Part shown: in pieces, positions 1-58,950 of the stretch | Layout of the letters: each line of letters opens with the position of its first letter | Numbering within the stretch: the first letter of the stretch is position 1 | DNA from: an uncultured Rhodospirillales bacterium | GTDB taxonomy: Bacteria; Pseudomonadota; Alphaproteobacteria; Acetobacterales; Acetobacteraceae | Assembly: GCA_903843125.1 (NCBI GenBank) | Contig: CAIMOR010000140.1 | Span: 1 to 58,950 of the forward strand | DNA: 58,950 nt | Reading direction: 5' to 3' | Position numbers and translations under genes: made by a program | The notes under the pieces: model-generated | What the model was told of the DNA's origin: nothing | Database searches by the model: none | What the model saw: the letters and a program-made list of their open reading frames with translations, nothing else

Positions 1-709
1 GGTCGATGAGTTGGCGGCGGGTTTCCAGCACGCGGTCGTGCGGCTGGCGGCCGGCGAGTTCGACGAACTGGCGGAGCACCTCGCTCAGCGCGGCGACGAT
101 GGCGCAGAGGATGTGGTTGCCGGTGGCCTCGGCCAGCAGGCGGTTGAACTCGATGGCGGTCCAGGTGCGCTCGGCGAAGCGGCCTTCGGCGGTCAGCGCC
201 CGGGTGGTTGCCAGGTTGGCCTCCAGCGCGGCGAAATGCGCGGTGCCGGCGCGCTGGCAGGCCAGGCGCACCACCGCCGCCATGACGTGGCGCCGGGTCT
301 CGGTCAGCATCGGCAGGGAGGCGCGGCCGAGGTCTATCATGTCGCGGATGGATTGGGTGACCAGTTTCGCGCTGTCGTCGCTGACGAAGGCGCCGCCGTG
401 GCGGCCCTTGCGCAGCACGATCAGGCCGGAGACCTCGAGGTTGCGCAGGCCCTCGCGCACCGCCATGCGGCTGACCGCGAGCATGGCGGCCAGGTCGCGC
501 TCGGTCGGCAGGCGGTCGCCGGGGCGGAGGTCGCCGCTGGCGATCTGCTGGCGGACGCGTTCGCCGATGGTCTCGGAGATGCGCGGCAGGCGGATGGGCG
601 CGAAGGCCGCGGTGGACGGCTTGGGATGCGGCGCCGCCGGACGCAACCTGGCGGCCGGCGCGGGGCGCGCCGCGGGGGCTTGGGGTGCGGACGGCTTCAG
701 GGTTTGCAT
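1..709 (-). CDS. FadR-type GntR transcriptional regulator (3' end cut by window edge)
   Basis: The reverse strand reads from an ATG at 709 with no stop before the window edge, so the C-terminus is missing. After a Pro/Ala-rich lead of about 35 residues comes a GntR winged helix: IGERVRQQIASGDLRPGDRLPTER style sequence, then the recognition helix region LAAMLAVSRMAVREGLRNLE. An FCD-type all-helical ligand domain follows. Family knowledge: FadR-subfamily GntR proteins bind small organic acids or acyl-CoAs and regulate neighbouring catabolic genes. It diverges from a Bug binding protein, and a palindrome at 794-808 lies between them. That palindrome recurs at 9129-9143, so this protein is the best candidate regulator of both sites (inference). 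Confidence 0.88.
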   Translation of the reverse strand, partial: MQTLKPSAPQAPAARPAPAARLRPAAPHPKPSTAAFAPIRLPRISETIGERVRQQIASGDLRPGDRLPTERDLAAMLAVSRMAVREGLRNLEVSGLIVLRKGRHGGAFVSDDSAKLVTQSIRDMIDLGRASLPMLTETRRHVMAAVVRLACQRAGTAHFAALEANLATTRALTAEGRFAERTWTAIEFNRLLAEATGNHILCAIVAALSEVLRQFVELAGRQPHDRVLETRRQLID

Positions 710-790
710 GCGGGCGAGGGCATTCCGGCTGGGGCGGGCCGGACGGCCGCCATGGCGGCAGGATAGGGCAGCCGCACCGTTGAATCCATG

Positions 791-818
791 TTGAATGGTC
801 CGTCCATTGGCTCATACT
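791..818 (+). promoter_or_regulatory. Candidate sigma70 promoter for the Bug gene at 868
   Basis: TTGAAT (791-796), a 16-nt spacer, then CATACT (813-818). The candidate operator at 794-808 overlaps the -35 box and spacer, a position suited to repression. Assigned by eye only. Confidence 0.4.
794..808. promoter_or_regulatory. Candidate GntR operator, copy 1
   Basis: AATGGTC-C-GTCCATT is an interrupted palindrome with 6 of 7 arm positions symmetrical, in the divergent gap between the GntR regulator and a Bug gene. A nearly identical element (AATGGAC-C-GTCCAAT) sits at 9129-9143. Autoregulation by the adjacent GntR protein is inferred from position. Confidence 0.55.
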
Positions 819-867
819 CGCGGCAACAGGCCGGGCCGGGGCAAGGCGCTGGCCGGGGAGGCAGCCG

Positions 868-1839
868 ATGCGTTTGTTTCGTACCGCCTGTGTGGCCATG
901 CTGGCACTGGGCCTCCAACTGGCCGGCGCCGCTGCGCAGGAGTTTCCGCAGCGGCCGATCCGGCTGGTGATTCCCTATCCGGCCGGCGGCACCACGGATG
1001 TCATCGCCCGTGCCCTGCAGGAGCCGCTGCGTGCGTCGCTGGGGCAATCCATCGTCATCGAGAACCGCGGTGGCGGCGCGGGCGCGATTGCGATGCGGGA
1101 GGTGGTGAACGCGGCGCCGGACGGCTATTCGCTGGTGATCAGCAACAACGGGCCGACCACGCTGCTGCCGCTGCTGCGGCCGGATATCGGCTACGGCGCC
1201 GCCGGGGCGCTGGCGCCGGTCTCGCTGCTCTCGACCACGCCGCTGATCTTGACCGTTTCCACCGGGCTGCCGGCGACCGACCTGGCGCAGTTCTTCGGCT
1301 ACCTGAAGGCGCATCCGGACAAGCTTTCCTATGGCACCGCCGGCGTTGGGTCCTACGGGCACGTGGCGACGCTGCTGATGACGCAGATGGCCGGGGTGCA
1401 GGCGGTGCACGTGCCGTACCGCGGCCAGGCGCCGATGACGCTGGCACTGATCGCGGGCGAGGTGCAGTTCGTGCTGACCACGCATTCCCAGGCGATGGCG
1501 GAGCAGGTGGAGGCGGGCCGGCTGCGCCGACTGGGGGTCAGCACCGCGGAGCCCTCGCCACTGGTGCCGGGGGCGCCGCCGATCGAGACCGCGCTGCCGG
1601 GCTTCGTCGCCGAGGTATGGTTCGGGCTGCTGGCGCCGAGCGCGACGCCGCCTGCCGTGGTGGCGCGGCTGAACGGCGCGGTGCAGCAGGCGCTGGCGCT
1701 GCCGGCCGTGCGGCAGCAGTTGCGCGGCGCCGGCATGGTGGCACAGGGCGGCACGCCGGAGGCCTTCGGCCAGCGGCTGCAGCGGGATGCCGAGTTGTGG
1801 CAGGGCATTGTCCGCAGCGCCGACATTCGGCCCGACTAG
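868..1839 (+). CDS. Bug/TctC-family periplasmic solute-binding protein
   Basis: 323 residues, with a Sec signal peptide ending near AGAAAQ and mature protein starting at about residue 25. The family hallmark IRLVIPYPAGGTTDVIAR follows, then VIENRGGGAGAIAMREV and HVPYRGQAPMTLALIAGEV, which form the carboxylate-binding loops of Bug proteins. A GGGGAGG Shine-Dalgarno stands a few bases before the ATG. Bug proteins bind carboxylic or aromatic acids in the periplasm for TctAB-type carriers, or act as sensors. No tctA or tctB gene is in this window, so it is a solitary receptor. It diverges from the GntR gene. The ligand cannot be told from sequence. Confidence 0.92.
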   Translation: MRLFRTACVAMLALGLQLAGAAAQEFPQRPIRLVIPYPAGGTTDVIARALQEPLRASLGQSIVIENRGGGAGAIAMREVVNAAPDGYSLVISNNGPTTLLPLLRPDIGYGAAGALAPVSLLSTTPLILTVSTGLPATDLAQFFGYLKAHPDKLSYGTAGVGSYGHVATLLMTQMAGVQAVHVPYRGQAPMTLALIAGEVQFVLTTHSQAMAEQVEAGRLRRLGVSTAEPSPLVPGAPPIETALPGFVAEVWFGLLAPSATPPAVVARLNGAVQQALALPAVRQQLRGAGMVAQGGTPEAFGQRLQRDAELWQGIVRSADIRPD

Positions 1840-1857
1840 CGGCGCTTCGGCGCGGAC

Positions 1858-1903
1858 GCCTGCGATTACCCGATCCGCACGCCTGCGATTACTCGATCCG
1901 CAC
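1858..1903. repeat. 23-bp tandem duplication across a stop codon
   Basis: Two head-to-tail 23-bp copies (1858-1880 and 1881-1903) differ at one base, and a 7-base partial third copy follows (1904-1910). Copy 2 encodes the last six residues (AGVRIE) and stop of the leftward Bug gene. Copy 1 would encode the same tail with G in place of E and lies beyond the stop. It looks like a recent slippage duplication. Confidence 0.85.
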
Positions 1904-2851
1904 GCCTGCGGCGTGGACAATCGGCGCCCAGCGGCGGATCTCGGCGGCGATCAGCGCGGTGAAGGCCTCCGGCGTGTCGCGGACCGGCTCGGCCGAGACG
2001 TCGAGGATGCCGCGGCGGACCTCGTCCAGGGCCATGACCTCCTGCACCGCTGCGACCAGACGGGCGCGGGCCGGCGCGGGCGTGGCGGTGGGCACCAGCA
2101 AGCCGAACCAGGCCTGGAAGTCCAGTTCGGCCAGGCCGAGTTCGCGGAAGGTGGGCAATTGCGGCGCCACCGGGGAGCGGTCGTGGCTGGTGATGGCCAG
2201 CGCACGGATGCGGCCGCCATCCAGGTGCGGCTTGGCTTCGATGCCCGTGGCGAAGAAGGCCTGCGCGTTGCCGGCGATGAGGTCCGTCAGCGCCGGCGCG
2301 CCGCCGCGATAGGGCACGTGCGCCATGCCGAGCCCGGCGGCGCGGTTCAGCATCTCGCCAGCCAAATGGGAGACCGAGCCGTTGCCGACCGAGGCGAAGT
2401 TGACGCGGCCGCGGTTGCGCTTCGCCCAGTCAAGGAAATCCGCGAGGCTGCCGAGTTCGAGCGCCGCCGGCACGACGAGGATAAGCGGGAAGTCCGCGAC
2501 GCGGGCGATACCGGTAAAGTCGCGCTCGGGGTCGTAGGGCAGCCGGGCGTAGAGCGCCGGGTTCAGCGCGATGGGGCCGAGGTTGCCGAACAGCAGCGTG
2601 TAGCCGTCGGCCGGCGCGCGGGCGGCGACCTCGCAGCCCACCACGCCGCCCGCCCCGGAGCGGTTCTCGACGATGACGGCCTGGCCGAGCGGCCTGGACA
2701 TCCGGTCCGCCAGGATGCGCGCCAGCAGGTCCGTGGTGCCGCCGGCGGGATAGGGCACGATGATGCGGAGAGGTCGGTCGGGAAACGCCTGCGCACGGGC
2801 CAGGGCAGGTGCGGCCAGCGCGCCGAGCAGCAGGGCGCGCCGGGAGGCCAT
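1889..2851 (-). CDS. Bug/TctC-family periplasmic solute-binding protein
   Basis: 320 residues from the ATG at 2851, chosen because it starts directly with a twin-arginine-like signal (MASRRALLLGALAAPALARA) and then AFPDRPLRIIVPYPAGGTTD. An in-frame ATG at 2923 would add 24 residues and shorten the gap to the upstream Rieske gene from 92 to 20 nt, so the longer form is possible. Bug motifs: VIVENRSGAGGVVGCEV, ADGYTLLFGNLGP and HVPYRGGAPALTDLIAG. It is co-directional with and downstream of the Rieske oxygenase, so it may recognise that enzyme's substrate (inference). The C-terminal coding end is duplicated in tandem just past the stop. Confidence 0.92.
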   Translation of the reverse strand: MASRRALLLGALAAPALARAQAFPDRPLRIIVPYPAGGTTDLLARILADRMSRPLGQAVIVENRSGAGGVVGCEVAARAPADGYTLLFGNLGPIALNPALYARLPYDPERDFTGIARVADFPLILVVPAALELGSLADFLDWAKRNRGRVNFASVGNGSVSHLAGEMLNRAAGLGMAHVPYRGGAPALTDLIAGNAQAFFATGIEAKPHLDGGRIRALAITSHDRSPVAPQLPTFRELGLAELDFQAWFGLLVPTATPAPARARLVAAVQEVMALDEVRRGILDVSAEPVRDTPEAFTALIAAEIRRWAPIVHAAGVRIE

Positions 2852-2943
2852 GGCGGCGGCAATGCGCGCCCCGCGGATGCCCGGCGATTCCGGCGCCTCG
2901 GGCATTGCCATGGTGCGGTGCATAAGGTGTCGCCCCGGCTGGA

Positions 2944-4263
2944 TCACGGTGCGTAGCCGAGGTCGGTGCCGGGTTCGGCGCGCATGAAGCTGGCGCCGGC
3001 TTCGTCCCACGGCGTGCCGACCGGCAGCGTGAGTGACACCGCGCGGACCAGGAAGGTCTCCGGCTGCGCCGCGCCGGCGGGACGTTCCGCACGGTCGCGC
3101 AGCGCGGCCAGGTTTTCGAGCAGGTAGCGCCGGGTCATGGCGATGCCGGTGTCGCTGACGCAGAGATGTTCCTTGGTGCGGTCGTAGATGGCGGCGACGC
3201 CGGACTGGCAGGCGGCGTCCTGCACCCAAAGGCCGGGCAGGCCGGAAAACCAGGTGGTGCGTTGCAGGTCGTAGTCGATCTGGTAGGCGGTTTGCGGGGT
3301 GAACTTGGTCCAGAAGTCGGCGTAGGGCGTGGCGGGCGGCTTGGGCGCGTAGCTGTGCAGGCTGGCGTGGCCGGTCTCGCGGCCGTTGTGGCCCTGCTGC
3401 ATCAGCTCCCGCGTGCGCGGGTAGAAGGGCTGCGCCGGCGTGTAGGAGAACATCAGGCAGAGCGTGGTCTCGTCGTCGATCGGCACCCAGGCGTGGCCGC
3501 TGAGTTCGGGGAATTTCGACTGCGGCGGCACCAGCGTCCAGAAGGGCAGCATGAACTGGTTGACGCGCCAGTAGGCGGTGTCCTCGTTCAGCTTGCGACG
3601 GGACGCGATGCTGACGCCGAAGGGCTGCCGGCGGCATTCGAAGACCGGGCGCAGGTCGGTTGCCTGGGTCCAGGCGTTGACCGCGCCCTTGCTGTCGACG
3701 CGACCATGCAGGATGGCGGCGTGGGCGCTGTCGATCTCGCCTTCCAGCGCCTGCAGCCAGTTGCATTCCTGCACCCGCCAGGAGAGATGGACGTTCTCCT
3801 GCGGCACCAGGTTCCATTCGATTTCCGGCAGCGGCGGCGGGTCGGCCTGGTCGGGGCCCATGTAGGTCCAGAGCACGCCGTTGCGTTCGCGGCAGGGATA
3901 GGATTTCAGCCGCACCTTTTCCTTGAGGCGGCTGCGCTCGGGCTCGGCGGGCATGTCCATGACCTTGCCGTCGGCGGCGAATTTCCAGCCGTGATAGACG
4001 CAGCGCAGGCCGCATTCCTCGTTGCGGGCATACAGCAGCGGCGCGCCGCGATGCGGGCAGGCGTGGTCGACCAGGCTGGGGCGGCCTTCGCTGTCGCGCC
4101 AGGCGACCAGGTCCTCGCCGAGCAGGCGGATCCGCTTGGGTGGTGCATCGGCCACCAGCTGGTCGGCAGGATAGAACGGGATCCAGTACAGCCGCATCAG
4201 CGCGCCCATCGGCGCGCCGGGGCCGACACGGACCAGGGCTTCGTTGTCTGCGTGTGAGAGCAT
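2944..4263 (-). CDS. Rieske non-heme iron aromatic-ring oxygenase, large subunit
   Basis: 439 residues from the ATG at 4263, preceded by GGAGGAG. The Rieske [2Fe-2S] ligands are visible as CPH (Cys69, His71) and CVYH (Cys88, His91). The catalytic mononuclear-iron site is EGEIDSAHAAILHG with Asp178, His181 and His186. Length and layout match the phthalate 4,5-dioxygenase / vanillate-demethylase-like group, which hydroxylate or O-demethylate aromatic acids using electrons from a separate reductase. No reductase gene is nearby, so electrons must come from elsewhere. It is followed by a Bug receptor and divergent from a MarR regulator. The substrate is unknown. Confidence 0.93.
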   Translation of the reverse strand: MLSHADNEALVRVGPGAPMGALMRLYWIPFYPADQLVADAPPKRIRLLGEDLVAWRDSEGRPSLVDHACPHRGAPLLYARNEECGLRCVYHGWKFAADGKVMDMPAEPERSRLKEKVRLKSYPCRERNGVLWTYMGPDQADPPPLPEIEWNLVPQENVHLSWRVQECNWLQALEGEIDSAHAAILHGRVDSKGAVNAWTQATDLRPVFECRRQPFGVSIASRRKLNEDTAYWRVNQFMLPFWTLVPPQSKFPELSGHAWVPIDDETTLCLMFSYTPAQPFYPRTRELMQQGHNGRETGHASLHSYAPKPPATPYADFWTKFTPQTAYQIDYDLQRTTWFSGLPGLWVQDAACQSGVAAIYDRTKEHLCVSDTGIAMTRRYLLENLAALRDRAERPAGAAQPETFLVRAVSLTLPVGTPWDEAGASFMRAEPGTDLGYAP

Positions 4264-4312
4264 CGGACGCCTCCTCCGCGCTGGATCGCGGTTGGCCGGT
4301 TGTGCCGGGCCA

Positions 4313-4325
4313 TGTATTGAGTACA
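4313..4325. promoter_or_regulatory. Candidate MarR operator
   Basis: TGTATT-G-AGTACA is a near-perfect 13-bp palindrome (5 of 6 arm positions) in the 133-bp gap between the divergent Rieske and MarR genes. Unusually AT-rich for this locus. MarR proteins bind palindromes of this kind next to their own gene. Assignment is by position only. Confidence 0.45.
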
Positions 4326-4396
4326 CGCAGCATATTCACCGCCGGCGCGCAGTGCAAGCCTCGCGTGGCGAAGGGCGTTGCGCTAAGCTGTCGGGC

Positions 4397-4891
4397 ATGA
4401 CGATGGCGACGACGATCAAGGCGGCGCGACCGGCGCGGCGTTCACCGGAAGCGCTGGCGGCGCGGCTGCGGCTGGCCGATGGCGCCGGCTTCCTGGTGCG
4501 CGTGCTGGGAACGCGGGCCACCGCAGCCTATGAGGCCAGCACAGGCCAGACCGAGATCACGCCACGGCAGTTCGGCGCCCTGCTGACGCTGCACCAGCAG
4601 GGGCCGCTGACGTTGACGCTGCTGGCCCGCGCCATCTGCGTCGACCGCAGCACGCTGGGCGAGATGGTGCGGCGGATGACGGCGCATGGCCTGGTGCGCC
4701 GGCGTGACAACGGCGCTGACCGGCGCTCCGCCGTCATCAGCCTGACGGCGAAGGGCGAAGCCGCCGTGCTGCAGCTGGTGGAGGGCGCGGCCGCGGTTCA
4801 GGCGGCGATGCTGGCCCCGCTGGCGCCGGAACAGCGCCGGGAGTTCCTGCGGTGCCTGAAGCTGGTGGCCTTTGCCGAGCAGACGGCCTAA
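4397..4891 (+). CDS. MarR-family transcriptional regulator
   Basis: 164 residues from the ATG at 4397. The reading frame is open further upstream, but the extra sequence is the divergent promoter region. Winged helix: ITPRQFGALLTLHQQGPLTL, then LARAICVDRSTLGEMVRRMTAHGLVRRR (recognition helix), then the wing DNGADRRSAVISLTAKG with the conserved D-x-R-S pattern. MarR proteins are dimeric repressors, usually released by aromatic acids or their CoA esters. Divergence from the Rieske gene makes the Rieske-Bug operon the likely target. It converges on the ligase gene with a gap of only 7 bp. Confidence 0.9.
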   Translation: MTMATTIKAARPARRSPEALAARLRLADGAGFLVRVLGTRATAAYEASTGQTEITPRQFGALLTLHQQGPLTLTLLARAICVDRSTLGEMVRRMTAHGLVRRRDNGADRRSAVISLTAKGEAAVLQLVEGAAAVQAAMLAPLAPEQRREFLRCLKLVAFAEQTA

Positions 4892-4898
4892 GCCAGTT

Positions 4899-6506
4899 TC
4901 AGCGCCTGACTTCGATGCCGGCGGCGACGCGGTCCCAGAACGGGCTGCGGTCCTCGGCGGCGGCGGTCTTCAGGCGATGCTTCTCCACCTTCTGGCTTGG
5001 CGTGCGCGGGAACTCGGCGACGAAGCGGATGAAGCGCGGCACCATGAAGTAGGTCATGTTGGCGACGCAGTGCGCCAGCAATTCGGCTTCGGCCAGCGTG
5101 CTGCCCGGCTTCAGGATGACGGCGACGGCGACCTCGTCCTCGCTGGTCTCGGCGGGTATGGCGAAGGCGGCGGCCTCGGCCACGGCGGGATGACGGGCGA
5201 CGATCTGCTCGACCTCATAGGCAGAAATGTTCTCGCCGCGCCGGCGGATGCTGTCCTTCTTGCGGTCGACGAACCAGAGATAGCCATCGGTGTCGAGGAT
5301 GCCGCGGTCCCCGGTGTGGAACCACAGGTTGCGCGTGGCTTCCAGCGTGGCTGCGGGCATCTTCCAGTAGCCGCCGGCGGCGCCCCAGGCGCGGTTGCTG
5401 CGCAGCAGGATCTCGCCGGGCTGGCCGGCCGGCAACGGCGCGTCGTCGTCGTCGACGATGCGGATCTCGATGCCGTCGCGGGCGCGGCCGGCGCTGCCGC
5501 GCTTTTCCGCCGGCGCGTCGGTGGTGAACCCGGTGGCCATGGCGTAGTCGGACAGGCCGTAGTTCGAGACCAGCTTCAGGCCGAAGCGCTGTTCGAAGGC
5601 TTCGGCGAATTTCGGCAGCGGCGTGGCGCTGACCATGCGCAGCCGGTTGTCGCGGTCGCCGCCGGCCTCGGGCGCGGCCCAGAGGAAGGCCGCCATGGAG
5701 CCCAGCAGGTTGGTGATGGTGGCGCCGCTCGCACGCACCTCCGGCCAAAATTGGCTGACCGAGAAGCGGGACGACAGCGCAACCGAGCCACCGACCAGCA
5801 GCGCGCAGAGCGACTGCGTCTGCAGCGCGTTCATGTGGAACAGCGGCAGGCAGACGTAGAACACGTCATCCGCGCGGTGACCGTGGGTTTCCGCGTTGGA
5901 CAGGCCGAAGATCAGCGAGGAGGCCTGGCTGTGCATGCAGCCCTTGGAGGGGCCGGTGGTGCCGGAGGTATAGGCCAGCATCGCCAGGTCGGAGGGCTTC
6001 ACCGCCGTGTCGGGTGGCGCGTCGCTCGCCTGCATCAGCGCGGCGCAGGGGATGCCAGGCAGGGCGCAGGCGGCGCCGGCCGAGGGCAGCAGCACTGTGC
6101 GCCGCAGGTGCGGCAGCGGGCCGAGCGCGGCGATGCGGTCGGCCAGATCCTCGCTGACCAGCAGCGCGGTGGCGTCGGATTGGTCGAGGTAGTAGCGCAG
6201 CACCTCGCCGCGGCAGGCGGTGTTCACCGGCACCGCGACGGCGCCTATCTTGCCCAGGGCGCAGAAGGCGAACAGGTGCTCGGGCGAGTTCTCGGCAAAG
6301 AGCGCGACATGGGTGCCGTGGCTGACGCCTTCCGCCAGCAGGCCGTTCGCCAGGCGGTTGATCGCGGCGTCGGCCTCGCGGTAGCTCCAGCGCCGGCCGT
6401 CCGGCAGCCAGTGCAGGTAGGGCTTCTCGGCATGGGCGGCCACCTGGCGGCGCCAGGCCGCGGCCATGGTCAGCTCGTGCAGTGGCCAGGTGGCTTCCCG
6501 CGTCAT
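4899..6506 (-). CDS. AMP-forming acyl-CoA ligase (crotonobetaine/carnitine-CoA ligase-like)
   Basis: 535 residues from the ATG at 6506, overlapping the stop of the upstream Bug gene by 4 nt. ANL-superfamily motifs are intact: phosphate loop YTSGTTGPSKG (residues 179-189), adenine-site NYGLSDYAMATGF in place of the common YGxTE, hinge motif DRKKDSIRRRGENISAYEVEQ, and the C-terminal catalytic lysine region SQKVEKHRLK. The enzyme activates a carboxylic acid with ATP and CoA through an acyl-adenylate. It is last in a leftward operon with a thiolase-like protein, a DUF35 protein and a Bug receptor, so it probably feeds CoA thioesters to that pathway. Substrate unknown. Confidence 0.92.
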   Translation of the reverse strand: MTREATWPLHELTMAAAWRRQVAAHAEKPYLHWLPDGRRWSYREADAAINRLANGLLAEGVSHGTHVALFAENSPEHLFAFCALGKIGAVAVPVNTACRGEVLRYYLDQSDATALLVSEDLADRIAALGPLPHLRRTVLLPSAGAACALPGIPCAALMQASDAPPDTAVKPSDLAMLAYTSGTTGPSKGCMHSQASSLIFGLSNAETHGHRADDVFYVCLPLFHMNALQTQSLCALLVGGSVALSSRFSVSQFWPEVRASGATITNLLGSMAAFLWAAPEAGGDRDNRLRMVSATPLPKFAEAFEQRFGLKLVSNYGLSDYAMATGFTTDAPAEKRGSAGRARDGIEIRIVDDDDAPLPAGQPGEILLRSNRAWGAAGGYWKMPAATLEATRNLWFHTGDRGILDTDGYLWFVDRKKDSIRRRGENISAYEVEQIVARHPAVAEAAAFAIPAETSEDEVAVAVILKPGSTLAEAELLAHCVANMTYFMVPRFIRFVAEFPRTPSQKVEKHRLKTAAAEDRSPFWDRVAAGIEVRR

Positions 6507-7465
6507 TCCACCACCAGCCCGGCGTCGCGGATCACCGCCTGCCATTGCGGCACTTCGGCGCGGATGCGCTGTGCCAGCGCCTCGCTGCCGCCGCCGCCGG
6601 CTTCGACACCCGAGGCACGGAATCGGCTGCGCACCGCGGGTTCGGCCAGCACCTTGTCGATCTCGGTATTGAGGCGCGCGACGATGGCGGGCGGCAGGCC
6701 CGCGGGGCCAAGTACGCCATGCCAAGCCTGCGCCTGGAAACCCGGCGCCACGCTGGCCATGGTGGGCGTCTCCGGCAGCAGCGGCCAGGCTTCCGGCGAA
6801 CTGACGCCGAGCAGCCGCAGCCGCCCGCCAACCACCTGTTCCGCGGCGGTGGTGGTGAAGGAGGTGACGGCGAAGTGCACCTGGCCGGAGACCACGGCGG
6901 TCAGTGTCGGCGCGGCGCCCTGGTAGGGCACGTGGACCACGTTGATGCCGGCCTCGCGGTTGAACAGCAGGCCGCCGAGGTGGCCGAGCGAGCCGACGCC
7001 GCCGGAGGCGAAGTTCAGCTGGCCCGGACGCGCCTTGGCGTAGGCGACCAGTCCGGCCAGGTCCTGCACCGGCAGCTGTTCCGTGGAGGACAGCAGCACC
7101 AGCGGTTGCAGCGCCACCAGCGCCAGCGGCGTGAAGCTGTGGACGGCATCGTAGCCTGCGTCTCGCCGCAATGCCGGGATGATGCTGGTGGGGCCGTTGT
7201 TGGTGATGACCAGGGTATGGCCGTCCGGCGCCGCCTGGGCGACCTCGCGCATGGCGATGGCGCCCGCGGCGCCGGCCCGGTTCTCGATGACGACGGGCTG
7301 GCCGAGCGTGATGCGGAGCGGCTCCGCGATCATCCGCGCCATCACGTCGGTCAGGCCGCCGGGTGGGTAGGGGATCAGCAGCCGGATCGGGCGAGAGGGC
7401 CAGGATTGCGCGCGGGCGGAAGCCACCAGCGCTGGCGCGGCCAGCAGCAGCGTGCGGCGGTTCAT
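6503..7465 (-). CDS. Bug/TctC-family periplasmic solute-binding protein
   Basis: 320 residues starting MNRRTLLLAAPALVASARAQ, a twin-arginine-like signal peptide, followed by the Bug signature IRLLIPYPPGGLTDVMARM. Other family loops: VVIENRAGAAGAIAMREV, GHTLVITNNGPTS, HVPYQGAAPTLTAVVSGQV. The start overlaps the DUF35 stop, and the stop overlaps the ligase start (ATGA both times), so it is translationally coupled within the thiolase-DUF35-Bug-ligase operon. Its sequence resembles the Bug protein at 868 in several loops (IAMREV; NNGPT), and both genes lie near copies of the same palindrome, so the two may bind related ligands (inference). Confidence 0.92.
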   Translation of the reverse strand: MNRRTLLLAAPALVASARAQSWPSRPIRLLIPYPPGGLTDVMARMIAEPLRITLGQPVVIENRAGAAGAIAMREVAQAAPDGHTLVITNNGPTSIIPALRRDAGYDAVHSFTPLALVALQPLVLLSSTEQLPVQDLAGLVAYAKARPGQLNFASGGVGSLGHLGGLLFNREAGINVVHVPYQGAAPTLTAVVSGQVHFAVTSFTTTAAEQVVGGRLRLLGVSSPEAWPLLPETPTMASVAPGFQAQAWHGVLGPAGLPPAIVARLNTEIDKVLAEPAVRSRFRASGVEAGGGGSEALAQRIRAEVPQWQAVIRDAGLVVE

Positions 7466-7872
7466 CCGACGCTCCTGGCGGCGAACAGCGGACCATCGGG
7501 GTGCCGCAGCACCACCAGGCGCACCGGGCTGTCGAGCGGCAGGTTCTCGAGCAGCGCACAGGCCAGGCGGATGCCTTCGTCCAGGTCGACGATGCCGACG
7601 CGGTAGGGCGCCACCGCGCGGAAGGCGAGCGGCGCCGCGTGGATGGCCGTGGCGGCGTAGAGCCGACCATTGCCGGAGAGCGGCGCCCAGGCAACCTCGC
7701 GGTGCCAGCAATGTGGGCAGAGCTGCTTGGGCGGGAAGCTGAACCGCTGGCAGGCCGTGCAGCGGGTGGTCTCCAGCCGGCCTTCAGCCAGGCTGCTCCA
7801 GAAGCGGCGGGTGAAGGCCGAGACGCGCGGCGGGTAGGCGCGCGGAGTGGCGATGTCGATGATCTCAAGCAT
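7462..7872 (-). CDS. DUF35-type zinc-ribbon/OB-fold acyl-CoA-associated protein
   Basis: 136 residues. An N-terminal helix region RRFWSSLAEGRLETTRC leads into a rubredoxin-like zinc ribbon with Cys38, Cys41, Cys52 and Cys55 (CTACQ...CPHC), then an OB-fold (SGNGRLYAATAIHAAP; VGIVDLDEGIRLACALL). DUF35 proteins partner with thiolase-fold enzymes. In steroid side-chain degradation the ChsH2 DUF35 domain binds the aldolase Ltp2. The gene overlaps the thiolase-like gene by one base (TGATG), which supports a stable complex of the two products (inference). Confidence 0.9.
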   Translation of the reverse strand: MLEIIDIATPRAYPPRVSAFTRRFWSSLAEGRLETTRCTACQRFSFPPKQLCPHCWHREVAWAPLSGNGRLYAATAIHAAPLAFRAVAPYRVGIVDLDEGIRLACALLENLPLDSPVRLVVLRHPDGPLFAARSVG

Positions 7873-9071
7873 CAGCGAACGGCCTCCAGCACATGCACCA
7901 GGGCGGCGTTGTAGTTGCCGAGTTCGGCGCTGGTGACGCCGAGCCGGGCGTTGGGCACCTGGCGGGCGCCTGCGCGGCCGCGCAGCTGCTCGGCGCATTC
8001 GAACAGGCTGTAGAACGGCGTGACGTAGGCGGGGTGGCCGCGCGATTGCAGGCCGCCCGAAGTGCAGATGGGAATGCGGCCGCCGAGGCTGGTTTCGCCG
8101 GCCGCCGCGGCGCGGGCGCCCTGGCCACGCGGCAGCAGGCCCAGCGCCTCGCTGGCCAGCACCTCGACGATGGTGCAGGGGGCGTAGAGCTCGGCGAAGT
8201 CCATGTCGGCGGGGCCGACGCCGGCGGCCTCGTAGGCGGTGCGCCCGGCGGTTTCGGCCGAGATCAGCCGGATCATGTCGTTCGGCACTTCGCTGATCTG
8301 GTGGGCGCCCTCGTGGAAGAAGCCGCGGCTGCGGACCCGCACGTAGGGGCGGCCGAGGCCGCGGGCGACGTCCTCCTCGGCCAGCACCAGCACCACGGCG
8401 CCGTCGCCGCGCGGTGGCACCTCGAACAGGCCGAGCGGCTCGACGATCATCGGCTGGGCGAGGACGTCTTCGAGCGTGATGGGCTTGCGGAATTGCGCGA
8501 TGGGGTTCAGCGCGGCGTGGGCGCGGTTCTTCACCGCGACGCTGGCGAGTTCGGCGCGGGAGGACGCGTGTTCGTGGATGTAACGGGCGGCATCCATGGC
8601 GTACCAGGCGATGGGCGTGATGCCGAAGGGCACCTGGAAATCCACGTCGCCGGTGGCGCGCATGCTGCTCATCATGTGTTCGGCGGCGGAGGTGGCGCTT
8701 TCGAAGTTGACGCCGAGCGCCAGGGCGACGCGGGCGCGGCCGAGCAGAATGTCGTTGGCGGCCTGTTCGAAGGCGAGGCCCGCGGTCATGCCGTTGCCCA
8801 GCACCTCCGCCACCGTTCCGGTGCAGGGCAGGCGCAGGTAGTGCGCCATGAAGGTCGCGAAGTACTTCTGCAGCGTGTAGGGCCGGCATTGCGAGAAGGC
8901 CATGGCGCCGATGTCGCCGCGCTCCACGCCGGCATCGGCGACGGCATCCAGCACCAGCCCGGCGAGCAGCTCATGCTCCAGCACCTGCTCGGGGGCGTCG
9001 GCGGGCTTCTGCCACTTGCCGACGGGCAAGGCTGCCGCGCCGATGATGCAGACCGTTCTGGTCATGGCCAT
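7872..9071 (-). CDS. Thiolase-superfamily (SCP-x/Ltp2-like) protein, probable acyl-CoA aldolase
   Basis: 399 residues from the ATG at 9071, with GGGAG 5 nt upstream. The thiolase fold is clear (VALALGVNFESATSAAEH; TSGGLQSRGHPAYVTPFY, with the conserved His at residue 346). The usual nucleophilic cysteine motif is replaced by GNGMTAG, with Met95 at the expected Cys position, and no second catalytic cysteine is seen near the C-terminus. Such cysteine-free proteins paired with DUF35 partners include Ltp2, which cleaves beta-hydroxyacyl-CoA by retro-aldol chemistry. First gene of a leftward operon that diverges from the synthetase-MaoC-dehydrogenase operon. Confidence 0.88.
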   Translation of the reverse strand: MAMTRTVCIIGAAALPVGKWQKPADAPEQVLEHELLAGLVLDAVADAGVERGDIGAMAFSQCRPYTLQKYFATFMAHYLRLPCTGTVAEVLGNGMTAGLAFEQAANDILLGRARVALALGVNFESATSAAEHMMSSMRATGDVDFQVPFGITPIAWYAMDAARYIHEHASSRAELASVAVKNRAHAALNPIAQFRKPITLEDVLAQPMIVEPLGLFEVPPRGDGAVVLVLAEEDVARGLGRPYVRVRSRGFFHEGAHQISEVPNDMIRLISAETAGRTAYEAAGVGPADMDFAELYAPCTIVEVLASEALGLLPRGQGARAAAAGETSLGGRIPICTSGGLQSRGHPAYVTPFYSLFECAEQLRGRAGARQVPNARLGVTSAELGNYNAALVHVLEAVR

Positions 9072-9098
9072 TCGTCTCCCTGCCACCTCGATGGCGGG

Positions 9099-9127
9099 TT
9101 GACGATCCCGCGCCGCGATGCTGTTGT
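9099..9127 (+). promoter_or_regulatory. Candidate sigma70 promoter for the rightward synthetase operon
   Basis: TTGACG (9099-9104), a 17-nt spacer, then TGTTGT (9122-9127). The palindrome at 9129-9143 would cover the transcription start. The -10 box is weak, so this is tentative. Confidence 0.35.
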
Positions 9128-9130
9128 CAA
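9102..9130 (-). promoter_or_regulatory. Candidate sigma70 promoter for the leftward thiolase operon
   Basis: On the minus strand: TTGACA (9125-9130 complement), a 17-nt spacer, then GATCGT (9102-9107 complement). The -35 box abuts the palindrome at 9129-9143. Predicted transcription enters the thiolase gene starting at 9071. Confidence 0.4.
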
Positions 9131-9143
9131 TGGACCGTCCAAT
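9129..9143. promoter_or_regulatory. Candidate GntR operator, copy 2
   Basis: AATGGAC-C-GTCCAAT: the inner TGGAC-C-GTCCA is perfectly symmetrical and 6 of 7 arm positions match overall. It sits in the divergent gap between the thiolase and synthetase operons and overlaps both candidate promoters. It matches the element at 794-808 beside the GntR gene at all but two positions. Confidence 0.6.
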
Positions 9144-9188
9144 AGACCCGCGGCACAAGCCCGGGCCCCAAGGTGAGGAAAGCTCCGC

Positions 9189-11339
9189 ATGGCCGGCAGG
9201 AAGGTCTATCGCGCCGCGGAGCTGCGCCGGCTGGTCGACCCGCGCAGCATCGCGGTGGTCGGCGCGTCGGAAACGCCGGGCGCCTTCGGCCAGCGTACCC
9301 TGGCCAACCTGGCGAGGTTTCAGGGCAGGGTGTTCGGGGTGAACCCGAAATACCGGGAGGTCGGCGGGGTTCCGTGCGTGCCGTCGCTGGCGGACCTGCC
9401 GGAGGCACCGGACTGCGTGGTGCTCTGCGTCGCCGGCGCGCTGGTGGAGGCCTCGCTGCAAGCGGCGATCGATGTTGGGGCTGGCGGCGTCATCGTCTAT
9501 GCCTCCGGCTTCGCCGAGACCGGGCGCGCCGAGGCCATGGCGGCGCAGGAACACCTGGCCGCCATGGCGCAGCGCGGCGGGGTGCGGCTGGTGGGGCCGA
9601 ACTGCGTCGGGCTGACCAATGTCGGCAGTGGCGCGGCGATGAACTTCATGCCGGATTGCGGCGCGATGATCGATGGCCGGCTCGGCCGCGTCGGCATCGT
9701 CTCGCAGTCCGGCGCGCTGGGCTACACGGTGCTGCAGGGCATGATGCGGGGCGTCGGCGTCAGCCACTACCTGGCGGCGGGCAATGCTGCGGATGTCGAT
9801 GTCGCCGACTTCGTCGCGGGGTTGGCCGAGGATGATGCGGTCGGCGCGATCGTCTGCCTGTTCGAGGGTGTGCGGGATGGCCAGCGGCTGCTGGAGGCCG
9901 GGCGGATTGCGCAGGCCGCGGGCAAGCCGCTGGTGGTCTACAAGGCCGGCAACACCGAGGCTTCGGGCAAGGCAGCGCTGTCGCATACCGGCACGCTGGT
10001 CGGCTCCGTCGCGGCGTATCGCGCGGCCTTCGAGGAGGTCGGTGCGATCCAGACCGACAACCTGGAGGACGTGCTGGAACTGGCGAGCTTCATGGCCAAG
10101 GCGCGGCCGCCGCGGCGGGGCAGGGGCATCGGCATCATGGCGACGTCGGGCGGTGCGGGGGTGATCTGCGCCGACAAGGCCGAGCAGCACGGCCTGGCGC
10201 TGCCGCCGCTGGCGCCGCAGACCCGCGCGGCGCTGGAGCAGGTGGTGCCGGATTTCGGGTCGGTCAACAACCCGGCGGATACCACGGCGGAAGTGCTGAA
10301 GACCGCGAGCACCTTCGTGCATTGCCTCGACGCCTTCGCCAATGACCCCGGCTACAGCGCGGTGGTGGTGCCGCTGGTCTTCGCGCATCCCGGTGCCACT
10401 GGCACGCGGGCGCCGGTGCTGTGCGAGGTGGCGGCGCGGAGCGAGGCCGAGATCGTCGCGGTATGGATGAACGAGTGGCTGGAAGGTCCGGGCAGCCGCG
10501 TGCTGGATGCCGACCCGCGGGTGATGCTGTTCCGTTCGCCGGAGCGCTGCCACCGGGCGCTGGCCGCCTGGTTCGACTGGCACGCGCGGCGCGGGGAGGT
10601 GACGGCGCCGGCGGCGCGGCTTTCGCCAGCGGGTGCGGCGGTGGCGGCGCGGGCGGTGCTGGCGGGGGCCGCCGGACGCGCGCTGGGCGAGCAGGACAGC
10701 AAGCGGCTGCTGGCGGCCTACGGCATCGCGGTGCCGGCCGAGGCGGTGGTGCGGACGCCGGATGAAGCGGCGGTGGCAGCGGCGCGGATCGGCTTTCCCG
10801 TGGTGGTCAAGGTCGCCTCGGCCGAAATCCTGCACAAGACCGAGGTGGAGGGCATTCGCTTGAACCTGGCCGACGGCGATGCGGTGCATGCGGCGGCCAC
10901 GGCGGTGCTGGCGGCGGCGCGGCGGCATCGGCCGCAGGCGCGGATCGATGGCGTTTCGGTGCAGGCGATGGCGCCGCCGGGTGTGGAACTGGTGCTGGGG
11001 CTGCAGCTGGACCGGCAGTTCGGGCCGCTGGTGGTGGTCGGCTCCGGCGGCGTGCTGGTGGAGTTGCTGCAGGACGTGGCGACGGGACTGGCGCCGCTGA
11101 CGCCGGCGCGGGCACAGGCCATGCTGCGCGGGTTGCGCGGGCACAAGCTGCTGGCTGGCTTCCGTGGCCAGGCGCCGCGTGACGAGGCGGCGGCGGTGGA
11201 GGCCGTCGTCCGGTTTTCCGAGTTGGCGGCCGACCTGGCCGACGTGATCGAGGAGGCGGACGTGAATCCACTGATCGTCGGTGCCAGCGGTGCGGTCGCG
11301 GCCGATGCATTGTTCGTGCTCAAGGAGGCCACGCCATGA
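9189..11339 (+). CDS. NDP-forming acyl-CoA synthetase (ACD family, fused subunits)
   Basis: 716 residues. The N-terminal CoA-binding Rossmann domain begins LVDPRSIAVVGASETPGAFG. Succinyl-CoA-synthetase-like domains follow, with the phosphohistidine loop ALSHTGTLVGS (His266). The C-terminal ATP-grasp part starts near residue 490 (LLAAYGIAVPAEAVV; FPVVVKVASAEILHKTEVEGI) and ends EEADVNPLIVG. These enzymes interconvert acyl-CoA plus ADP and Pi with free acid plus CoA and ATP, and can also activate acids. It is the first gene of a rightward operon whose next gene (MaoC) overlaps it by 4 nt. An AMP-forming ligase is in the opposite operon, so the locus has two acyl-CoA-forming enzymes. Substrate unknown. 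Confidence 0.93.
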   Translation: MAGRKVYRAAELRRLVDPRSIAVVGASETPGAFGQRTLANLARFQGRVFGVNPKYREVGGVPCVPSLADLPEAPDCVVLCVAGALVEASLQAAIDVGAGGVIVYASGFAETGRAEAMAAQEHLAAMAQRGGVRLVGPNCVGLTNVGSGAAMNFMPDCGAMIDGRLGRVGIVSQSGALGYTVLQGMMRGVGVSHYLAAGNAADVDVADFVAGLAEDDAVGAIVCLFEGVRDGQRLLEAGRIAQAAGKPLVVYKAGNTEASGKAALSHTGTLVGSVAAYRAAFEEVGAIQTDNLEDVLELASFMAKARPPRRGRGIGIMATSGGAGVICADKAEQHGLALPPLAPQTRAALEQVVPDFGSVNNPADTTAEVLKTASTFVHCLDAFANDPGYSAVVVPLVFAHPGATGTRAPVLCEVAARSEAEIVAVWMNEWLEGPGSRVLDADPRVMLFRSPERCHRALAAWFDWHARRGEVTAPAARLSPAGAAVAARAVLAGAAGRALGEQDSKRLLAAYGIAVPAEAVVRTPDEAAVAAARIGFPVVVKVASAEILHKTEVEGIRLNLADGDAVHAAATAVLAAARRHRPQARIDGVSVQAMAPPGVELVLGLQLDRQFGPLVVVGSGGVLVELLQDVATGLAPLTPARAQAMLRGLRGHKLLAGFRGQAPRDEAAAVEAVVRFSELAADLADVIEEADVNPLIVGASGAVAADALFVLKEATP

Positions 11340-11809
11340 TCCGCGGCAGATGTGTCGAGGACTTCGTCGAGGGGCAGGTGGATATCAGCCGCGCCCGCAC
11401 CGTCACCGAAACCGACGTGGTGCAGTACACCTGGGTTTCCGGCGACACCAACCCGATGCACACCGACGCGGTGCATGCGGCGAAGTCGCCGCTGGGGCAG
11501 CGGATCGCCCATGGCACGCTGGGCATGAGCATCGCCACCGGGCTGAGCGCCAGCCTCGGCTACATGGACGGCACCGCGATAGCGGCGCTGGGCGTGGACG
11601 AATGGCGCTTCCTGAAGCCGATCTTCATCGACGACACGATTCACCTGCGGGCCACCATCGTCAGTGCGCGGGCGACCAGCAAGCCCGACCGCGGGGTGGT
11701 GGTGCGGCGGATGGAACTGCTGAACCAGCATGGCGACGTGGTGCAGACCGGGCTGATGACGACGATGGTGCTGACCCGCTCCGGCGCCGCCGCCCTGGAG
11801 GCGACGTGA
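11336..11809 (+). CDS. MaoC-like (R)-enoyl-CoA hydratase
   Basis: 157 residues, single hot-dog domain. The hydratase-2 motif is clear in YTWVSGDTNPMHTDAVHAA, with the catalytic Asp37/His42 pair, and the following RIAHGTLGMSIATGL is typical of MaoC dehydratases. It adds water across a trans-2-enoyl-CoA. It overlaps the synthetase stop by 4 nt, and its own stop overlaps the dehydrogenase start, so all three are translationally coupled. Together with the dehydrogenase downstream it would yield the beta-hydroxyacyl-CoA substrate expected for the Ltp2-like aldolase encoded divergently. Confidence 0.93.
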   Translation: MIRGRCVEDFVEGQVDISRARTVTETDVVQYTWVSGDTNPMHTDAVHAAKSPLGQRIAHGTLGMSIATGLSASLGYMDGTAIAALGVDEWRFLKPIFIDDTIHLRATIVSARATSKPDRGVVVRRMELLNQHGDVVQTGLMTTMVLTRSGAAALEAT

Positions 11810-12966
11810 TGAGTGGCCTGATGAACCTGCACGGGCTGACCGCCGAACAGCGGATGATGCGCGAGAGCGTGCTGGGCATCTGCGCCAAGCATGCGCCGTG
11901 GGACGCGATACGGCGGATGGACGAGGCACGGGAGTTTCCGCACGCTGCCTATGACGCGCTGGCCGAGGCCGGCTATCTCGGGCTGTTCTACCCGGAGGAA
12001 TATGGCGGCATGGCCGGCAGCCATACCGACCTGGCGGTGCTGCTTGAGACGCTGGGTTACTACTACACCGGCATCGCCCAGGGCGTGACCACCAGCATGA
12101 TCTACGCCGGCATGCATGTGGTGAAGTTCGCGCCCGATGCGTTGAAGGCCGAGATCGTGCCGCAGGTTGCCGCCGGCAAGGTCAAGTTGGCGCTGGCGAT
12201 GAGCGAGCCGGGGACGGGTTCCGACGTCGCGGGCATCCGCACCACCGCGCGGCGCGACGGCGACGACTACGTCATCAACGGCAACAAGGTATGGATCACC
12301 TGCGCGCATGTCGCCGACTACCTGGTGGTGATCTGCCGGACCGACCCCAGCGCGCCGCGGCACCACGGCATGAGCCCGATCCTGGTGCCGACCAATGCGC
12401 CGGGGTTGCGCATCCGCCCCTTGCAGATGCTGGGGCGGCGGACCACGCATGCGAACGAGATATTCCTGGAGGATGTGCGGGTGCCCGTCGGCAACCTGAT
12501 CGGCCAGGAGGGCGGCGCGTGGAAGAACATCATGACGTGCCTGGGTGTTGAACGGCTGGCGCTGGCGGCGATTTCGGCCGGGCATTGCTTCAAGATCACC
12601 GAATACGCGCGCGACTACGCGAAGCAGCGCATCCAGTTCGGCCAGCCGATCTCGGACTACCAGGTGATCCAGCACAAGCTGGTGGACATGCACATCATGG
12701 CGGAGACGGCGCGGCAGGCGGTGTACCGCGTGGCGGCGCTGCTGGATGCCGGCGAGGCGGCGGTGGAGGAAACCTCGATGGCGAAGATCATCGCCACCGA
12801 GAACAACTTCAAGTGCGCCGACATGGGGCTGCAGATCCTCGGCGGCGCCGGCTACTCCATGGAATACGACATGCAGATGTTCTTCCGCGACAGCCGCGTC
12901 GGGCCGATCGGCGGCGGCAGCAACGAGATCCAGCGCAACGTGCTGGCGAAGCGGATGGGGCTGTAG
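11809..12966 (+). CDS. Acyl-CoA dehydrogenase
   Basis: 385 residues from the ATG at 11809. FAD/acyl-CoA signature LALAMSEPGTGSDVAGI, substrate-loop GNKVWITCAHVADY, and the C-terminal FAD-contact ILGGAGYSMEYDMQMFFRD with GGGSNEIQRN. The usual base Glu of the MCAD type (EGT before xxIQR) is a Gly here. Glu248 in LGVERLALAA lies at the helix-G position used as base by isovaleryl-CoA and long-chain dehydrogenases. It oxidises acyl-CoA to 2-enoyl-CoA with electrons passed to ETF. It fits between activation and MaoC hydration in the same operon. Confidence 0.95.
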   Translation: MSGLMNLHGLTAEQRMMRESVLGICAKHAPWDAIRRMDEAREFPHAAYDALAEAGYLGLFYPEEYGGMAGSHTDLAVLLETLGYYYTGIAQGVTTSMIYAGMHVVKFAPDALKAEIVPQVAAGKVKLALAMSEPGTGSDVAGIRTTARRDGDDYVINGNKVWITCAHVADYLVVICRTDPSAPRHHGMSPILVPTNAPGLRIRPLQMLGRRTTHANEIFLEDVRVPVGNLIGQEGGAWKNIMTCLGVERLALAAISAGHCFKITEYARDYAKQRIQFGQPISDYQVIQHKLVDMHIMAETARQAVYRVAALLDAGEAAVEETSMAKIIATENNFKCADMGLQILGGAGYSMEYDMQMFFRDSRVGPIGGGSNEIQRNVLAKRMGL

Positions 12967-13034
12967 CGGCGCGGCGGATTGCTTCGGGCGCCTGTCTGGC
13001 CCAGGCTGGGCGGCATTGGCGCGGGGAGGCGGCG

Positions 13035-13979
13035 TTGCGCAGACGGACCATCCTGGGCGTGCTGGCGCTGCCGGGCGCGGCATCGGCGCAGGCGCGGCAA
13101 CTGCACATCGTGAACCCTTTCCCGCCGGGCTCGCCGGTGGACCTGGTGGCCCGCCTGGCCGGCGACAAGCTGGAGGCCGCCTTCGGTCAGCCGGTGGTGG
13201 TGGAGAGCCGCAGTGGGGCGGGCGGCACCATCGGCGCCGGCTTCGTCGCCCGCGCCGCGGCGGATGGCAGCACGCTGCTTTGCACCACGGCCTCCCTGCT
13301 CACCGCGGCGCTGATCCAGCGCGACCTGCCGTACCAGCCATTGCGGGACCTGGTGCCGATTTGGGGCGTGCAGGCCGGCGGGCTGGCGGTGGTGGTGAAC
13401 CCCGCGGTGCCGGCCCGCACGCTGGCGGAGTTCACCGCGCTGGCCCGGGCGCAGCCGGGCCGACTCAGCTTCGCCTCCTCCGGCCATGGCTCGGTGCAGC
13501 ATTTCGGCGGTGCGCTGTACCAGGCACGCGCCGGGGTGCAACTGACGCATGTGCCGTATCGCGGCGGGGCACCGGCGGCGACCGACCTGATCGCCGGGCA
13601 TGTCGATGCGATGTTCGACGCGTTCTCCAACCAGTGGGCCAATATCCAGGCCGGCCGGGTGCGGGTGCTGGCACTGCTGCGCGACCGGCGGCTGGGCCTG
13701 GCGCCGGACATCCCCACCGCCGCCGAGGCCGGGTTGCCGGGTGCGGTGATGCCGAGTTGGATCGGGCTGTTCGCACCCGCGGCGACGGCCGCTGCGGCAC
13801 TGGAGCGGATCGAGCACGTGCTGCGGCAGGCCATGGCGCAGCCGGATGCGGCGGACAAGCTGCTCAGGGCGGGGCAGGAGCCGGATTTCATCGCCGGTGC
13901 CGCGTTCAGGCAGCGCATCGTCGAGGATGCCGGGATATTCGCGCGGATCGCCCGCGAAGCGGGCATAGGGCCGGAGTGA
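13035..13979 (+). CDS. Bug/TctC-family periplasmic solute-binding protein (TTG start)
   Basis: 314 residues from a TTG codon at 13035, chosen because a strong GGGGAGG lies 5 nt upstream and translation then begins RRRTILGVLALPGAASAQA, a signal peptide. Bug motifs: LHIVNPFPPGSPVDLVARL, VVVESRSGAGGTIGAGF, HVPYRGGAPAATDLIAGHV. The reading frame stays open much further upstream, but that part is antisense-like sequence over the dehydrogenase. It is fourth in the rightward operon, 68 nt after the dehydrogenase and 4 nt before the enolase-superfamily gene, and may bind the substrate of that enzyme. No membrane partners are nearby. Confidence 0.9.
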   Translation: MRRRTILGVLALPGAASAQARQLHIVNPFPPGSPVDLVARLAGDKLEAAFGQPVVVESRSGAGGTIGAGFVARAAADGSTLLCTTASLLTAALIQRDLPYQPLRDLVPIWGVQAGGLAVVVNPAVPARTLAEFTALARAQPGRLSFASSGHGSVQHFGGALYQARAGVQLTHVPYRGGAPAATDLIAGHVDAMFDAFSNQWANIQAGRVRVLALLRDRRLGLAPDIPTAAEAGLPGAVMPSWIGLFAPAATAAAALERIEHVLRQAMAQPDAADKLLRAGQEPDFIAGAAFRQRIVEDAGIFARIAREAGIGPE

Positions 13980-13983
13980 CGCC

Positions 13984-15096
13984 GTGAAGATTGAACGCAT
14001 CGAAACCACCGCGATCAGCGTGACGCTGCCGCGCGACTTCCGCGGCAGCGTCTACAGCGTGCCGCAGAAGAACTGCATCCTGACCCGCATCTTCACCTCG
14101 GATGGCGTGGTCGGCGAATGCGTCAATGGCGAGGGCGCCGGCGATATCCAGCTGCAGCAATGCCGGATCATCCAGCAGGAGCTGGCGCCGATGCTGCTGG
14201 GCCAGGACCCGACGCGGATCGAGGCGCTGTGGCCGCTGATGTGGCGGGCAACCTCGCGCGGGGGGCGGGACCCGCGGGCGGCGGTGCGGGCGGTGGCGTG
14301 CCTGGACAGCGCGCTGTGGGACGTTCTGGGCAAGGTGGCGGGCCTGCCGCTGTGGCGGCTATGGGGCGGCGCGCACGAGGCCTTGCCGGTGATCTGCATC
14401 GGCGGGCAATACCAGGAGGGTGCCGGGCCCGAGGTCTATGCCGAAGAGATGGCGGCGTTGCAGGCCGAGGGCATGGCCGGGTGCAAGTTCAAGGTGGGCG
14501 GTGCCACGCCGGAGCACGACGCCGCCCGTACCCGCGCGGCGCGCGAAGCGGCGGGCGAGGACTTCATCCTGTGCCCGGATGCGAACCGGGCCTGGCGCCG
14601 CAGCGAGGCGCTGGACTACGCGCGCCGGGCCGCGCCGCTGGGGCTGCGCTGGTTCGAGGAGCCGGTGCTTTGGGCCAATGACCGGCGCGACATGGCGCTG
14701 CTGCGCGGGCTGACCGGGATTCCGATCTGCGCCGGGCAGAGCGAGAGCACCGCGGAGGATTGCCGCGACCTGATCGTGGATGGCGCGGTCGACGTGTGCA
14801 ACCTGGATGCCAGCTGGGGCGGCGGCCCCACCGCCTGGCTGCGGGTGGCGAAGCTGGCGGCCTGCTTCGGCGTGGAGATGGCGCATCATGGCGAGCCGAT
14901 CCTGGGCGCGCAGCTGCTCGGCGCGGTGGCGAATGCAACCTATGTCGAGGTGCATCACCGGGAACGCGACCCGGCCTTCTGGCGCATGGCCGAGGGCCGC
15001 GGCGACATCCGCGACGGGTTGTACCACCTGCCGGCGGGGCCGGGCTTCGGCCTCAGCTACGACCAGGGCTTCGTCGACCACTACAAGGTGGGCTGA
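13984..15096 (+). CDS. Mandelate racemase/muconate lactonizing enzyme family protein (acid-sugar dehydratase-like)
   Basis: 370 residues from a GTG codon. The enolase-superfamily capping domain comes first, then the barrel: Lys168/Lys170 in CKFKVGG (KxK motif), metal ligands Asp199 in CPDANRAW and Glu225 in FEEPV. The third ligand region reads AGQSES instead of the common GEx, so Glu254 or Gln252 would have to serve. His in MAHHGEP is the candidate acid/base on the other face. Members abstract the alpha proton of a carboxylate to racemise, dehydrate or cycloisomerise. It is placed after a Bug receptor and 3 nt before a PLP enzyme gene. The exact reaction is not predictable. Confidence 0.9.
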   Translation: MKIERIETTAISVTLPRDFRGSVYSVPQKNCILTRIFTSDGVVGECVNGEGAGDIQLQQCRIIQQELAPMLLGQDPTRIEALWPLMWRATSRGGRDPRAAVRAVACLDSALWDVLGKVAGLPLWRLWGGAHEALPVICIGGQYQEGAGPEVYAEEMAALQAEGMAGCKFKVGGATPEHDAARTRAAREAAGEDFILCPDANRAWRRSEALDYARRAAPLGLRWFEEPVLWANDRRDMALLRGLTGIPICAGQSESTAEDCRDLIVDGAVDVCNLDASWGGGPTAWLRVAKLAACFGVEMAHHGEPILGAQLLGAVANATYVEVHHRERDPAFWRMAEGRGDIRDGLYHLPAGPGFGLSYDQGFVDHYKVG

Positions 15097-15099
15097 ACG

Positions 15100-16344
15100 A
15101 TGAGCTTCGCGCGGGGGCTGCGCTGCCTGCGCTGCGGCGCGACCCATCCGCTGGCCTGGCACGACCGGGACTGCCCGGCCTGCCGCGCGGCGGGGGCGCC
15201 GAGCGCGTTGGCGATCGACTACGATCCCGCCATGCTGGCGCCGCGACCGCCGGCGCCGCAGGGGCATGGGCTGTGGCGCCATGGCCCGCTGCTGCCGGTG
15301 GCGGCCGGAGATGCCGTGACGCTGGGCGAAGGTGGCACGCCGTTGCTGGCGCTGCCGCGGCTGGCCGCCGCGCTCGGCCTGGCGGCGTTGCAGGCCAAGG
15401 ACGAGACGCGCGGGCCGACCGGGTCGTTCAAGGACCGGCTCGCCTGTGTCGGCGTCTCGGCGGCGCGGGTGCTGGGCGCGCCGCTGGTGGTTTCCTCCTC
15501 CTCCGGCAATGCGGGGGCGGCGGCGGCGGCCTATGCGGCGCGGGCGGGCCTGCCGTGCATCGTCTTTACCTTTCGTGGTGCGTCGCTGCCGCTGGTGACG
15601 CAGATGCGGGCATTGGGTGCGAAGGTTGTCTACGCCGAGCGCAGCGAGGACCGGGTGACCCTGCTGCGCGAAGGCGTGCGCCGGTTCGGCTGGTTCTCCA
15701 CCTCGCCATTCACGGACCCGATCACGGGCAGCAACCCCTTCGCGCTGGAGGGCTACAAGACGCTGGCCTACGAGATTGCCGAGGACCTCGGCTGGGAAGT
15801 GCCGGACTGGTGCGTGCTGCCGGTGTGCTATGGCGACGCGCTGGCCTCGATCCTCCGCGGCTTCGAGGACATGGTGGCGCTGGGCTGGACGCGCCGCGTG
15901 CCGCGGTTGGTGGCGGCGGAGGTTTCCGGGTCGCTCGCCGCCGCACTGGCCAGCGGCGCCGACGCCCTGCCGGTGCTGCGCCGCAACGCGCCGAGCGTGG
16001 CCACCTCGATCAACGCGCCGCGCGGCACCTACCAGGCGCTGGACGCGCTGCGCCGCAGCAAGGGCCGGGCGGTGCCGGTCGATGATGCGGCGATGCTGCA
16101 CTGGCAGGCGCGGCTGGGGCGGGAGGAAGGGCTTTGGGTGGAGCCGTCCTCGGCCGCGGCGCTGGCCGCTGTGGCGGCGCTGCGGGCCGATGGCAGCATG
16201 GTCGTCACCGACCGGGTGGTGGTGCTGGCCACCGCGAGCGGCCTGAAGGACCCCGCTGCCGCGGCTGCGACCATGCCGGAGATACCGGTCGTGCCGACCG
16301 ACCTGGACGCCGCGCTGGCGGTGATTGCGGCGCGCTATGGCTGA
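15100..16344 (+). CDS. Threonine-synthase-like PLP-dependent enzyme with N-terminal zinc ribbon
   Basis: 414 residues. The N-terminal ribbon has Cys9, Cys12, Cys25 and Cys28 (CLRCG...CPAC). A fold-type II PLP domain follows: PLP lysine Lys111 in GPTGSFKDR, serine-rich phosphate loop SSSSGNAG, and C-terminal VEPSSAAALAAV. This layout is common to threonine synthases and related beta-eliminating or beta-replacing enzymes. In a catabolic operon beside an enolase-superfamily enzyme, deamination or elimination on a hydroxy-amino acid is as likely as threonine synthesis (inference). Last gene of the rightward operon. Its end overlaps the opposing binding-protein gene by 10 bp. Confidence 0.85.
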   Translation: MSFARGLRCLRCGATHPLAWHDRDCPACRAAGAPSALAIDYDPAMLAPRPPAPQGHGLWRHGPLLPVAAGDAVTLGEGGTPLLALPRLAAALGLAALQAKDETRGPTGSFKDRLACVGVSAARVLGAPLVVSSSSGNAGAAAAAYAARAGLPCIVFTFRGASLPLVTQMRALGAKVVYAERSEDRVTLLREGVRRFGWFSTSPFTDPITGSNPFALEGYKTLAYEIAEDLGWEVPDWCVLPVCYGDALASILRGFEDMVALGWTRRVPRLVAAEVSGSLAAALASGADALPVLRRNAPSVATSINAPRGTYQALDALRRSKGRAVPVDDAAMLHWQARLGREEGLWVEPSSAAALAAVAALRADGSMVVTDRVVVLATASGLKDPAAAAATMPEIPVVPTDLDAALAVIAARYG

Positions 16345-17474
16345 CCGATCGCCACGACCTGCTCGACCGTGACCTTGCGGTCGGCGATGCGTTCGATGAC
16401 GACGGCACGGGCACCCTGGAAATGATCGTCGAAGCGGACCGCCTGGCCCATGGCGTTGCTGAAGCTGGTGTGGCGCAGCGCGTCGCGGATATTCTCGGGG
16501 TCGGTGCTGCCGGCTTCGGCGATGGCCTGGGCGGCCAGGCGCAGCGTGTCGTAGCCGGCCCAGGTCTGCAGCAGCGGCACGGCGTTGAAGCGGGCGCGGG
16601 TCTGCTCCACCAGGTAGCGGTTCTCCGGCGTGTCGATCTCGGCCGAATAGGTCCAGGCGGTGATCGAGTTCTCCATGCCGCCGGCGCCGATGATGGTGGC
16701 GTTGTTGCCGCCGGGGTCGAAGCGGCCGGCATAGGGGATGCGCAGGTTCAACTGCATGGCGTTGCGCAGCATGTTCAGCTGGTCGCCGGCCAGCTGGAAG
16801 ATGGCGATGGCATCCGGCCGGCTTTGGCGGATGCGGGTCAGCAGCGGGGTGAAGTCGGGCAGGCTCTGCGGGTGGAAGTCGGTGGAGATGATCTGCAGGC
16901 CGTTCTTTTCCGCCACCGCGGCGAAGGCGGCGGCGCCACCGCGGCCGAAGTCGGTATCCTCGCCGACCACGGCGAAGCGGTGCATCCGGCCGGCGCGGTG
17001 CAGGTAGGTGCCCAGCGCCTCCATCATGTCCGCGTCCGAGGGGTTGATGCGGAAGGTCCACTCATTGCGCCCCATGCCCGAAAGTTCGGTGATGCGGGGG
17101 CTGGAGGCGATGCCCTCGATGAGCGGGATGCGCGCCTGCGCGGCAAGCGGCATGGCCGCCAGCGTGGCGGACGAGCAATGCATGCCCAGGATGACCGCAA
17201 CCTTGTCCTCGACCAGGCGATTGGTGGCGTTGACCGCCTCCGATGGGTTGCAGCGGTTGTCGTAGGAGCGGATCTCGATGCGGCGGCCCAGCACGCCCCC
17301 GGCGGCGTTGATCTTGTCGGCGGCGATATCCAGCCCCCAGCGCTGCCAGACCGCCGGCGCCGCGGCCGGGCCGGTGCTGGGCGCGCCGACGCCGATCAGG
17401 ATGGTCTGCGCCGTGGCGGACAGGGTGAGGGCGGTGGCGAGGCCCATTCCCAGCAGCATTGCCTTCAACGACAT
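16335..17474 (-). CDS. LivJ-type ABC transporter substrate-binding protein
   Basis: 379 residues from the ATG at 17474 (AGGA just upstream). Signal peptide MSLKAMLLGMGLATALTLSATAQ. Periplasmic-binding fold type I: ILIGVGAPSTGPAAAP, DKINAAGGVLGRRIEI, GHCSSATLAAMPLA-like loop, and FAVVGEDTDFGRGGAAAF. Family members bind branched-chain amino acids, amides or aromatic acids. It diverges from the livHMGF-like genes starting at 17621 and is the obvious receptor for that importer. Its 3' end converges with and overlaps the PLP-enzyme gene by 10 bp. Confidence 0.92.
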   Translation of the reverse strand: MSLKAMLLGMGLATALTLSATAQTILIGVGAPSTGPAAAPAVWQRWGLDIAADKINAAGGVLGRRIEIRSYDNRCNPSEAVNATNRLVEDKVAVILGMHCSSATLAAMPLAAQARIPLIEGIASSPRITELSGMGRNEWTFRINPSDADMMEALGTYLHRAGRMHRFAVVGEDTDFGRGGAAAFAAVAEKNGLQIISTDFHPQSLPDFTPLLTRIRQSRPDAIAIFQLAGDQLNMLRNAMQLNLRIPYAGRFDPGGNNATIIGAGGMENSITAWTYSAEIDTPENRYLVEQTRARFNAVPLLQTWAGYDTLRLAAQAIAEAGSTDPENIRDALRHTSFSNAMGQAVRFDDHFQGARAVVIERIADRKVTVEQVVAIGQP

Positions 17475-17620
17475 TCCTGGCCCTTTCGGTTGCGGTGGCA
17501 TCGGCCCGAGCAAGCAAGCGGCGTACCGGGGGCTGGCATGGCGATTGCCAAACCGGCCCCGTGCCGTGGATGCTAGCGGCGGAACGGGCCGCGGGTGAAG
17601 CCGGGAATGCAGCGGGCACG

Positions 17621-18508
17621 ATGAACCTCGATACGACCTACCTGACGGAGCTGCTGCTGAACGGGCTGATGGTCGGCCTGCTGTACGCGCTGGTGGCGGC
17701 CGGCCTGGCTCTGGTGTTCGGGGTGCTGCACATCATCAATTTCGCGCATGGCGAGCTGATGATGATCGGTGGCTTCGTCATGGCGTTGGTGCTGCCGGCC
17801 CTTGGGCTGTCCTACTGGCCGTCGCTGGCGGTGGCGGCGCTGGCGACGGCGTTGGCCGGCGTGGTGCTGTATGAACTGTTCCTGTCGCGGCTGGGGCCGC
17901 GCGAGTTCGAACGCAGCATCCTGGTCACGCTCGGCATCTCGATGGTGCTGCTGTATGGCGCGCAGTACTGGTTCAGCGCCACGCCGCGCATCGTGGATAC
18001 GCAGTACGGCTTCGAGGGGCTGGAGATCGGCGACATCCGCATGACCTGGACGCGCGTCATCGGCGGCGGCGTTGCCGTGCTGGCCTTCGGCGGGTTGTAC
18101 GCCACGCTGCGCTGGACGCAGTTCGGCCGGGCCATGCGGGCCATTGCGCAGAACCGCGAGGCGGCGGCGATGGTGGGCATTCCGCAGCACCGTGTGGCAC
18201 GGCATGCGGTGGCGTTGGCGGCGGGGCTGTGCGGCCTGGCGGGTGGCGCGTTGGCGCCGATCCAGCTGGTGCAGCCGGCCATGGGGCAGGCGGTGATCTT
18301 CAAGGCCTTCGCGCTGGTGGTCATCGGCGGGCTCGGCAACATCCCCGGCGCGGTCTTCGCTGCCATCGCGCTCGGCATGATCGAAAGCTGGGTCGGCGGC
18401 TTCTTCGACATCGTTTGGCAGGAGACCTCGGTATTCCTGATCATGATCGTGGCCGTGATCCTGCGGCCGGATGGGCTGTTCCAGCGCGGCGGCCTGCGCG
18501 TCGGATGA
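17621..18508 (+). CDS. livH: LivH-type ABC transporter permease
   Basis: 295 residues from the ATG at 17621, mostly hydrophobic with about eight membrane segments. Family signatures: LLNGLMVGLLYALVAAGLAL at the start, HIINFAHGELMMIGGF, and the ATPase-contact loop AIAQNREAAAMVGI, ending VIGGLGNIPGAVFAA. It forms the inner-membrane channel with LivM. The stop overlaps the livM start (ATGA). It is first of seven co-directional genes (livH-livM-livG-livF and three flavin monooxygenases) and diverges from its binding-protein gene. Confidence 0.95.
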   Translation: MNLDTTYLTELLLNGLMVGLLYALVAAGLALVFGVLHIINFAHGELMMIGGFVMALVLPALGLSYWPSLAVAALATALAGVVLYELFLSRLGPREFERSILVTLGISMVLLYGAQYWFSATPRIVDTQYGFEGLEIGDIRMTWTRVIGGGVAVLAFGGLYATLRWTQFGRAMRAIAQNREAAAMVGIPQHRVARHAVALAAGLCGLAGGALAPIQLVQPAMGQAVIFKAFALVVIGGLGNIPGAVFAAIALGMIESWVGGFFDIVWQETSVFLIMIVAVILRPDGLFQRGGLRVG

Positions 18509-19443
18509 GGCTGGCCCTGCCTGTTGCGCTGGTGCTGCTGGTGGCCTTGCCCTGGCTGACCGCGTCCACCTACATCATGGGCATCGCGGTCTCCGGCGTG
18601 CTGATGACGGTGGCGGCCGCGGCATTGAACCTGGTGTATGGCTTCGCCGGGCTGCTCTCCTTCGCGGCCATCGGCTTCTGGGGCGTCGGCGCCTATTGCG
18701 CCGCGATCACGGTGATGGACTGGGGCGGCAGCTTCTGGTCCGGCGTGGCGCTGGCCGGGTTGGTGAACGGCGTGCTCGCCCTGGCCATCGGCGTGCCGAT
18801 GCTGCGCACGCGCAGGCACGCCTTCGTCGTTGTCAGCATCACCTTCGCGCTGCTCTGCGCCCTGGTCTCGCGCGATTGGACGGCGGTGACGCGCGGACCG
18901 ATGGGCATCCCCGGGCTGCCGGCGCCGAGCGCCTTCGGCTATGTCTTCGCGGGCTCGGCGCGGTTCTGGTTCGTGGCGCTCGGCTTCTCGGTGCTGGCCC
19001 TGGCGTTGCTGCACGCGCTCGGCACCTCGCGCATCGGGCTGGTGCTGAAGGCGATCAAGCAGAACGAACCGCTGGCGCAGTCCCAGGGCATTTCACCGCT
19101 GCCGTACAAGCTGCTGGCCTTCGTCGTCGGTGCTGTCGTCACCGGCATGGCCGGCGGCGTGATGGCTTTCCATCTTGGCGTGGTGGACCCGCTGATCTTC
19201 GATTTCTACTACATGCAGACCTTCCTGATCATCGTCATCATCGGTGGCGCCGGCAGCTTCTGGGGCGTGCTGGCCGCCGGGCTGGCCATGGTGGTGCTGC
19301 CCGAGGCGCTGCGGGCTTCGAACGACCTGCGCATGGTGATCTACGGCGGCGTGCTGGTGGTGGCGATGCTGGCGATGCCGCGCGGCGTGGCGGGATGGCT
19401 GGAGGACCGGCGCGTGGCCGTGCTGCGGGCCAAGCTGCGATGA
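18505..19443 (+). CDS. livM: LivM-type ABC transporter permease
   Basis: 312 residues, hydrophobic throughout. Signatures: LNLVYGFAGLLSFAAIGFWGVGAY near the N-terminus (LivM hallmark), the coupling loop LKAIKQNEPLAQSQGI, and VIIGGAGSFWGVLAAGL before the C-terminus. It overlaps livH by 4 nt and livG by 4 nt. Together with LivH it makes the heteromeric translocation pore of the hydrophobic/aromatic-acid ABC importer whose receptor is encoded at 16335-17474. Confidence 0.95.
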   Translation: MRLALPVALVLLVALPWLTASTYIMGIAVSGVLMTVAAAALNLVYGFAGLLSFAAIGFWGVGAYCAAITVMDWGGSFWSGVALAGLVNGVLALAIGVPMLRTRRHAFVVVSITFALLCALVSRDWTAVTRGPMGIPGLPAPSAFGYVFAGSARFWFVALGFSVLALALLHALGTSRIGLVLKAIKQNEPLAQSQGISPLPYKLLAFVVGAVVTGMAGGVMAFHLGVVDPLIFDFYYMQTFLIIVIIGGAGSFWGVLAAGLAMVVLPEALRASNDLRMVIYGGVLVVAMLAMPRGVAGWLEDRRVAVLRAKLR

Positions 19444-20213
19444 GCGGGCCGGTGCTGGAGGTGCGCGGGCTGCGCAAGAGCTTTGCCGGTGTGCGGGCGG
19501 TGGATGGTGCCGCCTTCAGCGTGCGCGCCGGCAGCATCACCGGGCTGATCGGGCCGAACGGGTCGGGCAAGAGCACCGCGGTGGACTGCATCAGCGGTTT
19601 CCAGCGCGCCGATGCCGGCCAGGTGCTGCTGGACGGCGCGGACCTGCGCGGACTGACGCCGCAGCGCATTGCGCGACGGGGGCTGACCCGCACCTTCCAG
19701 GACGTGCGCGTGTATGAGGGCTACGACCTGCTGCAGAACCTGCTGGTGGTGGCGCAACCCTTCGTCGGTGTCGGCTGGGGCGGCGAATTGCTGCGCAGCG
19801 CCGGCTATCGGCGCGCCCGGGTGGCCGCCGAAGCGCGTGCGCGCGAACTGATCGAACTGGTCGGGCTGACCCGGTTGGTCGAGGCGCCGGCGGCGGTGCT
19901 GTCCTACGGCCAGAAGAAGCTGCTGGCCTTCGCCGGCGCGATGATGTCGGCGCCGCGGTTGGTGGTGCTGGATGAACCCGTGGCGGGGGTTAACCCGACG
20001 CGGATCAACGAGGTGGCGGAGATCGTGCGTCGCGCCAATGCCGGCGGCACTGCCTTCCTCATCATCGAGCACAATGTCGAGTTCATCACCGGCCTCTGCG
20101 AGCACGTGGTGGTGCTGGACCGCGGCGCCAAGCTGGCCGAGGGGCCGCCGCACCAGGTGCACCAGGACCCGCGGGTGCTGGAAGCGTATCTTGGCGTGGA
20201 GGCGGTGGCGTGA
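19440..20213 (+). CDS. livG: LivG-type ABC transporter ATPase
   Basis: 257 residues. Walker A GPNGSGKST, LivG-specific GLTRTFQDVRVYEGYDLLQN, signature LSYGQKK (degenerate LSGGQ, as is usual for LivG), Walker B LVVLDEPVAGVNP, and the switch His in IIEHNVEFI. It hydrolyses ATP on the cytoplasmic side of the LivHM pore. The start overlaps livM and the stop overlaps livF (GTG start), so it is translationally coupled. Confidence 0.95.
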   Translation: MSGPVLEVRGLRKSFAGVRAVDGAAFSVRAGSITGLIGPNGSGKSTAVDCISGFQRADAGQVLLDGADLRGLTPQRIARRGLTRTFQDVRVYEGYDLLQNLLVVAQPFVGVGWGGELLRSAGYRRARVAAEARARELIELVGLTRLVEAPAAVLSYGQKKLLAFAGAMMSAPRLVVLDEPVAGVNPTRINEVAEIVRRANAGGTAFLIIEHNVEFITGLCEHVVVLDRGAKLAEGPPHQVHQDPRVLEAYLGVEAVA

Positions 20214-20938
20214 CCGTGGCGCTGGCGATCGAGGCGCTGACCGCGGGCTATGGCGAGACGCCGATCGTGCGCGATTTCTCCACCAGCCTGGCACGCGGCA
20301 GCATCACCACGCTGATCGGCGGCAATGGTGCGGGCAAGTCGACGTTGCTGCGCGCGGTGTACGGGACCATCAGGTGGTTCGCCGGACGCATCCTGTGGCA
20401 GGGCGAGGAGATCCACGCGCTGGCGCCGACCGAGCGGCTGCGCCGCGGCATCGCCTTCGTGCCGCAGGGGCGGTGCAATTTCCCGGCCATGTCGGTGGCG
20501 GAGAACCTGAAGCTCGGTTGCTACACGTTGCCATCGCGGCTGCATGCGGCGCGGGTGGAACGCGTCTGTGCGCTGTTCCCGGTGCTGCGCGCGAAGTGGA
20601 CCTTGGCGGCCGGCAACCTTTCGGGCGGCGAGCAGCAGTTGCTGGAGACGGCGATGGTGCTGGTGACAGAGCCACAGCTGCTGCTGCTGGACGAACCCTC
20701 GCTGGGGCTCTCCCCCAAGACGCAGGCCGAGGTCTTCGCCGCGGTGCGCGCCATCGCGGCCACCGGTGTCACGGTGCTGGTGGTGGAGCAGAACGTGCAC
20801 GGTGCCCTGCTGATCTCGGATACCGCGATCGTCATGGAACTGGGGCGGAAGTTCATGGAAGGCCCGGCGGCGCAGGTGCGCGGCGACGCGCGCATCCGCG
20901 AAGCCTATCTGGGTGGCAACATCAAGGAGACGACATGA
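20210..20938 (+). CDS. livF: LivF-type ABC transporter ATPase (GTG start)
   Basis: 242 residues from a GTG overlapping the livG stop. Walker A GGNGAGKST, LivF hallmark IAFVPQGRCNFPAMSVAENL, signature LSGGEQQ, Walker B LLLLDEPSLGLSP and the switch His position replaced by Gln in VVEQNVHG, a normal LivF feature. Ends with the EAYLGG tail typical of the family. Its stop overlaps the ATG of the first flavin monooxygenase gene, which ties the importer to those enzymes. Confidence 0.95.
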   Translation: MTVALAIEALTAGYGETPIVRDFSTSLARGSITTLIGGNGAGKSTLLRAVYGTIRWFAGRILWQGEEIHALAPTERLRRGIAFVPQGRCNFPAMSVAENLKLGCYTLPSRLHAARVERVCALFPVLRAKWTLAAGNLSGGEQQLLETAMVLVTEPQLLLLDEPSLGLSPKTQAEVFAAVRAIAATGVTVLVVEQNVHGALLISDTAIVMELGRKFMEGPAAQVRGDARIREAYLGGNIKETT

Positions 20939-21948
20939 GCGTTCTCGTCAGCGCCGGCCTGCCGACCGGCATGGAAGGGCTTACCTACCCGATCCCGTTC
21001 TCGGACCCGCAGGTGATGCTGCGCATCGCGCAGCATGCGGAGAAGCTGGGCTATCATTCGGTCTGGGGCAACGACCACATGACCACGCAGAATTACGTGC
21101 GCGCCGAATACCCGGTGCCGCCGCGGTTCTGGGAGATCCTCACCACCTATGCCTGGCTGGCGGCGCAGACCACCACGCTGCGCTTCGGCACCGGGATCCT
21201 GGTGCTGCCGATGCGACGAGATATCGTGGTGACGGCGAAGCAGATCGCCACGCTGGACCACCTGAGTGGCGGCCGGTTCGAACTCGGCGTCGGCGTCGGC
21301 GCCTACCGGGAGGAATTCGAGGCGCTGTGGCCCGGCGCCAAGGCGCATCGCGGTGACATGGTGGAGGAGGGCGTGCGCGCGCTGCAACTGCTGTTCAGCG
21401 AACCCGAATGCAGCTTCGACGGCGACTACTACAAGTTCAGCAACGTGCAGTTCAACCCGAAGCCGCTGCAGCCGCGGCTGCCGATCTACTTCGGCGGCAA
21501 CAGCCCGAACCACATCCGCCGCGTGGCCGAATGCGCCGATGGCTGGATCCCCGCCGCGATCCCGCCGGTGCATCTGAAGCCGCTGGTCGAGCGCCTGCAC
21601 GAGGCGACGGCCGCCGCCGGGCGCGATCCCGCCAGCATCAGCGTGGCACCGCAATACGTGGTGCATCTCGGCCGCACGGATGAGGAGGCCGTGGCGCGCT
21701 ACAAGCAGAGCCAGATGCACAAGCACCTCTCCTCCCTCGCCAGGTCCACGTTGAAGGACCAGAAGGGCATGGCGATGGAGGACATCAACTTGATCGGCAG
21801 CGCCGAGACCGTCATCGAAAAGGCATCGCGGCTGAAGGAGGCGGGGGTGAACCATTTCCTCGGCCTCTACTTTGCCGCCAACGAGGTGCCGGAGCTGCTG
21901 GACCAGATGCAGCGCTTCGCCGAAGACGTCATGCCGAAAATCGTCTGA
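20935..21948 (+). CDS. Luciferase-like (LLM) flavin-dependent oxidoreductase A
   Basis: 337 residues. The TIM-barrel bacterial-luciferase fold is visible in YHSVWGNDHM, LRFGTGILVLPMR, TLDHLSGGRFELGVGVGAYREEFEA and FGGNSPNHIRRVAECADGWIP. The family uses reduced FMN or F420 for monooxygenation or hydride transfer. The closest style is the F420/FMN group annotated as TIGR03619-like, although which cofactor cannot be told. It is translationally coupled to livF upstream (ATGA) and to the next LLM gene downstream (TGATG), so substrate import and oxidation are probably co-produced. Confidence 0.92.
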   Translation: MSVLVSAGLPTGMEGLTYPIPFSDPQVMLRIAQHAEKLGYHSVWGNDHMTTQNYVRAEYPVPPRFWEILTTYAWLAAQTTTLRFGTGILVLPMRRDIVVTAKQIATLDHLSGGRFELGVGVGAYREEFEALWPGAKAHRGDMVEEGVRALQLLFSEPECSFDGDYYKFSNVQFNPKPLQPRLPIYFGGNSPNHIRRVAECADGWIPAAIPPVHLKPLVERLHEATAAAGRDPASISVAPQYVVHLGRTDEEAVARYKQSQMHKHLSSLARSTLKDQKGMAMEDINLIGSAETVIEKASRLKEAGVNHFLGLYFAANEVPELLDQMQRFAEDVMPKIV

Positions 21949-22919
21949 TGCGGATCGGGCTTTCCTGGGAAGGTGGCTTGGCGCCGGCACCGCTGGCGGC
22001 GCTGGCCGAGGCCGCGGACGAGCTGGGCGTGGACACGCTGTGGGCCGCCTGCCACCTGTTCCAGCGCGAGCCGATCGTGAATGCGGCGATGGTGCTGGGG
22101 CGCACGCAAAGGCTGCGTGCGGCGCTGATGGCGATGAGCCCGTACAGCGTGCATCCGGTCTACGCCACCATGGCCGCGGCCTCGCTGGCCGAGTGGTTTC
22201 CTGGGCGCGTCATCCTCTCCTTCGGTAGCGGCGCGCCGCGTGACCTTGACGCGGTCGGCCTCAAGGCGGAACGGCCGCTGGGCGCGGTGGGCGAAAGCCT
22301 CGGTATCGCGCGGGCGCTGCTGGGTGGCGACGCCGTGGACTACGCGGGCCAGCGCTACCAGGCGCACGGGCGGCGGCTCTCCTCCGGCCGGCAGCAGGTG
22401 CCGATCATGCTGGCGGCGTCCGGGCCGAAGATGCTGGAGCTGGCTGGCGCCGAGGCGGATGGCGTGCTGCTCAGCGCGGCGACCTCGCCGGCCTTCCTGG
22501 CCTGGGCGCTGGAGCATGTGCGGCGCGGCGAGGCGAAGGCCGGGCGGCGGGTGCACAAGGCGGCGCTGGTCTTCGCCTCGGTGGATGGCGACAGCGGGAT
22601 CGCGCGCTCCCGGCTGCGGCGCAGCCTCGGCTTCATCCTGCGCGGCGAGCACCATGCGCGGAACCTGGCGCTGGCTGGCTCCCGGCTGGACCAGGCGGCG
22701 CTGACGGCGGCCTTCGCGCGGGAGGATTGGGGCGAGGTGGAGCGGCTGGTGGATGACGAGGTGGTGGGCAACCACACCGCCAGCGGTACCCCGGCCGAGC
22801 TGCGGGCTGCGTGGCAAGCCTACCGAGCCGTGGGGCTGGACGAGGTGGTGCTGGCCGGCATCACGGAGCCGGCGCCGCTGCGCGCGCTGATGGCGGCGCT
22901 GCACCCTACCGCATCCTGA
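21948..22919 (+). CDS. Luciferase-like (LLM) flavin-dependent oxidoreductase B
   Basis: 323 residues. A shorter, more diverged luciferase-like barrel: MRIGLSWEGGLAP, AADELGVDTLWAACHLF, ALMAMSPYSVHPVYATMAAASLAE, GRVILSFGSGAPRDL and QVPIMLAASGPKMLELAGAEADGVLLS. It resembles MER-type (methylenetetrahydromethanopterin-reductase-like) members rather than the DszA group. The start overlaps the stop of LLM gene A by one base. LLM gene C starts 60 nt after its end. Its role may be hydride transfer or monooxygenation on a pathway intermediate (inference). Confidence 0.88.
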   Translation: MRIGLSWEGGLAPAPLAALAEAADELGVDTLWAACHLFQREPIVNAAMVLGRTQRLRAALMAMSPYSVHPVYATMAAASLAEWFPGRVILSFGSGAPRDLDAVGLKAERPLGAVGESLGIARALLGGDAVDYAGQRYQAHGRRLSSGRQQVPIMLAASGPKMLELAGAEADGVLLSAATSPAFLAWALEHVRRGEAKAGRRVHKAALVFASVDGDSGIARSRLRRSLGFILRGEHHARNLALAGSRLDQAALTAAFAREDWGEVERLVDDEVVGNHTASGTPAELRAAWQAYRAVGLDEVVLAGITEPAPLRALMAALHPTAS

Positions 22920-22979
22920 GCGCCGCGAATTGGCGCGTGGCTTGCTTGGCTCGGCGGCCAGCCGGGAGCGACCGCCGCC

Positions 22980-24323
22980 ATGACCGAGCGCATGCACCTC
23001 GCCTTCGATCTTTCCTGGACGCATCTCGAGGGGCGCTGGCGCATGCCGGGCTCCTGGACCGGCCGCACCTATCCGGACTTCCGCATGTACGAGGAAGTGG
23101 CCCGCATCGCCGAGCGCGGCTGCATCGACATGATCTTCTTTGGCGACGGCACCGGCATCCCCAGCACCTGGCGCGGCTCCACCGCGGCGGCGATCCAATG
23201 GGGCATCGGCTGGCCGCGGCTGGACATGAGCCCGACCATCGCCGCGTTGTCGCGCGTCACCAGCCATATCGGCTTCGGGCTGACCTATGCCTCCACCTTC
23301 ATGCATCCGTTCTACACCGCGCGGCTGCTGGCCTCGCTGGACCATCTTTCGGGCGGGCGCATCGCGTTCAACGTCATCACCTCCTCCCGCCGTGCCGATG
23401 CCGCCAACTACGGCTTCGACGAGCTGATGGAACACGGCCTGCGCTACGAACGGCTTGAGGAGTTCATCGCCGTTTGCAAGGCGCTGTGGGATGGCATCGA
23501 CCCCGACGCCATGGTGTGGGACCGTGAGACCGGCCAGGTGGGGCGGCCCGGGGCGGTGCGGGCCATCAACCATGCCGGCGCCTTCTTCAAGGTGCGCGGG
23601 CCGCTCAATACGCCGCCGCTGCCGCAGGGCCGGCCGGTCATCTTGCAGGCCGGCGCGTCGCCGCGCGGCATCCAGGCCTCGGCCCGCGTGGCGGACGTGG
23701 TGTTCGGCGCCTCGAAAAGCCTGGAGTTGCAGGTGCAGCACCGGCAGGAACTGGACCAGGCGCTGGCAGCCGAAGGCCGGGCGGCGGGAAGCGTCGGCAT
23801 TTTGTGGGACATATTGCTGACGGTTGGCGAAACGGCCGAGGCGGCACAGCGGCAGAAGCAGGCGCTGCTGGAGGCGATTCCGCTGGAAGCCGCCGGCGCG
23901 TTCATTTCGCACCATGCCGGCTATGATTTCTCGCAGTTGCCGCCGCGGTTCTCGCTGAAGGAGCTGAACGAGCGCATCGCCGCCACCCAGGCTTCGCCGG
24001 TCGGCTTCGTCTATCGCCTGGCGCATGAATTCGGCGAGGCGACCGAGATGACGCGCGACGAGTTCTTCCGCCAGGGGATGCAGGAGGCCACCGGCTTCAA
24101 CGACACCTTCGCCGGCGATGCCGTGCAGGTGGCGGACCGGCTGGAGGAGATCTTCGTCGCCACCGGCAGCAAGGGCGGCTTCATGGTCGCGCATCCGCAA
24201 TGCACGCCGCGCGACCTGCTGAACGTGGTGGACTTCCTGGTGCCGGAACTGCGCCGGCGCGGCCGCTTCCGCGAAAGCTACGAAGGCACCACGCTGAGGC
24301 ACAACCTGCTCGGCCAGGCCTAG
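22980..24323 (+). CDS. Luciferase-like flavin monooxygenase C (NtaA/SnaA/DszA type)
   Basis: 447 residues, the normal length of the NtaA/SnaA/DszA group of FMNH2-dependent two-component monooxygenases. Hallmarks: FFGDGTGIPSTWRG, YASTFMHPFYTARLLASLDHLSGGRIAFNVITSS, NYGFDELMEHGLRYERLEEFI, WDGIDPDAMVWDRETG and VILQAGASPRGIQASARVADVVF. Relatives attack nitrilotriacetate, EDTA, sulfones or alkylated heterocycles and need a separate flavin reductase, which is not encoded here. Last gene of the right-going importer-monooxygenase operon. It converges on the fourth LLM gene with 66 bp between. Confidence 0.93.
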   Translation: MTERMHLAFDLSWTHLEGRWRMPGSWTGRTYPDFRMYEEVARIAERGCIDMIFFGDGTGIPSTWRGSTAAAIQWGIGWPRLDMSPTIAALSRVTSHIGFGLTYASTFMHPFYTARLLASLDHLSGGRIAFNVITSSRRADAANYGFDELMEHGLRYERLEEFIAVCKALWDGIDPDAMVWDRETGQVGRPGAVRAINHAGAFFKVRGPLNTPPLPQGRPVILQAGASPRGIQASARVADVVFGASKSLELQVQHRQELDQALAAEGRAAGSVGILWDILLTVGETAEAAQRQKQALLEAIPLEAAGAFISHHAGYDFSQLPPRFSLKELNERIAATQASPVGFVYRLAHEFGEATEMTRDEFFRQGMQEATGFNDTFAGDAVQVADRLEEIFVATGSKGGFMVAHPQCTPRDLLNVVDFLVPELRRRGRFRESYEGTTLRHNLLGQA

Positions 24324-24389
24324 CGCGGCTGGGGGTCTCGCATCGGGCGCCCGGCCGCCGTCGAGCCGGCGCTCACCCGCAGCGCTGCG

Positions 24390-25412
24390 TCACGCCTGCG
24401 GCCCCACCATGGCACCGAGCAGGTTCATCTCCGCCACCGGGTCGGGGCCGACAAATGTCAGCACCATCTCGGTGACGCCCATGGCGGCGAAGCGCGCCAT
24501 GCCGGCGGCAGCGTCGTCGAGGTCGCCGGCCAGCGAATAATTGTCGACGTAGCGGTCGTCCAGCACCTGCTCGGCCGGCTCGCCGGCACGCATGCGCATG
24601 ATCGCGGCCTCGAACTCATCGGCCGGGATGCCGCTTTCGCCGTACATCGCCACGCGGGTCGCGGTGGCCGCCGCGCCGTCCTTCCAGTACAGGGAGATCA
24701 TCCGGCCGATGGTCTGCTTGGCGCATTGCCGGGCGGCGCGGCGGTCCCGCCCGATGACGCAGGGCATGTACTGCACGATCGGCACCGGCGGCGTGCGGCC
24801 CTCGCGTGCCGCGCCCTCGTCGATCAGGCCGCGCGCGCGCCTGGTGTAGCCGGGCGGGCACATGTTGGAGATCATGGTGCCGCCGGCCAGGCGCCCGCTC
24901 AGGCGCAGCGCCTGGTCGCCCATCGCCGCCATGTGGATCGGCTTGCCGGGGTTCGGCACCGCATATTCCAGCACCACCTTGTCGGCGCTGAACACGGTGC
25001 CTTCGTAGGTCACCGTCTCGCCGCGCAGCAGGCCGCCGACGATGACCAGCGTGTCGCGCATCGCCGCGATGGGCTTGGCGTAGGACAACCCCATGCGTTC
25101 CACCGCCGCGCCGATGCCGGAGCCGAGGCCGAGCATGGCGCGGCCTTCAGCCAACTCATCCAGCGCGCCGAACTCCATCGCGATCAGGGTGGGATGCCGG
25201 GCATAGGGGTTCCAGACGCCGATGCCGATGCGGATGCGGCTGGTGGCCAGGATGCAGCCGGAGACCGCCGGCAGCACGCCGCGGTTGAACGGATTCTCGG
25301 CGAACCAGAGGCTGGCCATGCCGGCGCGCTCGGCGTGGCCAGCGAACTCGATGCAGGCGCGCGGTGCAAGGCCGCCATGGAGGCGGGTGCCGATGATGGG
25401 TCGTTCAGCCAT
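24390..25412 (-). CDS. Luciferase-like (LLM) flavin-dependent oxidoreductase D
   Basis: 340 residues on the opposite strand. Luciferase-fold features: EFAGHAERAGMASLWFAENPF, RIRIGIGVWNPYARHPTLIAMEFGALDELAEGRAMLGLGSGIG and KPIHMAAMGDQALRLSGRLAGGTMISNM. This pattern fits the F420/FMN MER-like group. It lies 4 nt after the stop of its upstream neighbour livF (25417), so it is the terminal gene of the second Liv-type importer operon and mirrors the right-going arm. Confidence 0.92.
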   Translation of the reverse strand: MAERPIIGTRLHGGLAPRACIEFAGHAERAGMASLWFAENPFNRGVLPAVSGCILATSRIRIGIGVWNPYARHPTLIAMEFGALDELAEGRAMLGLGSGIGAAVERMGLSYAKPIAAMRDTLVIVGGLLRGETVTYEGTVFSADKVVLEYAVPNPGKPIHMAAMGDQALRLSGRLAGGTMISNMCPPGYTRRARGLIDEGAAREGRTPPVPIVQYMPCVIGRDRRAARQCAKQTIGRMISLYWKDGAAATATRVAMYGESGIPADEFEAAIMRMRAGEPAEQVLDDRYVDNYSLAGDLDDAAAGMARFAAMGVTEMVLTFVGPDPVAEMNLLGAMVGPQA

Positions 25413-25416
25413 GGCC

Positions 25417-26133
25417 TCAGCCTCCCAGATAAGCGCCCTGCACGCGTGCGTCGTCGCGCAGGGCCGCGGCGGTATCGGCCGCGACGATACGGCCCAGTTC
25501 CAGCACGTAGCCCCGGTGGCTGACGTCCAATGCCATCAGCGCGTTCTGCTCCACCAGCAGGGTAGAGACGCCCAGGCGGTTGATTTCCGCGAGCGTGTCG
25601 AAGACCTGTTCCACCAGGTTGGGCGCCAGGCCCAAGGAAGGTTCGTCCAGCAGCAGCAGCTTCGGGCGGGTGACCAGGGCGCGGCCGATGGCCAGCATCT
25701 GCTGCTGCCCGCCCGAGAGCGACCAGGCCAGCTGAGCGCGGCGTTCGGCCAGAATGGGGAACAGCGCGAAGACGCGGTCCAGCTCGGCCTGCAGCGCGAC
25801 ACCCGTGCCGCCCCAGGGCGTGGCGGCCAGGCGCAGGTTGTCCAGAACGGTCAGGCCGGGAAACACGCCGCGGCCTTCCGGCACCAGCGAGGCGCCAAGC
25901 CGGGCGATGCTGGCCGTGGCCATGCCGGCGATCTCCCGCCCCGCGAACTGCACGCGGCCGGCGCGTGGCTTGACCAGCCCCATGATGGTTCGCAGCAGGG
26001 TGGTCTTGCCCGCACCATTGGCGCCGATCAGGCAGACCAGCTCGCCCTCGGCCACGGTGAGCGAGATGCCGTGCAGCACATCGGCGCCCTGGCCGTGGCC
26101 GGCGCGGAGGCCCTCAACCTGCAGCAGCGGCAT
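25417..26133 (-). CDS. livF: LivF-type ABC transporter ATPase (second importer)
   Basis: 238 residues. Walker A GANGAGKTT, LivF hallmark LGASLVPEGRGVFPGLTVLDNL, signature LSGGQQQ, Walker B LLLLDEPSLGLAP, and VEQNALMALDVSHRGYVLELG near the end, finishing GAYLGG. Its first 20 bases overlap the end of the upstream LivM-LivG fusion gene. It drives the left-going importer together with the fused LivG domain. Confidence 0.95.
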   Translation of the reverse strand: MPLLQVEGLRAGHGQGADVLHGISLTVAEGELVCLIGANGAGKTTLLRTIMGLVKPRAGRVQFAGREIAGMATASIARLGASLVPEGRGVFPGLTVLDNLRLAATPWGGTGVALQAELDRVFALFPILAERRAQLAWSLSGGQQQMLAIGRALVTRPKLLLLDEPSLGLAPNLVEQVFDTLAEINRLGVSTLLVEQNALMALDVSHRGYVLELGRIVAADTAAALRDDARVQGAYLGG

Positions 26134-27910
26134 CGGCGGTCATCTGCTTGAGGTGGCGGCGGCCGAGATAGGCCTCGATCACCGCGGGGTTGCTGCGGAT
26201 TTCGGCGGGCGTGCCCTCGGCCACCTTGCGGCCGAAATTCAGCACGGTGATGCGGTCCGCCAGGCGCATCACCAGCGGCATGTTGTGCTCAACAAGTAAA
26301 ATGGTGATGCCACGGTCGCGCAGGGCGCGGATGCGGGTGACGAGTTGGTCGGCCTCGGAGGGGTTCATGCCGGCGGCGGGCTCGTCCAGCATCAGCAGGC
26401 GCGGGCGCATGGCCAGGGCGCGGGCGATCTCCACCATGCGCTGCTGTTCATGGGGCAGGGTCTTCACCACGCGGTCCCGCAGTGGCCAGACGCCGAGCGC
26501 CTGCATGGCCTCGGCGGCCGCAGCGCGCAGCGCGGCTTCCTCGGCGCGGGCGGTGGCGCTGGCCAGCAGCACCCGGACCAGGCCGGCCGGGTGCGCCGCC
26601 CGGCAGGCCACCAGCACGTTCTGCTCCACGGTCAGGCTGCCGAACAGCCGCAGGTTCTGGAAGCTGCGCGCCAGGCCGGCCTGCGCGATGGCCCAGGGGC
26701 GTGCGCCGCCGACCGGGCGCCCGGCGAAGCTGATGCTGCCACCGGACAGGCCGTACAGGCCGCTGGCCAGGTTGATGAAGGTTGACTTGCCGGACCCGTT
26801 CGGGCCGATCAGGGCGTGGATGCTGCCGGCCTGCACGGTCAGGTCCAGCCCGTCCACCGCGACAAGGCCGCCGAAGCGGCGAGTGACGCCCCGCGCGTCG
26901 AGCAGCGCGCTGTCGGCGGGCGCGGCGCCGATCTCGGCAGGCAGTCCGGCCAGCGGCGGCGGCTCCACCAGCAGCGCCGGCGCGGCGCGGCGCAGCTTGG
27001 ACCGCACCAGGCCCCAAAGCCCGGCCGGCAAAAACACGATCATCAGCGCCAGGCCGGCGCCGTAGATGAGTTGGTAGTAGGCGTTGGAGACGCGCAGCCA
27101 TTCCGGCAGGAAGGTCAGCAGGAAGGCGCCCAGCACCGGCCCCGCCACCGTGCCGATGCCGCCGACGACGACCATGCTCAGCACCTGGGCGGTGACCTCG
27201 AAGCCGAAGGTGTCCGGGCTGATGAAGGTCATCATGTGGGCGTAGAGCGCGCCGGCGGCGCCGGCCAGTGCGGCGCTGCCCATGAACACGCCGAGCTTCA
27301 GCCGCGGCACGTTGACGCCGCAGGTGCCGGCGGCCAATTCGGCATCGCGGATCGCGGCCAGCCAGCGGCCGTACTTAGAGCCGTCCAGGCGCCGCACCAG
27401 CAGCAGCACCAGCGCCACCAGCACCGCCGCCAGGCCGAACAGGCGCGCCTCGGTATCGAAGGCGAAGCCGGGCAGCGCAGGCGCGGGAATGCCGCTGATG
27501 CCGTCCATGCCGCGCGTCACCTCGCGCCAGTTGAAGAACAGCAGGCGCATGATCTCGCCGAAGCCGAGCGTGGCCAGCGCCAGGTAATGGCCGCGCAGCC
27601 GCAGTGTCGGCAGGCCGATGGCCAGCCCGGCCAGGCCCGTCACCAACCCGGCCAGCAGCAGGCCGGGCCAGAACAGCAGGCCGCTGCCGCCTTCCGCCAG
27701 CAGGGCCGCGGTATAGGCGCCGATACCGAAAAAGCCGGCATGGCCGAGCGAGATCTGTCCGGCGTAGCCCAGCAGCAGGTTCAGGCTGATGGCCAGCAGC
27801 GAGAAGACCAGGCCGAGGTTGACCAGGCGCTGCGTGTAGGTGGAAAGCCCCAGCCAGGGCACCAGCGCGGCCAACAGCAGCAACAGCAGGGGCAGCAGGC
27901 GCCGGCTCAC
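26114..27910 (-). CDS. LivM-LivG fusion: ABC permease and ATPase in one polypeptide
   Basis: 598 residues from a GTG at 27910 that overlaps the livH stop (GTGA). Residues 1-310 are a LivM permease (SLNLLLGYAGQISLGHAGFF; LAAIRDAELAAGTCGVN coupling loop; VVVGGIGTVAGPVLGAF). Residues 311-335 form a Pro/Ala linker. Residues 336-598 are a LivG ATPase with Walker A GPNGSGKST (369-377), ARSFQNLRLFGSLTVEQN, signature LPHEQQR (degenerate), Walker B LLMLDEPAAGMNP and VEHNMPLV. No stop or frameshift separates the halves. The right-going importer keeps them as two genes. LivM-LivG fusions are known in other proteobacteria. Confidence 0.93.
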   Translation of the reverse strand: MSRRLLPLLLLLLAALVPWLGLSTYTQRLVNLGLVFSLLAISLNLLLGYAGQISLGHAGFFGIGAYTAALLAEGGSGLLFWPGLLLAGLVTGLAGLAIGLPTLRLRGHYLALATLGFGEIMRLLFFNWREVTRGMDGISGIPAPALPGFAFDTEARLFGLAAVLVALVLLLVRRLDGSKYGRWLAAIRDAELAAGTCGVNVPRLKLGVFMGSAALAGAAGALYAHMMTFISPDTFGFEVTAQVLSMVVVGGIGTVAGPVLGAFLLTFLPEWLRVSNAYYQLIYGAGLALMIVFLPAGLWGLVRSKLRRAAPALLVEPPPLAGLPAEIGAAPADSALLDARGVTRRFGGLVAVDGLDLTVQAGSIHALIGPNGSGKSTFINLASGLYGLSGGSISFAGRPVGGARPWAIAQAGLARSFQNLRLFGSLTVEQNVLVACRAAHPAGLVRVLLASATARAEEAALRAAAAEAMQALGVWPLRDRVVKTLPHEQQRMVEIARALAMRPRLLMLDEPAAGMNPSEADQLVTRIRALRDRGITILLVEHNMPLVMRLADRITVLNFGRKVAEGTPAEIRSNPAVIEAYLGRRHLKQMTADAAAAG

Positions 27911-28770
27911 ACGCGGTCCTCGACCGGGCCGCCCAGCAGGCCGCGCGGGAACACCAGCAGCACCAGGATGAACACGCCGAAGGCGATGGCGTCCTTGTAG
28001 GTGGAGGAGACGTGCACCGCGACCAGGATCTCCAGCAGGCCGACGATCAGGCCGCCCAGCACCGCCCCGGGGATGCTGCCGAAGCCGCCGATGATGATGG
28101 CGATGAAGGCCTTCAGGATCACCGCGCCGCCGAGTTCCGTGTCGATCAGGAAGATCGGCGCGACCAGCACGCCGGCCAGCCCGGCCAGCATGGCGGAGAG
28201 CACGAAGGTGATGGCGATCATCCGGTTCTGCCGGATGCCCAGCAGCTGCGCCATCTCCGGGTTCTGCGCGGTGGCGCGCAGGCCGCGGCCCAGCGCGGTG
28301 TGGAAGAACAGCAGGTATTGCGTCACCAGCACCACGGCGGTGGTGGCGATGATGAACAGGTGTTCCGGCGTCAGCGTGGCGCCCAGCAGGGATACCGCGG
28401 TGGCGGTGAAGAAGCTGGGCACCTTCAGCGGGTTCGGCCCCCAGACCAGCAGCGCCAGGTTGCGGGCGAAGATGCCGAAGCCGATGGTGGCGATGACGAA
28501 GGCGAGGAATGGCCGGTCGCGCAGCGGGTAGAACACCAGGCGCTGGAACACCAGGCCGAACACGCCCATGCAGCCCAGCGTGGCCAGCGCCGCCAGCCAC
28601 ATCGGCGCGCCGGCATCGACGGCCGAATACAGGATGAAGCCGGCGAGCATGACGAACTCGCCATGGGCGAAGTTCAGGCCATGGGTGGCGTTGTAGATCA
28701 GGATGAAGCTCAGGCCGACCAGCGCATAGACGCAGCCCATGGCCAGGCCGGAGGCCAGCACCTGCGTCAT
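27907..28770 (-). CDS. livH: LivH-type ABC transporter permease (second importer)
   Basis: 287 residues from the ATG at 28770. A TTG at 28782 in frame is a possible longer start. Multi-spanning hydrophobic protein with LivH signatures: LASGLAMGCVYALVGLSFIL, LNFAHGEFVMLAGFI, coupling loop ATAQNPEMAQLLGI and AIIIGGFGSIPGAVLGG. The stop overlaps the GTG of the LivM-LivG fusion. It lies 28 nt after the binding-protein gene in the same operon. Confidence 0.94.
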   Translation of the reverse strand: MTQVLASGLAMGCVYALVGLSFILIYNATHGLNFAHGEFVMLAGFILYSAVDAGAPMWLAALATLGCMGVFGLVFQRLVFYPLRDRPFLAFVIATIGFGIFARNLALLVWGPNPLKVPSFFTATAVSLLGATLTPEHLFIIATTAVVLVTQYLLFFHTALGRGLRATAQNPEMAQLLGIRQNRMIAITFVLSAMLAGLAGVLVAPIFLIDTELGGAVILKAFIAIIIGGFGSIPGAVLGGLIVGLLEILVAVHVSSTYKDAIAFGVFILVLLVFPRGLLGGPVEDRV

Positions 28771-28798
28771 GCGCGCCCCCAACCGGCCCGGCTGCCGG

Positions 28799-29971
28799 CT
28801 ATTGCGGCACGACGGTGGCTTCGGTGGCGGCGCGGTTCAGCCGGCGCACCACGGTGGCGGTGCCGTTGGCACCGAAGTGCATGATGGCGGAGCCGGTCCA
28901 GAGGTTGCCCTCGGCGTCCGCGTGGTAGGTACCCATCACGCCCTCGAAGCTGGCGTTGCGGAAGCCGTCGCGGATCTTCTCGCGGTCCACGCCGACGCGC
29001 TTCATCACCTCGGCCAGCATCCGCACCACGTCGTAGTAGCCGGTGGCGTAGATGTCCGGCGGGAAGCTGGCGCGGGCGGTGTAGGCGGCGACGAAGGCCT
29101 TCATCGCCGGGCTGTCGCTCAGCGTCGGCAGTACCGCCGGCCCTTCGCAGTAGTGGCCCTCGATCTCGGCCGGCGTCACCAGGTTGCGCAGGAAGGCGCC
29201 GCAGAGCGAGCCGGAACCGATATGCGGGATATTGATGTTGAGCTGGCGCATCTGCCGCACGATCAGCGCCTCGTCCACCGGGAAGCCCTGGCTGACGATG
29301 ATGTCGGCGCCGTCGCGCTGCATCTGCAGCAGCTGGGCGGTCACGTCGCGGTCGCCGGCCTGGTAGGAGGCGATGGAGACCGGCTCAAGCTGGAACAGGG
29401 ACTTCAGGAAGGCGGTGGTGTTGTCGCGGCCGGAATAGCCCCATTCGTTGGCGATGTGCAGGATGCCGACGCGGCGCTTGTGCAGGTCCTCCACGATCAG
29501 CCGGGTCCACAGCTCCTTGCCCACCGCGTCGTGGCTGGTGGTGCGGAAGAACCACTGCGCGCCCTGCTGCGTCACGCGCCGCGTGCTGGGGCCGGCGAAG
29601 ACCGGCACGTGCTCGCGCTCGAAGGCCGGCATGATGGCGAGCAATTGGGTGCCGAGGCCGGGGCCCATGATGGCGACCGGGCGGGATTGCAGCACGCGGT
29701 TGAACGCGTTGATGGCCACGGTGTTGGAGGCCTGGCTGTCCTCGACCGTCACTTCCAGCATGCGGCCGTTGATGCCGCCGGCGCGGTTGACTTCCTCGAT
29801 GCCGAGCTGCACCGCGGCCAGATAGGGCTGGCCGTAGGTGGCGGCCAGGCCGGTCATCGGCAGCACGGCGCCGATATTGATGGGCTGCGCCGCGGCGGGC
29901 ACGGCCAGGACGAGCAGCAGCGACAGGCCGAGCGCAATGTCACGCAGGGCAGCGGATCCGGCTAGGCGCAT
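28799..29971 (-). CDS. LivJ-type ABC transporter substrate-binding protein (second importer)
   Basis: 390 residues with AGGAG 8 nt before the ATG. Signal peptide of about 30 residues ending AVPAAAQ. Type I periplasmic binding fold: INIGAVLPMTGLAATYGQPYL, EVNRAGGINGRMLEV, VAIMGPGLGTQLLAIMP, RVGILHIANEWGYSGRDN and TGYYDVVRMLAEVMKR. It is the first transporter gene of the left-going operon, so it delivers substrate to the LivH/LivMG/LivF complex. Ligand unknown. Confidence 0.93.
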   Translation of the reverse strand: MRLAGSAALRDIALGLSLLLVLAVPAAAQPINIGAVLPMTGLAATYGQPYLAAVQLGIEEVNRAGGINGRMLEVTVEDSQASNTVAINAFNRVLQSRPVAIMGPGLGTQLLAIMPAFEREHVPVFAGPSTRRVTQQGAQWFFRTTSHDAVGKELWTRLIVEDLHKRRVGILHIANEWGYSGRDNTTAFLKSLFQLEPVSIASYQAGDRDVTAQLLQMQRDGADIIVSQGFPVDEALIVRQMRQLNINIPHIGSGSLCGAFLRNLVTPAEIEGHYCEGPAVLPTLSDSPAMKAFVAAYTARASFPPDIYATGYYDVVRMLAEVMKRVGVDREKIRDGFRNASFEGVMGTYHADAEGNLWTGSAIMHFGANGTATVVRRLNRAATEATVVPQ

Positions 29972-29998
29972 CGGGCGGTCTCCTGTTGGGGGAATGGT

Positions 29999-30469
29999 TC
30001 AGATGCCGCCCGGCCGCTGGCCGGGGTTTGCCTCGGAAAAATGCACATGCACCACACGCCAGCCTTCCGGCTTCTTGTTGAAGACCATGGTGGCGCGTGA
30101 GATGAAATCCTTGTCGGCGTGCCAGGGATCGTTCGGCCGCGGATCGCTGCCAACCCAGCTCATGTGGGTCTTGCGGTGGGACCACAGCACGGCAACCTCG
30201 TCACCGACCGTGCCGGCGATGTCGTAGGGAACCCAGGTGCCGGTCTGCGCCTGCTGGCCGTAGTACTTCCAGAGCGCAACCCAGTGGTCGCGGCCGACAT
30301 AGGTATGGCCGTTCATGTTGAAGAACATCGCGGTATCGTCGTCGGCCCAGATCCTGCCCTGCAGCGTCTGCCAATCGAAGCTGGCATTTGCCTCCAGGTA
30401 GGTGTGCATCAGGGCGATCACCGAATCCCGGTCGGCCGCGGTGCCGCCGGCGAGCGTTACGCTGGACAT
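29999..30469 (-). CDS. SnoaL/NTF2-like protein
   Basis: 156 residues from the ATG at 30469. The frame is open to an ATG at 30562, but the extra 31 residues lack any family similarity. It has the cone-shaped NTF2 fold pattern: ADRDSVIALMHTYLEANASFDWQTLQGRIW, MFFNMNGHTYVGRDHWVALWKYY, then strands with VAVLWSHRKTHMSW and WRVVHVHFSEANPG. Such proteins serve as small hydrolases, isomerases or ring-hydroxylase beta-like partners. It is 27 nt upstream of the binding-protein gene and co-directional, so likely part of the importer-LLM operon. Function unknown. Confidence 0.8.
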   Translation of the reverse strand: MSSVTLAGGTAADRDSVIALMHTYLEANASFDWQTLQGRIWADDDTAMFFNMNGHTYVGRDHWVALWKYYGQQAQTGTWVPYDIAGTVGDEVAVLWSHRKTHMSWVGSDPRPNDPWHADKDFISRATMVFNKKPEGWRVVHVHFSEANPGQRPGGI

Positions 30470-30656
30470 TGCCCACCATCCCTCGTGCTCCGCCACGGTT
30501 GCTCCCTGGCGCGGGCAGGGCGAAGCAAAGCATGTGCCAGCCAGGCGGTGCTCAACCGCCACGTTGCCGCGGGCGCCATGCTACTTTGGTCCCTGGTCGG
30601 CGTTGACGGCGCAGCGGAAGCGGAGCCGGCGCGGCACGGATGATCAGGTTCAGGGC

Positions 30657-31877
30657 ATGATGCGCCACGTCGGCCGGCTCGGGCGGGCCTGGTTGGTTGC
30701 GCTGCCGGGCCTGGTGGCCGGCGCAGCGCATCCGGCCTTCGCCGCCAGCTTGCGGGACGCGTTCGAGGCCGCGTGGCAGCGCACGCCGGATGCGCGCGCG
30801 CTGGCGGCCCAGCGCGGCGTGCAGGAGGCGCGGCGCTACGCCGGCGGGCAGCTGTTCCCCGCCGCCCCGTTCCTGCAGGGCGAGGCGACGAGTGATCGCT
30901 TCCTCAGCAACCAGGGCTTCAACTCCTACGCGCTGGAGGCGGGCACACCGGTCTGGCTGCCTGGGGAGGGCACCGCCACCATTCGCCAAGCGGATGCCGG
31001 GCTGGCCGAGCTGCAGGCTCGCCTGGCGGAACTGCGCCTGGCCGTAGCCGGTGCGGTCCGTGCCGCGGTGGGAGACGTGGAGGTGGCGGCCGTGGCGCTG
31101 CCACCATTGGAGCGGCGCGCTGCCGCCGCACGCGACCTTGCCGCCGCCACCGCCCGGCGTGCCAGCCGGGGCGAGAGCCCGGCAGCGGATGCGCTGCTTT
31201 CCCGCAGCGAGGCGGTGACCGCGGAGGCCGCCCTGGCCGAGCAGCGCGCCGCGCTGGAGGTGGCCGCGGCGCGCTTCGCCCTGCTGACCGGGCAGGCCAC
31301 GGTCCCCAACCTGGCCAGCGATGCCGCGCCGCCGGACCAGCCTGCGCGGGACCACCCGCGCCTGCTCGCCGCGCGTCGTGCCGTGGCCAGCGCCGAGGCC
31401 GGGCTGCGGCTGGCCCAGGCCACGCTGCGGGAAAGTCCCATCGTTTCGCTGCAGGGCCGCACCGAGCGGCAGCTCTACACGGAGCACTACGATACCCGCC
31501 TCGGGCTCATCGTGCGGCTGCCGCTGGCCACCGAGGGCCGCAACCGGCCGCGGCTGGCCGCCGCCGAAGCCGAGCTGACCCGGGCCGAGGCGAGCCTGGC
31601 AGTGGCCGAGCGCGAGGTACTGATCGAGCAGCGCCAGGCTCGCCTCGCGCTGGACGCCGCGGGGCAGCAACTGCGCTTGGCGGAACAGGCCGCCCGACTG
31701 CTGGCGCAGCGGCGGGTGCAGCTGGACCAGGCCTATACCGTGGGCGAGATGCCGCTGGTGGAGGTCATCCGCGCCCGCTCGGCGGCCTTCGAGGCGGAGC
31801 TTAACCGGGCGCGGGCGAAGGCGGCGCAGGACCGCGCCCGTTCCCGCCTGGACCAGGCCCTGGGCGTGCTGCCATGA
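30657..31877 (+). CDS. czcC: TolC/CzcC-type outer-membrane efflux channel
   Basis: 406 residues from the first of two adjacent ATGs (30657 or 30660). Signal peptide ending HPAFAA. The two long Ala/Arg/Leu-rich helical hairpins of the outer-membrane efflux family are visible (AGLAELQARLAELRLAVAGAV; AEAELTRAEASLAVAERE; ARLLAQRRVQLDQAY; GEMPLVEVIRARSAAFEAEL). It forms the outer-membrane duct of a tripartite RND pump. The stop overlaps the adaptor start by 4 nt. The gap upstream (30470-30656) shows no convincing metal-regulator site. Confidence 0.88.
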   Translation: MMRHVGRLGRAWLVALPGLVAGAAHPAFAASLRDAFEAAWQRTPDARALAAQRGVQEARRYAGGQLFPAAPFLQGEATSDRFLSNQGFNSYALEAGTPVWLPGEGTATIRQADAGLAELQARLAELRLAVAGAVRAAVGDVEVAAVALPPLERRAAAARDLAAATARRASRGESPAADALLSRSEAVTAEAALAEQRAALEVAAARFALLTGQATVPNLASDAAPPDQPARDHPRLLAARRAVASAEAGLRLAQATLRESPIVSLQGRTERQLYTEHYDTRLGLIVRLPLATEGRNRPRLAAAEAELTRAEASLAVAEREVLIEQRQARLALDAAGQQLRLAEQAARLLAQRRVQLDQAYTVGEMPLVEVIRARSAAFEAELNRARAKAAQDRARSRLDQALGVLP

Positions 31878-33112
31878 GGTGGCCTGGCTGGGCCGCGGTC
31901 GCCACCGCCGTGCTGCTGGCCGCCGGAGGCGGCTACTGGTTCGGCGGGCGTCAGGCCGCACCGCCCAGCGGGCCGCCGGAGCCGGCGGCACCTGCGTTGT
32001 CGGACCATGTCGACCTCAGCGAAGCCGCGCAGCGCAACTTCAACCTGGCCGTGACACCGGCGACGCGGCGGCCGATGACCCATGTGGCGCGGGCGCCCGG
32101 CAGTGTCGGCTTCAACGAACAGCGGCTGGCGCATATCAACCCTCTGACCCGCGGCCGGGTGCAGGCGGTGGAGGTGACCGTCGGCGACCGCGTTGCCGCC
32201 GGGCAGCGCCTGGCGGTGATCGACGCGCTGGATTTGGCCGAGGCGCGGCACCAGCTCTCCGGCGCCCAGGCCGCGGTGCGGCAGGCGAAGGCGGAGGCCG
32301 ATGCCGCCCGCGCCGCGCTGGGGCGGGCCGAAGTGCTGGTGCGCGGCGGCGCGCTGGCGCAGAGCGAGGTGGATCGGCGCCGCGCCACGCTGGCCGCCGC
32401 CGATGCCGCGGTGACGACGCGGGCGACCGAAGCCGAGCACTGGGCGGAGATGCTGCGCAGGTACGACCCGACCGGCCCCGACCTGCCCGGCGACGACGTG
32501 TTTCGCCTCTCCGCACCCACACCGAGCGACGCCCGCGGCGCCATGCTGGCCCCGTTTGCCGGCGTGGTGATGGCGGTGGGCGCCACGCCGGGCGAACTGG
32601 TGGATACCAACCGCAAGTTCTTCACGCTGGCCGATCTCTCCGTGCTGTGGGTCTACGGCGACCTGCCCGGCGCCGAGTTGGCGGCGGTGCGGCCCGGCGC
32701 CGCCATGACGCTGTTGGTGGATGCCTATCCCGGCCGCCGCTTCCCTGGCCACGTGGCTCATGTGGCGGATCAGCTGGACCCGCGCACCGGCACCGCGCGG
32801 GTGCGCTGCGAGGTGCCGAACCCCGATGGTGCGCTGCGCATCAACATGTTCGGCACGGTCGAGATCGAGGAGCCGTTGGGACGCGACGGCGTGATGCTGC
32901 CCGAAGCGGCGGTGCAGCTGGTGGATGGCACGCCGACCGTGTTCCTGCGTGAGACGCCGGAACGCTTCGCCCGCCGCGTGGTGCGGATCGGCGCACGGGA
33001 GGCGGGGCAGGTGGAGGTGATCGAGGGCCTGCAGGGCGGCGAGCTGGTGGTGACGCAGGGCAGCTTCCAACTGAAGTCGGCGCTGCTGCGCAGCCGGATC
33101 GAGGGCGACTGA
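31874..33112 (+). CDS. czcB: RND periplasmic adaptor (CzcB/CusB-like)
   Basis: 412 residues. N-terminal anchor helix WPGWAAVATAVLLAAGGGYWFGG, lipoyl-type motif halves (RGRVQAVEVTVGDRVAAGQRLAVI and LAPFAGVVMAVGATPGELVD), a helical hairpin between them, and beta-barrel/membrane-proximal domains (LRINMFGTVEIE; EVIEGLQGGELVVTQGSFQLKSALL). The ending QGSFQLKSALL is common in CzcB-type adaptors. No His-rich metal-binding tail is present. It links the CzcA pump to the outer-membrane channel. Its last base is shared with the first base of the czcA ATG. Confidence 0.92.
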   Translation: MRWPGWAAVATAVLLAAGGGYWFGGRQAAPPSGPPEPAAPALSDHVDLSEAAQRNFNLAVTPATRRPMTHVARAPGSVGFNEQRLAHINPLTRGRVQAVEVTVGDRVAAGQRLAVIDALDLAEARHQLSGAQAAVRQAKAEADAARAALGRAEVLVRGGALAQSEVDRRRATLAAADAAVTTRATEAEHWAEMLRRYDPTGPDLPGDDVFRLSAPTPSDARGAMLAPFAGVVMAVGATPGELVDTNRKFFTLADLSVLWVYGDLPGAELAAVRPGAAMTLLVDAYPGRRFPGHVAHVADQLDPRTGTARVRCEVPNPDGALRINMFGTVEIEEPLGRDGVMLPEAAVQLVDGTPTVFLRETPERFARRVVRIGAREAGQVEVIEGLQGGELVVTQGSFQLKSALLRSRIEGD

Positions 33113-36100
33113 TGCTGGGCCGCCTGCTGGATGCCGTGCTGGCGAACCGCGCGGTGGTGCTGGTGCTGGCTGCCGTGCTCGCCATGGTCGGCGGCTACGA
33201 CCTGCTGCGCCTGCCGATCGACGCCGAGCCGGACATCTCGCCGCGCCAGGTGCTGGTGACGACGCAGGCGCCCGGCCTTGGGCCGCCGGAGGTGGAGCGC
33301 TTCATCACCTTCCCGGTGGAGCTTGCGCTGCAGGGCCTGCCGCACCTGCAGGAGGTGCGCAGCGTTTCCCGCTACGGGCTTTCCGTGGTGTACGTGCGCT
33401 TCACCGACGACACCGACATCTATGCCGCGCGGAACCTGGTGTTTCCCCGCCTGGCCACGGTGCAGGTGCCGCCGGGCTACGCCCAGCCCCAACTCGGGCC
33501 GGTGGCGACCGGCCTCGGCGAGATCTACCAGTTCGAGTTGCGCGGCGACGGGCACTCGGCGATGGACCTGCGCTCCATCCTCGACTGGCAGGTGGCGCCG
33601 CGGTTGAAGCAGGTGCCGGGAGTCATCGACGTGAACGTCAACGGCGGCGAGCTGCGCACCTTCGAGGTGCAGCTCTCGGCCGACGCGCTGACCCGCTACG
33701 GGCTTTCGGTGGCGGAGGTGTTCGACGCGGTGGCACGCAACAATGGCGCGCGCGGTGGCGCCACCATCGAGCGCAACGGCGAGCAGGCGGTGATCCGCGG
33801 CGAAGGGTTGATCGCCAACCCGGCTGACCTGGAGCAGATCGTGCTGCGCACCGGCGAGGGCGGTGTGCCGCTCTATGTCCGCGACATCGCGCGCATTGCC
33901 GAGGCGCCGCGGCCGCGACTGGGCGCGGTGACGCGGGATGGCCGTGGCGAGGTGGTGGTCGGCGTGGTGCTGATGCTGCTGGGAGAAAACACCCGCGCCG
34001 TGGCCGGGCGGGTGCGCGACGCCATCGGCGAGATCGGCAAGGGCCTGCCGCCGGGCGTGACCATCGACACCTATTACGACCGCTCCGACCTGATCGGCCG
34101 CACCATCGCCACCGTGGCGCGCAACCTGGGCGAAGGCGCGGCGCTGGTGGTGGCGGTGCTGCTGTTCCTGCTGGGCAACATCCGCGCCGGGTTGCTGGTG
34201 GCGCTGGCCATTCCGCTGTCGATGCTCGCCGCCGCCACGGCCATGTACTACGCCGGCCTCTCGGGCAACCTGATGAGCCTTGGCGCCATCGACTTCGGCC
34301 TGATCGTGGATGGCGCGGTGGTGATGGTGGAGAACATCCTGCGCCGGCGCGGCGAGAACCCGGATGCCGACCCGGGCGAGGCGATCCGCCAGGCGGCGCG
34401 GGAAGTGGCGCGGCCGGTGGTGTTCGGTGTCGCCATCATCACGGTGGTCTACCTGCCCATCCTCAGCCTGCAGGGCGTGGAGGGAAAGATGTTCCGGCCG
34501 ATGGCGCTGACCGTGATCTTCGCGCTGCTCGCCTCGCTGGCGCTGACGCTCACGCTGATGCCGGCACTGGCCAGCCTGCTGCTGCGCGGGCGCGTGGCCG
34601 AGGGCGACAGCCGGCCGCTGCGCTGGGTCCGCCGCCATTACGAACCCGTGCTGTCCCGGGCCGAGGCACGGCCATGGCTGGCGGTGGGCGTGGCCGTTGC
34701 CCTGCTGGCACTGGCCGGACTGGCGGGCAGCCGACTGGGCGCCGAGTTCATCCCGCGCTTGAACGAGGGCGCGCTGACCAACACCACCACGAAGCTGCCG
34801 AGCATTTCGCTGACCACGGCGCTGCAGACCACCGGCGTGCTGGAACGCGTGCTGCTTCGCTTCCCCGAGGTGCGGACCGTGGTGACGTTGAGCGGCAGCT
34901 CCGAGATTCCGACCGACCCGATGGGCGTGGAGCAAAGCGACAGCTTCATCATGCTGGTGCCGCAGGATGAGTGGCGCACGGCGCCGACGCAGGACGGCCT
35001 GGCCCAGGCCTTCGGCCGCGCGCTTGACGAGGAGATACCCGGCCTGCAGCAGAGTTGGTCGCAGCCCATCGAGATGCGCATGCAGGACATGCTGCAGGGC
35101 GTGCGGTCGGATGTCGGCATCCTGGTCTATGGCGACGACCCGGCGGAGTTGCGCCGGCTCGCGGACCGGATCGCGCAGGTGGTCGCCGGCGTACCTGGCG
35201 GCGTGGACGTGAAGGCCGAGCAGACCGCCGGACAGCCGGCGCTGCGCGTGCTGGTGGACCGCCAGGCGGTGGCGCGCTACGGGCTGAACGTCAGCCAGGT
35301 ACTGGACGTGGTGGAGGCGCTCGGCGGGCGCACCGTCGGCAGCATCGTGCAGGGCAATGCGCGCTACGATATTCGCGTGCGGCTGGCTGCCGCCGACCGG
35401 GCCGACCCCGAGCGTATCCGCGCGCTGCGGGTGACGGATGCCACTGGCCGCGCCGTGCCGCTGAGCCAGGTGGCGGAGGTGCGCTGGGAGGATGGCGAGG
35501 CGCAGATCACCCGCCAGCAGGGCCGTCGGCGCATCAGCGTGGAGGCGAATGTGCGCGGGCGCGACCTGGCCGGCTTCGTCGCCGCGGCGCAGCAGGCGGT
35601 GGCGGCGCAGGTACCGCTGCCGCCGGGCTACCGGGTGGAATGGGGCGGCCAGTTCCAGAACCTGCAGGAAGCCACGGCCCGGCTTACCCTGGTGGTACCG
35701 GCATCGCTGGCGTTGATCTTCGCCCTGCTGTTCATCGCCTTCGGCAGCGTCAGGCTGGCGGCGCTGGTCTTCCTCAACGTGCCGCTGGCCGCCACCGGTG
35801 GCGTGCTGGCGCTGTGGGCGCGCGGGCTGGACTTCAGCATCTCCGCGGCGGTGGGGTTCATCGCGGTGTTCGGCATCGCGGTGCTGAACGGCGTAGTGCT
35901 GGTCAGCACCATCCAGGAGCAGCGCGGCGCCGGCCGCAACCCGAAGGACGCGGCGCGCGAGGCGGCGATGCTTCGGCTGCGCCCGGTGCTGACCACGGCG
36001 ACGGTGGCCAGCCTCGGCTTCATCCCGATGGCCATTTCCACCAGCGCCGGGGCCGAGGTGCAGCGCCCCTTGGCCACCGTCGTGATCGGCGGCCTGCTGA

Positions 36101-36165
36101 CAGCGACGCTGGTAACGCTGCTGCTGCTGCCCTCGATCTACCGCTGGTTCGCCACCGAGGACTGA
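33112..36165 (+). CDS. czcA: Heavy-metal RND efflux pump (CzcA-like)
   Basis: 1017 residues, twelve membrane segments with two large periplasmic loops. The heavy-metal RND signature in TM4 is DFGLIVDGAVVMVEN (394-408). This matches the CzcA/NccA pattern for divalent cations (Zn, Co, Ni, Cd) rather than the Cu/Ag pattern of CusA. N-terminus: NRAVVLVLAAVLAMVGGYDLLRLPIDAEPDISPRQV, as in the family. It exports metal ions by proton antiport. Last gene of the operon; a hairpin follows that overlaps both its stop and that of the opposing cupin gene. Confidence 0.94.
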   Translation: MLGRLLDAVLANRAVVLVLAAVLAMVGGYDLLRLPIDAEPDISPRQVLVTTQAPGLGPPEVERFITFPVELALQGLPHLQEVRSVSRYGLSVVYVRFTDDTDIYAARNLVFPRLATVQVPPGYAQPQLGPVATGLGEIYQFELRGDGHSAMDLRSILDWQVAPRLKQVPGVIDVNVNGGELRTFEVQLSADALTRYGLSVAEVFDAVARNNGARGGATIERNGEQAVIRGEGLIANPADLEQIVLRTGEGGVPLYVRDIARIAEAPRPRLGAVTRDGRGEVVVGVVLMLLGENTRAVAGRVRDAIGEIGKGLPPGVTIDTYYDRSDLIGRTIATVARNLGEGAALVVAVLLFLLGNIRAGLLVALAIPLSMLAAATAMYYAGLSGNLMSLGAIDFGLIVDGAVVMVENILRRRGENPDADPGEAIRQAAREVARPVVFGVAIITVVYLPILSLQGVEGKMFRPMALTVIFALLASLALTLTLMPALASLLLRGRVAEGDSRPLRWVRRHYEPVLSRAEARPWLAVGVAVALLALAGLAGSRLGAEFIPRLNEGALTNTTTKLPSISLTTALQTTGVLERVLLRFPEVRTVVTLSGSSEIPTDPMGVEQSDSFIMLVPQDEWRTAPTQDGLAQAFGRALDEEIPGLQQSWSQPIEMRMQDMLQGVRSDVGILVYGDDPAELRRLADRIAQVVAGVPGGVDVKAEQTAGQPALRVLVDRQAVARYGLNVSQVLDVVEALGGRTVGSIVQGNARYDIRVRLAAADRADPERIRALRVTDATGRAVPLSQVAEVRWEDGEAQITRQQGRRRISVEANVRGRDLAGFVAAAQQAVAAQVPLPPGYRVEWGGQFQNLQEATARLTLVVPASLALIFALLFIAFGSVRLAALVFLNVPLAATGGVLALWARGLDFSISAAVGFIAVFGIAVLNGVVLVSTIQEQRGAGRNPKDAAREAAMLRLRPVLTTATVASLGFIPMAISTSAGAEVQRPLATVVIGGLLTATLVTLLLLPSIYRWFATED

Positions 36166-36183
36166 CGCCGGCCGCAGGCGTCA
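36163..36183. terminator. Bidirectional hairpin between czcA and the cupin gene
   Basis: A perfect 7-bp stem TGACGCC / GGCGTCA around a 7-nt loop. The stem itself contains the TGA stop codons of both converging genes. No T-tract follows, so it may be a weak intrinsic or 3'-end-protecting structure. Confidence 0.5.
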
Positions 36184-37224
36184 GCAGGCCTCCTCGCGCC
36201 AGAAGCCGAGCGCCTGCATCACCGGGATATCGTTGACCTGGAACAGGACGGCTTCGGTGCCGGTTGGGTTGGCGTGGGCATGCGCGGCCCAGGGCGGCAC
36301 GGCGATGAAGTCGCCGGCGCCCCAGTGGTACGCGTTGCCGGCGACGCTGCTGACGCCGCTGCCGCGAACCACGTAGTACACCACGCTGCCGGTGTGGCGG
36401 TGCGCCTGGCCCTGAAAGCCCGGGCGCAGCCGTTGCAGCGCGGTGCCGATGGTCGGCAGCGCCGGACCGCCGGTGGTGGGGTTCTGGTACTCCAGCGCGG
36501 TGTCGTCGAATGGGTCAGGCGGCAGCGTAGCAGCAGCGGCCAGCGCGGCCTCGGCCTGGGCACGGTGGTAGCCGAGGATGGGGCTGAACAGGCCGTGCTG
36601 GCGCTGGTTCAGCGGGCGCATCAGGGCGCTGCCGAACTGCGCGAAGCTGGCCTGCGGATGGGCGTTCACCGGCATGCGTGCGGCCGTGCCGGGCTCGAAG
36701 AAGGTGGCGTGCAGCGACTTCATCAGGTTGATGTCGAGCACGTCCAGCCAGACCATCGGCGCGTCGCCGGCATGGGCATGGTCGTGCCAGGTCCAGTTCG
36801 GCGTCAGCAGCAGGTCGCCCTCGTTCATCTCGTACCGCTCGCCCTCCACCGTGGTGTCGGCGCCGCGGCCGCGCATGATGAAGCGCAGCGCCGTTGCGGT
36901 GTGGCGGTGCGCGCTGGCGACCTCGCCGGGCAGGATGACCTGGATGCTGCACCAGAAGGTCGGCGTGGTGCCTTCCTTCAGGCCGGGATTGGTCAGCCGC
37001 AGTGTGCGACGCTGGCCGCCTTCCTCCAGCTTCAGCTCGGCGCCGATCTTGTGCAGCATCAGCGCCAGGTCAGCGGCCTTCCAGTGGATCGGCTGCATGC
37101 TGCTGCTGGGGGTGCGGGTGAACAGCGGCGGGTCTTCCGGCTGCGCCACGCGCAGGTGCAGGCTGGCGAGTTCGCCGGAGATCGCCGCGCGGGCGGCGGC
37201 GTCGTGCATGGGTGCTTCAGCCAT
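36181..37224 (-). CDS. Gentisate 1,2-dioxygenase-like bicupin
   Basis: 347 residues from the ATG at 37224 with GGAGG upstream. It overlaps the flavin-hydroxylase stop by 8 nt. The first cupin carries the iron ligands His106, His108 (AHRHTATALRFI) and His147 (WTWHDH). The second cupin repeats HRHTGSVVYYVVRG. This layout matches the gentisate/salicylate 1,2-dioxygenase family, which opens the ring of hydroxybenzoates between C1 and C2. It is last in an operon with a class A flavin hydroxylase and a fumarylacetoacetase-family hydrolase, consistent with a gentisate-type route. Relatives act on 1-hydroxy-2-naphthoate or salicylate, so the substrate is not fixed. Confidence 0.9.
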   Translation of the reverse strand: MAEAPMHDAAARAAISGELASLHLRVAQPEDPPLFTRTPSSSMQPIHWKAADLALMLHKIGAELKLEEGGQRRTLRLTNPGLKEGTTPTFWCSIQVILPGEVASAHRHTATALRFIMRGRGADTTVEGERYEMNEGDLLLTPNWTWHDHAHAGDAPMVWLDVLDINLMKSLHATFFEPGTAARMPVNAHPQASFAQFGSALMRPLNQRQHGLFSPILGYHRAQAEAALAAAATLPPDPFDDTALEYQNPTTGGPALPTIGTALQRLRPGFQGQAHRHTGSVVYYVVRGSGVSSVAGNAYHWGAGDFIAVPPWAAHAHANPTGTEAVLFQVNDIPVMQALGFWREEAC

Positions 37225-38854
37225 GGGGTGCCTCCGGGCCGGCGCCGCGCGCCGTGTCGATGATGGTGAGAGCGGTGGCGGCATCGGGCGCCGTGTCGCC
37301 GCGCCAGGCGACATGGCCATCCGGGCGGACCAGCACCAGGGCGCGTTCGTAGGCGGCTACGGCTTCGGGCTGCGTCAGCGCTTGCGTGACAAGCGGCACG
37401 CCGCGCGTGGCGGCGGCCTGTTCCAGTGCCTCGCCGCTGGCGCTGCCGAAGCGCAGCAGCACGAAGCCGCGGCCGAACAGGTCCAACGTCGAGCGGTCCG
37501 GGCCGAGCCAGACGTGCGGCGCGCGCGAACCGGGGCGGGAGGCTTGCGTGTAGCTGTTGGGGTCGTCGGGCGGTGGTGGCGTGCCGTCCGGCACGATCAG
37601 CGGCGAGCCTTCGTAGACGTAGCCGAGGTGGATGCCGGGCGTGAACCACTCCGGCTTCATCAGCGCGGTGTACTCGTCGCCGAAGGCCCGGCGCGCGGCG
37701 TCGTGCTCGGCGCCGGGCAGGAAGATCTCGGCCGGCGGCGCCTTGGTGCGCGGCGTCAGCATGCGCTGCAGGTTCCTCGTGGCCTCGGCGATGTTGCGGG
37801 CGGCGACGGGCCGGCGTTCGGTGCCGTAGCTGTCCATCAGGTGTGGGCCGCCCCAGCCTTCCTGCATCGCCGCCAGCTTCCAGCCGAGGTCGACGGCTTC
37901 CTGCAGCCCGGTGTTCATGCCGAAGCCGCCGGTGGGGGAGGTGAGGTGGCAAGCGTCGCCGCAGATGAAGACGCGGTTGCGGCCGTAGCTGTCGGCCAGC
38001 AGTTGCCGGCGGGTCCAGGGCATGATCGAGGTGATCTCGAAGTCGAACGGCTTGCCCATGGCGCGGATGATCGCGGCGCGCACTTCCGCCTCGCCGGGGT
38101 GGGCGGCATCGGCGCTGCCGACCAGGGAGAAGCGCCAGTGGTCGCGGCCGTCGATCGCGACCAGTGTCGCCCAGGTGCCGGTCGGGCCGATGAAGATGAA
38201 GCGGTAGCCGGGGCGCTTGTCGTGCAACTGCTCCAGCCCGGCGCAGCGGAAGATGACGTTGGTGGTGTGGGTTAGCGCGGCCGGGCCGGTCATGCCGATG
38301 CCGAGCTGCTTGCGGACCATCGAGGACCCGCCGTCGCAGCCGACCAGGTAGCTGCCCTCGACCTGCTGCTCTGCCCCGGTCGCCAGGTTGCGGGTGTGGG
38401 CGATGACGCGGTCGGGGCGTTCCTCGAAGCCCAGCACCTCGGCTTCGAACCGCAGTTCCACGGCGGGGAACTGGCCGGCAAAGCGGGCCAGCACGGGGTC
38501 GAAGAAGTTCTGCGGGCAGCGTTCACCGCGGGAATAGGTGCTTTGCGGCAGGCGCGGTTCGTCTTGCAGGGCGGCGAAGACCTCGCGGCCGAATTCATGG
38601 CCGGTGAGGCTATCGACCCAGGCGCAATCCTGCGGATAGGCGCGGTTGTAGCCGGCTTCGTGAACCCACTTCACGATGCCCCAGCGACGGCAGAACTCCA
38701 TGGTGCGGACACCGACGAAGTCCATCTTCGGCTGGCCGACCACGCCGTCGGTGCGTTCCAGCATGATGCAGCGCTGGCCGCGCCAGCCAAGCTCGCCAGC
38801 CAGGCCGAGGCCGACCGGACCGCCACCGACGATGAGGATGGGCAAGGCGGTCAT
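37217..38854 (-). CDS. Class A FAD-dependent aromatic hydroxylase
   Basis: 545 residues. FAD-binding GGGPVGLGLAGELGWRG at the N-terminus, DG motif YLVGCDGGSSMVRKQLG, and GD motif VFICGDACHLTSPTGGFGMNTGLQEAVDLGWKLAA. A thioredoxin-like C-terminal extension follows (RGFVLLRFG; ALVLVRPDGHVAWRGD), as in the PheA/MhpA/TfdB group. NAD(P)H-dependent insertion of one oxygen into a phenolic ring. The start overlaps the Bug stop (ATGA). In this operon it probably makes the ring-cleavage substrate for the bicupin, for instance a 3-hydroxybenzoate-type conversion (inference). Confidence 0.92.
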   Translation of the reverse strand: MTALPILIVGGGPVGLGLAGELGWRGQRCIMLERTDGVVGQPKMDFVGVRTMEFCRRWGIVKWVHEAGYNRAYPQDCAWVDSLTGHEFGREVFAALQDEPRLPQSTYSRGERCPQNFFDPVLARFAGQFPAVELRFEAEVLGFEERPDRVIAHTRNLATGAEQQVEGSYLVGCDGGSSMVRKQLGIGMTGPAALTHTTNVIFRCAGLEQLHDKRPGYRFIFIGPTGTWATLVAIDGRDHWRFSLVGSADAAHPGEAEVRAAIIRAMGKPFDFEITSIMPWTRRQLLADSYGRNRVFICGDACHLTSPTGGFGMNTGLQEAVDLGWKLAAMQEGWGGPHLMDSYGTERRPVAARNIAEATRNLQRMLTPRTKAPPAEIFLPGAEHDAARRAFGDEYTALMKPEWFTPGIHLGYVYEGSPLIVPDGTPPPPDDPNSYTQASRPGSRAPHVWLGPDRSTLDLFGRGFVLLRFGSASGEALEQAAATRGVPLVTQALTQPEAVAAYERALVLVRPDGHVAWRGDTAPDAATALTIIDTARGAGPEAPHG

Positions 38855-39819
38855 TGCGGTTCGATCCGGGCGGCGCGGATCATCTGCTGCACCAGCGGCA
38901 CTTCGTCGCGGATGACCTGGCCCAGGTGTTCGCCGCTGCTGGCGATGAGGTCGAGGCCCTTCGAGGTCGCCTGGCGCTCGGCGAAGACGGGGTCGCGCAG
39001 CACGGCGCGCAGGTCGTCGCCGATCTTCTGCGCCACCTCCGGTGGCGTGCCGGTGGGGGTGAACATGGCGTACCAGATGCTGGCCTGCAGCCAGGGCGCG
39101 CCCTGTTCCGTGGTGGTCGGCACCGCCGGGAACTGGCCCTGGCGGCGCGCGCCGGCATTGGCCAGCGCCTTGAGGCGGCCAGCGCGCAGCAACTCTCCGG
39201 CGACGCCGGCGCTGGCGGTGGTCAGCATCACCTCGCCCCGCGTCGCCGCCACCAGCAGCGGCGCTACGCCGTTGTAGGGCACATGCAGGATGTCCAGGCC
39301 CTCGTGCCGGTTCAGTGTCTCCATCACCAGCTGCGGCTGGGTGCCGATACCGAAGGAGCCGTAGGTCAGCTTGCCCGGCTCGGCCCGCGCCAGCGCGATA
39401 AGCGACTTCAGGTCCGTCACGGGAACGTCGGGGTGCGCCACGATCATCTGGTCCGCCTGCACCATCAGGCAGAGCGGCTGCAGGTCGCGGTCGGGGTCGT
39501 AGGGCAGGGCGCGGTACATGAAGCGGGCGGAGGTGATGGTCTGGTTCACCGTGCCGAGCAGCGTGTAGCCATCGGCGGGCGCGCGGACCACGGCCTCGGT
39601 TCCGATGATGCCGCCGGCGCCGGCGCGGTTCTCCACCACCACCGGCTGGCCCCAATGCTGCGAGAGCGCCACCGCGGCGGCGCGCGCCAGCAGGTCCACG
39701 CCGCCGCCTGGCGCGAAGGGGATGATGATGCGCACCGGACGCACCGGAAAAGCCTGGGCGCGGGCCGGCAGCGCGAGCAGCGTCGGCGCGGCCAGCAAGG
39801 CGCGGCGACGCATCACCAT
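38851..39819 (-). CDS. Bug/TctC-family periplasmic solute-binding protein
   Basis: 322 residues from the ATG at 39819. An ATG at 39813 two codons later is equally possible. Twin-arginine-like signal MVMRRRALLAAPTLLALPARAQ, then IRIIIPFAPGGGVDLLARA, VVVENRAGAGGIIGTEAV, ADGYTLLGTVNQTIT and HVPYNGVAPLLVAATRGEV. It lies between the hydrolase and the flavin hydroxylase and overlaps both, so it is produced with them and probably recognises the aromatic acid they degrade. No tctAB carrier genes are nearby. Confidence 0.92.
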   Translation of the reverse strand: MVMRRRALLAAPTLLALPARAQAFPVRPVRIIIPFAPGGGVDLLARAAAVALSQHWGQPVVVENRAGAGGIIGTEAVVRAPADGYTLLGTVNQTITSARFMYRALPYDPDRDLQPLCLMVQADQMIVAHPDVPVTDLKSLIALARAEPGKLTYGSFGIGTQPQLVMETLNRHEGLDILHVPYNGVAPLLVAATRGEVMLTTASAGVAGELLRAGRLKALANAGARRQGQFPAVPTTTEQGAPWLQASIWYAMFTPTGTPPEVAQKIGDDLRAVLRDPVFAERQATSKGLDLIASSGEHLGQVIRDEVPLVQQMIRAARIEPQ

Positions 39820-40700
39820 GGCCGCGGCGCCACGGCGTCCGCCTCCCGTACCTGCAGCGTCATGGCGCCGACCTTTTCCAGCTCGATCGTGATGCTGTCG
39901 CCAGGTGCGACCGGGCCAACGCCCTCGGGCGTGCCGGAGGCGATGACGTCGCCGGGCTGCAGCGTCATCACCGAGGAGATCAGTTCGATCAGCTCGGCAA
40001 CGCCGACGGTCATCTCGGCGGTGTTGGTGCTCTGCTTCAGCGTGCCGTTGACCCAGAGCCGGTTGGAAAGCACCTGCGGGTCCGGGATTTCGTCGGCGGT
40101 GACGATCCACGGGCCGAGCGGGGTGAAGCTGTCGAAGCTCTTCCGGGTTGGCCGCTCCTCGGCGGGCGCGCCGGGTTCCAGGCGCATGGTCAGGTCGATC
40201 AGGCAGGAATAGCCGAAGACGTGGTCCAGGGCCGCGGCGCGCGGGATGTGGTGGCCGCGCTTGCCGATGATGACCGCGAGTTCGGTTTCGTGGTCAAAGC
40301 GTCGCGCGCTGCCGCGGGGCAGCATGATGCCGTCATCCGGCCCCACCAGCGACGACGTCGCCTTCAGGAAGAAGCCGATGTTGCGCGCGGAGTTGCCGGC
40401 GGCGGTGACGCCGCGATTGCCGAGTTCGCCGACATGCTTCCGGTAGTTGGCGGGGGCGGCGATGATGTTGGACGTATAGGGCATCGGCGAGCGCAGCCGC
40501 ACCGCGCTGCGCGGGATCGGCGTTGCCGCCGCGCGGGCCGCCAGCAGCGCCAAGCGCGCCGCCGGCCATTCGCCGATCAGGCGCTGCATGAACACCGGCG
40601 GCCAGGGCTGGCCCCAACCGGGCACGGCGGCGCTGACGTCGTAGAGGCTGTCGCCCTCCACCAGCGCCACGCGGTTGTCGTCGAACAGGGCAAGCTTCAT
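39813..40700 (-). CDS. Fumarylacetoacetate hydrolase-family protein (fumarylpyruvate hydrolase-like)
   Basis: 295 residues. FAH fold with metal-site sequence ARRFDHETELAVIIGKRG (Asp/Glu ligands), FGYSCLIDLTMR, KSFDSFTPLGPWIV and ISSVMTLQPGDVIASGTPEGVGPVAPGD. Members hydrolyse fumarylpyruvate, acylpyruvates or HHDD-type acids. Next to a gentisate-dioxygenase-like cupin, it would do the last ring-fission-product hydrolysis. No maleylpyruvate isomerase gene is seen, so either maleylpyruvate is hydrolysed directly or the isomerase lies elsewhere. It starts 31 nt after the binding-protein gene. Confidence 0.92.
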   Translation of the reverse strand: MKLALFDDNRVALVEGDSLYDVSAAVPGWGQPWPPVFMQRLIGEWPAARLALLAARAAATPIPRSAVRLRSPMPYTSNIIAAPANYRKHVGELGNRGVTAAGNSARNIGFFLKATSSLVGPDDGIMLPRGSARRFDHETELAVIIGKRGHHIPRAAALDHVFGYSCLIDLTMRLEPGAPAEERPTRKSFDSFTPLGPWIVTADEIPDPQVLSNRLWVNGTLKQSTNTAEMTVGVAELIELISSVMTLQPGDVIASGTPEGVGPVAPGDSITIELEKVGAMTLQVREADAVAPRPW

Positions 40701-40731
40701 GGACGGTATCCGTTTGGCAGGCAGGGGGTCG

Positions 40732-41757
40732 TCAGCGGATCGGCGGCGCGTACATCAGGCCGCCCCGCGTCCAAAGGTCGTTCAGGCCACGGCGCAGCTT
40801 GATCGGCGACGCCATGCCGAGGTTGCGTTCGAACACTTCGCCGTAGTTGCCCACCGCCTTGATGGCGTTGTAGGCCCAACGGCGGTCAAGCCCCATCAGC
40901 GGGCCGTGGTCGCCGCTGTCGCCCAGCAGGCGGCGGATCTCGGGGTTGGGGCTGTTCAGGAAGCTGTCGACATTGGCCTGGGTGATGCCGTTCTCCTCGG
41001 CGATCAGCAGCGCGAACAGGGTCCAGCGGATGATGTCGAACCACTGGTCGTCGCCGTGGCGGACGACAGGGCTGTGCGGTTCCTTGCTGATGATGTCCGG
41101 CAGGATCACGTGCTCCTCCGGGTTCGGGAAGCTGGCGCGCAGGCCGGCGAGCTGGGAGGCATCGGTGGAATAGGCGTCGCAGCGGCCGGCCAGGTAGCTG
41201 CGCCGCGCCTCGTCGTTCTGCTCGAACACCACCGGGCTGTAGCGGATGTTGTTGAGCCGCGCCCAATCCGCCAGGTTGAGTTCGTTGGTACTGCCGGAGA
41301 CGACGCAGATGCTGGCGCCCTGAAGCTCCGTCGCCTTGGCCAGGCCGAGCGAGCGACGCAGCATGAAGCCCTGGCCGTCGAAGAAGTTGATGGCGGTGAA
41401 GTTCAGCCCGTTCGCGGTGTCGCGGCTCTGGGTCCAGGTAGCGGTGCGGGCCAGTACGTCGACCTGGCCGGATTGCAGCGCGGGGAAGCGGGCGGTGCTG
41501 GTCAGCGGCACCCAACGGATTTTCGTGACGTCGTTCAGCGTGGCGGCGGCGAAGGCGCGGCACAGGTCGCTGTCGATGCCGCGGTAGTTGCCCTGGCTGT
41601 CCGGCAGGGAGAACCCGGCCGCGCCGGTGGAGGTGCCGCAGACCAGCACATCCCGCGCGCGCACGGCCGCCAGCGTGGGCCCGGGTGCCTGCGGCTGCTG
41701 CGCCGCGGCGATGCCTGGGAACAGGAGAAGGGTGGCGAACAGGGTCTGTCGAAGCAC
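40732..41757 (-). CDS. Polar-amino-acid ABC-type substrate-binding protein (AapJ-like), solitary
   Basis: 341 residues with signal peptide MLRQTLFATLLLFPGIAAAQ. AapJ/GltI-type features: TLAAVRARDVLVCGTSTG, RGIDSDLCRAFAAATL, RFPALQSGQVDVLARTATWTQSRD, DGQGFMLRR, CDAYSTDASQLAGLRA and DDQWFDIIRWTLFALLIAEE. AapJ proteins bind general L-amino acids, but no AapQMP permease or ATPase is here. It leads the aromatic operon, 31 nt before the hydrolase gene. A paralogue with about half its positions the same lies at 45822. It may work with a distant permease or bind a non-amino-acid ligand. Confidence 0.9.
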   Translation of the reverse strand: MLRQTLFATLLLFPGIAAAQQPQAPGPTLAAVRARDVLVCGTSTGAAGFSLPDSQGNYRGIDSDLCRAFAAATLNDVTKIRWVPLTSTARFPALQSGQVDVLARTATWTQSRDTANGLNFTAINFFDGQGFMLRRSLGLAKATELQGASICVVSGSTNELNLADWARLNNIRYSPVVFEQNDEARRSYLAGRCDAYSTDASQLAGLRASFPNPEEHVILPDIISKEPHSPVVRHGDDQWFDIIRWTLFALLIAEENGITQANVDSFLNSPNPEIRRLLGDSGDHGPLMGLDRRWAYNAIKAVGNYGEVFERNLGMASPIKLRRGLNDLWTRGGLMYAPPIR

Positions 41758-41815
41758 GTTGTCACTCCCGGCGGCGGCCGCAGGGTGGCCCCGGGCCGGG
41801 CCGAAGGCAACAGCG

Positions 41816-42760
41816 CTACGGCACCACGACCGGCGCGCTCAGCAGCCAAGCGGTGGCCGGGAAAGCGATGGCCGCGAGCAGGGTGGAGACGAGCACGCCG
41901 GCGCTGACCTCCTCGGCCGCAGCATCGTTGCGCTGCGCCAGCACGAAGGCATTGGTCGCTGTCGGCATGGCCGCCAGCAGCGTGCCGGAGACCACCCAGA
42001 AGCTGTCCAGACCCAGCACCAGGCCCAGTACCAGCCAGACCAGCGCGGGGTAGGCCACCAGCTTGGCCAGCGCCAGCCCGAAGGCCACGGCCAGCACCCG
42101 GCCACGGGCGCGCATCTGGCCGAGCGTGCCGCCGAGCGCAAACAGCGCCGTGGGGCCGGCGGCATTGCCGAGAAAACTCAGGAAGCGCTCCACCGGCAAG
42201 GGCAGGCTGACCGCGAACCAGGCCAGCACGCAGCCGCCGACGATGGAGAGGATGACCGGATTGCGGGTGAGGCCGAGCAGGCCCCGGCCCATGGTGCGCA
42301 GGCCGGCGCCGCGCTCGCCGGGGGCCATCAGCACGCTGCCCAGCGCCACGATGACCGCGACCTCCGCCATGATGCTCATGGCCACCGGGCCGGCGACGCG
42401 CTGGCCCAGCATGGGCAGCAGCAGCGGCGGCGCCAGGTAGCCGACATTGCCCATGGCCGTGGCGGCGCCGAGCGAGGCGGATTGCTGCCGGGTATGGCCA
42501 CGCAGCGCGGCAATTCCCATGGAAATGCCGAACACCCCGAGGCAGGCGCCGAGATAGCCCTGGAACCATTCGGGCTGGAAGCTTTCCGCCAGCGGCTGGC
42601 TGCCGACCAGCCGCAGCAGCATGGCCGGCAGCGCCACGTTGAAGCTGAAGGTGCCGATGGCGACCACCACCATGGCCGAGACCAGCCTGGCCCGGGCCGC
42701 GAACAGGCCCACCGCCACCACGGCGAAGATGGGCAGGCAAAGCGAGAGGAAGCCGGTCAT
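41816..42760 (-). CDS. AEC-family (auxin efflux carrier-like) transporter
   Basis: 314 residues from the ATG at 42760, chosen because membrane segment 1 follows directly (GFLSLCLPIFAVVAVGLFAARA). ATGs about 13 residues further upstream are possible. About ten membrane segments in two five-helix halves: FSFNVALPAMLLRLVGS, GNVGYLAPPLLLPMLG, GPTALFALGGTLGQMRARG and AAMPTATNAFVLAQRNDAAAEEVSAGVLVSTL, the last being a hallmark of bacterial AEC carriers for malonate or other small dicarboxylates. It diverges from the TAXI-TRAP genes with a 74-bp gap. Confidence 0.9.
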   Translation of the reverse strand: MTGFLSLCLPIFAVVAVGLFAARARLVSAMVVVAIGTFSFNVALPAMLLRLVGSQPLAESFQPEWFQGYLGACLGVFGISMGIAALRGHTRQQSASLGAATAMGNVGYLAPPLLLPMLGQRVAGPVAMSIMAEVAVIVALGSVLMAPGERGAGLRTMGRGLLGLTRNPVILSIVGGCVLAWFAVSLPLPVERFLSFLGNAAGPTALFALGGTLGQMRARGRVLAVAFGLALAKLVAYPALVWLVLGLVLGLDSFWVVSGTLLAAMPTATNAFVLAQRNDAAAEEVSAGVLVSTLLAAIAFPATAWLLSAPVVVP

Positions 42761-42834
42761 GCAAGCCTTGTTGCGGGCCAGCGCGAAGCTGTCCATCATT
42801 CCCGCAGCAATTTCCAGAGCAGGAGCCAAGGCCC

Positions 42835-43821
42835 ATGAGCCTGATCATCACCCGCCGGGCCGCGCTGGGCGTGGCCTTGGCCGCGCCCTTCATCCGGGTC
42901 GCCGCGGCGCAGCAGACCTTCGAGTGGGTGGCCGGCTCGGTCGGTGGCGGCTGGTACACCATGGCCGCCGGGCTGTCCGCGCTGATCAAGGACGAGAACC
43001 CGGAGCTGCAGATCCGCGTCACCCCGGGCGGCGGGCTGGCCAACAGCACCCGCGTCAACAACAACCAGTCGCCGATGGGCTGGGGTATCGACGCCTTCGC
43101 GGCTTCCGCGCGGAAGGGCGAGGACCCCTACACGACGAAGCACGAAAACCTGCGCAGCCTGGGCACCGGCTACAGCCCGACCGAGCACCACTTCCTGCGC
43201 CACAAGGAAGCAGGCCCCACCGACATGCGGGCGATCCTGACCCAGAAGGGGCTGAAGCTGGGGGTGCCGCAGCGGTCCTCGACCGATGAGATGACAATGC
43301 AGCGGATCCTGAAGTTCCTCGGCACCAGCCCGGAGCGCATCCGCGACGAGGGCGGCCGCTACCAGACCGGCAGCTACGCCGATATCGCCAGCGCCTATAC
43401 CGATGGCCAGGTGGACTACCTCTACGCTGCGCTGGCGCGCCCGGCGGCGATCTTCACCGAGGTGGCGCAGGGCCGGCGCGGCGGCGCGCTGGTGGAATTC
43501 CCGGCCGATATCCGCAAGCACCTGGCCGACACCTATGCCTATGCCGAGGGCGTGCTGCCCGCCGGGACGTATCCGCAGCTGCAGACCGGGCCGGTCAACG
43601 TGACCAGCATGGACAGCGTGATCATGGTGCACGCCGGGGTGCCGGAGGAGGTTGCCTACAAGGTGACGAAGACGCTGATCCGCAACAAGGGGCCGCGCCT
43701 GGTGGCCATCCACGCCAGCATGGGCGCCTGGGACCCGGCGACCAGCTGGAAGTACACCGGCCTGCCGCTGCACCCCGGCGCCGCGAAGGCGTTCCGCGAG
43801 GGCGGCGGCATGCCGGCCTGA
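42835..43821 (+). CDS. TAXI-family TRAP transporter solute-binding protein
   Basis: 328 residues. N-terminal TRRAALGVALAAPFIRVAAAQ signal of twin-arginine style, then the TAXI fold: FEWVAGSVGGGWYTMAAGLSALIK, IRVTPGGGLANSTRVNNNQSPMGWG, VPQRSSTDEMTMQRIL and YADIASAYTDGQVDYLYAALARPAAIF. TAXI proteins capture glutamate, dicarboxylates or other ligands in the periplasm for Na+- or H+-coupled TRAP permeases. A 99-bp gap separates it from its permease gene. Confidence 0.93.
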   Translation: MSLIITRRAALGVALAAPFIRVAAAQQTFEWVAGSVGGGWYTMAAGLSALIKDENPELQIRVTPGGGLANSTRVNNNQSPMGWGIDAFAASARKGEDPYTTKHENLRSLGTGYSPTEHHFLRHKEAGPTDMRAILTQKGLKLGVPQRSSTDEMTMQRILKFLGTSPERIRDEGGRYQTGSYADIASAYTDGQVDYLYAALARPAAIFTEVAQGRRGGALVEFPADIRKHLADTYAYAEGVLPAGTYPQLQTGPVNVTSMDSVIMVHAGVPEEVAYKVTKTLIRNKGPRLVAIHASMGAWDPATSWKYTGLPLHPGAAKAFREGGGMPA

Positions 43822-43920
43822 CGCCACCGCTGGCGGCTGCTTCGTGCCGCGCGGGGACGGACCAAGCCCCTGGCCCACGGATTGCTCTGCCCCGCGCTGA
43901 ACCTTTGAGGACGACGCTGG

Positions 43921-45822
43921 ATGCGTGAGCTTCCGGGCTGGCTGAAGGCCACCACCACCGTGTGGCTGGCGGCAGCGGCGGCCGTGCACCTGTATTTCGG
44001 TGGCTTCGGCTTCCCCGAGCCGATCCAGATGCGTGGCTTCCACCTGCTGGTCTTCGTGCCGCCGCTGTTCCTGCTGTACCCGGCCTTCCCCGGCCGTTCG
44101 CCGGCCCGGCGGCCGAGCCTGCCGGACTGGCTGTGGTTCCTCGCCGCCGCGGCGCCGCATGCCTGGGTGATCTGGCAATGGACCGCCGTTGCCGACCGCA
44201 TGGAATATGTCGACCCGTTCACCCCGGTGATGATGGTGCTGGGCATCACCGCCGTGGTGACGCTGCTGGAGGCGACGCGCCGGGCGGTGGAAGCCGGGCT
44301 GATGTGGATGATCCTGGGTTCCATCGCCTACATGGCGTTCGGCCACTACCTGCCCGGACTGCTGAACGCGCGGCCGTTCAGCCTGGCCGAGATTGTCGAG
44401 AGCAGCTGGCTGGTGCCGACGGCAGGCGGCGTCTACGGGCCGCTGACCGGCATTGTGGCGACCACCATCGCCGTCTTCATCCTGTTCGGTGCCTTCATGC
44501 AGGGCAGCGGGACGGGCCGGCTGTTCCATAACCTTGGCGCGGCGGCGGCCGGGCGTTTCACCGGTGGTCCGGCCAAGGTGGCGGTGATCACCTCCGGCCT
44601 GTTCGGCACCATGAGCGGCTCTTCCGTCTCCAACGTCATCACCACCGGCGCCATGACGATCCCGCTGATGATGCGGATCGGCTATCGGCCTTCGCTGGCG
44701 GCGGGCATCGAGAGTGCGGCCAGCGTGGGCGGCGCGCTGATGCCGCCGGTGATGGGCGCGGCGGCCTTCGTGATGGCCGAGATCACGGCGATTCCCTATG
44801 GCGAGATCGTCGTTGCCGCAGCGCTCGGCGCGGCGCTGTACTACTACGCCATCCTGGTCGCGGTGCACTTCGAGGCCAAGCGCGCCGGCATTGCACCGAT
44901 GCCGCCCGAGACCATACCGGGCTGGCGCGAGGTGCTGGCCGATGCCCACCTGGTGCTGCCGATCGGCGTGCTGGTCTGGCTGATGAGCGAGGGCTGGTCG
45001 GGCAACTACGCCGCGTTCTGGTCCACCATGGCCATGGTCGCCGTCTCGATGCTGCGTCCCCGTACCCGCATGGGCTGGCGCACCATCCTGGAAAGCCTGG
45101 CCAATGCCGGGCACACCATGGCGCCGCTGGCGGTTTCCATCGCCGGATCGGGTATCGTGGTCTCGGCGCTGACCACGACCGGGCTGGTGGTGGCGCTGGG
45201 CGGGATCATCAAGGTGATGGCGGCGGGCAGCTTTCCGTTGCTGCTGCTGCTGCTGGCCGCCACCGTGCTGGTGCTGGGCATGGGGATCCCGACCACGCCC
45301 AGCTACATCATCGCCGCCGCCATCGGCGTGCCGCAGATACTGGAACTCGGCCAGGTGGCGCTGGGCCTGCCGCAGGCCGCGCTGGTGCTGCCGGCGCACT
45401 TGTTCATCTTCTACTTCGCGGTGCTGGCGGACGCCTCTCCGCCGGTGGCCGCGGCGGCCTTCGCGGCGGCCGCCATCGCCAAGGCGTCGCCGCTGATGGC
45501 CAGCATCCACGCCACCCGGCTGGGGATAGCCGGCTTCACCGTCGGCTTCGCGTTCCTCTACGACCCCGCGATCATGTGGCGCGGCTCGCTGCCCGAGATA
45601 GTGTTGGTGGTGGCCATCCAGCTGGCGGCGCTGGCGGCCATTGCCGCTGGCTATGCCGGCTTCCTGCTGGCGCCGATGCGCTGGCCGGCGCGCCTGGTAT
45701 TGGGTGCCGCCGGGCTGTTCGCCGCGTTCTACCATGCGGTGCCGGACCTGCTGCGCCTGGCCGTGGCAGCCGGTGCACTCGGCGGCATCGCCCTGCTGCA
45801 ACGCCTGCGGAGTAACGCCTGA
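43921..45822 (+). CDS. TAXI-type TRAP transporter permease, fused DctQ-DctM
   Basis: 633 residues with GAGGA 9 nt upstream. The N-terminal four-helix DctQ-like part (LKATTTVWLAAAAAVHLYFGG to about residue 170) is fused to the large DctM domain: FGTMSGSSVSNVITTGAMTIPLMMRIGY, ESAASVGGALMPPVMGAAAFVMAE, VLVLGMGIPTTPSYIIAAAIGVPQIL and HLFIFYFAVLADASPPVAAAAFAAA. Fused permeases are normal for the TAXI subfamily. Works with the binding protein just upstream. Its stop overlaps the start of an amino-acid-type binding protein gene. Confidence 0.95.
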   Translation: MRELPGWLKATTTVWLAAAAAVHLYFGGFGFPEPIQMRGFHLLVFVPPLFLLYPAFPGRSPARRPSLPDWLWFLAAAAPHAWVIWQWTAVADRMEYVDPFTPVMMVLGITAVVTLLEATRRAVEAGLMWMILGSIAYMAFGHYLPGLLNARPFSLAEIVESSWLVPTAGGVYGPLTGIVATTIAVFILFGAFMQGSGTGRLFHNLGAAAAGRFTGGPAKVAVITSGLFGTMSGSSVSNVITTGAMTIPLMMRIGYRPSLAAGIESAASVGGALMPPVMGAAAFVMAEITAIPYGEIVVAAALGAALYYYAILVAVHFEAKRAGIAPMPPETIPGWREVLADAHLVLPIGVLVWLMSEGWSGNYAAFWSTMAMVAVSMLRPRTRMGWRTILESLANAGHTMAPLAVSIAGSGIVVSALTTTGLVVALGGIIKVMAAGSFPLLLLLLAATVLVLGMGIPTTPSYIIAAAIGVPQILELGQVALGLPQAALVLPAHLFIFYFAVLADASPPVAAAAFAAAAIAKASPLMASIHATRLGIAGFTVGFAFLYDPAIMWRGSLPEIVLVVAIQLAALAAIAAGYAGFLLAPMRWPARLVLGAAGLFAAFYHAVPDLLRLAVAAGALGGIALLQRLRSNA

Positions 45823-46841
45823 TGCTGCGCCCCCTGTTCGCCCTGCTGCTGCTGGCTGCCCCCGCCTTTGCGCAGACTGCCCCGCCCGGCCCCACCCTGG
45901 CGGCGGTGCAGGCGCGCGGCGCGCTGAACTGCGGCATCTCCACCGGCGACCCTGCCTGGAGCCAGCCAGATGCGCGCGGCGTCTGGCAGGGCGTGGATGC
46001 CGACCTGTGCCGTGCTGTGGCCGCCGCCGTGCTGGGCGACGCGAACCGCCTGGCCTGGGGCCACCTGACCGGGCAGAACCGCTTCCCGGCGCTGTCCGGC
46101 GGCCAGGTGGACATGCTGGCGCGGACGACGACCTGGACCTTCCTGCGCGATTCCATGCTGGGCGTGAACTTCACCGCCCCCTACTTCTTCGACGGCCAGG
46201 GCTTCCTGGTGAAGGTTGCCAGCGGGGTGGAGCACGCGGCGCAGCTCGAGGGGGCCTCCGTATGCTTCGTCAGCGCCAGTACGCATGAGCTGAACCTGCA
46301 GGACTGGGCGCGCAACACCGGGATACATTTCCAGCCGGTGATCTTCGCCGACAAGGACGAGGCGCGGCGTGCCTACGAGAGCGGCCGCTGCGACGCCTAC
46401 ACCGCCGATGCCAGCCAGATCGCCGCGGTGCGCGCCGCCTTCCCGAACCCGGCGGAGCACCGGCTGCTGCCGGAGCTGATCAGCAAGGAGCCCTACGCGG
46501 TCAGCGTGCGCCAGGGCGACGACCAGTGGTTCGACATCGTCCGCTTCGTGATCTTCGGGCTGATCGAGGCGGAGGAGCTGGGCGTCACCCAGGCCAATGC
46601 CGACCGCCTGCTGGCGGAAAGCCCGAGCCCCGCCGTGCAGCGGCTGTTGGGGCGTACCGGCGACCTTGGGCCAAGCGTCGGGCTCGACCGAGCCTGGCTG
46701 CTGAACGCGATCAAGGCGGTGGGCAACTACGGCGAGATCTATGAACGCCATCTGGGGGAGGGTAGCCAGGTGAGGCTGCCGCGTGGCTACAACCGCCTGT
46801 GGAACCGCGGTGGGCTGCTGTGGAGCCCACCGATGCGGTAG
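45822..46841 (+). CDS. Polar-amino-acid ABC-type substrate-binding protein (AapJ-like), solitary paralogue
   Basis: 339 residues; signal peptide MLRPLFALLLLAAPAFAQ. Same architecture as the protein at 40732-41757: PGPTLAAVQARGALNCGISTG, QGVDADLCRAVAAAVLG, RFPALSGGQVDMLARTTTWTFLRD, DGQGFLVK and GDDQWFDIVRFVIFGLIEAEE. It has no ABC permease or ATPase in the window; instead its ATG overlaps the TRAP permease stop. Its co-transcription with a TAXI-TRAP system is unusual, because ABC-type receptors do not normally serve TRAP permeases. Followed by a hairpin shared with the converging serA. Confidence 0.9.
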   Translation: MLRPLFALLLLAAPAFAQTAPPGPTLAAVQARGALNCGISTGDPAWSQPDARGVWQGVDADLCRAVAAAVLGDANRLAWGHLTGQNRFPALSGGQVDMLARTTTWTFLRDSMLGVNFTAPYFFDGQGFLVKVASGVEHAAQLEGASVCFVSASTHELNLQDWARNTGIHFQPVIFADKDEARRAYESGRCDAYTADASQIAAVRAAFPNPAEHRLLPELISKEPYAVSVRQGDDQWFDIVRFVIFGLIEAEELGVTQANADRLLAESPSPAVQRLLGRTGDLGPSVGLDRAWLLNAIKAVGNYGEIYERHLGEGSQVRLPRGYNRLWNRGGLLWSPPMR

Positions 46842-46864
46842 CCGGCGCAGGCTGCCTCGGCTAC
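46838..46864. terminator. Bidirectional hairpin between the AapJ-like gene and serA
   Basis: GTAGCCG (46838-46844) pairs perfectly with CGGCTAC (46858-46864) around a 13-nt loop that can pair further (GGC/GCC). The arms contain the TAG stop codons of both converging genes. No T-tract. Confidence 0.5.
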
Positions 46865-48105
46865 TCGCGTTCGTACAGCAGGCGGGCGCGGATGGTGCCG
46901 GGCAGGGCGCGGAGTTCCGCCAGGATGTCCTCGGCGGCATGGGTCGCGCCGCTGTCCACGACCACGTAGCCGATCGCGCTGTCGGTCTGCAGGTATTGCG
47001 CCGCGATGTTGATGCCGCGGCGGGCGAAGACCTCGTTCACCTTGCCGAGCAGGCCGGGCGTATTGGCGTGCACGTGCATGAAGCGGGCGCCGGACGCCTG
47101 GATGGGCAGTTGCACCTGCGGGAAGTTCACCGCACCAAGCGTCGCACCGGTGTCGCTGTAGTCCACCAGCTTGCGGGCCACCTCCTCGCCGATGCGGGAC
47201 TGCGCTTCCGCCGTGCTGCCGCCGATATGGGGTGTCAGGATGACATTGCGCACGCCCTGCAGCGGGCTGATGAAGGGCTCGCCATTGCGGGCGGGCTCTT
47301 CGGGGAAGACATCGATGGCGGCGCCGAGCAGCCGGCCTTCGGTGATGGCCGCGGCCAGCGCGACCTGGTCCAGTATGGTGCCGCGGGCGTTGTTGATCAG
47401 GATGGCGCCCGGCTTCATCTGCGCGATCTGCACGGCCCCGATCATGCCCTTCGTGCTGGCGGTTTCCGGCACGTGCAGCGTGACCACGTCGGCTTCGCCC
47501 AGCAGCTCCGCCAGGCTGGCGCAGGGCCGCGCATTGCCGTGCGGCAGCTTCACCGTGTGGTCGTAGTAGATCACCCGCATGCCGAAGGCTTCGGCCAGCA
47601 CCGAGAGCTGGCTGCCGATGTTGCCGTAGCCGACGATGCCCAGCGTGCGGCCGCGCACCTCGAAGCTGTTGGCGGCGGACTTGTCCCAGCCGCCCTCATG
47701 CGCGCTGCGCGACTTGTCCGGCAGGCTGCGCAGCAGCATCACCGTCTCCGCCATGGTCAACTCGGCGACGCTGCGGGTGTTGCTGAACGGCGCGTTGAAC
47801 ACCGGAATGCCACGCCGGCGCGCGGCTTCCAGGTCGACCTGGTTGGTGCCGATGCAGAAGCACCCGACGGCCATCAGCCGGTCGGCGCCTTCCAGGGCCT
47901 CGGCGGTCAGCTGCGTGCGGCTGCGGATGCCGAGGATGTGGACGCCGGCGAGCGCCTGCTTCAGCGCCTCGCCGTCCAGGGCCTTGGGCAGCCGCGTGAT
48001 GCTGGCGTAGTCGGCGGCGCCGAACAGCGCCACGGCGCTGTCGGAGACACCCTCCAGCAGCAGCACCTTGATGCGGTCTTTCGGCAGCGACATGCGGTCG
48101 GACAT
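46861..48105 (-). CDS. serA: D-3-phosphoglycerate dehydrogenase
   Basis: 414 residues from the ATG at 48105 (MSDRMSLPKDRIKVLLLEG). D-2-hydroxyacid dehydrogenase fold: IRSRTQLTAEAL, VGCFCIGTNQVDLEAA, NAD loop LGIVGYGNIGSQL, catalytic Arg in NNARGTILD and His in TPHIGGSTAEAQSRIG. A C-terminal ACT domain (MHVHANTPGLLGKVNEVFARRGINIAAQYLQT) fits serine feedback control. It makes the first step of serine synthesis. The frame stays open upstream into an XRE helix-turn-helix module, so an N-terminal fusion may have existed. GGGGAGGG lies about 11 nt before the ATG, a rather long spacing. Confidence 0.93.
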   Translation of the reverse strand: MSDRMSLPKDRIKVLLLEGVSDSAVALFGAADYASITRLPKALDGEALKQALAGVHILGIRSRTQLTAEALEGADRLMAVGCFCIGTNQVDLEAARRRGIPVFNAPFSNTRSVAELTMAETVMLLRSLPDKSRSAHEGGWDKSAANSFEVRGRTLGIVGYGNIGSQLSVLAEAFGMRVIYYDHTVKLPHGNARPCASLAELLGEADVVTLHVPETASTKGMIGAVQIAQMKPGAILINNARGTILDQVALAAAITEGRLLGAAIDVFPEEPARNGEPFISPLQGVRNVILTPHIGGSTAEAQSRIGEEVARKLVDYSDTGATLGAVNFPQVQLPIQASGARFMHVHANTPGLLGKVNEVFARRGINIAAQYLQTDSAIGYVVVDSGATHAAEDILAELRALPGTIRARLLYERE

Positions 48106-48335
48106 GATCGGTCCATCCCTCCCCGTTAACAGCCATTCAACCGACACGCTCAGCGCCTGCGCAACAGCGTCGAGGCGACCGGTCTCTGGCAGGACAATTC
48201 CAACTTCATATTGCCCGACGGCACCCGAGGTTAACCCGAGGCGGTGCGCCAGCGCGGCTGCGATAACGCTGCGCCTTTTCGTGCGAGTGCAGTGCGGCGG
48301 CCCAGTTCCACAGCGAGTGGATTCTTCGTGGACAT
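48106..48335 (-). pseudogene. XRE-family helix-turn-helix module, frameshifted, in frame with serA
   Basis: Starts at an ATG at 48335 with AGGGG upstream and reads MSTKNPLAVELGRR...ARKGAALSQ. It then hits a stop at 48231-48233 after 34 codons. One base further in phase, the HTH continues AALAHRLGLTSGAVGQYEVG, then LPETGRLDAVAQALSVSVEWLLTGR, and runs without a stop into serA. The two halves together make a full XRE/Cro domain, so a single base is missing near 48256-48260 (after the SQ codons). It is either a broken regulator, a broken HTH-SerA fusion, or a sequencing error. The remainder of this 305-bp gap holds the fusA terminator. Confidence 0.75.
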
Positions 48336-48357
48336 GGCAAAGCCCCTGAAACGCGAA

Positions 48358-48385
48358 CGGCGCGACGGGTTGCCCCGCCGCGCCG
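48358..48385 (-). terminator. fusA intrinsic-type terminator hairpin
   Basis: On the minus strand a 12-bp stem with one G.U-type pair closes a GCAA (GNRA) tetraloop, 26 nt past the fusA stop codon. It is followed by a short TTCGCGTTT stretch rather than a pure T-run. This also lies just upstream of the XRE start at 48335. Confidence 0.65.
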
Positions 48386-48410
48386 CGTTCTCGTGAACAG
48401 CGCAGCGTGG

Positions 48411-50492
48411 TTACGCGCTGGCCTTCATGATCTCGTCGGCGACGTTGCGCGGCACCGGGTCGTAGTGATGGAACTGCATCGAGAACGACGCACGGCCCTT
48501 GGTCATGCCGCGCAGGTTGCTGATGTAGCCGAACATCTCCTTCAGCGGCACGTGCGCGCGCACGATGACGCTGGTGCCGGCCATGTCCTGGCTCTGGATC
48601 ACGCCGCGGCGGCGGTTGAGGTCGCCGACCACGTCGCCGACATGGTCCTGCGGGGTGGTCACCTCCACGTCCATGATCGGCTCCAGGATAACCGGGCTGG
48701 CCTTCTTCATGCCTTCACGGAAGCAGGCCTTGCCGGCGATTTCGAAGGCGAGGGCCGACGAGTCGACGTCGTGGTACTTGCCGTCCACCAGGCTGAACTT
48801 GAAGTCCACGGTGGGGAAGCCCGCGAGCACGCCGGTTTCGGCCTGCACCTTGATGCCCTTGTCCACCGCCGGGATGTATTCCTTCGGCACCGAACCGCCG
48901 ACGACGGCGTTGACGAACTCGATGCCCGTGTTCCGCTCCAGCGGCTCGAAGGTGATCTTCACCTCGGCGTACTGGCCCGAACCGCCCGACTGCTTCTTGT
49001 GGGTGTAGGTCTCGGTGTGGCTCTTGGTGATCGTCTCGCGATAGGCCACCTGCGGCGCGCCGATGTTGCAGTCCACGCCGTATTCGCGGCGCAGGCGGTC
49101 GACGATGATTTCCAGGTGCAACTCGCCCATGCCCGACAGGATGGTCTGGCCGGTTTCCTGGTCGGTCTTGACGCGCAGGCTGGGGTCTTCGCCGGCGAGC
49201 TTGCCGAGGCCGAGCGACATCTTTTCGACGGCGTCCTTGGTCTTCGGCTCGACCGAGATGTCGATGACCGGCACCGGGAAGGCCATGCGCTCCAGCACCA
49301 CCGGGTCGTCGTTCGACGCCAGGGTGTCGCCGGTGCCGGTGTCCTTCAGGCCGACGAAGGCGGCGATGTCGCCGGCGATCACTTCCTTGATCTCGTCGCG
49401 CTTGTCGGCGTGCATCTGGAACATGCGGCCGATGCGCTCACGGTGGCCCTTGGTGGTGTTCATCACCATGTCGCCCTGGCGCAGCGTGCCGCGATAGACG
49501 CGAACGAAGGTCAGGTTGCCGTACTTGTCGTTGATGATCTTGAACGCCAGGCCGGCGAAGGGCGCGTCCGGGTCCGCCGGGATGTTCGGCCGCTCGGCGG
49601 TTTCGTCCTGGCCTTCCTCCGGCGCCACCTTGATGCCGGGAATGTCGATCGGGCTGGGCAGGTAGTCGATCACCGCGTCCAGCAGCGGCTGCACGCCCTT
49701 GTTCTTGAAGGCGGTGCCGCACATCACCGCGCGGAACTCGCCGGAGATGGTGCCCTTCTTGATGCAGCGCTTCAGCGTCTCGACCGAGACGTCGCCCTTC
49801 TCGAAGTATTCCTCCATCGCCACCTCGTCGATGCCGACGGCGGTATCCAGCAGGATCTGGCGGTATTCCTTGGCCTTCTCGACCAGGTCGTCCGGGATCG
49901 GCGCATCATGATAGGCGGCGCCGAGGTCGTCGCCTTCCCAGATGATCGCCTTCATCTCCACCAGGTCGACCACGCCGAGGAACTTGTCCTCGATGCCGAT
50001 CGGCAGCTGCAGCGTGACCCAGTTGATGCCGAGCTTTTCGGTCAGCGTCGCCGCCGCCTTGTAGAAATCGGCGCCGGTGCGGTCCAGCTTGTTGATGAAG
50101 ATGATGCGGGGCACGTTGTAGCGGTCGGCCAGGCGCCAGTTCGTCTCGGACTGCGGCTGCACGCCGGCCACGCCCTCGATGATGAAGATGGCGCCGTCGA
50201 GCACGCGCAGGCTGCGGTTCACCTCGATGTTGAAATCGATGTGGCCGGGGGTATCGATGATGTTGATCCGGTGGTCGTTCCACACGGCGGTCACGGCGGC
50301 GGAGGTGATGGTGATGCCGCGCTCGCGCTCCTGCGCCATGTAGTCGGTCGTGGTGTTGCCGTCATGCACCTCGCCGATGCGGTGCGACTTGCCGGTATAG
50401 TAGAGGATCCGCTCGGTCGTCGTCGTCTTGCCGGCATCGATATGCGCGGTGATGCCGATGTTGCGGATCTTGTCGAGCGAGGTATGCGCCAC
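48411..50492 (-). CDS. fusA: Translation elongation factor G (stand-alone copy)
   Basis: 693 residues, full length. G1 [16 protein letters not shown]2 [12 protein letters not shown]3 DTPGHIDF and G4 NKLD, followed by domains II-V ([36 protein letters not shown]-like region; [20 protein letters not shown]). EF-G drives GTP-dependent ribosomal translocation and, with RRF, ribosome recycling. Some usually constant positions vary: [11 protein letters not shown] for the usual HVDFTIEVERS, NKLD for NKMD. It is outside the rpsL-rpsG-fusA-tuf operon, so it may be a second copy or a relocated only copy. Confidence 0.95.
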
Positions 50493-50711
50493 GGTTAGGT
50501 CTCCATAGGCGAAAGCGGGCCCGGGCGAGGCTCTGCCCCGCGCCGCCCGCCGGAAGGTTCCTGGGAATTGCTACAATCGCGGCGGACACATGCTCAATTG
50601 GCGGCGGTTTGGCAAGCGGCAAGCGGTTCCGCAGGCCAACATATTGATAACGCGCGGCGAAGACCGGCATCTGGCATCGCAGGTGCAATCAGTTTCGCAG
50701 CAGGCCCAGGC

Positions 50712-51044
50712 CTACCGCGGCAGCCAGCGCACCAGGTGGCCAAGCTCCGGCGCATCCGCCCGCTCCGGCTGGATCAGCGAGTTCAGGTCGAGCGCACCGC
50801 GGCCGGGAATGTCGACCATCGGCGGCTCCATGCTGGCGATGCTGCTGCCGTCGGGCACCTCGACATGGCCGGCCAGATGCATGTCTCCGGCATCGGCGGC
50901 CTCGTTGCCCATCGGATGGGCGTCGCTCGGCTCGTCGTTGCCGGCATAACCGCTGGCCTTCAGCGGCACGAAGGACCAGCGGCGCTCATCCGCCGCGCCC
51001 GGGCGGCGGATGTCGTAGCGATAGACGGGGATGCGTTGGGCCAT
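50712..51044 (-). CDS. Small hypothetical protein of the DUF1800/DUF1501 operon
   Basis: 110 residues, acidic to neutral, no signal peptide and no recognised domain. The N-terminus MAQRIPVYRYDIRRPG and the middle MHLAGHVEVPDGSSIASMEPPMVDIPGRGALDLNSL suggest a small beta-rich protein. It lies 30 nt after the DUF1501 gene and co-directional, so it is likely the third gene of that operon. Codon use is like its neighbours. The 219-bp gap between it and fusA (50493-50711) should hold the fusA promoter, but I see no convincing -35/-10 pair there. Confidence 0.6.
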   Translation of the reverse strand: MAQRIPVYRYDIRRPGAADERRWSFVPLKASGYAGNDEPSDAHPMGNEAADAGDMHLAGHVEVPDGSSIASMEPPMVDIPGRGALDLNSLIQPERADAPELGHLVRWLPR

Positions 51045-51074
51045 GGCCAGGCAACGCCGGGCACTACGGACGGT

Positions 51075-52265
51075 TCAACTCCGCAGCAGGCCCGCCTCCG
51101 GCGCGGCGCCCTGGCCACCGGGGAACGCCTGGTCTAGCGCGGCGACGGGCAGGCGCAGGTGGTCCCGCAGCAGGCCTTTGGCGATGGCCTGCAGGTCTCG
51201 CGTCGGCGCCAGGTCACGGCCCTGGAACAACTGGCCGTCGCCCAGCCCGGGCCATTCCGCCAGCACCCGCCCGCCAGCCACCGCGCCGCCGACCAGGAAG
51301 GCGGCGCCGGCCGTGCCGTGGTCGGTGCCGCGGGTGCCGTTGACCCGGACGGTGCGGCCGAACTCGGTCACCACCAGGACCGCCGTCTGGCGCCAGGCCG
51401 GCCCAAGTTGGGCCTGCAGCGCAGCCAGGCCGTCGTCGAGCTGGCCAAGCGGCCCCACGAGCCTGGCCGGTTGGAAGGCATGGGTGTCCCAGCCCGTCAG
51501 CTCCAGCGCCGCGATCCGCGGGCCGTTCGGCTGCGCCAACAGGCGCCCCGCAGTGCTGGCCAGGGCCGGGAAGGCGTTGCGGTCGCCGGGTTGCGGCGCT
51601 GCGCCGGCGAGCACGGCGGCCGAATAGCCGCGGGCGCGAAGGCCTTCCTGGAAAGCGGGGCCAAGCACAGCGTCGTGGCTGTTGAGCGTCGACAGCTCCG
51701 CCCAGATGGCCGGGTCGATCCGCGCCGGGCCGGTCGGCGAGAAACTGCCGACCGGGGTGGGGCCGCGCAGCAGCAGGGGCACGTCGACGCCGACCGCCAT
51801 GGCACGGCGGCTGGCCCCGGTCGACTCGGGCGGCAGGAAGCGCAGGGCGCGGTTCAGCCAGCCGCTGGAAAGCCGTTGCTCGGCACCTGCCTCCAACAGG
51901 TCCTGTGCCTCGAAGTGGCTGCGGCTGCGCCAGGGGCCGGCCACCGCATGCACCACCAACGCGTCGCCGGCGGTGTACATGCCGTGCAGCGCGGCCAGCC
52001 GGGGGTGCAGGCCGAAGCGGCCACCGAGGTCCAGCGCGCCGCCCTCTTGGCCCGGTTCCGCAATCGCCAGGTCGCCACGGTGCCGGGCGTAGGCGGCGTC
52101 GCCATAGGGCGGCACGGCGGCCAGGCCATCCAGCGCGCCGCGCAGCAACACCACGACCAGGCGCGCCTCGGCGGCCGGAGCGGCGGCCTCGGCGAAGGCC
52201 AGGCGGCTGCGGCCGAGGATAAAGGTGGCGCCCAGGCCGAGCAGGGCGCGGCGGGAGGCTTTCAT
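51075..52265 (-). CDS. DUF1501 family protein (Tat-exported)
   Basis: 396 residues with a twin-arginine signal [26 protein letters not shown]. Sulfatase/alkaline-phosphatase-like family features: LVVVLLRGALDGLAAVPPYGDAAY, SHFEAQDLLEAG, GWDTHAFQ, VLVVTEFGRTVRVNGTRGTDHGTAGAAFLVGG. DUF1501 proteins nearly always pair with DUF1800 proteins and are of unknown function in the cell envelope. The start overlaps the DUF1800 stop by 4 nt. Confidence 0.92.
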   Translation of the reverse strand: MKASRRALLGLGATFILGRSRLAFAEAAAPAAEARLVVVLLRGALDGLAAVPPYGDAAYARHRGDLAIAEPGQEGGALDLGGRFGLHPRLAALHGMYTAGDALVVHAVAGPWRSRSHFEAQDLLEAGAEQRLSSGWLNRALRFLPPESTGASRRAMAVGVDVPLLLRGPTPVGSFSPTGPARIDPAIWAELSTLNSHDAVLGPAFQEGLRARGYSAAVLAGAAPQPGDRNAFPALASTAGRLLAQPNGPRIAALELTGWDTHAFQPARLVGPLGQLDDGLAALQAQLGPAWRQTAVLVVTEFGRTVRVNGTRGTDHGTAGAAFLVGGAVAGGRVLAEWPGLGDGQLFQGRDLAPTRDLQAIAKGLLRDHLRLPVAALDQAFPGGQGAAPEAGLLRS

Positions 52266-53590
52266 CGCCGTTGGAACTCCGGGCTGGCGAGCAGCAGGGT
52301 CAGGGCCTCGCGCTGGCTGCCGGCGCGGGAGACGGCGGTAACGGTCTCGGCGCGGGCGAGGGGGCCGAGGGTGGCCTCAGCCATGGCCCGCGCATCGGCA
52401 ACTCCGGCGGCAGCGGCGCGGCCGGCCATGCCCCAGGCGAAATCGACGCGGCGCAGCAACGCTTCGGGCGCCGCCCAGTCGGCGGCAAGGTCCGGCCAGC
52501 CATTCGGGCCGGGCGCCGCCCACAGCGGCTGGCCGAGCAGCGCGAAGCCGCCCAGGGCCGGCAACCCACTGGCCGGGCCGGCCCCGATGGCGCGATAGGC
52601 GGCGACGACGTAGTCCTGCGGCGAGCGCAGCTTGGTCAGCGGCGTCCAGGCTTCCGGCAGCCGGGGCAGCGCATGCGCGACCGCCCCCAGGTTGCCGCCG
52701 GTGTTGTGCAGCACGGCGGCCAGCTTGGCGACAACCGCTGGCGGCGGCGCATCGGCGACGAAGTGGCGGGCCAGCTTGGTCGCCAGGTGCCGATGGGTGG
52801 CAGGGTGCGCGGCCAGCCAGCGCAGCGCGGCGATGCCCCCGGCCTCGCCCTCCTCGAAGCGCTGGCCCATGACCTGCTTGGGGCCAGGCTCATGGCCGCG
52901 CGGCCGGAACATGAAGCCGCCCTCGGGCTCGTTGGTCTGGTTTGCCCGGCCGACAGACCAGCCGGTGAGCACCTTGGCGAACTCGGTCACGTCCGCCTGG
53001 CTGTAGCCGGCGGCCGGGCTGAGCGTATGCAGCTCCATGATCTCGCGGGCCAGGTTCTCGTTCAGGCCGGCGCCACGCCGAGCGCCGGCCTGGCTGCCCG
53101 GGCCGACCGAGCCGGAATTGTCGAGGTAGTTCAGCATGGCCGGGTGCCGGGCGACAGCCAGCAGCATGTCCACGAACGGGCCGGTCACATGCGGGCGGAT
53201 GGCGTCCCGCAGATAGCTGCCCATCAGCGGGCCGACGGTGCCGACCCGGCGGGAACAGGTGAAATGATTGGCCCAGAACTGCACCAGCCGTTCACGGTAG
53301 GGCTGCGCGGTTGTCACCCATTGCTCGGCCTGGGCAACGGCCTCGGCGCGGAACAGCTGGGATGCGGCCTTCGGCTGGGCCTCGCCCCGGGCCTGGGCCT
53401 CACGGTCGGCGCGGAAGGCGGCGAGGCCTTCCCGCGGGCCGGGCGGGGTGGCGAAGCCGGCGGGGACCGGCGGGCCGGGATCGGCCCCCAGTTGGCCATC
53501 CAGCCAGGCGATCGGGTCCGACGGCAGCGCTTCGCCCTGGCGATGGCCAAGGCCAAAGCGAGCCACGGCGATGTGCGCATGCGCTTCCAT
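52262..53590 (-). CDS. DUF1800 family protein
   Basis: 442 residues, no obvious signal peptide. Family hallmarks: RFGLGHRQGEAL at the start, RERLVQFWANHFTCS (the conserved W-x-N-H-F motif), GPFVDMLLAVARHPAMLNYLDNSGS, NENLAREIMELHTLSPAAGYSQADVTEFAKVLTGW, HEPGPKQVMGQRFEEG and ATKLARHFVADAPP. The function is unknown; it is always close to DUF1501. First gene of this three-gene operon and 64 nt downstream of the enoyl-CoA hydratase-like gene on the same strand. Confidence 0.93.
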   Translation of the reverse strand: MEAHAHIAVARFGLGHRQGEALPSDPIAWLDGQLGADPGPPVPAGFATPPGPREGLAAFRADREAQARGEAQPKAASQLFRAEAVAQAEQWVTTAQPYRERLVQFWANHFTCSRRVGTVGPLMGSYLRDAIRPHVTGPFVDMLLAVARHPAMLNYLDNSGSVGPGSQAGARRGAGLNENLAREIMELHTLSPAAGYSQADVTEFAKVLTGWSVGRANQTNEPEGGFMFRPRGHEPGPKQVMGQRFEEGEAGGIAALRWLAAHPATHRHLATKLARHFVADAPPPAVVAKLAAVLHNTGGNLGAVAHALPRLPEAWTPLTKLRSPQDYVVAAYRAIGAGPASGLPALGGFALLGQPLWAAPGPNGWPDLAADWAAPEALLRRVDFAWGMAGRAAAAGVADARAMAEATLGPLARAETVTAVSRAGSQREALTLLLASPEFQRR

Positions 53591-53654
53591 GGCAACAGGC
53601 TAGCGCACCACGGGCCGGTGGGGTGTGACGAAAAGTAGCGGCGCCTCAGCCCCG

Positions 53655-54449
53655 TTACCGGCCGGAGAATTGCGGCGGCCGCTTCTCCAGGAACGCCCGC
53701 AGCGCTTCCTTGTGGTCCTCGGTTTCGCGGGTCCGCATCATGCCGATGGCCTCGGCGTCCAGCGCTTCCGCCAGTGTTCCCTCCTCGGCGATCTTCATGT
53801 TGCGCTTCATGTAGCGCCAGGCCACGCGGGGGCCGTTGCCGAGCTGGTGGGCCAATTGCATGGTCTCGGCGCGCAGGTGCTCGTCCGGCACCAGGCGGTT
53901 GACCAGGCCGAGCTTTTCGAGCTGCGCCGCGTCCAGCTTGGCGCTGGTGAAGTACAGCTCGCGCGCCTTGGCCGGCCCGACCAGCCTGGCCAGGAAGTAG
54001 TGGCCGCCGAAGTCACCGGAGAACCCCATGTTGGCGAAGGCGGTGGTCATCCGCGCGCTGCTGCCGGCGATGCGCATGTCGCAGGCCAGCGCCAGCGACA
54101 TGCCGGCGCCGGCGGCGACGCCGTTCAGCATGGCGATGGTGGGCTTCGGCATCTCGTGCAGCAGGCGGGAGCATTCCATGCGGGCGCGCAACTCATCGGC
54201 ACCGGCTTCCGGCGTGCTCGGCGGCGGCTTGGCGCCGGTGGCGCGGGCCTTCATGTCGCCGCCGGCGGAGAAGCCGCGGCCGGCGCCGGTCAGCACCACG
54301 CAGCCGATCTCGCCATCCTGTGCGGCGTCGCCCAGCGCCTTGACCATGTCCCACATCATGTTGCCGCCCAGCGCGTTCAGCGCCTCCGGCCGGTTCATGG
54401 TCAGCAACAGCACGCCGCCGTCGCGCTCGACCAAAAGTTCCGGTTCCAT
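53655..54449 (-). CDS. Enoyl-CoA hydratase/isomerase (crotonase) family protein
   Basis: 264 residues from the ATG at 54449. Crotonase fold: LLTMNRPEALNALGG, oxyanion-hole loop GAGRGFSAGGDMKAR, and AMLNGVAAGAGMSLALACDMRIAGSSA. In the second catalytic region FANMGFSGDFGGHYFLARLVG, the Glu pair of typical hydratases is not both present, so isomerase, hydrolase or another crotonase activity is possible. It diverges from the alcohol dehydrogenase gene across 127 bp. Confidence 0.9.
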   Translation of the reverse strand: MEPELLVERDGGVLLLTMNRPEALNALGGNMMWDMVKALGDAAQDGEIGCVVLTGAGRGFSAGGDMKARATGAKPPPSTPEAGADELRARMECSRLLHEMPKPTIAMLNGVAAGAGMSLALACDMRIAGSSARMTTAFANMGFSGDFGGHYFLARLVGPAKARELYFTSAKLDAAQLEKLGLVNRLVPDEHLRAETMQLAHQLGNGPRVAWRYMKRNMKIAEEGTLAEALDAEAIGMMRTRETEDHKEALRAFLEKRPPQFSGR

Positions 54450-54576
54450 GCCCCTGCGTCCCTCCGTTGCGGGCGGCAGGGTACAGCGGTTAGGCTGACC
54501 CACAACAGGGAGGGCCGCGATCGTCCGAGGCGGATCGCCGAAGGACGTGAATCGCTGGCCATTGAGGGAAACGCCG

Positions 54577-55662
54577 ATGAAGGCCGCCGTACTGCACGCC
54601 GCGAACCAGCCGCTGACCATTGAAGACGTCACCCTGGACAAGCCCAAGGGCCATGAGGTGCTGGTGCGCACCGTCTTCGCCGGCCTCTGCCATTCCGACC
54701 TGCACTTCATCGAGGGGCTGTACCCCCACCCGCTGCCGTTGGTGCCGGGTCATGAGGTCGCCGGCGTGGTGGAACAGGTCGGCGACCAGGTGAGCTACCT
54801 GAAGCCGGGCGACCATGTCATCGGCTGCCTCAGCGTCTTCTGCGGTCACTGCGCCCAGTGCACCACCGGCCACCCGGCGCTGTGCGAGAACACGCAGGTG
54901 AAAATGCCCCCTGGCGCCTCCACCCGGCTGACCTGGAAGGGCGGCGAGCGGATGCACCAGTTCCTGAACCTCTCGGCCTTCGCCGAGCAGATGCTGGTGC
55001 ACGAGAACGCGCTGGTGAAGATCGACGCGGAGGTGCCGCTGGACCGCGCCGCGCTGGTCGGCTGCGGCGTCATCACCGGCGTGGGCGCGGTGTTCAACAC
55101 GGCGCGGATCGAGGCCGGGTCCACCGTTGCCGTCATCGGCTGCGGCGGCGTGGGCCTGGCGGCGGTGAACGGCGCGGCGCTGGCCGGGGCGGAGCGGATC
55201 GTGGCGCTGGACCGGCTGCAGTCCAAGCTGGACCTGGCCAAGCAGATGGGCGCGACCGACACGATCCTGGTCGGCAACGAGGACCCGGTGGCCCAGGTAC
55301 GGGAGCTGACCAAGGGTGGTGTGCACTACAGCTTCGAGGCGCTGGGGCTGAAGCGCACCGCCGAGCAGGCCTTCGAGATGCTGCGTCCCGGCGGCACCGC
55401 GACCATCATCGGCATGGTGCCCTTCGGCGTGAAGATCGAACTGCACGGCTTCGACTTCCTGCGGGAGCGCAAGATCCAGGGGTCGTCGATGGGCAGCAAC
55501 CGGTTCCGGGTGGACATGCCGCGGTTGCTCGGCCTGTGGCGGCAGGGGCGGCTGAAGCTGGACCACCTGATCTCCAGCCATATCAAGCTGGAGGACATCA
55601 ACCAGGGCTTCGCCAACCTGAAGGGTGGCGAGGTGGTGCGGCAGATGATCCACTTCGGCTAG
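54577..55662 (+). CDS. Zinc-dependent alcohol dehydrogenase (class III/NDMA-type-like)
   Basis: 361 residues from the ATG at 54577 (GAGGGAA upstream); a start at 54547 would add 10 residues. Catalytic zinc ligands Cys38 (GLCHSD), His59/Glu60 (PGHEVAGV) and a Cys in [17 protein letters not shown]. Structural zinc Cys89, Cys92, Cys95, Cys103. Rossmann loop [17 protein letters not shown]. It oxidises an alcohol or aldehyde adduct with NAD(P). Resemblance to formaldehyde and NDMA-dependent dehydrogenases is in the zinc-site spacing only. Substrate unknown. Confidence 0.92.
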
Positions 55663-55679
55663 GCCGGGGCTTGCTGCGC

Positions 55680-55708
55680 TTGCACAATCGCGCGGCGATG
55701 GCTATCTG
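55680..55708 (+). promoter_or_regulatory. Probable sigma70 promoter of rpoZ
   Basis: TTGCAC (55680-55685), exactly 17 nt, then TATCTG (55703-55708). The predicted start lies about 50 nt before the rpoZ ATG at 55763. It probably also drives spoT and acpS, since the genes that follow are tightly packed. Confidence 0.6.
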
Positions 55709-55762
55709 AAAGGTTCACCGCTGCCCGGGGTCCGGGCGGCGCCAAACGTTCACGGAGCCGTC

Positions 55763-56158
55763 ATGGCACGCGTCACCGTCGAGGACTGCATCGTGCAGGT
55801 CCCCAACCGCTTCGAACTGGTCCTGCTGGCCGCCCAGCGCGCCCGCAACATCAGCCGCGGCGAGGAACTTACCGTTGACCGGGACAACGACAAGAACCCG
55901 GTCATCGCCCTGCGCGAGATCGCCGACCAGACGATCGAGCTGCCCGGCCTTGAACAGGACCTGATCAAGTCGCTGCAGCGCGTCTCGGAGCCGGAGCCGG
56001 CGGAGGAGGAGGTGCTCGACCTCATCGCCACCGACGAAAACATCTTCGGCGTCATGGATGTCAACGAGGACATGCCGGCCGAGGGCCAGGGCCTGGACGA
56101 CCTCTCGGCCGACGACATCGAGGCGGCCATTGCCGCCGAGCTGGGCGGCAAGCGCTAA
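55763..56158 (+). CDS. rpoZ: RNA polymerase omega subunit
   Basis: 131 residues with GGAG upstream. [57 protein letters not shown] is the standard omega fold (VNRF..V..AAxRAR; [12 protein letters not shown]). An acidic C-terminal tail follows, longer than in enterobacteria but normal in alphaproteobacteria. It helps beta-prime folding and core assembly and, in other bacteria, forms part of a ppGpp site. Next gene (spoT) starts 12 nt later, a conserved pairing. Confidence 0.97.
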
Positions 56159-56170
56159 GGCCATAAGGGC

Positions 56171-58525
56171 ATGACAGCGCGCGATGCCGGGCCGCCTTCC
56201 GCCCCGGTGCCGCGCGCACCGGAGGGTCTCGGCGCGCCTGGCGCAGTGGTCGCCGCCGCGGTTCCGGCACCAGCCATTGCCGTGCCGCTCCCAGCCGCAC
56301 CGGCCCCCCCCGCGCCGGGGCTGGAGGATGTGGCCGCGCTGGTCGCCGCCGTCGCCGCCTATGACCCGAAGGCGGACCTCGGCCTGGTCGAGCGGGCCGG
56401 GAGGTTCGCCTGCGAAGCGCACCGCAACGACAAGCGCGACAACGGCGACCCCTACATCATCCATCCCTTTGCCGTGGCGCATATCCTGGCCGGCTACCGG
56501 CTGGACGCCGCCAGCATCGCGACCGCGCTGCTGCACGACGTGGTCGAGGATACCGCCTGCTGCCTCGGCGATATCGAGAAGCTGTTCGGCAAAGATGTCG
56601 CGCGGCTGGTGGACGGGGTCACCAAGCTCACCGAGATCGAGCTGAAGTCGAAGCAGACCAAGCAGGCGGAAAACCTCCGGAAGCTGGTGCTGGCGCTCAG
56701 CGAGGATATCCGCGTGCTGCTGGTGAAGCTGGCGGACCGGCTGCACAACATGCGCACGCTGCACTTCGTGCCGCAGCCCGAGCGCCGGCGGAAGACGGCG
56801 CGCGAGACGCTGGAGATCTTCGCGCCGCTGGCCGAGCGCATCGGCATGGACGCGTTGAAGAACGAACTGGAGACGCTGGCCTTCCGCAGCATGAACCCGG
56901 AGGCCTGGCAGACCATCGCCGCACGGCTGACCTATCTGCGTGGCCAGGGCGCCGACCTGATCAAGGAGATCGAGGCCGACCTGAAGCAGGTGCTGGCCAG
57001 CCACGACGTACCGCTGGTGGACGTGATGGGGCGGGAGAAGTCGCCCTATTCGATCTGGCTGAAGATGCAGAAGAAGAACGTGGCGTTCGAGCAGCTCTCG
57101 GACGTCATGGCCTTCCGCATCATCCTGCCGGACCACCAGAAGGCGAACTGCTACGCCGCGCTGGGCGCGGTGCACGACGCCTATCGCGTGGTGCCCGGCC
57201 GGTTCAAGGACTACATCAGCACGCCGAAGACCAACGGCTATCAAAGCCTGCATACCGGCGTGACCGTGCCGGCGCGGCGCAACGCCAAGATCGAGGTGCA
57301 GATCCGCACGCTGGACATGCATGAGGTTGCCGAGAACGGCGTTGCCGCGCACTTGATCTACAAGCAGGGCAACGACGCCGGGCTGACGCGCAAGCGCTAC
57401 CCCTGGGTGCGCGCGCTGCTGGATATTCTGGAGGACGCCGAGGGCGAGCCGCAGGACTTCCTGGAACACACCAAGCTGGAGCTGCACCGCGACCAGGTGT
57501 TCTGCTTCACACCCAAGGGCGACCTGATCGAGCTGCCGCGCGGCGCGACGCCGGTGGACTTCGCCTATGAGGTCCATTCGGTGGTCGGCGATACCTGCGT
57601 TGGCGCCAAGGTCAACGGCAAGATCGTCCCGCTGCGCCACCAGCTGGAAAATGGCGATCAGGTCGAGATCATCACCGCCCGCGGCGGTACGCCGAACCCG
57701 GGTTGGGAACGCTTCGTCGTCACCGGCAAGGCGCGGGCGCGCATTCGCCGTTTCGTCCACGCCAGGCTGAAGGAGGAGCACGAGCAGTCCGGCCGCTCCG
57801 CCATCGCCAAGGCGTTCCGCCAGGAAGGGCTGGAGTTCTCCGAGAAGCTGCTGGAGCCGGCGCTGAAGCAGTTGAAGCAGGCGTCGCTGGAGGACCTCTA
57901 CATCGCGGTTGGCGCTGGCAGTGTCGGCCCGCGCGACGTCGTGCATGCCGCGGTGCCGGAGCTGCGCAGCCCGCCGCGGGCAGTCGACCCGATCGCGCTG
58001 GCGCGGCCGCGGGGGCGGCTGGGGGCCGGGCCGTCGCTGTCCCGTATGGACCGTACGGCAGCGCGGCCGGCGCCGAGCATGCCGATCAGCGGGCTGCTGT
58101 CGGGCATGTCGATCCACTACGCCGGCTGCTGCCATCCACTGCCGGGCGAACGCATCGTCGGCATCGTCACCACCGGCAAGGGGGTGACCATCCATGCGAC
58201 GGATTGCCACACGCTGGCCAGCTTCGCGGCCACGCCGGAGCGCTTCCTGGACGTCGACTGGGACGAGACCGCGACCAGCGGGGAACGCCATGTCGCCCGT
58301 GTCAATGTCGTGGTGGAAAACGCGCATTCGGCGCTCGGCGGGCTGGCGACGGTGGTGGCCAAGCAGGATGGCGTGGTCAGCGGGCTGCGCGTGGCGCGGC
58401 GCGACCCGGACGAGGTGGAAGTGGCGGTGGACATGGAAGTCAGTGACCTCCGGCATCTCACCACCATCATCGCCGCACTGCGGGCGCATTCCGGCGTGGT
58501 GCGGGTGGAGCGGACACGCTCGTGA
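56171..58525 (+). CDS. spoT: Bifunctional (p)ppGpp synthetase/hydrolase (RelA/SpoT)
   Basis: 784 residues with an Ala/Pro-rich N-terminal extension of about 50. HD hydrolase domain: HPFAVAHIL and LLHDVVEDT (His122-Asp123). Synthetase: [17 protein letters not shown] (344-347, the RxKD form typical of bifunctional enzymes), TNGYQSLHT and [20 protein letters not shown] domain [28 protein letters not shown], then zinc-finger/helical part ([15 protein letters not shown]) and a C-terminal ACT domain. Both activities look intact. It controls the stringent response. The stop overlaps the acpS GTG start. Confidence 0.96.
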
Positions 58526-58932
58526 TCCTCGGTCTGGGCAACGACATCTGCGACATCCGGCGCATCGAGCAGGTGATGGCGCGGCACGGGGACAAGTTCC
58601 TCGAGCGCGTCTTCACCGATGTCGAGCGCGCCAAGGCCGAGAAGCGCACGGAGAAAATTCGTGCCGGCACCTATGCGAAGCGCTTCGCGGCCAAGGAGGC
58701 CGCCAGCAAGGCGTTGGGCACCGGCTTCCGCGCCGGCGTCTTCATGAAGGACCTTGGCGTGGTCAACCTGCGCTCCGGCCAGCCCACCCTGGTGATGACC
58801 GGCGGCGCGGCCGAGCGGCTGGCCAAGCTGACACCCCCTGGGATGCAGGCGGTGGTTCACCTGACCATGACCGACGAATACCCCTACGCCAGCGCCATCG
58901 TCATCATCAGCGCGGTGCCGCTGGCGGGCTGA
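58522..58932 (+). CDS. acpS: Holo-[acyl-carrier-protein] synthase (GTG start)
   Basis: 136 residues from a GTG overlapping the spoT stop (GTGA). Family motifs: [17 protein letters not shown] with the Mg-binding Asp, [12 protein letters not shown], and [16 protein letters not shown] with the second metal Glu and catalytic Lys. It moves 4'-phosphopantetheine from CoA to acyl carrier protein. The spoT-acpS order is typical of alphaproteobacteria, often followed by lepB, rnc and era beyond this window. Confidence 0.96.
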
Positions 58933-58950
58933 GCCGCCTCAGCCCGGGAA

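Follow-up and report, generated by a model that had tools for sequence, protein, structure and literature searches.

In the literature covered here, two DUF35-associated aldolases are characterised, and both act on steroid side chains. TcLtp2–ChsH2 (6ok1) is an aldolase of the steroid C3 side chain, and CtSal–CtShy (9myr) is an aldolase of the bile-acid C5 side chain. In both systems the nucleophilic Cys of thiolases is replaced by Gly and a Tyr occupies the base position (Tyr294 in TcLtp2, Tyr302 in CtSal). According to the available part of PMC12329534, the Gly at the Cys position of CtSal rules out thiolysis. Proteins of the same fold include the thiolase-like protein 4u4e and its YDSF/YDAF relatives, the DUF35-bound acetoacetyl-CoA thiolase 6esq, 7yvy, the SCP2 thiolase 6hsj, and BbsAB (7pxp); a literature search returned no paper bearing the code 7fhr.

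The window, that is, the whole analysed stretch of 58,950 nucleotides from an uncultured Rhodospirillales bacterium, contains the gene of a further protein of this fold, designated ALD, together with the following genes:

2944..4263, minus strand: Rieske oxygenase (LigXa_C), assigned by domain family
4899..6506, minus strand: AMP-forming acyl-CoA ligase of the minus-strand operon, overlapping the TctC gene at 6503-6506
6503..7465, minus strand: TctC-type solute-binding protein of the minus-strand operon, with a 4-base overlap with the DUF35 gene
7462..7872, minus strand: DUF35 partner of the ChsH2 type, rubredoxin-like zinc ribbon (C-x2-C-x10-C-x2-C) and OB fold, assigned by domain family
7872..9071, minus strand: ALD, thiolase-fold protein of 399 aa (Thiolase_N and Thiolase_C_1), proposed acyl-CoA retro-aldolase
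9189..11339, plus strand: ADP-forming acyl-CoA synthetase (CoA_binding_2, Succ_CoA_lig, ATP-grasp_5), His266 in SHTG
11336..11809, plus strand: MaoC-family enoyl-CoA hydratase, Asp37/His42 intact, with a 4-base overlap with the ligase gene
11809..12966, plus strand: acyl-CoA dehydrogenase (ACAD), Glu248 invariant, with Gly in position 369, where the catalytic Glu usually lies
13035..13979, plus strand: open reading frame downstream of the ACAD gene, TctC (Bug) type solute-binding protein, family assigned by eye, no profile

The initial annotation had described a thiolase-like gene overlapping a DUF35 gene, and a synthetase, a MaoC hydratase with intact Asp37/His42 and an ACAD on the opposite strand. 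All of these were found; the overlap amounts to one shared base (TGATG), and the synthetase is of the ADP-forming, ATP-grasp kind. The genes within the proposed operon span of 7462-12966 are real at their coordinates, but this span left out the TctC and AMP-forming ligase genes of the minus-strand operon. Scans of the region 8900-9400 for promoters and terminators gave no match. Catalytic residues of the plus-strand enzymes are conserved among relatives, the window row counted: His266 of the ADP-forming ligase in 19/19 rows, Asp37 and His42 of MaoC in 37/37, and Glu248 of ACAD in 44/44, site 369 of the latter being Gly in 41 and Ala in 3. The zinc cysteines of the DUF35 protein are incompletely kept (49 to 52 of 61 rows per site).

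The active-site region of ALD comprises Gly94, Tyr296-Ala-Pro-Cys299, His346, Glu383 and the stretch H253-E-G-A-H257. Met95 had been regarded as the replacement of the nucleophilic Cys, but in every alignment compared the residue in this column is Gly94, namely in four MAFFT modes, with an HMM built without ALD rows, and in pairwise alignments with 7yvy and 6hsj; Met95 was thereby ruled out as the replaced nucleophile. The designation 'cysteine-free' holds for the nucleophile position only, as six cysteines are present elsewhere in the window protein. In the conservation alignment, covering 67 of 69 loci (L056 and L085 left out) and the window, Gly94 is invariant (68/68 rows), while position 95 is Met in 64 rows, including the window protein, Cys in 2 and Ile in 2. 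Since L089 and L090 are incomplete, C-terminal residues are counted out of 66: the motif Y-[AS]-P-C contains Tyr, Pro and Cys in all 66 rows and Ala or Ser in 62 and 4, and His346, the GHP histidine of thiolases, and Glu383 are likewise kept in 66/66. His253 and His257 were each found in 67/67 rows. The invariance of Gly94, Tyr296, Pro298, Cys299, His346, Glu383, His253 and His257 indicates that the active site of ALD is under selection.

In the motif alignment, which took in 18 of the 68 ALD rows, the pair Gly94 and Tyr296 is present in all 18 and in 17/17 rows of the branch of Ltp2, Sal and YDxF proteins; the 19 thiolase rows contain His296 with Cys94 (17 rows) or Ser94 (2 rows). Judging from aligned residues, Gly with Tyr marks the branch to which Ltp2 and Sal, both proven aldolases, belong, and Cys (rarely Ser) with His marks thiolases. 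The unrooted tree showed three clades with no order among them. The rooted tree, with 10 of the 18 ALD rows and outgroup rows from 3 of 4 outgroup loci, and with the incomplete rows BbsB, 4yzo, L092 and L093 omitted, placed ALD, as a separate clade (100/100) outside the 17-row Ltp2/Sal/YDxF clade (100/100), beside the Ltp2/Sal branch (support 98/97); positions of ALD outside (p 0.104) or with thiolases (p 0.155) were not rejected in AU tests. ALD is probably sister to the Ltp2/Sal branch.

ALD has in common with TcLtp2–ChsH2 the DUF35 partner, the Gly at the Cys site and the base-position Tyr, as well as, by expectation only, a β-hydroxyacyl-CoA substrate. The motif YDHF of TcLtp2, however, is YAPC in ALD, the acid Tyr344 is replaced by His346 and His296 by Pro; the TcLtp2 clade excludes ALD, and MaoC at the ALD locus is a stand-alone protein. 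The same three features are common to ALD and CtSal–CtShy, but CtSal contains YDCY with the essential Cys304, in the column of which ALD has Pro298, and Gln352 in the column of His346. The CtSal system has a Cys3His1 zinc finger and a MaoC–DUF35 fusion, whereas the window encodes a C4 zinc finger and an unfused DUF35 protein. The protein 4u4e and the YDSF/YDAF proteins share Gly94 and Tyr296 with ALD but retain both Asp and Phe of the YDxF motif, and ALD lies outside their clade; of the 17 rows of the Y branch, 12 have His in the GHP position. The fold and the GHP His are shared with 6esq, 7yvy, 6hsj and BbsAB, and a DUF35-type partner with 6esq and BbsAB, while the HDxF motif of this group is absent from ALD, as is the nucleophilic Cys present in 6esq, 7yvy and 6hsj (the corresponding stretch of BbsB was outside the comparison).

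The AlphaFold model of ALD (pLDDT 86.2, pTM 0.89) has the thiolase fold, with Z-scores of 51.4 against 6esq, 51.2 against 7yvy and 36.8 against BktB; the aldolases CtSal (46.6) and TcLtp2 (44.0) are less close than the Cys thiolases 6esq and 7yvy. This ranking, the retention of His346 and the invariance of Cys299 (66/66) would suit a true thiolase or Claisen enzyme whose nucleophile has moved, Cys299 of YAPC being the most likely candidate. Such a function is nevertheless unlikely: Cys299 falls in the column of the HDxF/YDxF Phe, a column with no known nucleophile, the pair Gly94/Tyr296 is the aldolase combination, and no dehydrogenase of the PF02737 type was found in the neighbourhoods of the main subfamily.

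Gene neighbourhoods were compared within 7 kb around ALD at the 46 of 69 loci with at least 6 kb on each side, divided into 39 main loci (identity of 60% or more) and a divergent group of 7; owing to near-duplicates (e.g. L036 and L038), counts of loci do not equal independent events. The DUF35 gene accompanies ALD at 39/39 main loci. ACAD was found near ALD at 35/39 and MaoC at 28/39, the remaining 4 and 11 loci, respectively, having no match or one below the identity cut. The activating enzyme is represented by the ADP-forming ligase at 19 main loci and by a CoA-transferase at another 19, with both at none and neither at one, and relatives of the AMP-forming ligase occur at 5 of the 7 divergent loci. 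Searches with three query proteins revealed no 3-hydroxyacyl-CoA dehydrogenase of the PF02737 type in the 39 main neighbourhoods. The oxidation could, however, be supplied by a short-chain dehydrogenase or by an enzyme encoded outside the locus, the bacterium's own genome containing nine PF02737 matches.

Ltp2-like retro-aldol cleavage had been proposed for this locus. Retro-aldol cleavage rather than thiolysis is the best-supported reading, because the Gly/Tyr pattern of aldolases, the DUF35 gene at all main loci and the lack of a PF02737-type neighbour agree with it; the narrower kinship to Ltp2 was not upheld, as ALD lies outside the Ltp2/Sal/YDxF clade and contains neither YDHF nor YDCY. 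Hydrolytic retro-Claisen cleavage or decarboxylation, with CoA esters of the 3-keto or malonyl type as substrates, is improbable. Very slow malonyl-CoA decarboxylation by TbSLP, a relative without the nucleophilic Cys, is described in the available part of PMC12329534, but the same part reports CtSal to be without such activity, and no PF02737-type gene that would make a 3-keto substrate was found nearby.

Accommodating these observations, the locus is likely to be a catabolic module for aldolytic β-oxidation of a probably non-steroid acid, in which ALD–DUF35 would cleave a β-hydroxyacyl-CoA. The ADP-forming ligase would convert the acid to its CoA thioester, ACAD would desaturate the acyl-CoA, and the MaoC hydratase would add water to the enoyl-CoA. 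ALD with DUF35 would then split the β-hydroxyacyl-CoA into acetyl-CoA and a ketone or aldehyde, replacing oxidation and thiolysis; an alpha-methylated substrate would yield propionyl-CoA instead of acetyl-CoA. The solute-binding protein encoded at 13035..13979 likely serves uptake. As aldol reactions are reversible, the complex might also work synthetically, joining acetyl-CoA to a carbonyl compound, but this direction is very unlikely, since solute-binding proteins, ACAD and an activating enzyme (ligase or CoA-transferase) suggest that the substrate is taken up and degraded.

At the active site, Tyr296, in the position of the base Tyr of both aldolases, would remove the proton of the β-hydroxyl, with Gly94 beside it at the site of CtSal Gly89, and His346, which takes the place of TcLtp2's acid Tyr344, may reprotonate the enolate. 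This assignment of the proton donor is conjectural, because ALD has no Asp of YD/HD and has Pro at the site of TcLtp2 His296 and CtSal Cys304. The genes, their motifs and conservation, the gene order around them and the tree are observed; from these we infer the activity of ALD, the roles of its residues and the direction of the reaction, as well as a β-branched or alicyclic substrate. The displaced glutamate of ACAD resembles the arrangement in isovaleryl-CoA dehydrogenase, and hints at a β-branched substrate.

DUF35, MaoC, ACAD and ligase genes match the set of the steroid pathway, and a KstD-like flavoprotein, whose closest solved structure is the 3-oxosteroid 1-dehydrogenase 7p18 (298 bits), is encoded near ALD at 15/39 main loci. 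A steroid or bile-acid side-chain aldolase of the Ltp2 or Sal kind is nonetheless quite improbable, given the position of ALD outside their clade and its YAPC motif. No match to the KstD family over the cut-off was found in the own genome, and the flavoprotein scored higher with NCBIfam models of generic (687 bits) and oxocyclohexenecarboxylate dehydrogenase (516.7 bits) type than with 3-ketosteroid models (at most 444.6 bits), none over the cut-off. A search of the own genome for KshA was silent, as were all its controls. A non-steroid substrate is plausible.

Members of the ALD lineage were found in several bacterial groups, in Proteobacteria and Actinobacteria. ALD is encoded in 8 of 72,556 plasmid records, two of the eight being typed as conjugative; the five-gene core is present on 3 of the 4 plasmids inspected, and all five plasmid records annotating ALD name it 'thiolase family protein'. 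Relatives of the Rieske oxygenase (60-70% identity) occur at 11/69 ALD loci, and the enzyme at 2944..4263 is a probable pathway partner. A more specific and rather doubtful scenario is plasmid-borne, non-steroid aldolytic β-oxidation of alicyclic or β-branched acids by a third deep aldolase lineage (Gly94/Tyr296/His346, with His253 and His257 possibly helping), the resulting cyclic ketone then being attacked by KstD/ChcC-like flavoproteins and the Rieske oxygenase. EC 4.1.3.35 is (1-hydroxycyclohexan-1-yl)acetyl-CoA lyase, an enzyme described, to our knowledge, without a gene; if this scenario is true, ALD could supply the gene for an orphan enzyme of this kind. The literature on cyclohexylacetate, naphthenic acids, ring aromatisation and jasmonate, mostly at the level of titles and listings, names no gene for such cleavage. 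The available part of PMC4591350 contains a single mention of EC 4.1.3.35, in a software-made table under cyclohexanone, and that of PMC5906575 none of the five terms sought.

In terms of its sequence, ALD forms a branch of its own within a family best known for steroid degradation, belonging to neither Ltp2 nor Sal, and would offer an aldolase whose catalytic residues differ from theirs. If ALD cleaves aldolytically, aldol cleavage would be a more general route for acids with a non-oxidisable β-carbon, with a defined gene set for which acids of the naphthenic type and terpenoid acids would be candidate substrates.

The five genes described in the initial annotation proved to be real, as judged by profile searches for their families and by ORF calls:

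7462–7872, minus strand, DUF35 partner gene, with profile matches to ChsH2-type zinc-ribbon and OB-fold domains
7872–9071, minus strand, ALD, thiolase-fold protein and putative acyl-CoA retro-aldolase, 399 aa, with Thiolase_N and Thiolase_C_1 matches
9189–11339, plus strand, ADP-forming ligase
11336–11809, plus strand, MaoC hydratase
11809–12966, plus strand, acyl-CoA dehydrogenase (ACAD)

None of the NCBIfam cut-offs was reached by ALD (top score 230.9 bits versus 420 required). On the plus strand, the frames of the ligase and MaoC share 4 bases, and those of MaoC and ACAD share 1 base. Past DUF35, the minus-strand operon continues with two more genes, one for a TctC solute-binding protein and one for an AMP-forming ligase, with a 4-base overlap at each junction; further out are a MarR-type regulator, recognized by eye in the ORF list, and a Rieske oxygenase, found by profile match. 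The latter (2944–4263) is near 7fhr, a chain labelled putative phthalate 4,5-dioxygenase (629.7 bits), and its relatives adjoin ACAD in the loci L028 and L032. The ACAD operon is followed (13984–16344) by genes for a protein of the mandelate-racemase/enolase type and a PLP enzyme resembling threonine synthase; neither was found beside ALD in the scan of 69 loci.

The observation of a thiolase-like protein lacking the nucleophilic cysteine holds, but the position first proposed, Met95, is off by one residue: in four MAFFT modes, an HMM built without ALD, and pairwise comparisons with 7yvy and 6hsj, the Cys column corresponds to Gly94. Among 36 non-ALD ingroup rows, His in column 296 is paired with Cys (17) or Ser (2) in column 94, and Tyr is paired with Gly in 17 of 17; Gly94 and Tyr296 are present in all 18 ALD rows used. 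According to the CtSal paper (PMC12329534), the catalytic residues are Tyr302 and Cys304 in the bile-acid side-chain aldolase CtSal (9myr) and Tyr294 and Tyr344 in the steroid side-chain aldolase TcLtp2 (6ok1), Gly at the place of Cys excludes thiolysis, and the backbone of CtSal Gly89 is located at the beta-hydroxyl. By our own count on the CtSal chain (offset 24, anchored at Tyr302), Gly89 occupies column 94.

Across 67 relatives (48–88% identity), an ALD-specific set comprising Y-[AS]-P-C, His346, Glu383 and H-[ED]-G-x-H has no exceptions in rows reaching these sites. The last motif (residues 253–257; His253 and His257 each in 67/67) is expected to lie near the active site; it resembles the metal-binding HExxH, yet is located at a strand end in the AlphaFold model. 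Residue 95 is Cys instead of Met in L036 and L038, which have an otherwise intact ALD and identical gene layouts. The thiolase-like proteins L118 and L123 are another odd pair: Ser replaces their nucleophilic Cys, but the HDAF His is retained.

In a tree rooted with classical thiolases, ALD forms a single clade (support 100/100) outside the Tyr branch of Ltp2, Sal and YDxF proteins (100/100), within which both TcLtp2 and CtSal fall; ALD is adjacent to this branch at 98/97, alternative placements not being rejected by tree tests (p 0.104 and 0.155). The AlphaFold model of ALD has a thiolase fold (mean pLDDT 86.2, below 50 at residues 139–153 and 211–215), most similar to 6esq (Z 51.4) and 7yvy (51.2), followed by CtSal (46.6) and TcLtp2 (44.0). 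Accordingly, ALD probably works like an Ltp2-type aldolase, judging from its residue pattern, yet is a member of neither Ltp2 nor Sal.

Scanning of genome contigs with a six-ortholog alignment revealed 69 loci. They come from Alpha- and Betaproteobacteria, from a small number of Gammaproteobacteria and from Actinobacteria, the last represented, going by record titles, by Nocardia, Rhodococcus, Pseudarthrobacter, Citricoccus, Microbacterium and one Streptosporangiales MAG. Synteny was counted in 46 loci with 6 kb per side, 39 of the main subfamily (at least 60% identity) and seven divergent. In the main loci, DUF35 is found near ALD in 39/39, ACAD (at least 50% identity) in 35/39 and MaoC (at least 38%) in 28/39. 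The activating enzyme is an ADP-forming ligase in 19 and a family III CoA-transferase in 19, never both, and L051 has neither; this either-or covers these two enzymes, and the window has an AMP-forming ligase besides its ADP-forming one. Other neighbours in the 39 loci are a KstD/ChcC-like flavoprotein (15), second CaiB (11), MmgE/PrpD (10), nitroreductase (9), NIPSNAP (8) and Rieske protein (7). A search of the 46 loci with three PF02737-type dehydrogenases from the window's own genome detected no relative; a short-chain dehydrogenase may nonetheless be encoded there. The 18 other ACAD matches in that genome are each at most 37% identical to the window ACAD; ALD is thus linked to one specific ACAD.

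The divergent subfamily (L071–L082 and L084–L087) shows 52–57% identity; in the seven loci with good flanks, an AMP-forming ligase is near ALD in five, and ACAD or MaoC of the window type in none. A kynureninase-like gene was noticed by eye in L075–L077. Elsewhere, in L044, L045 and L070, a DUF2889 gene repeatedly adjoins the MaoC gene.

ALD is rare: it was found in 5 of 289 genomes of the class sample (E 1e-70) and in 2 of 60 relatives (E 1e-60), the own genome included in both, and in 8 of 72,556 plasmid records, two of them typed conjugative. On Roseomonas gilardii plasmid 3, typed non-mobilizable, ALD lies inside one long gene run: solute-binding protein, nitroreductase, CaiB, ligase, two MaoC, ACAD, ALD and DUF35, then a hypothetical gene, MmgE/PrpD, electron-transfer flavoprotein genes, flavoprotein, second solute-binding protein and NIPSNAP; an integrase is encoded farther along. 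Two more plasmids also carry the five-gene core: pDY25-B, which is typed conjugative, and pA82, which is typed non-mobilizable. The C. metallidurans CH34 megaplasmid carries ALD and DUF35 with ACAD, CoA-transferase, MaoC (40%) and Rieske (60%) genes.

Retro-aldol cleavage by ALD is, with fair confidence, the likeliest reading. The pathway would proceed from a ligase or CoA-transferase through ACAD and the hydratase to aldol cleavage. In ACAD the usual catalytic Glu site is Gly or Ala in 44/44 and Glu248 is invariant, at the position where isovaleryl-CoA dehydrogenase presumably has its base. The ALD-linked flavoprotein of the relatives scores highest against generic models (687 bits), followed by an oxocyclohexenecarboxylate dehydrogenase (516.7) and a 3-ketosteroid dehydrogenase (444.6), none over the cut-off; among solved structures, a 3-oxosteroid dehydrogenase comes closest to it. 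No KstD/ChcC-like flavoprotein was noticed in the window, which has the Rieske gene only. Two KstD-family matches elsewhere in the own genome (L137 and L138) each contain one TGA and are possibly decayed genes or sequence errors. The flavoprotein of the relatives fits a cyclic ketone product, compatible with a steroid or non-steroid substrate. A beta-branched acid, once hydrated, would yield a tertiary alcohol; since this is not oxidisable, ketone-forming cleavage would be the natural exit.
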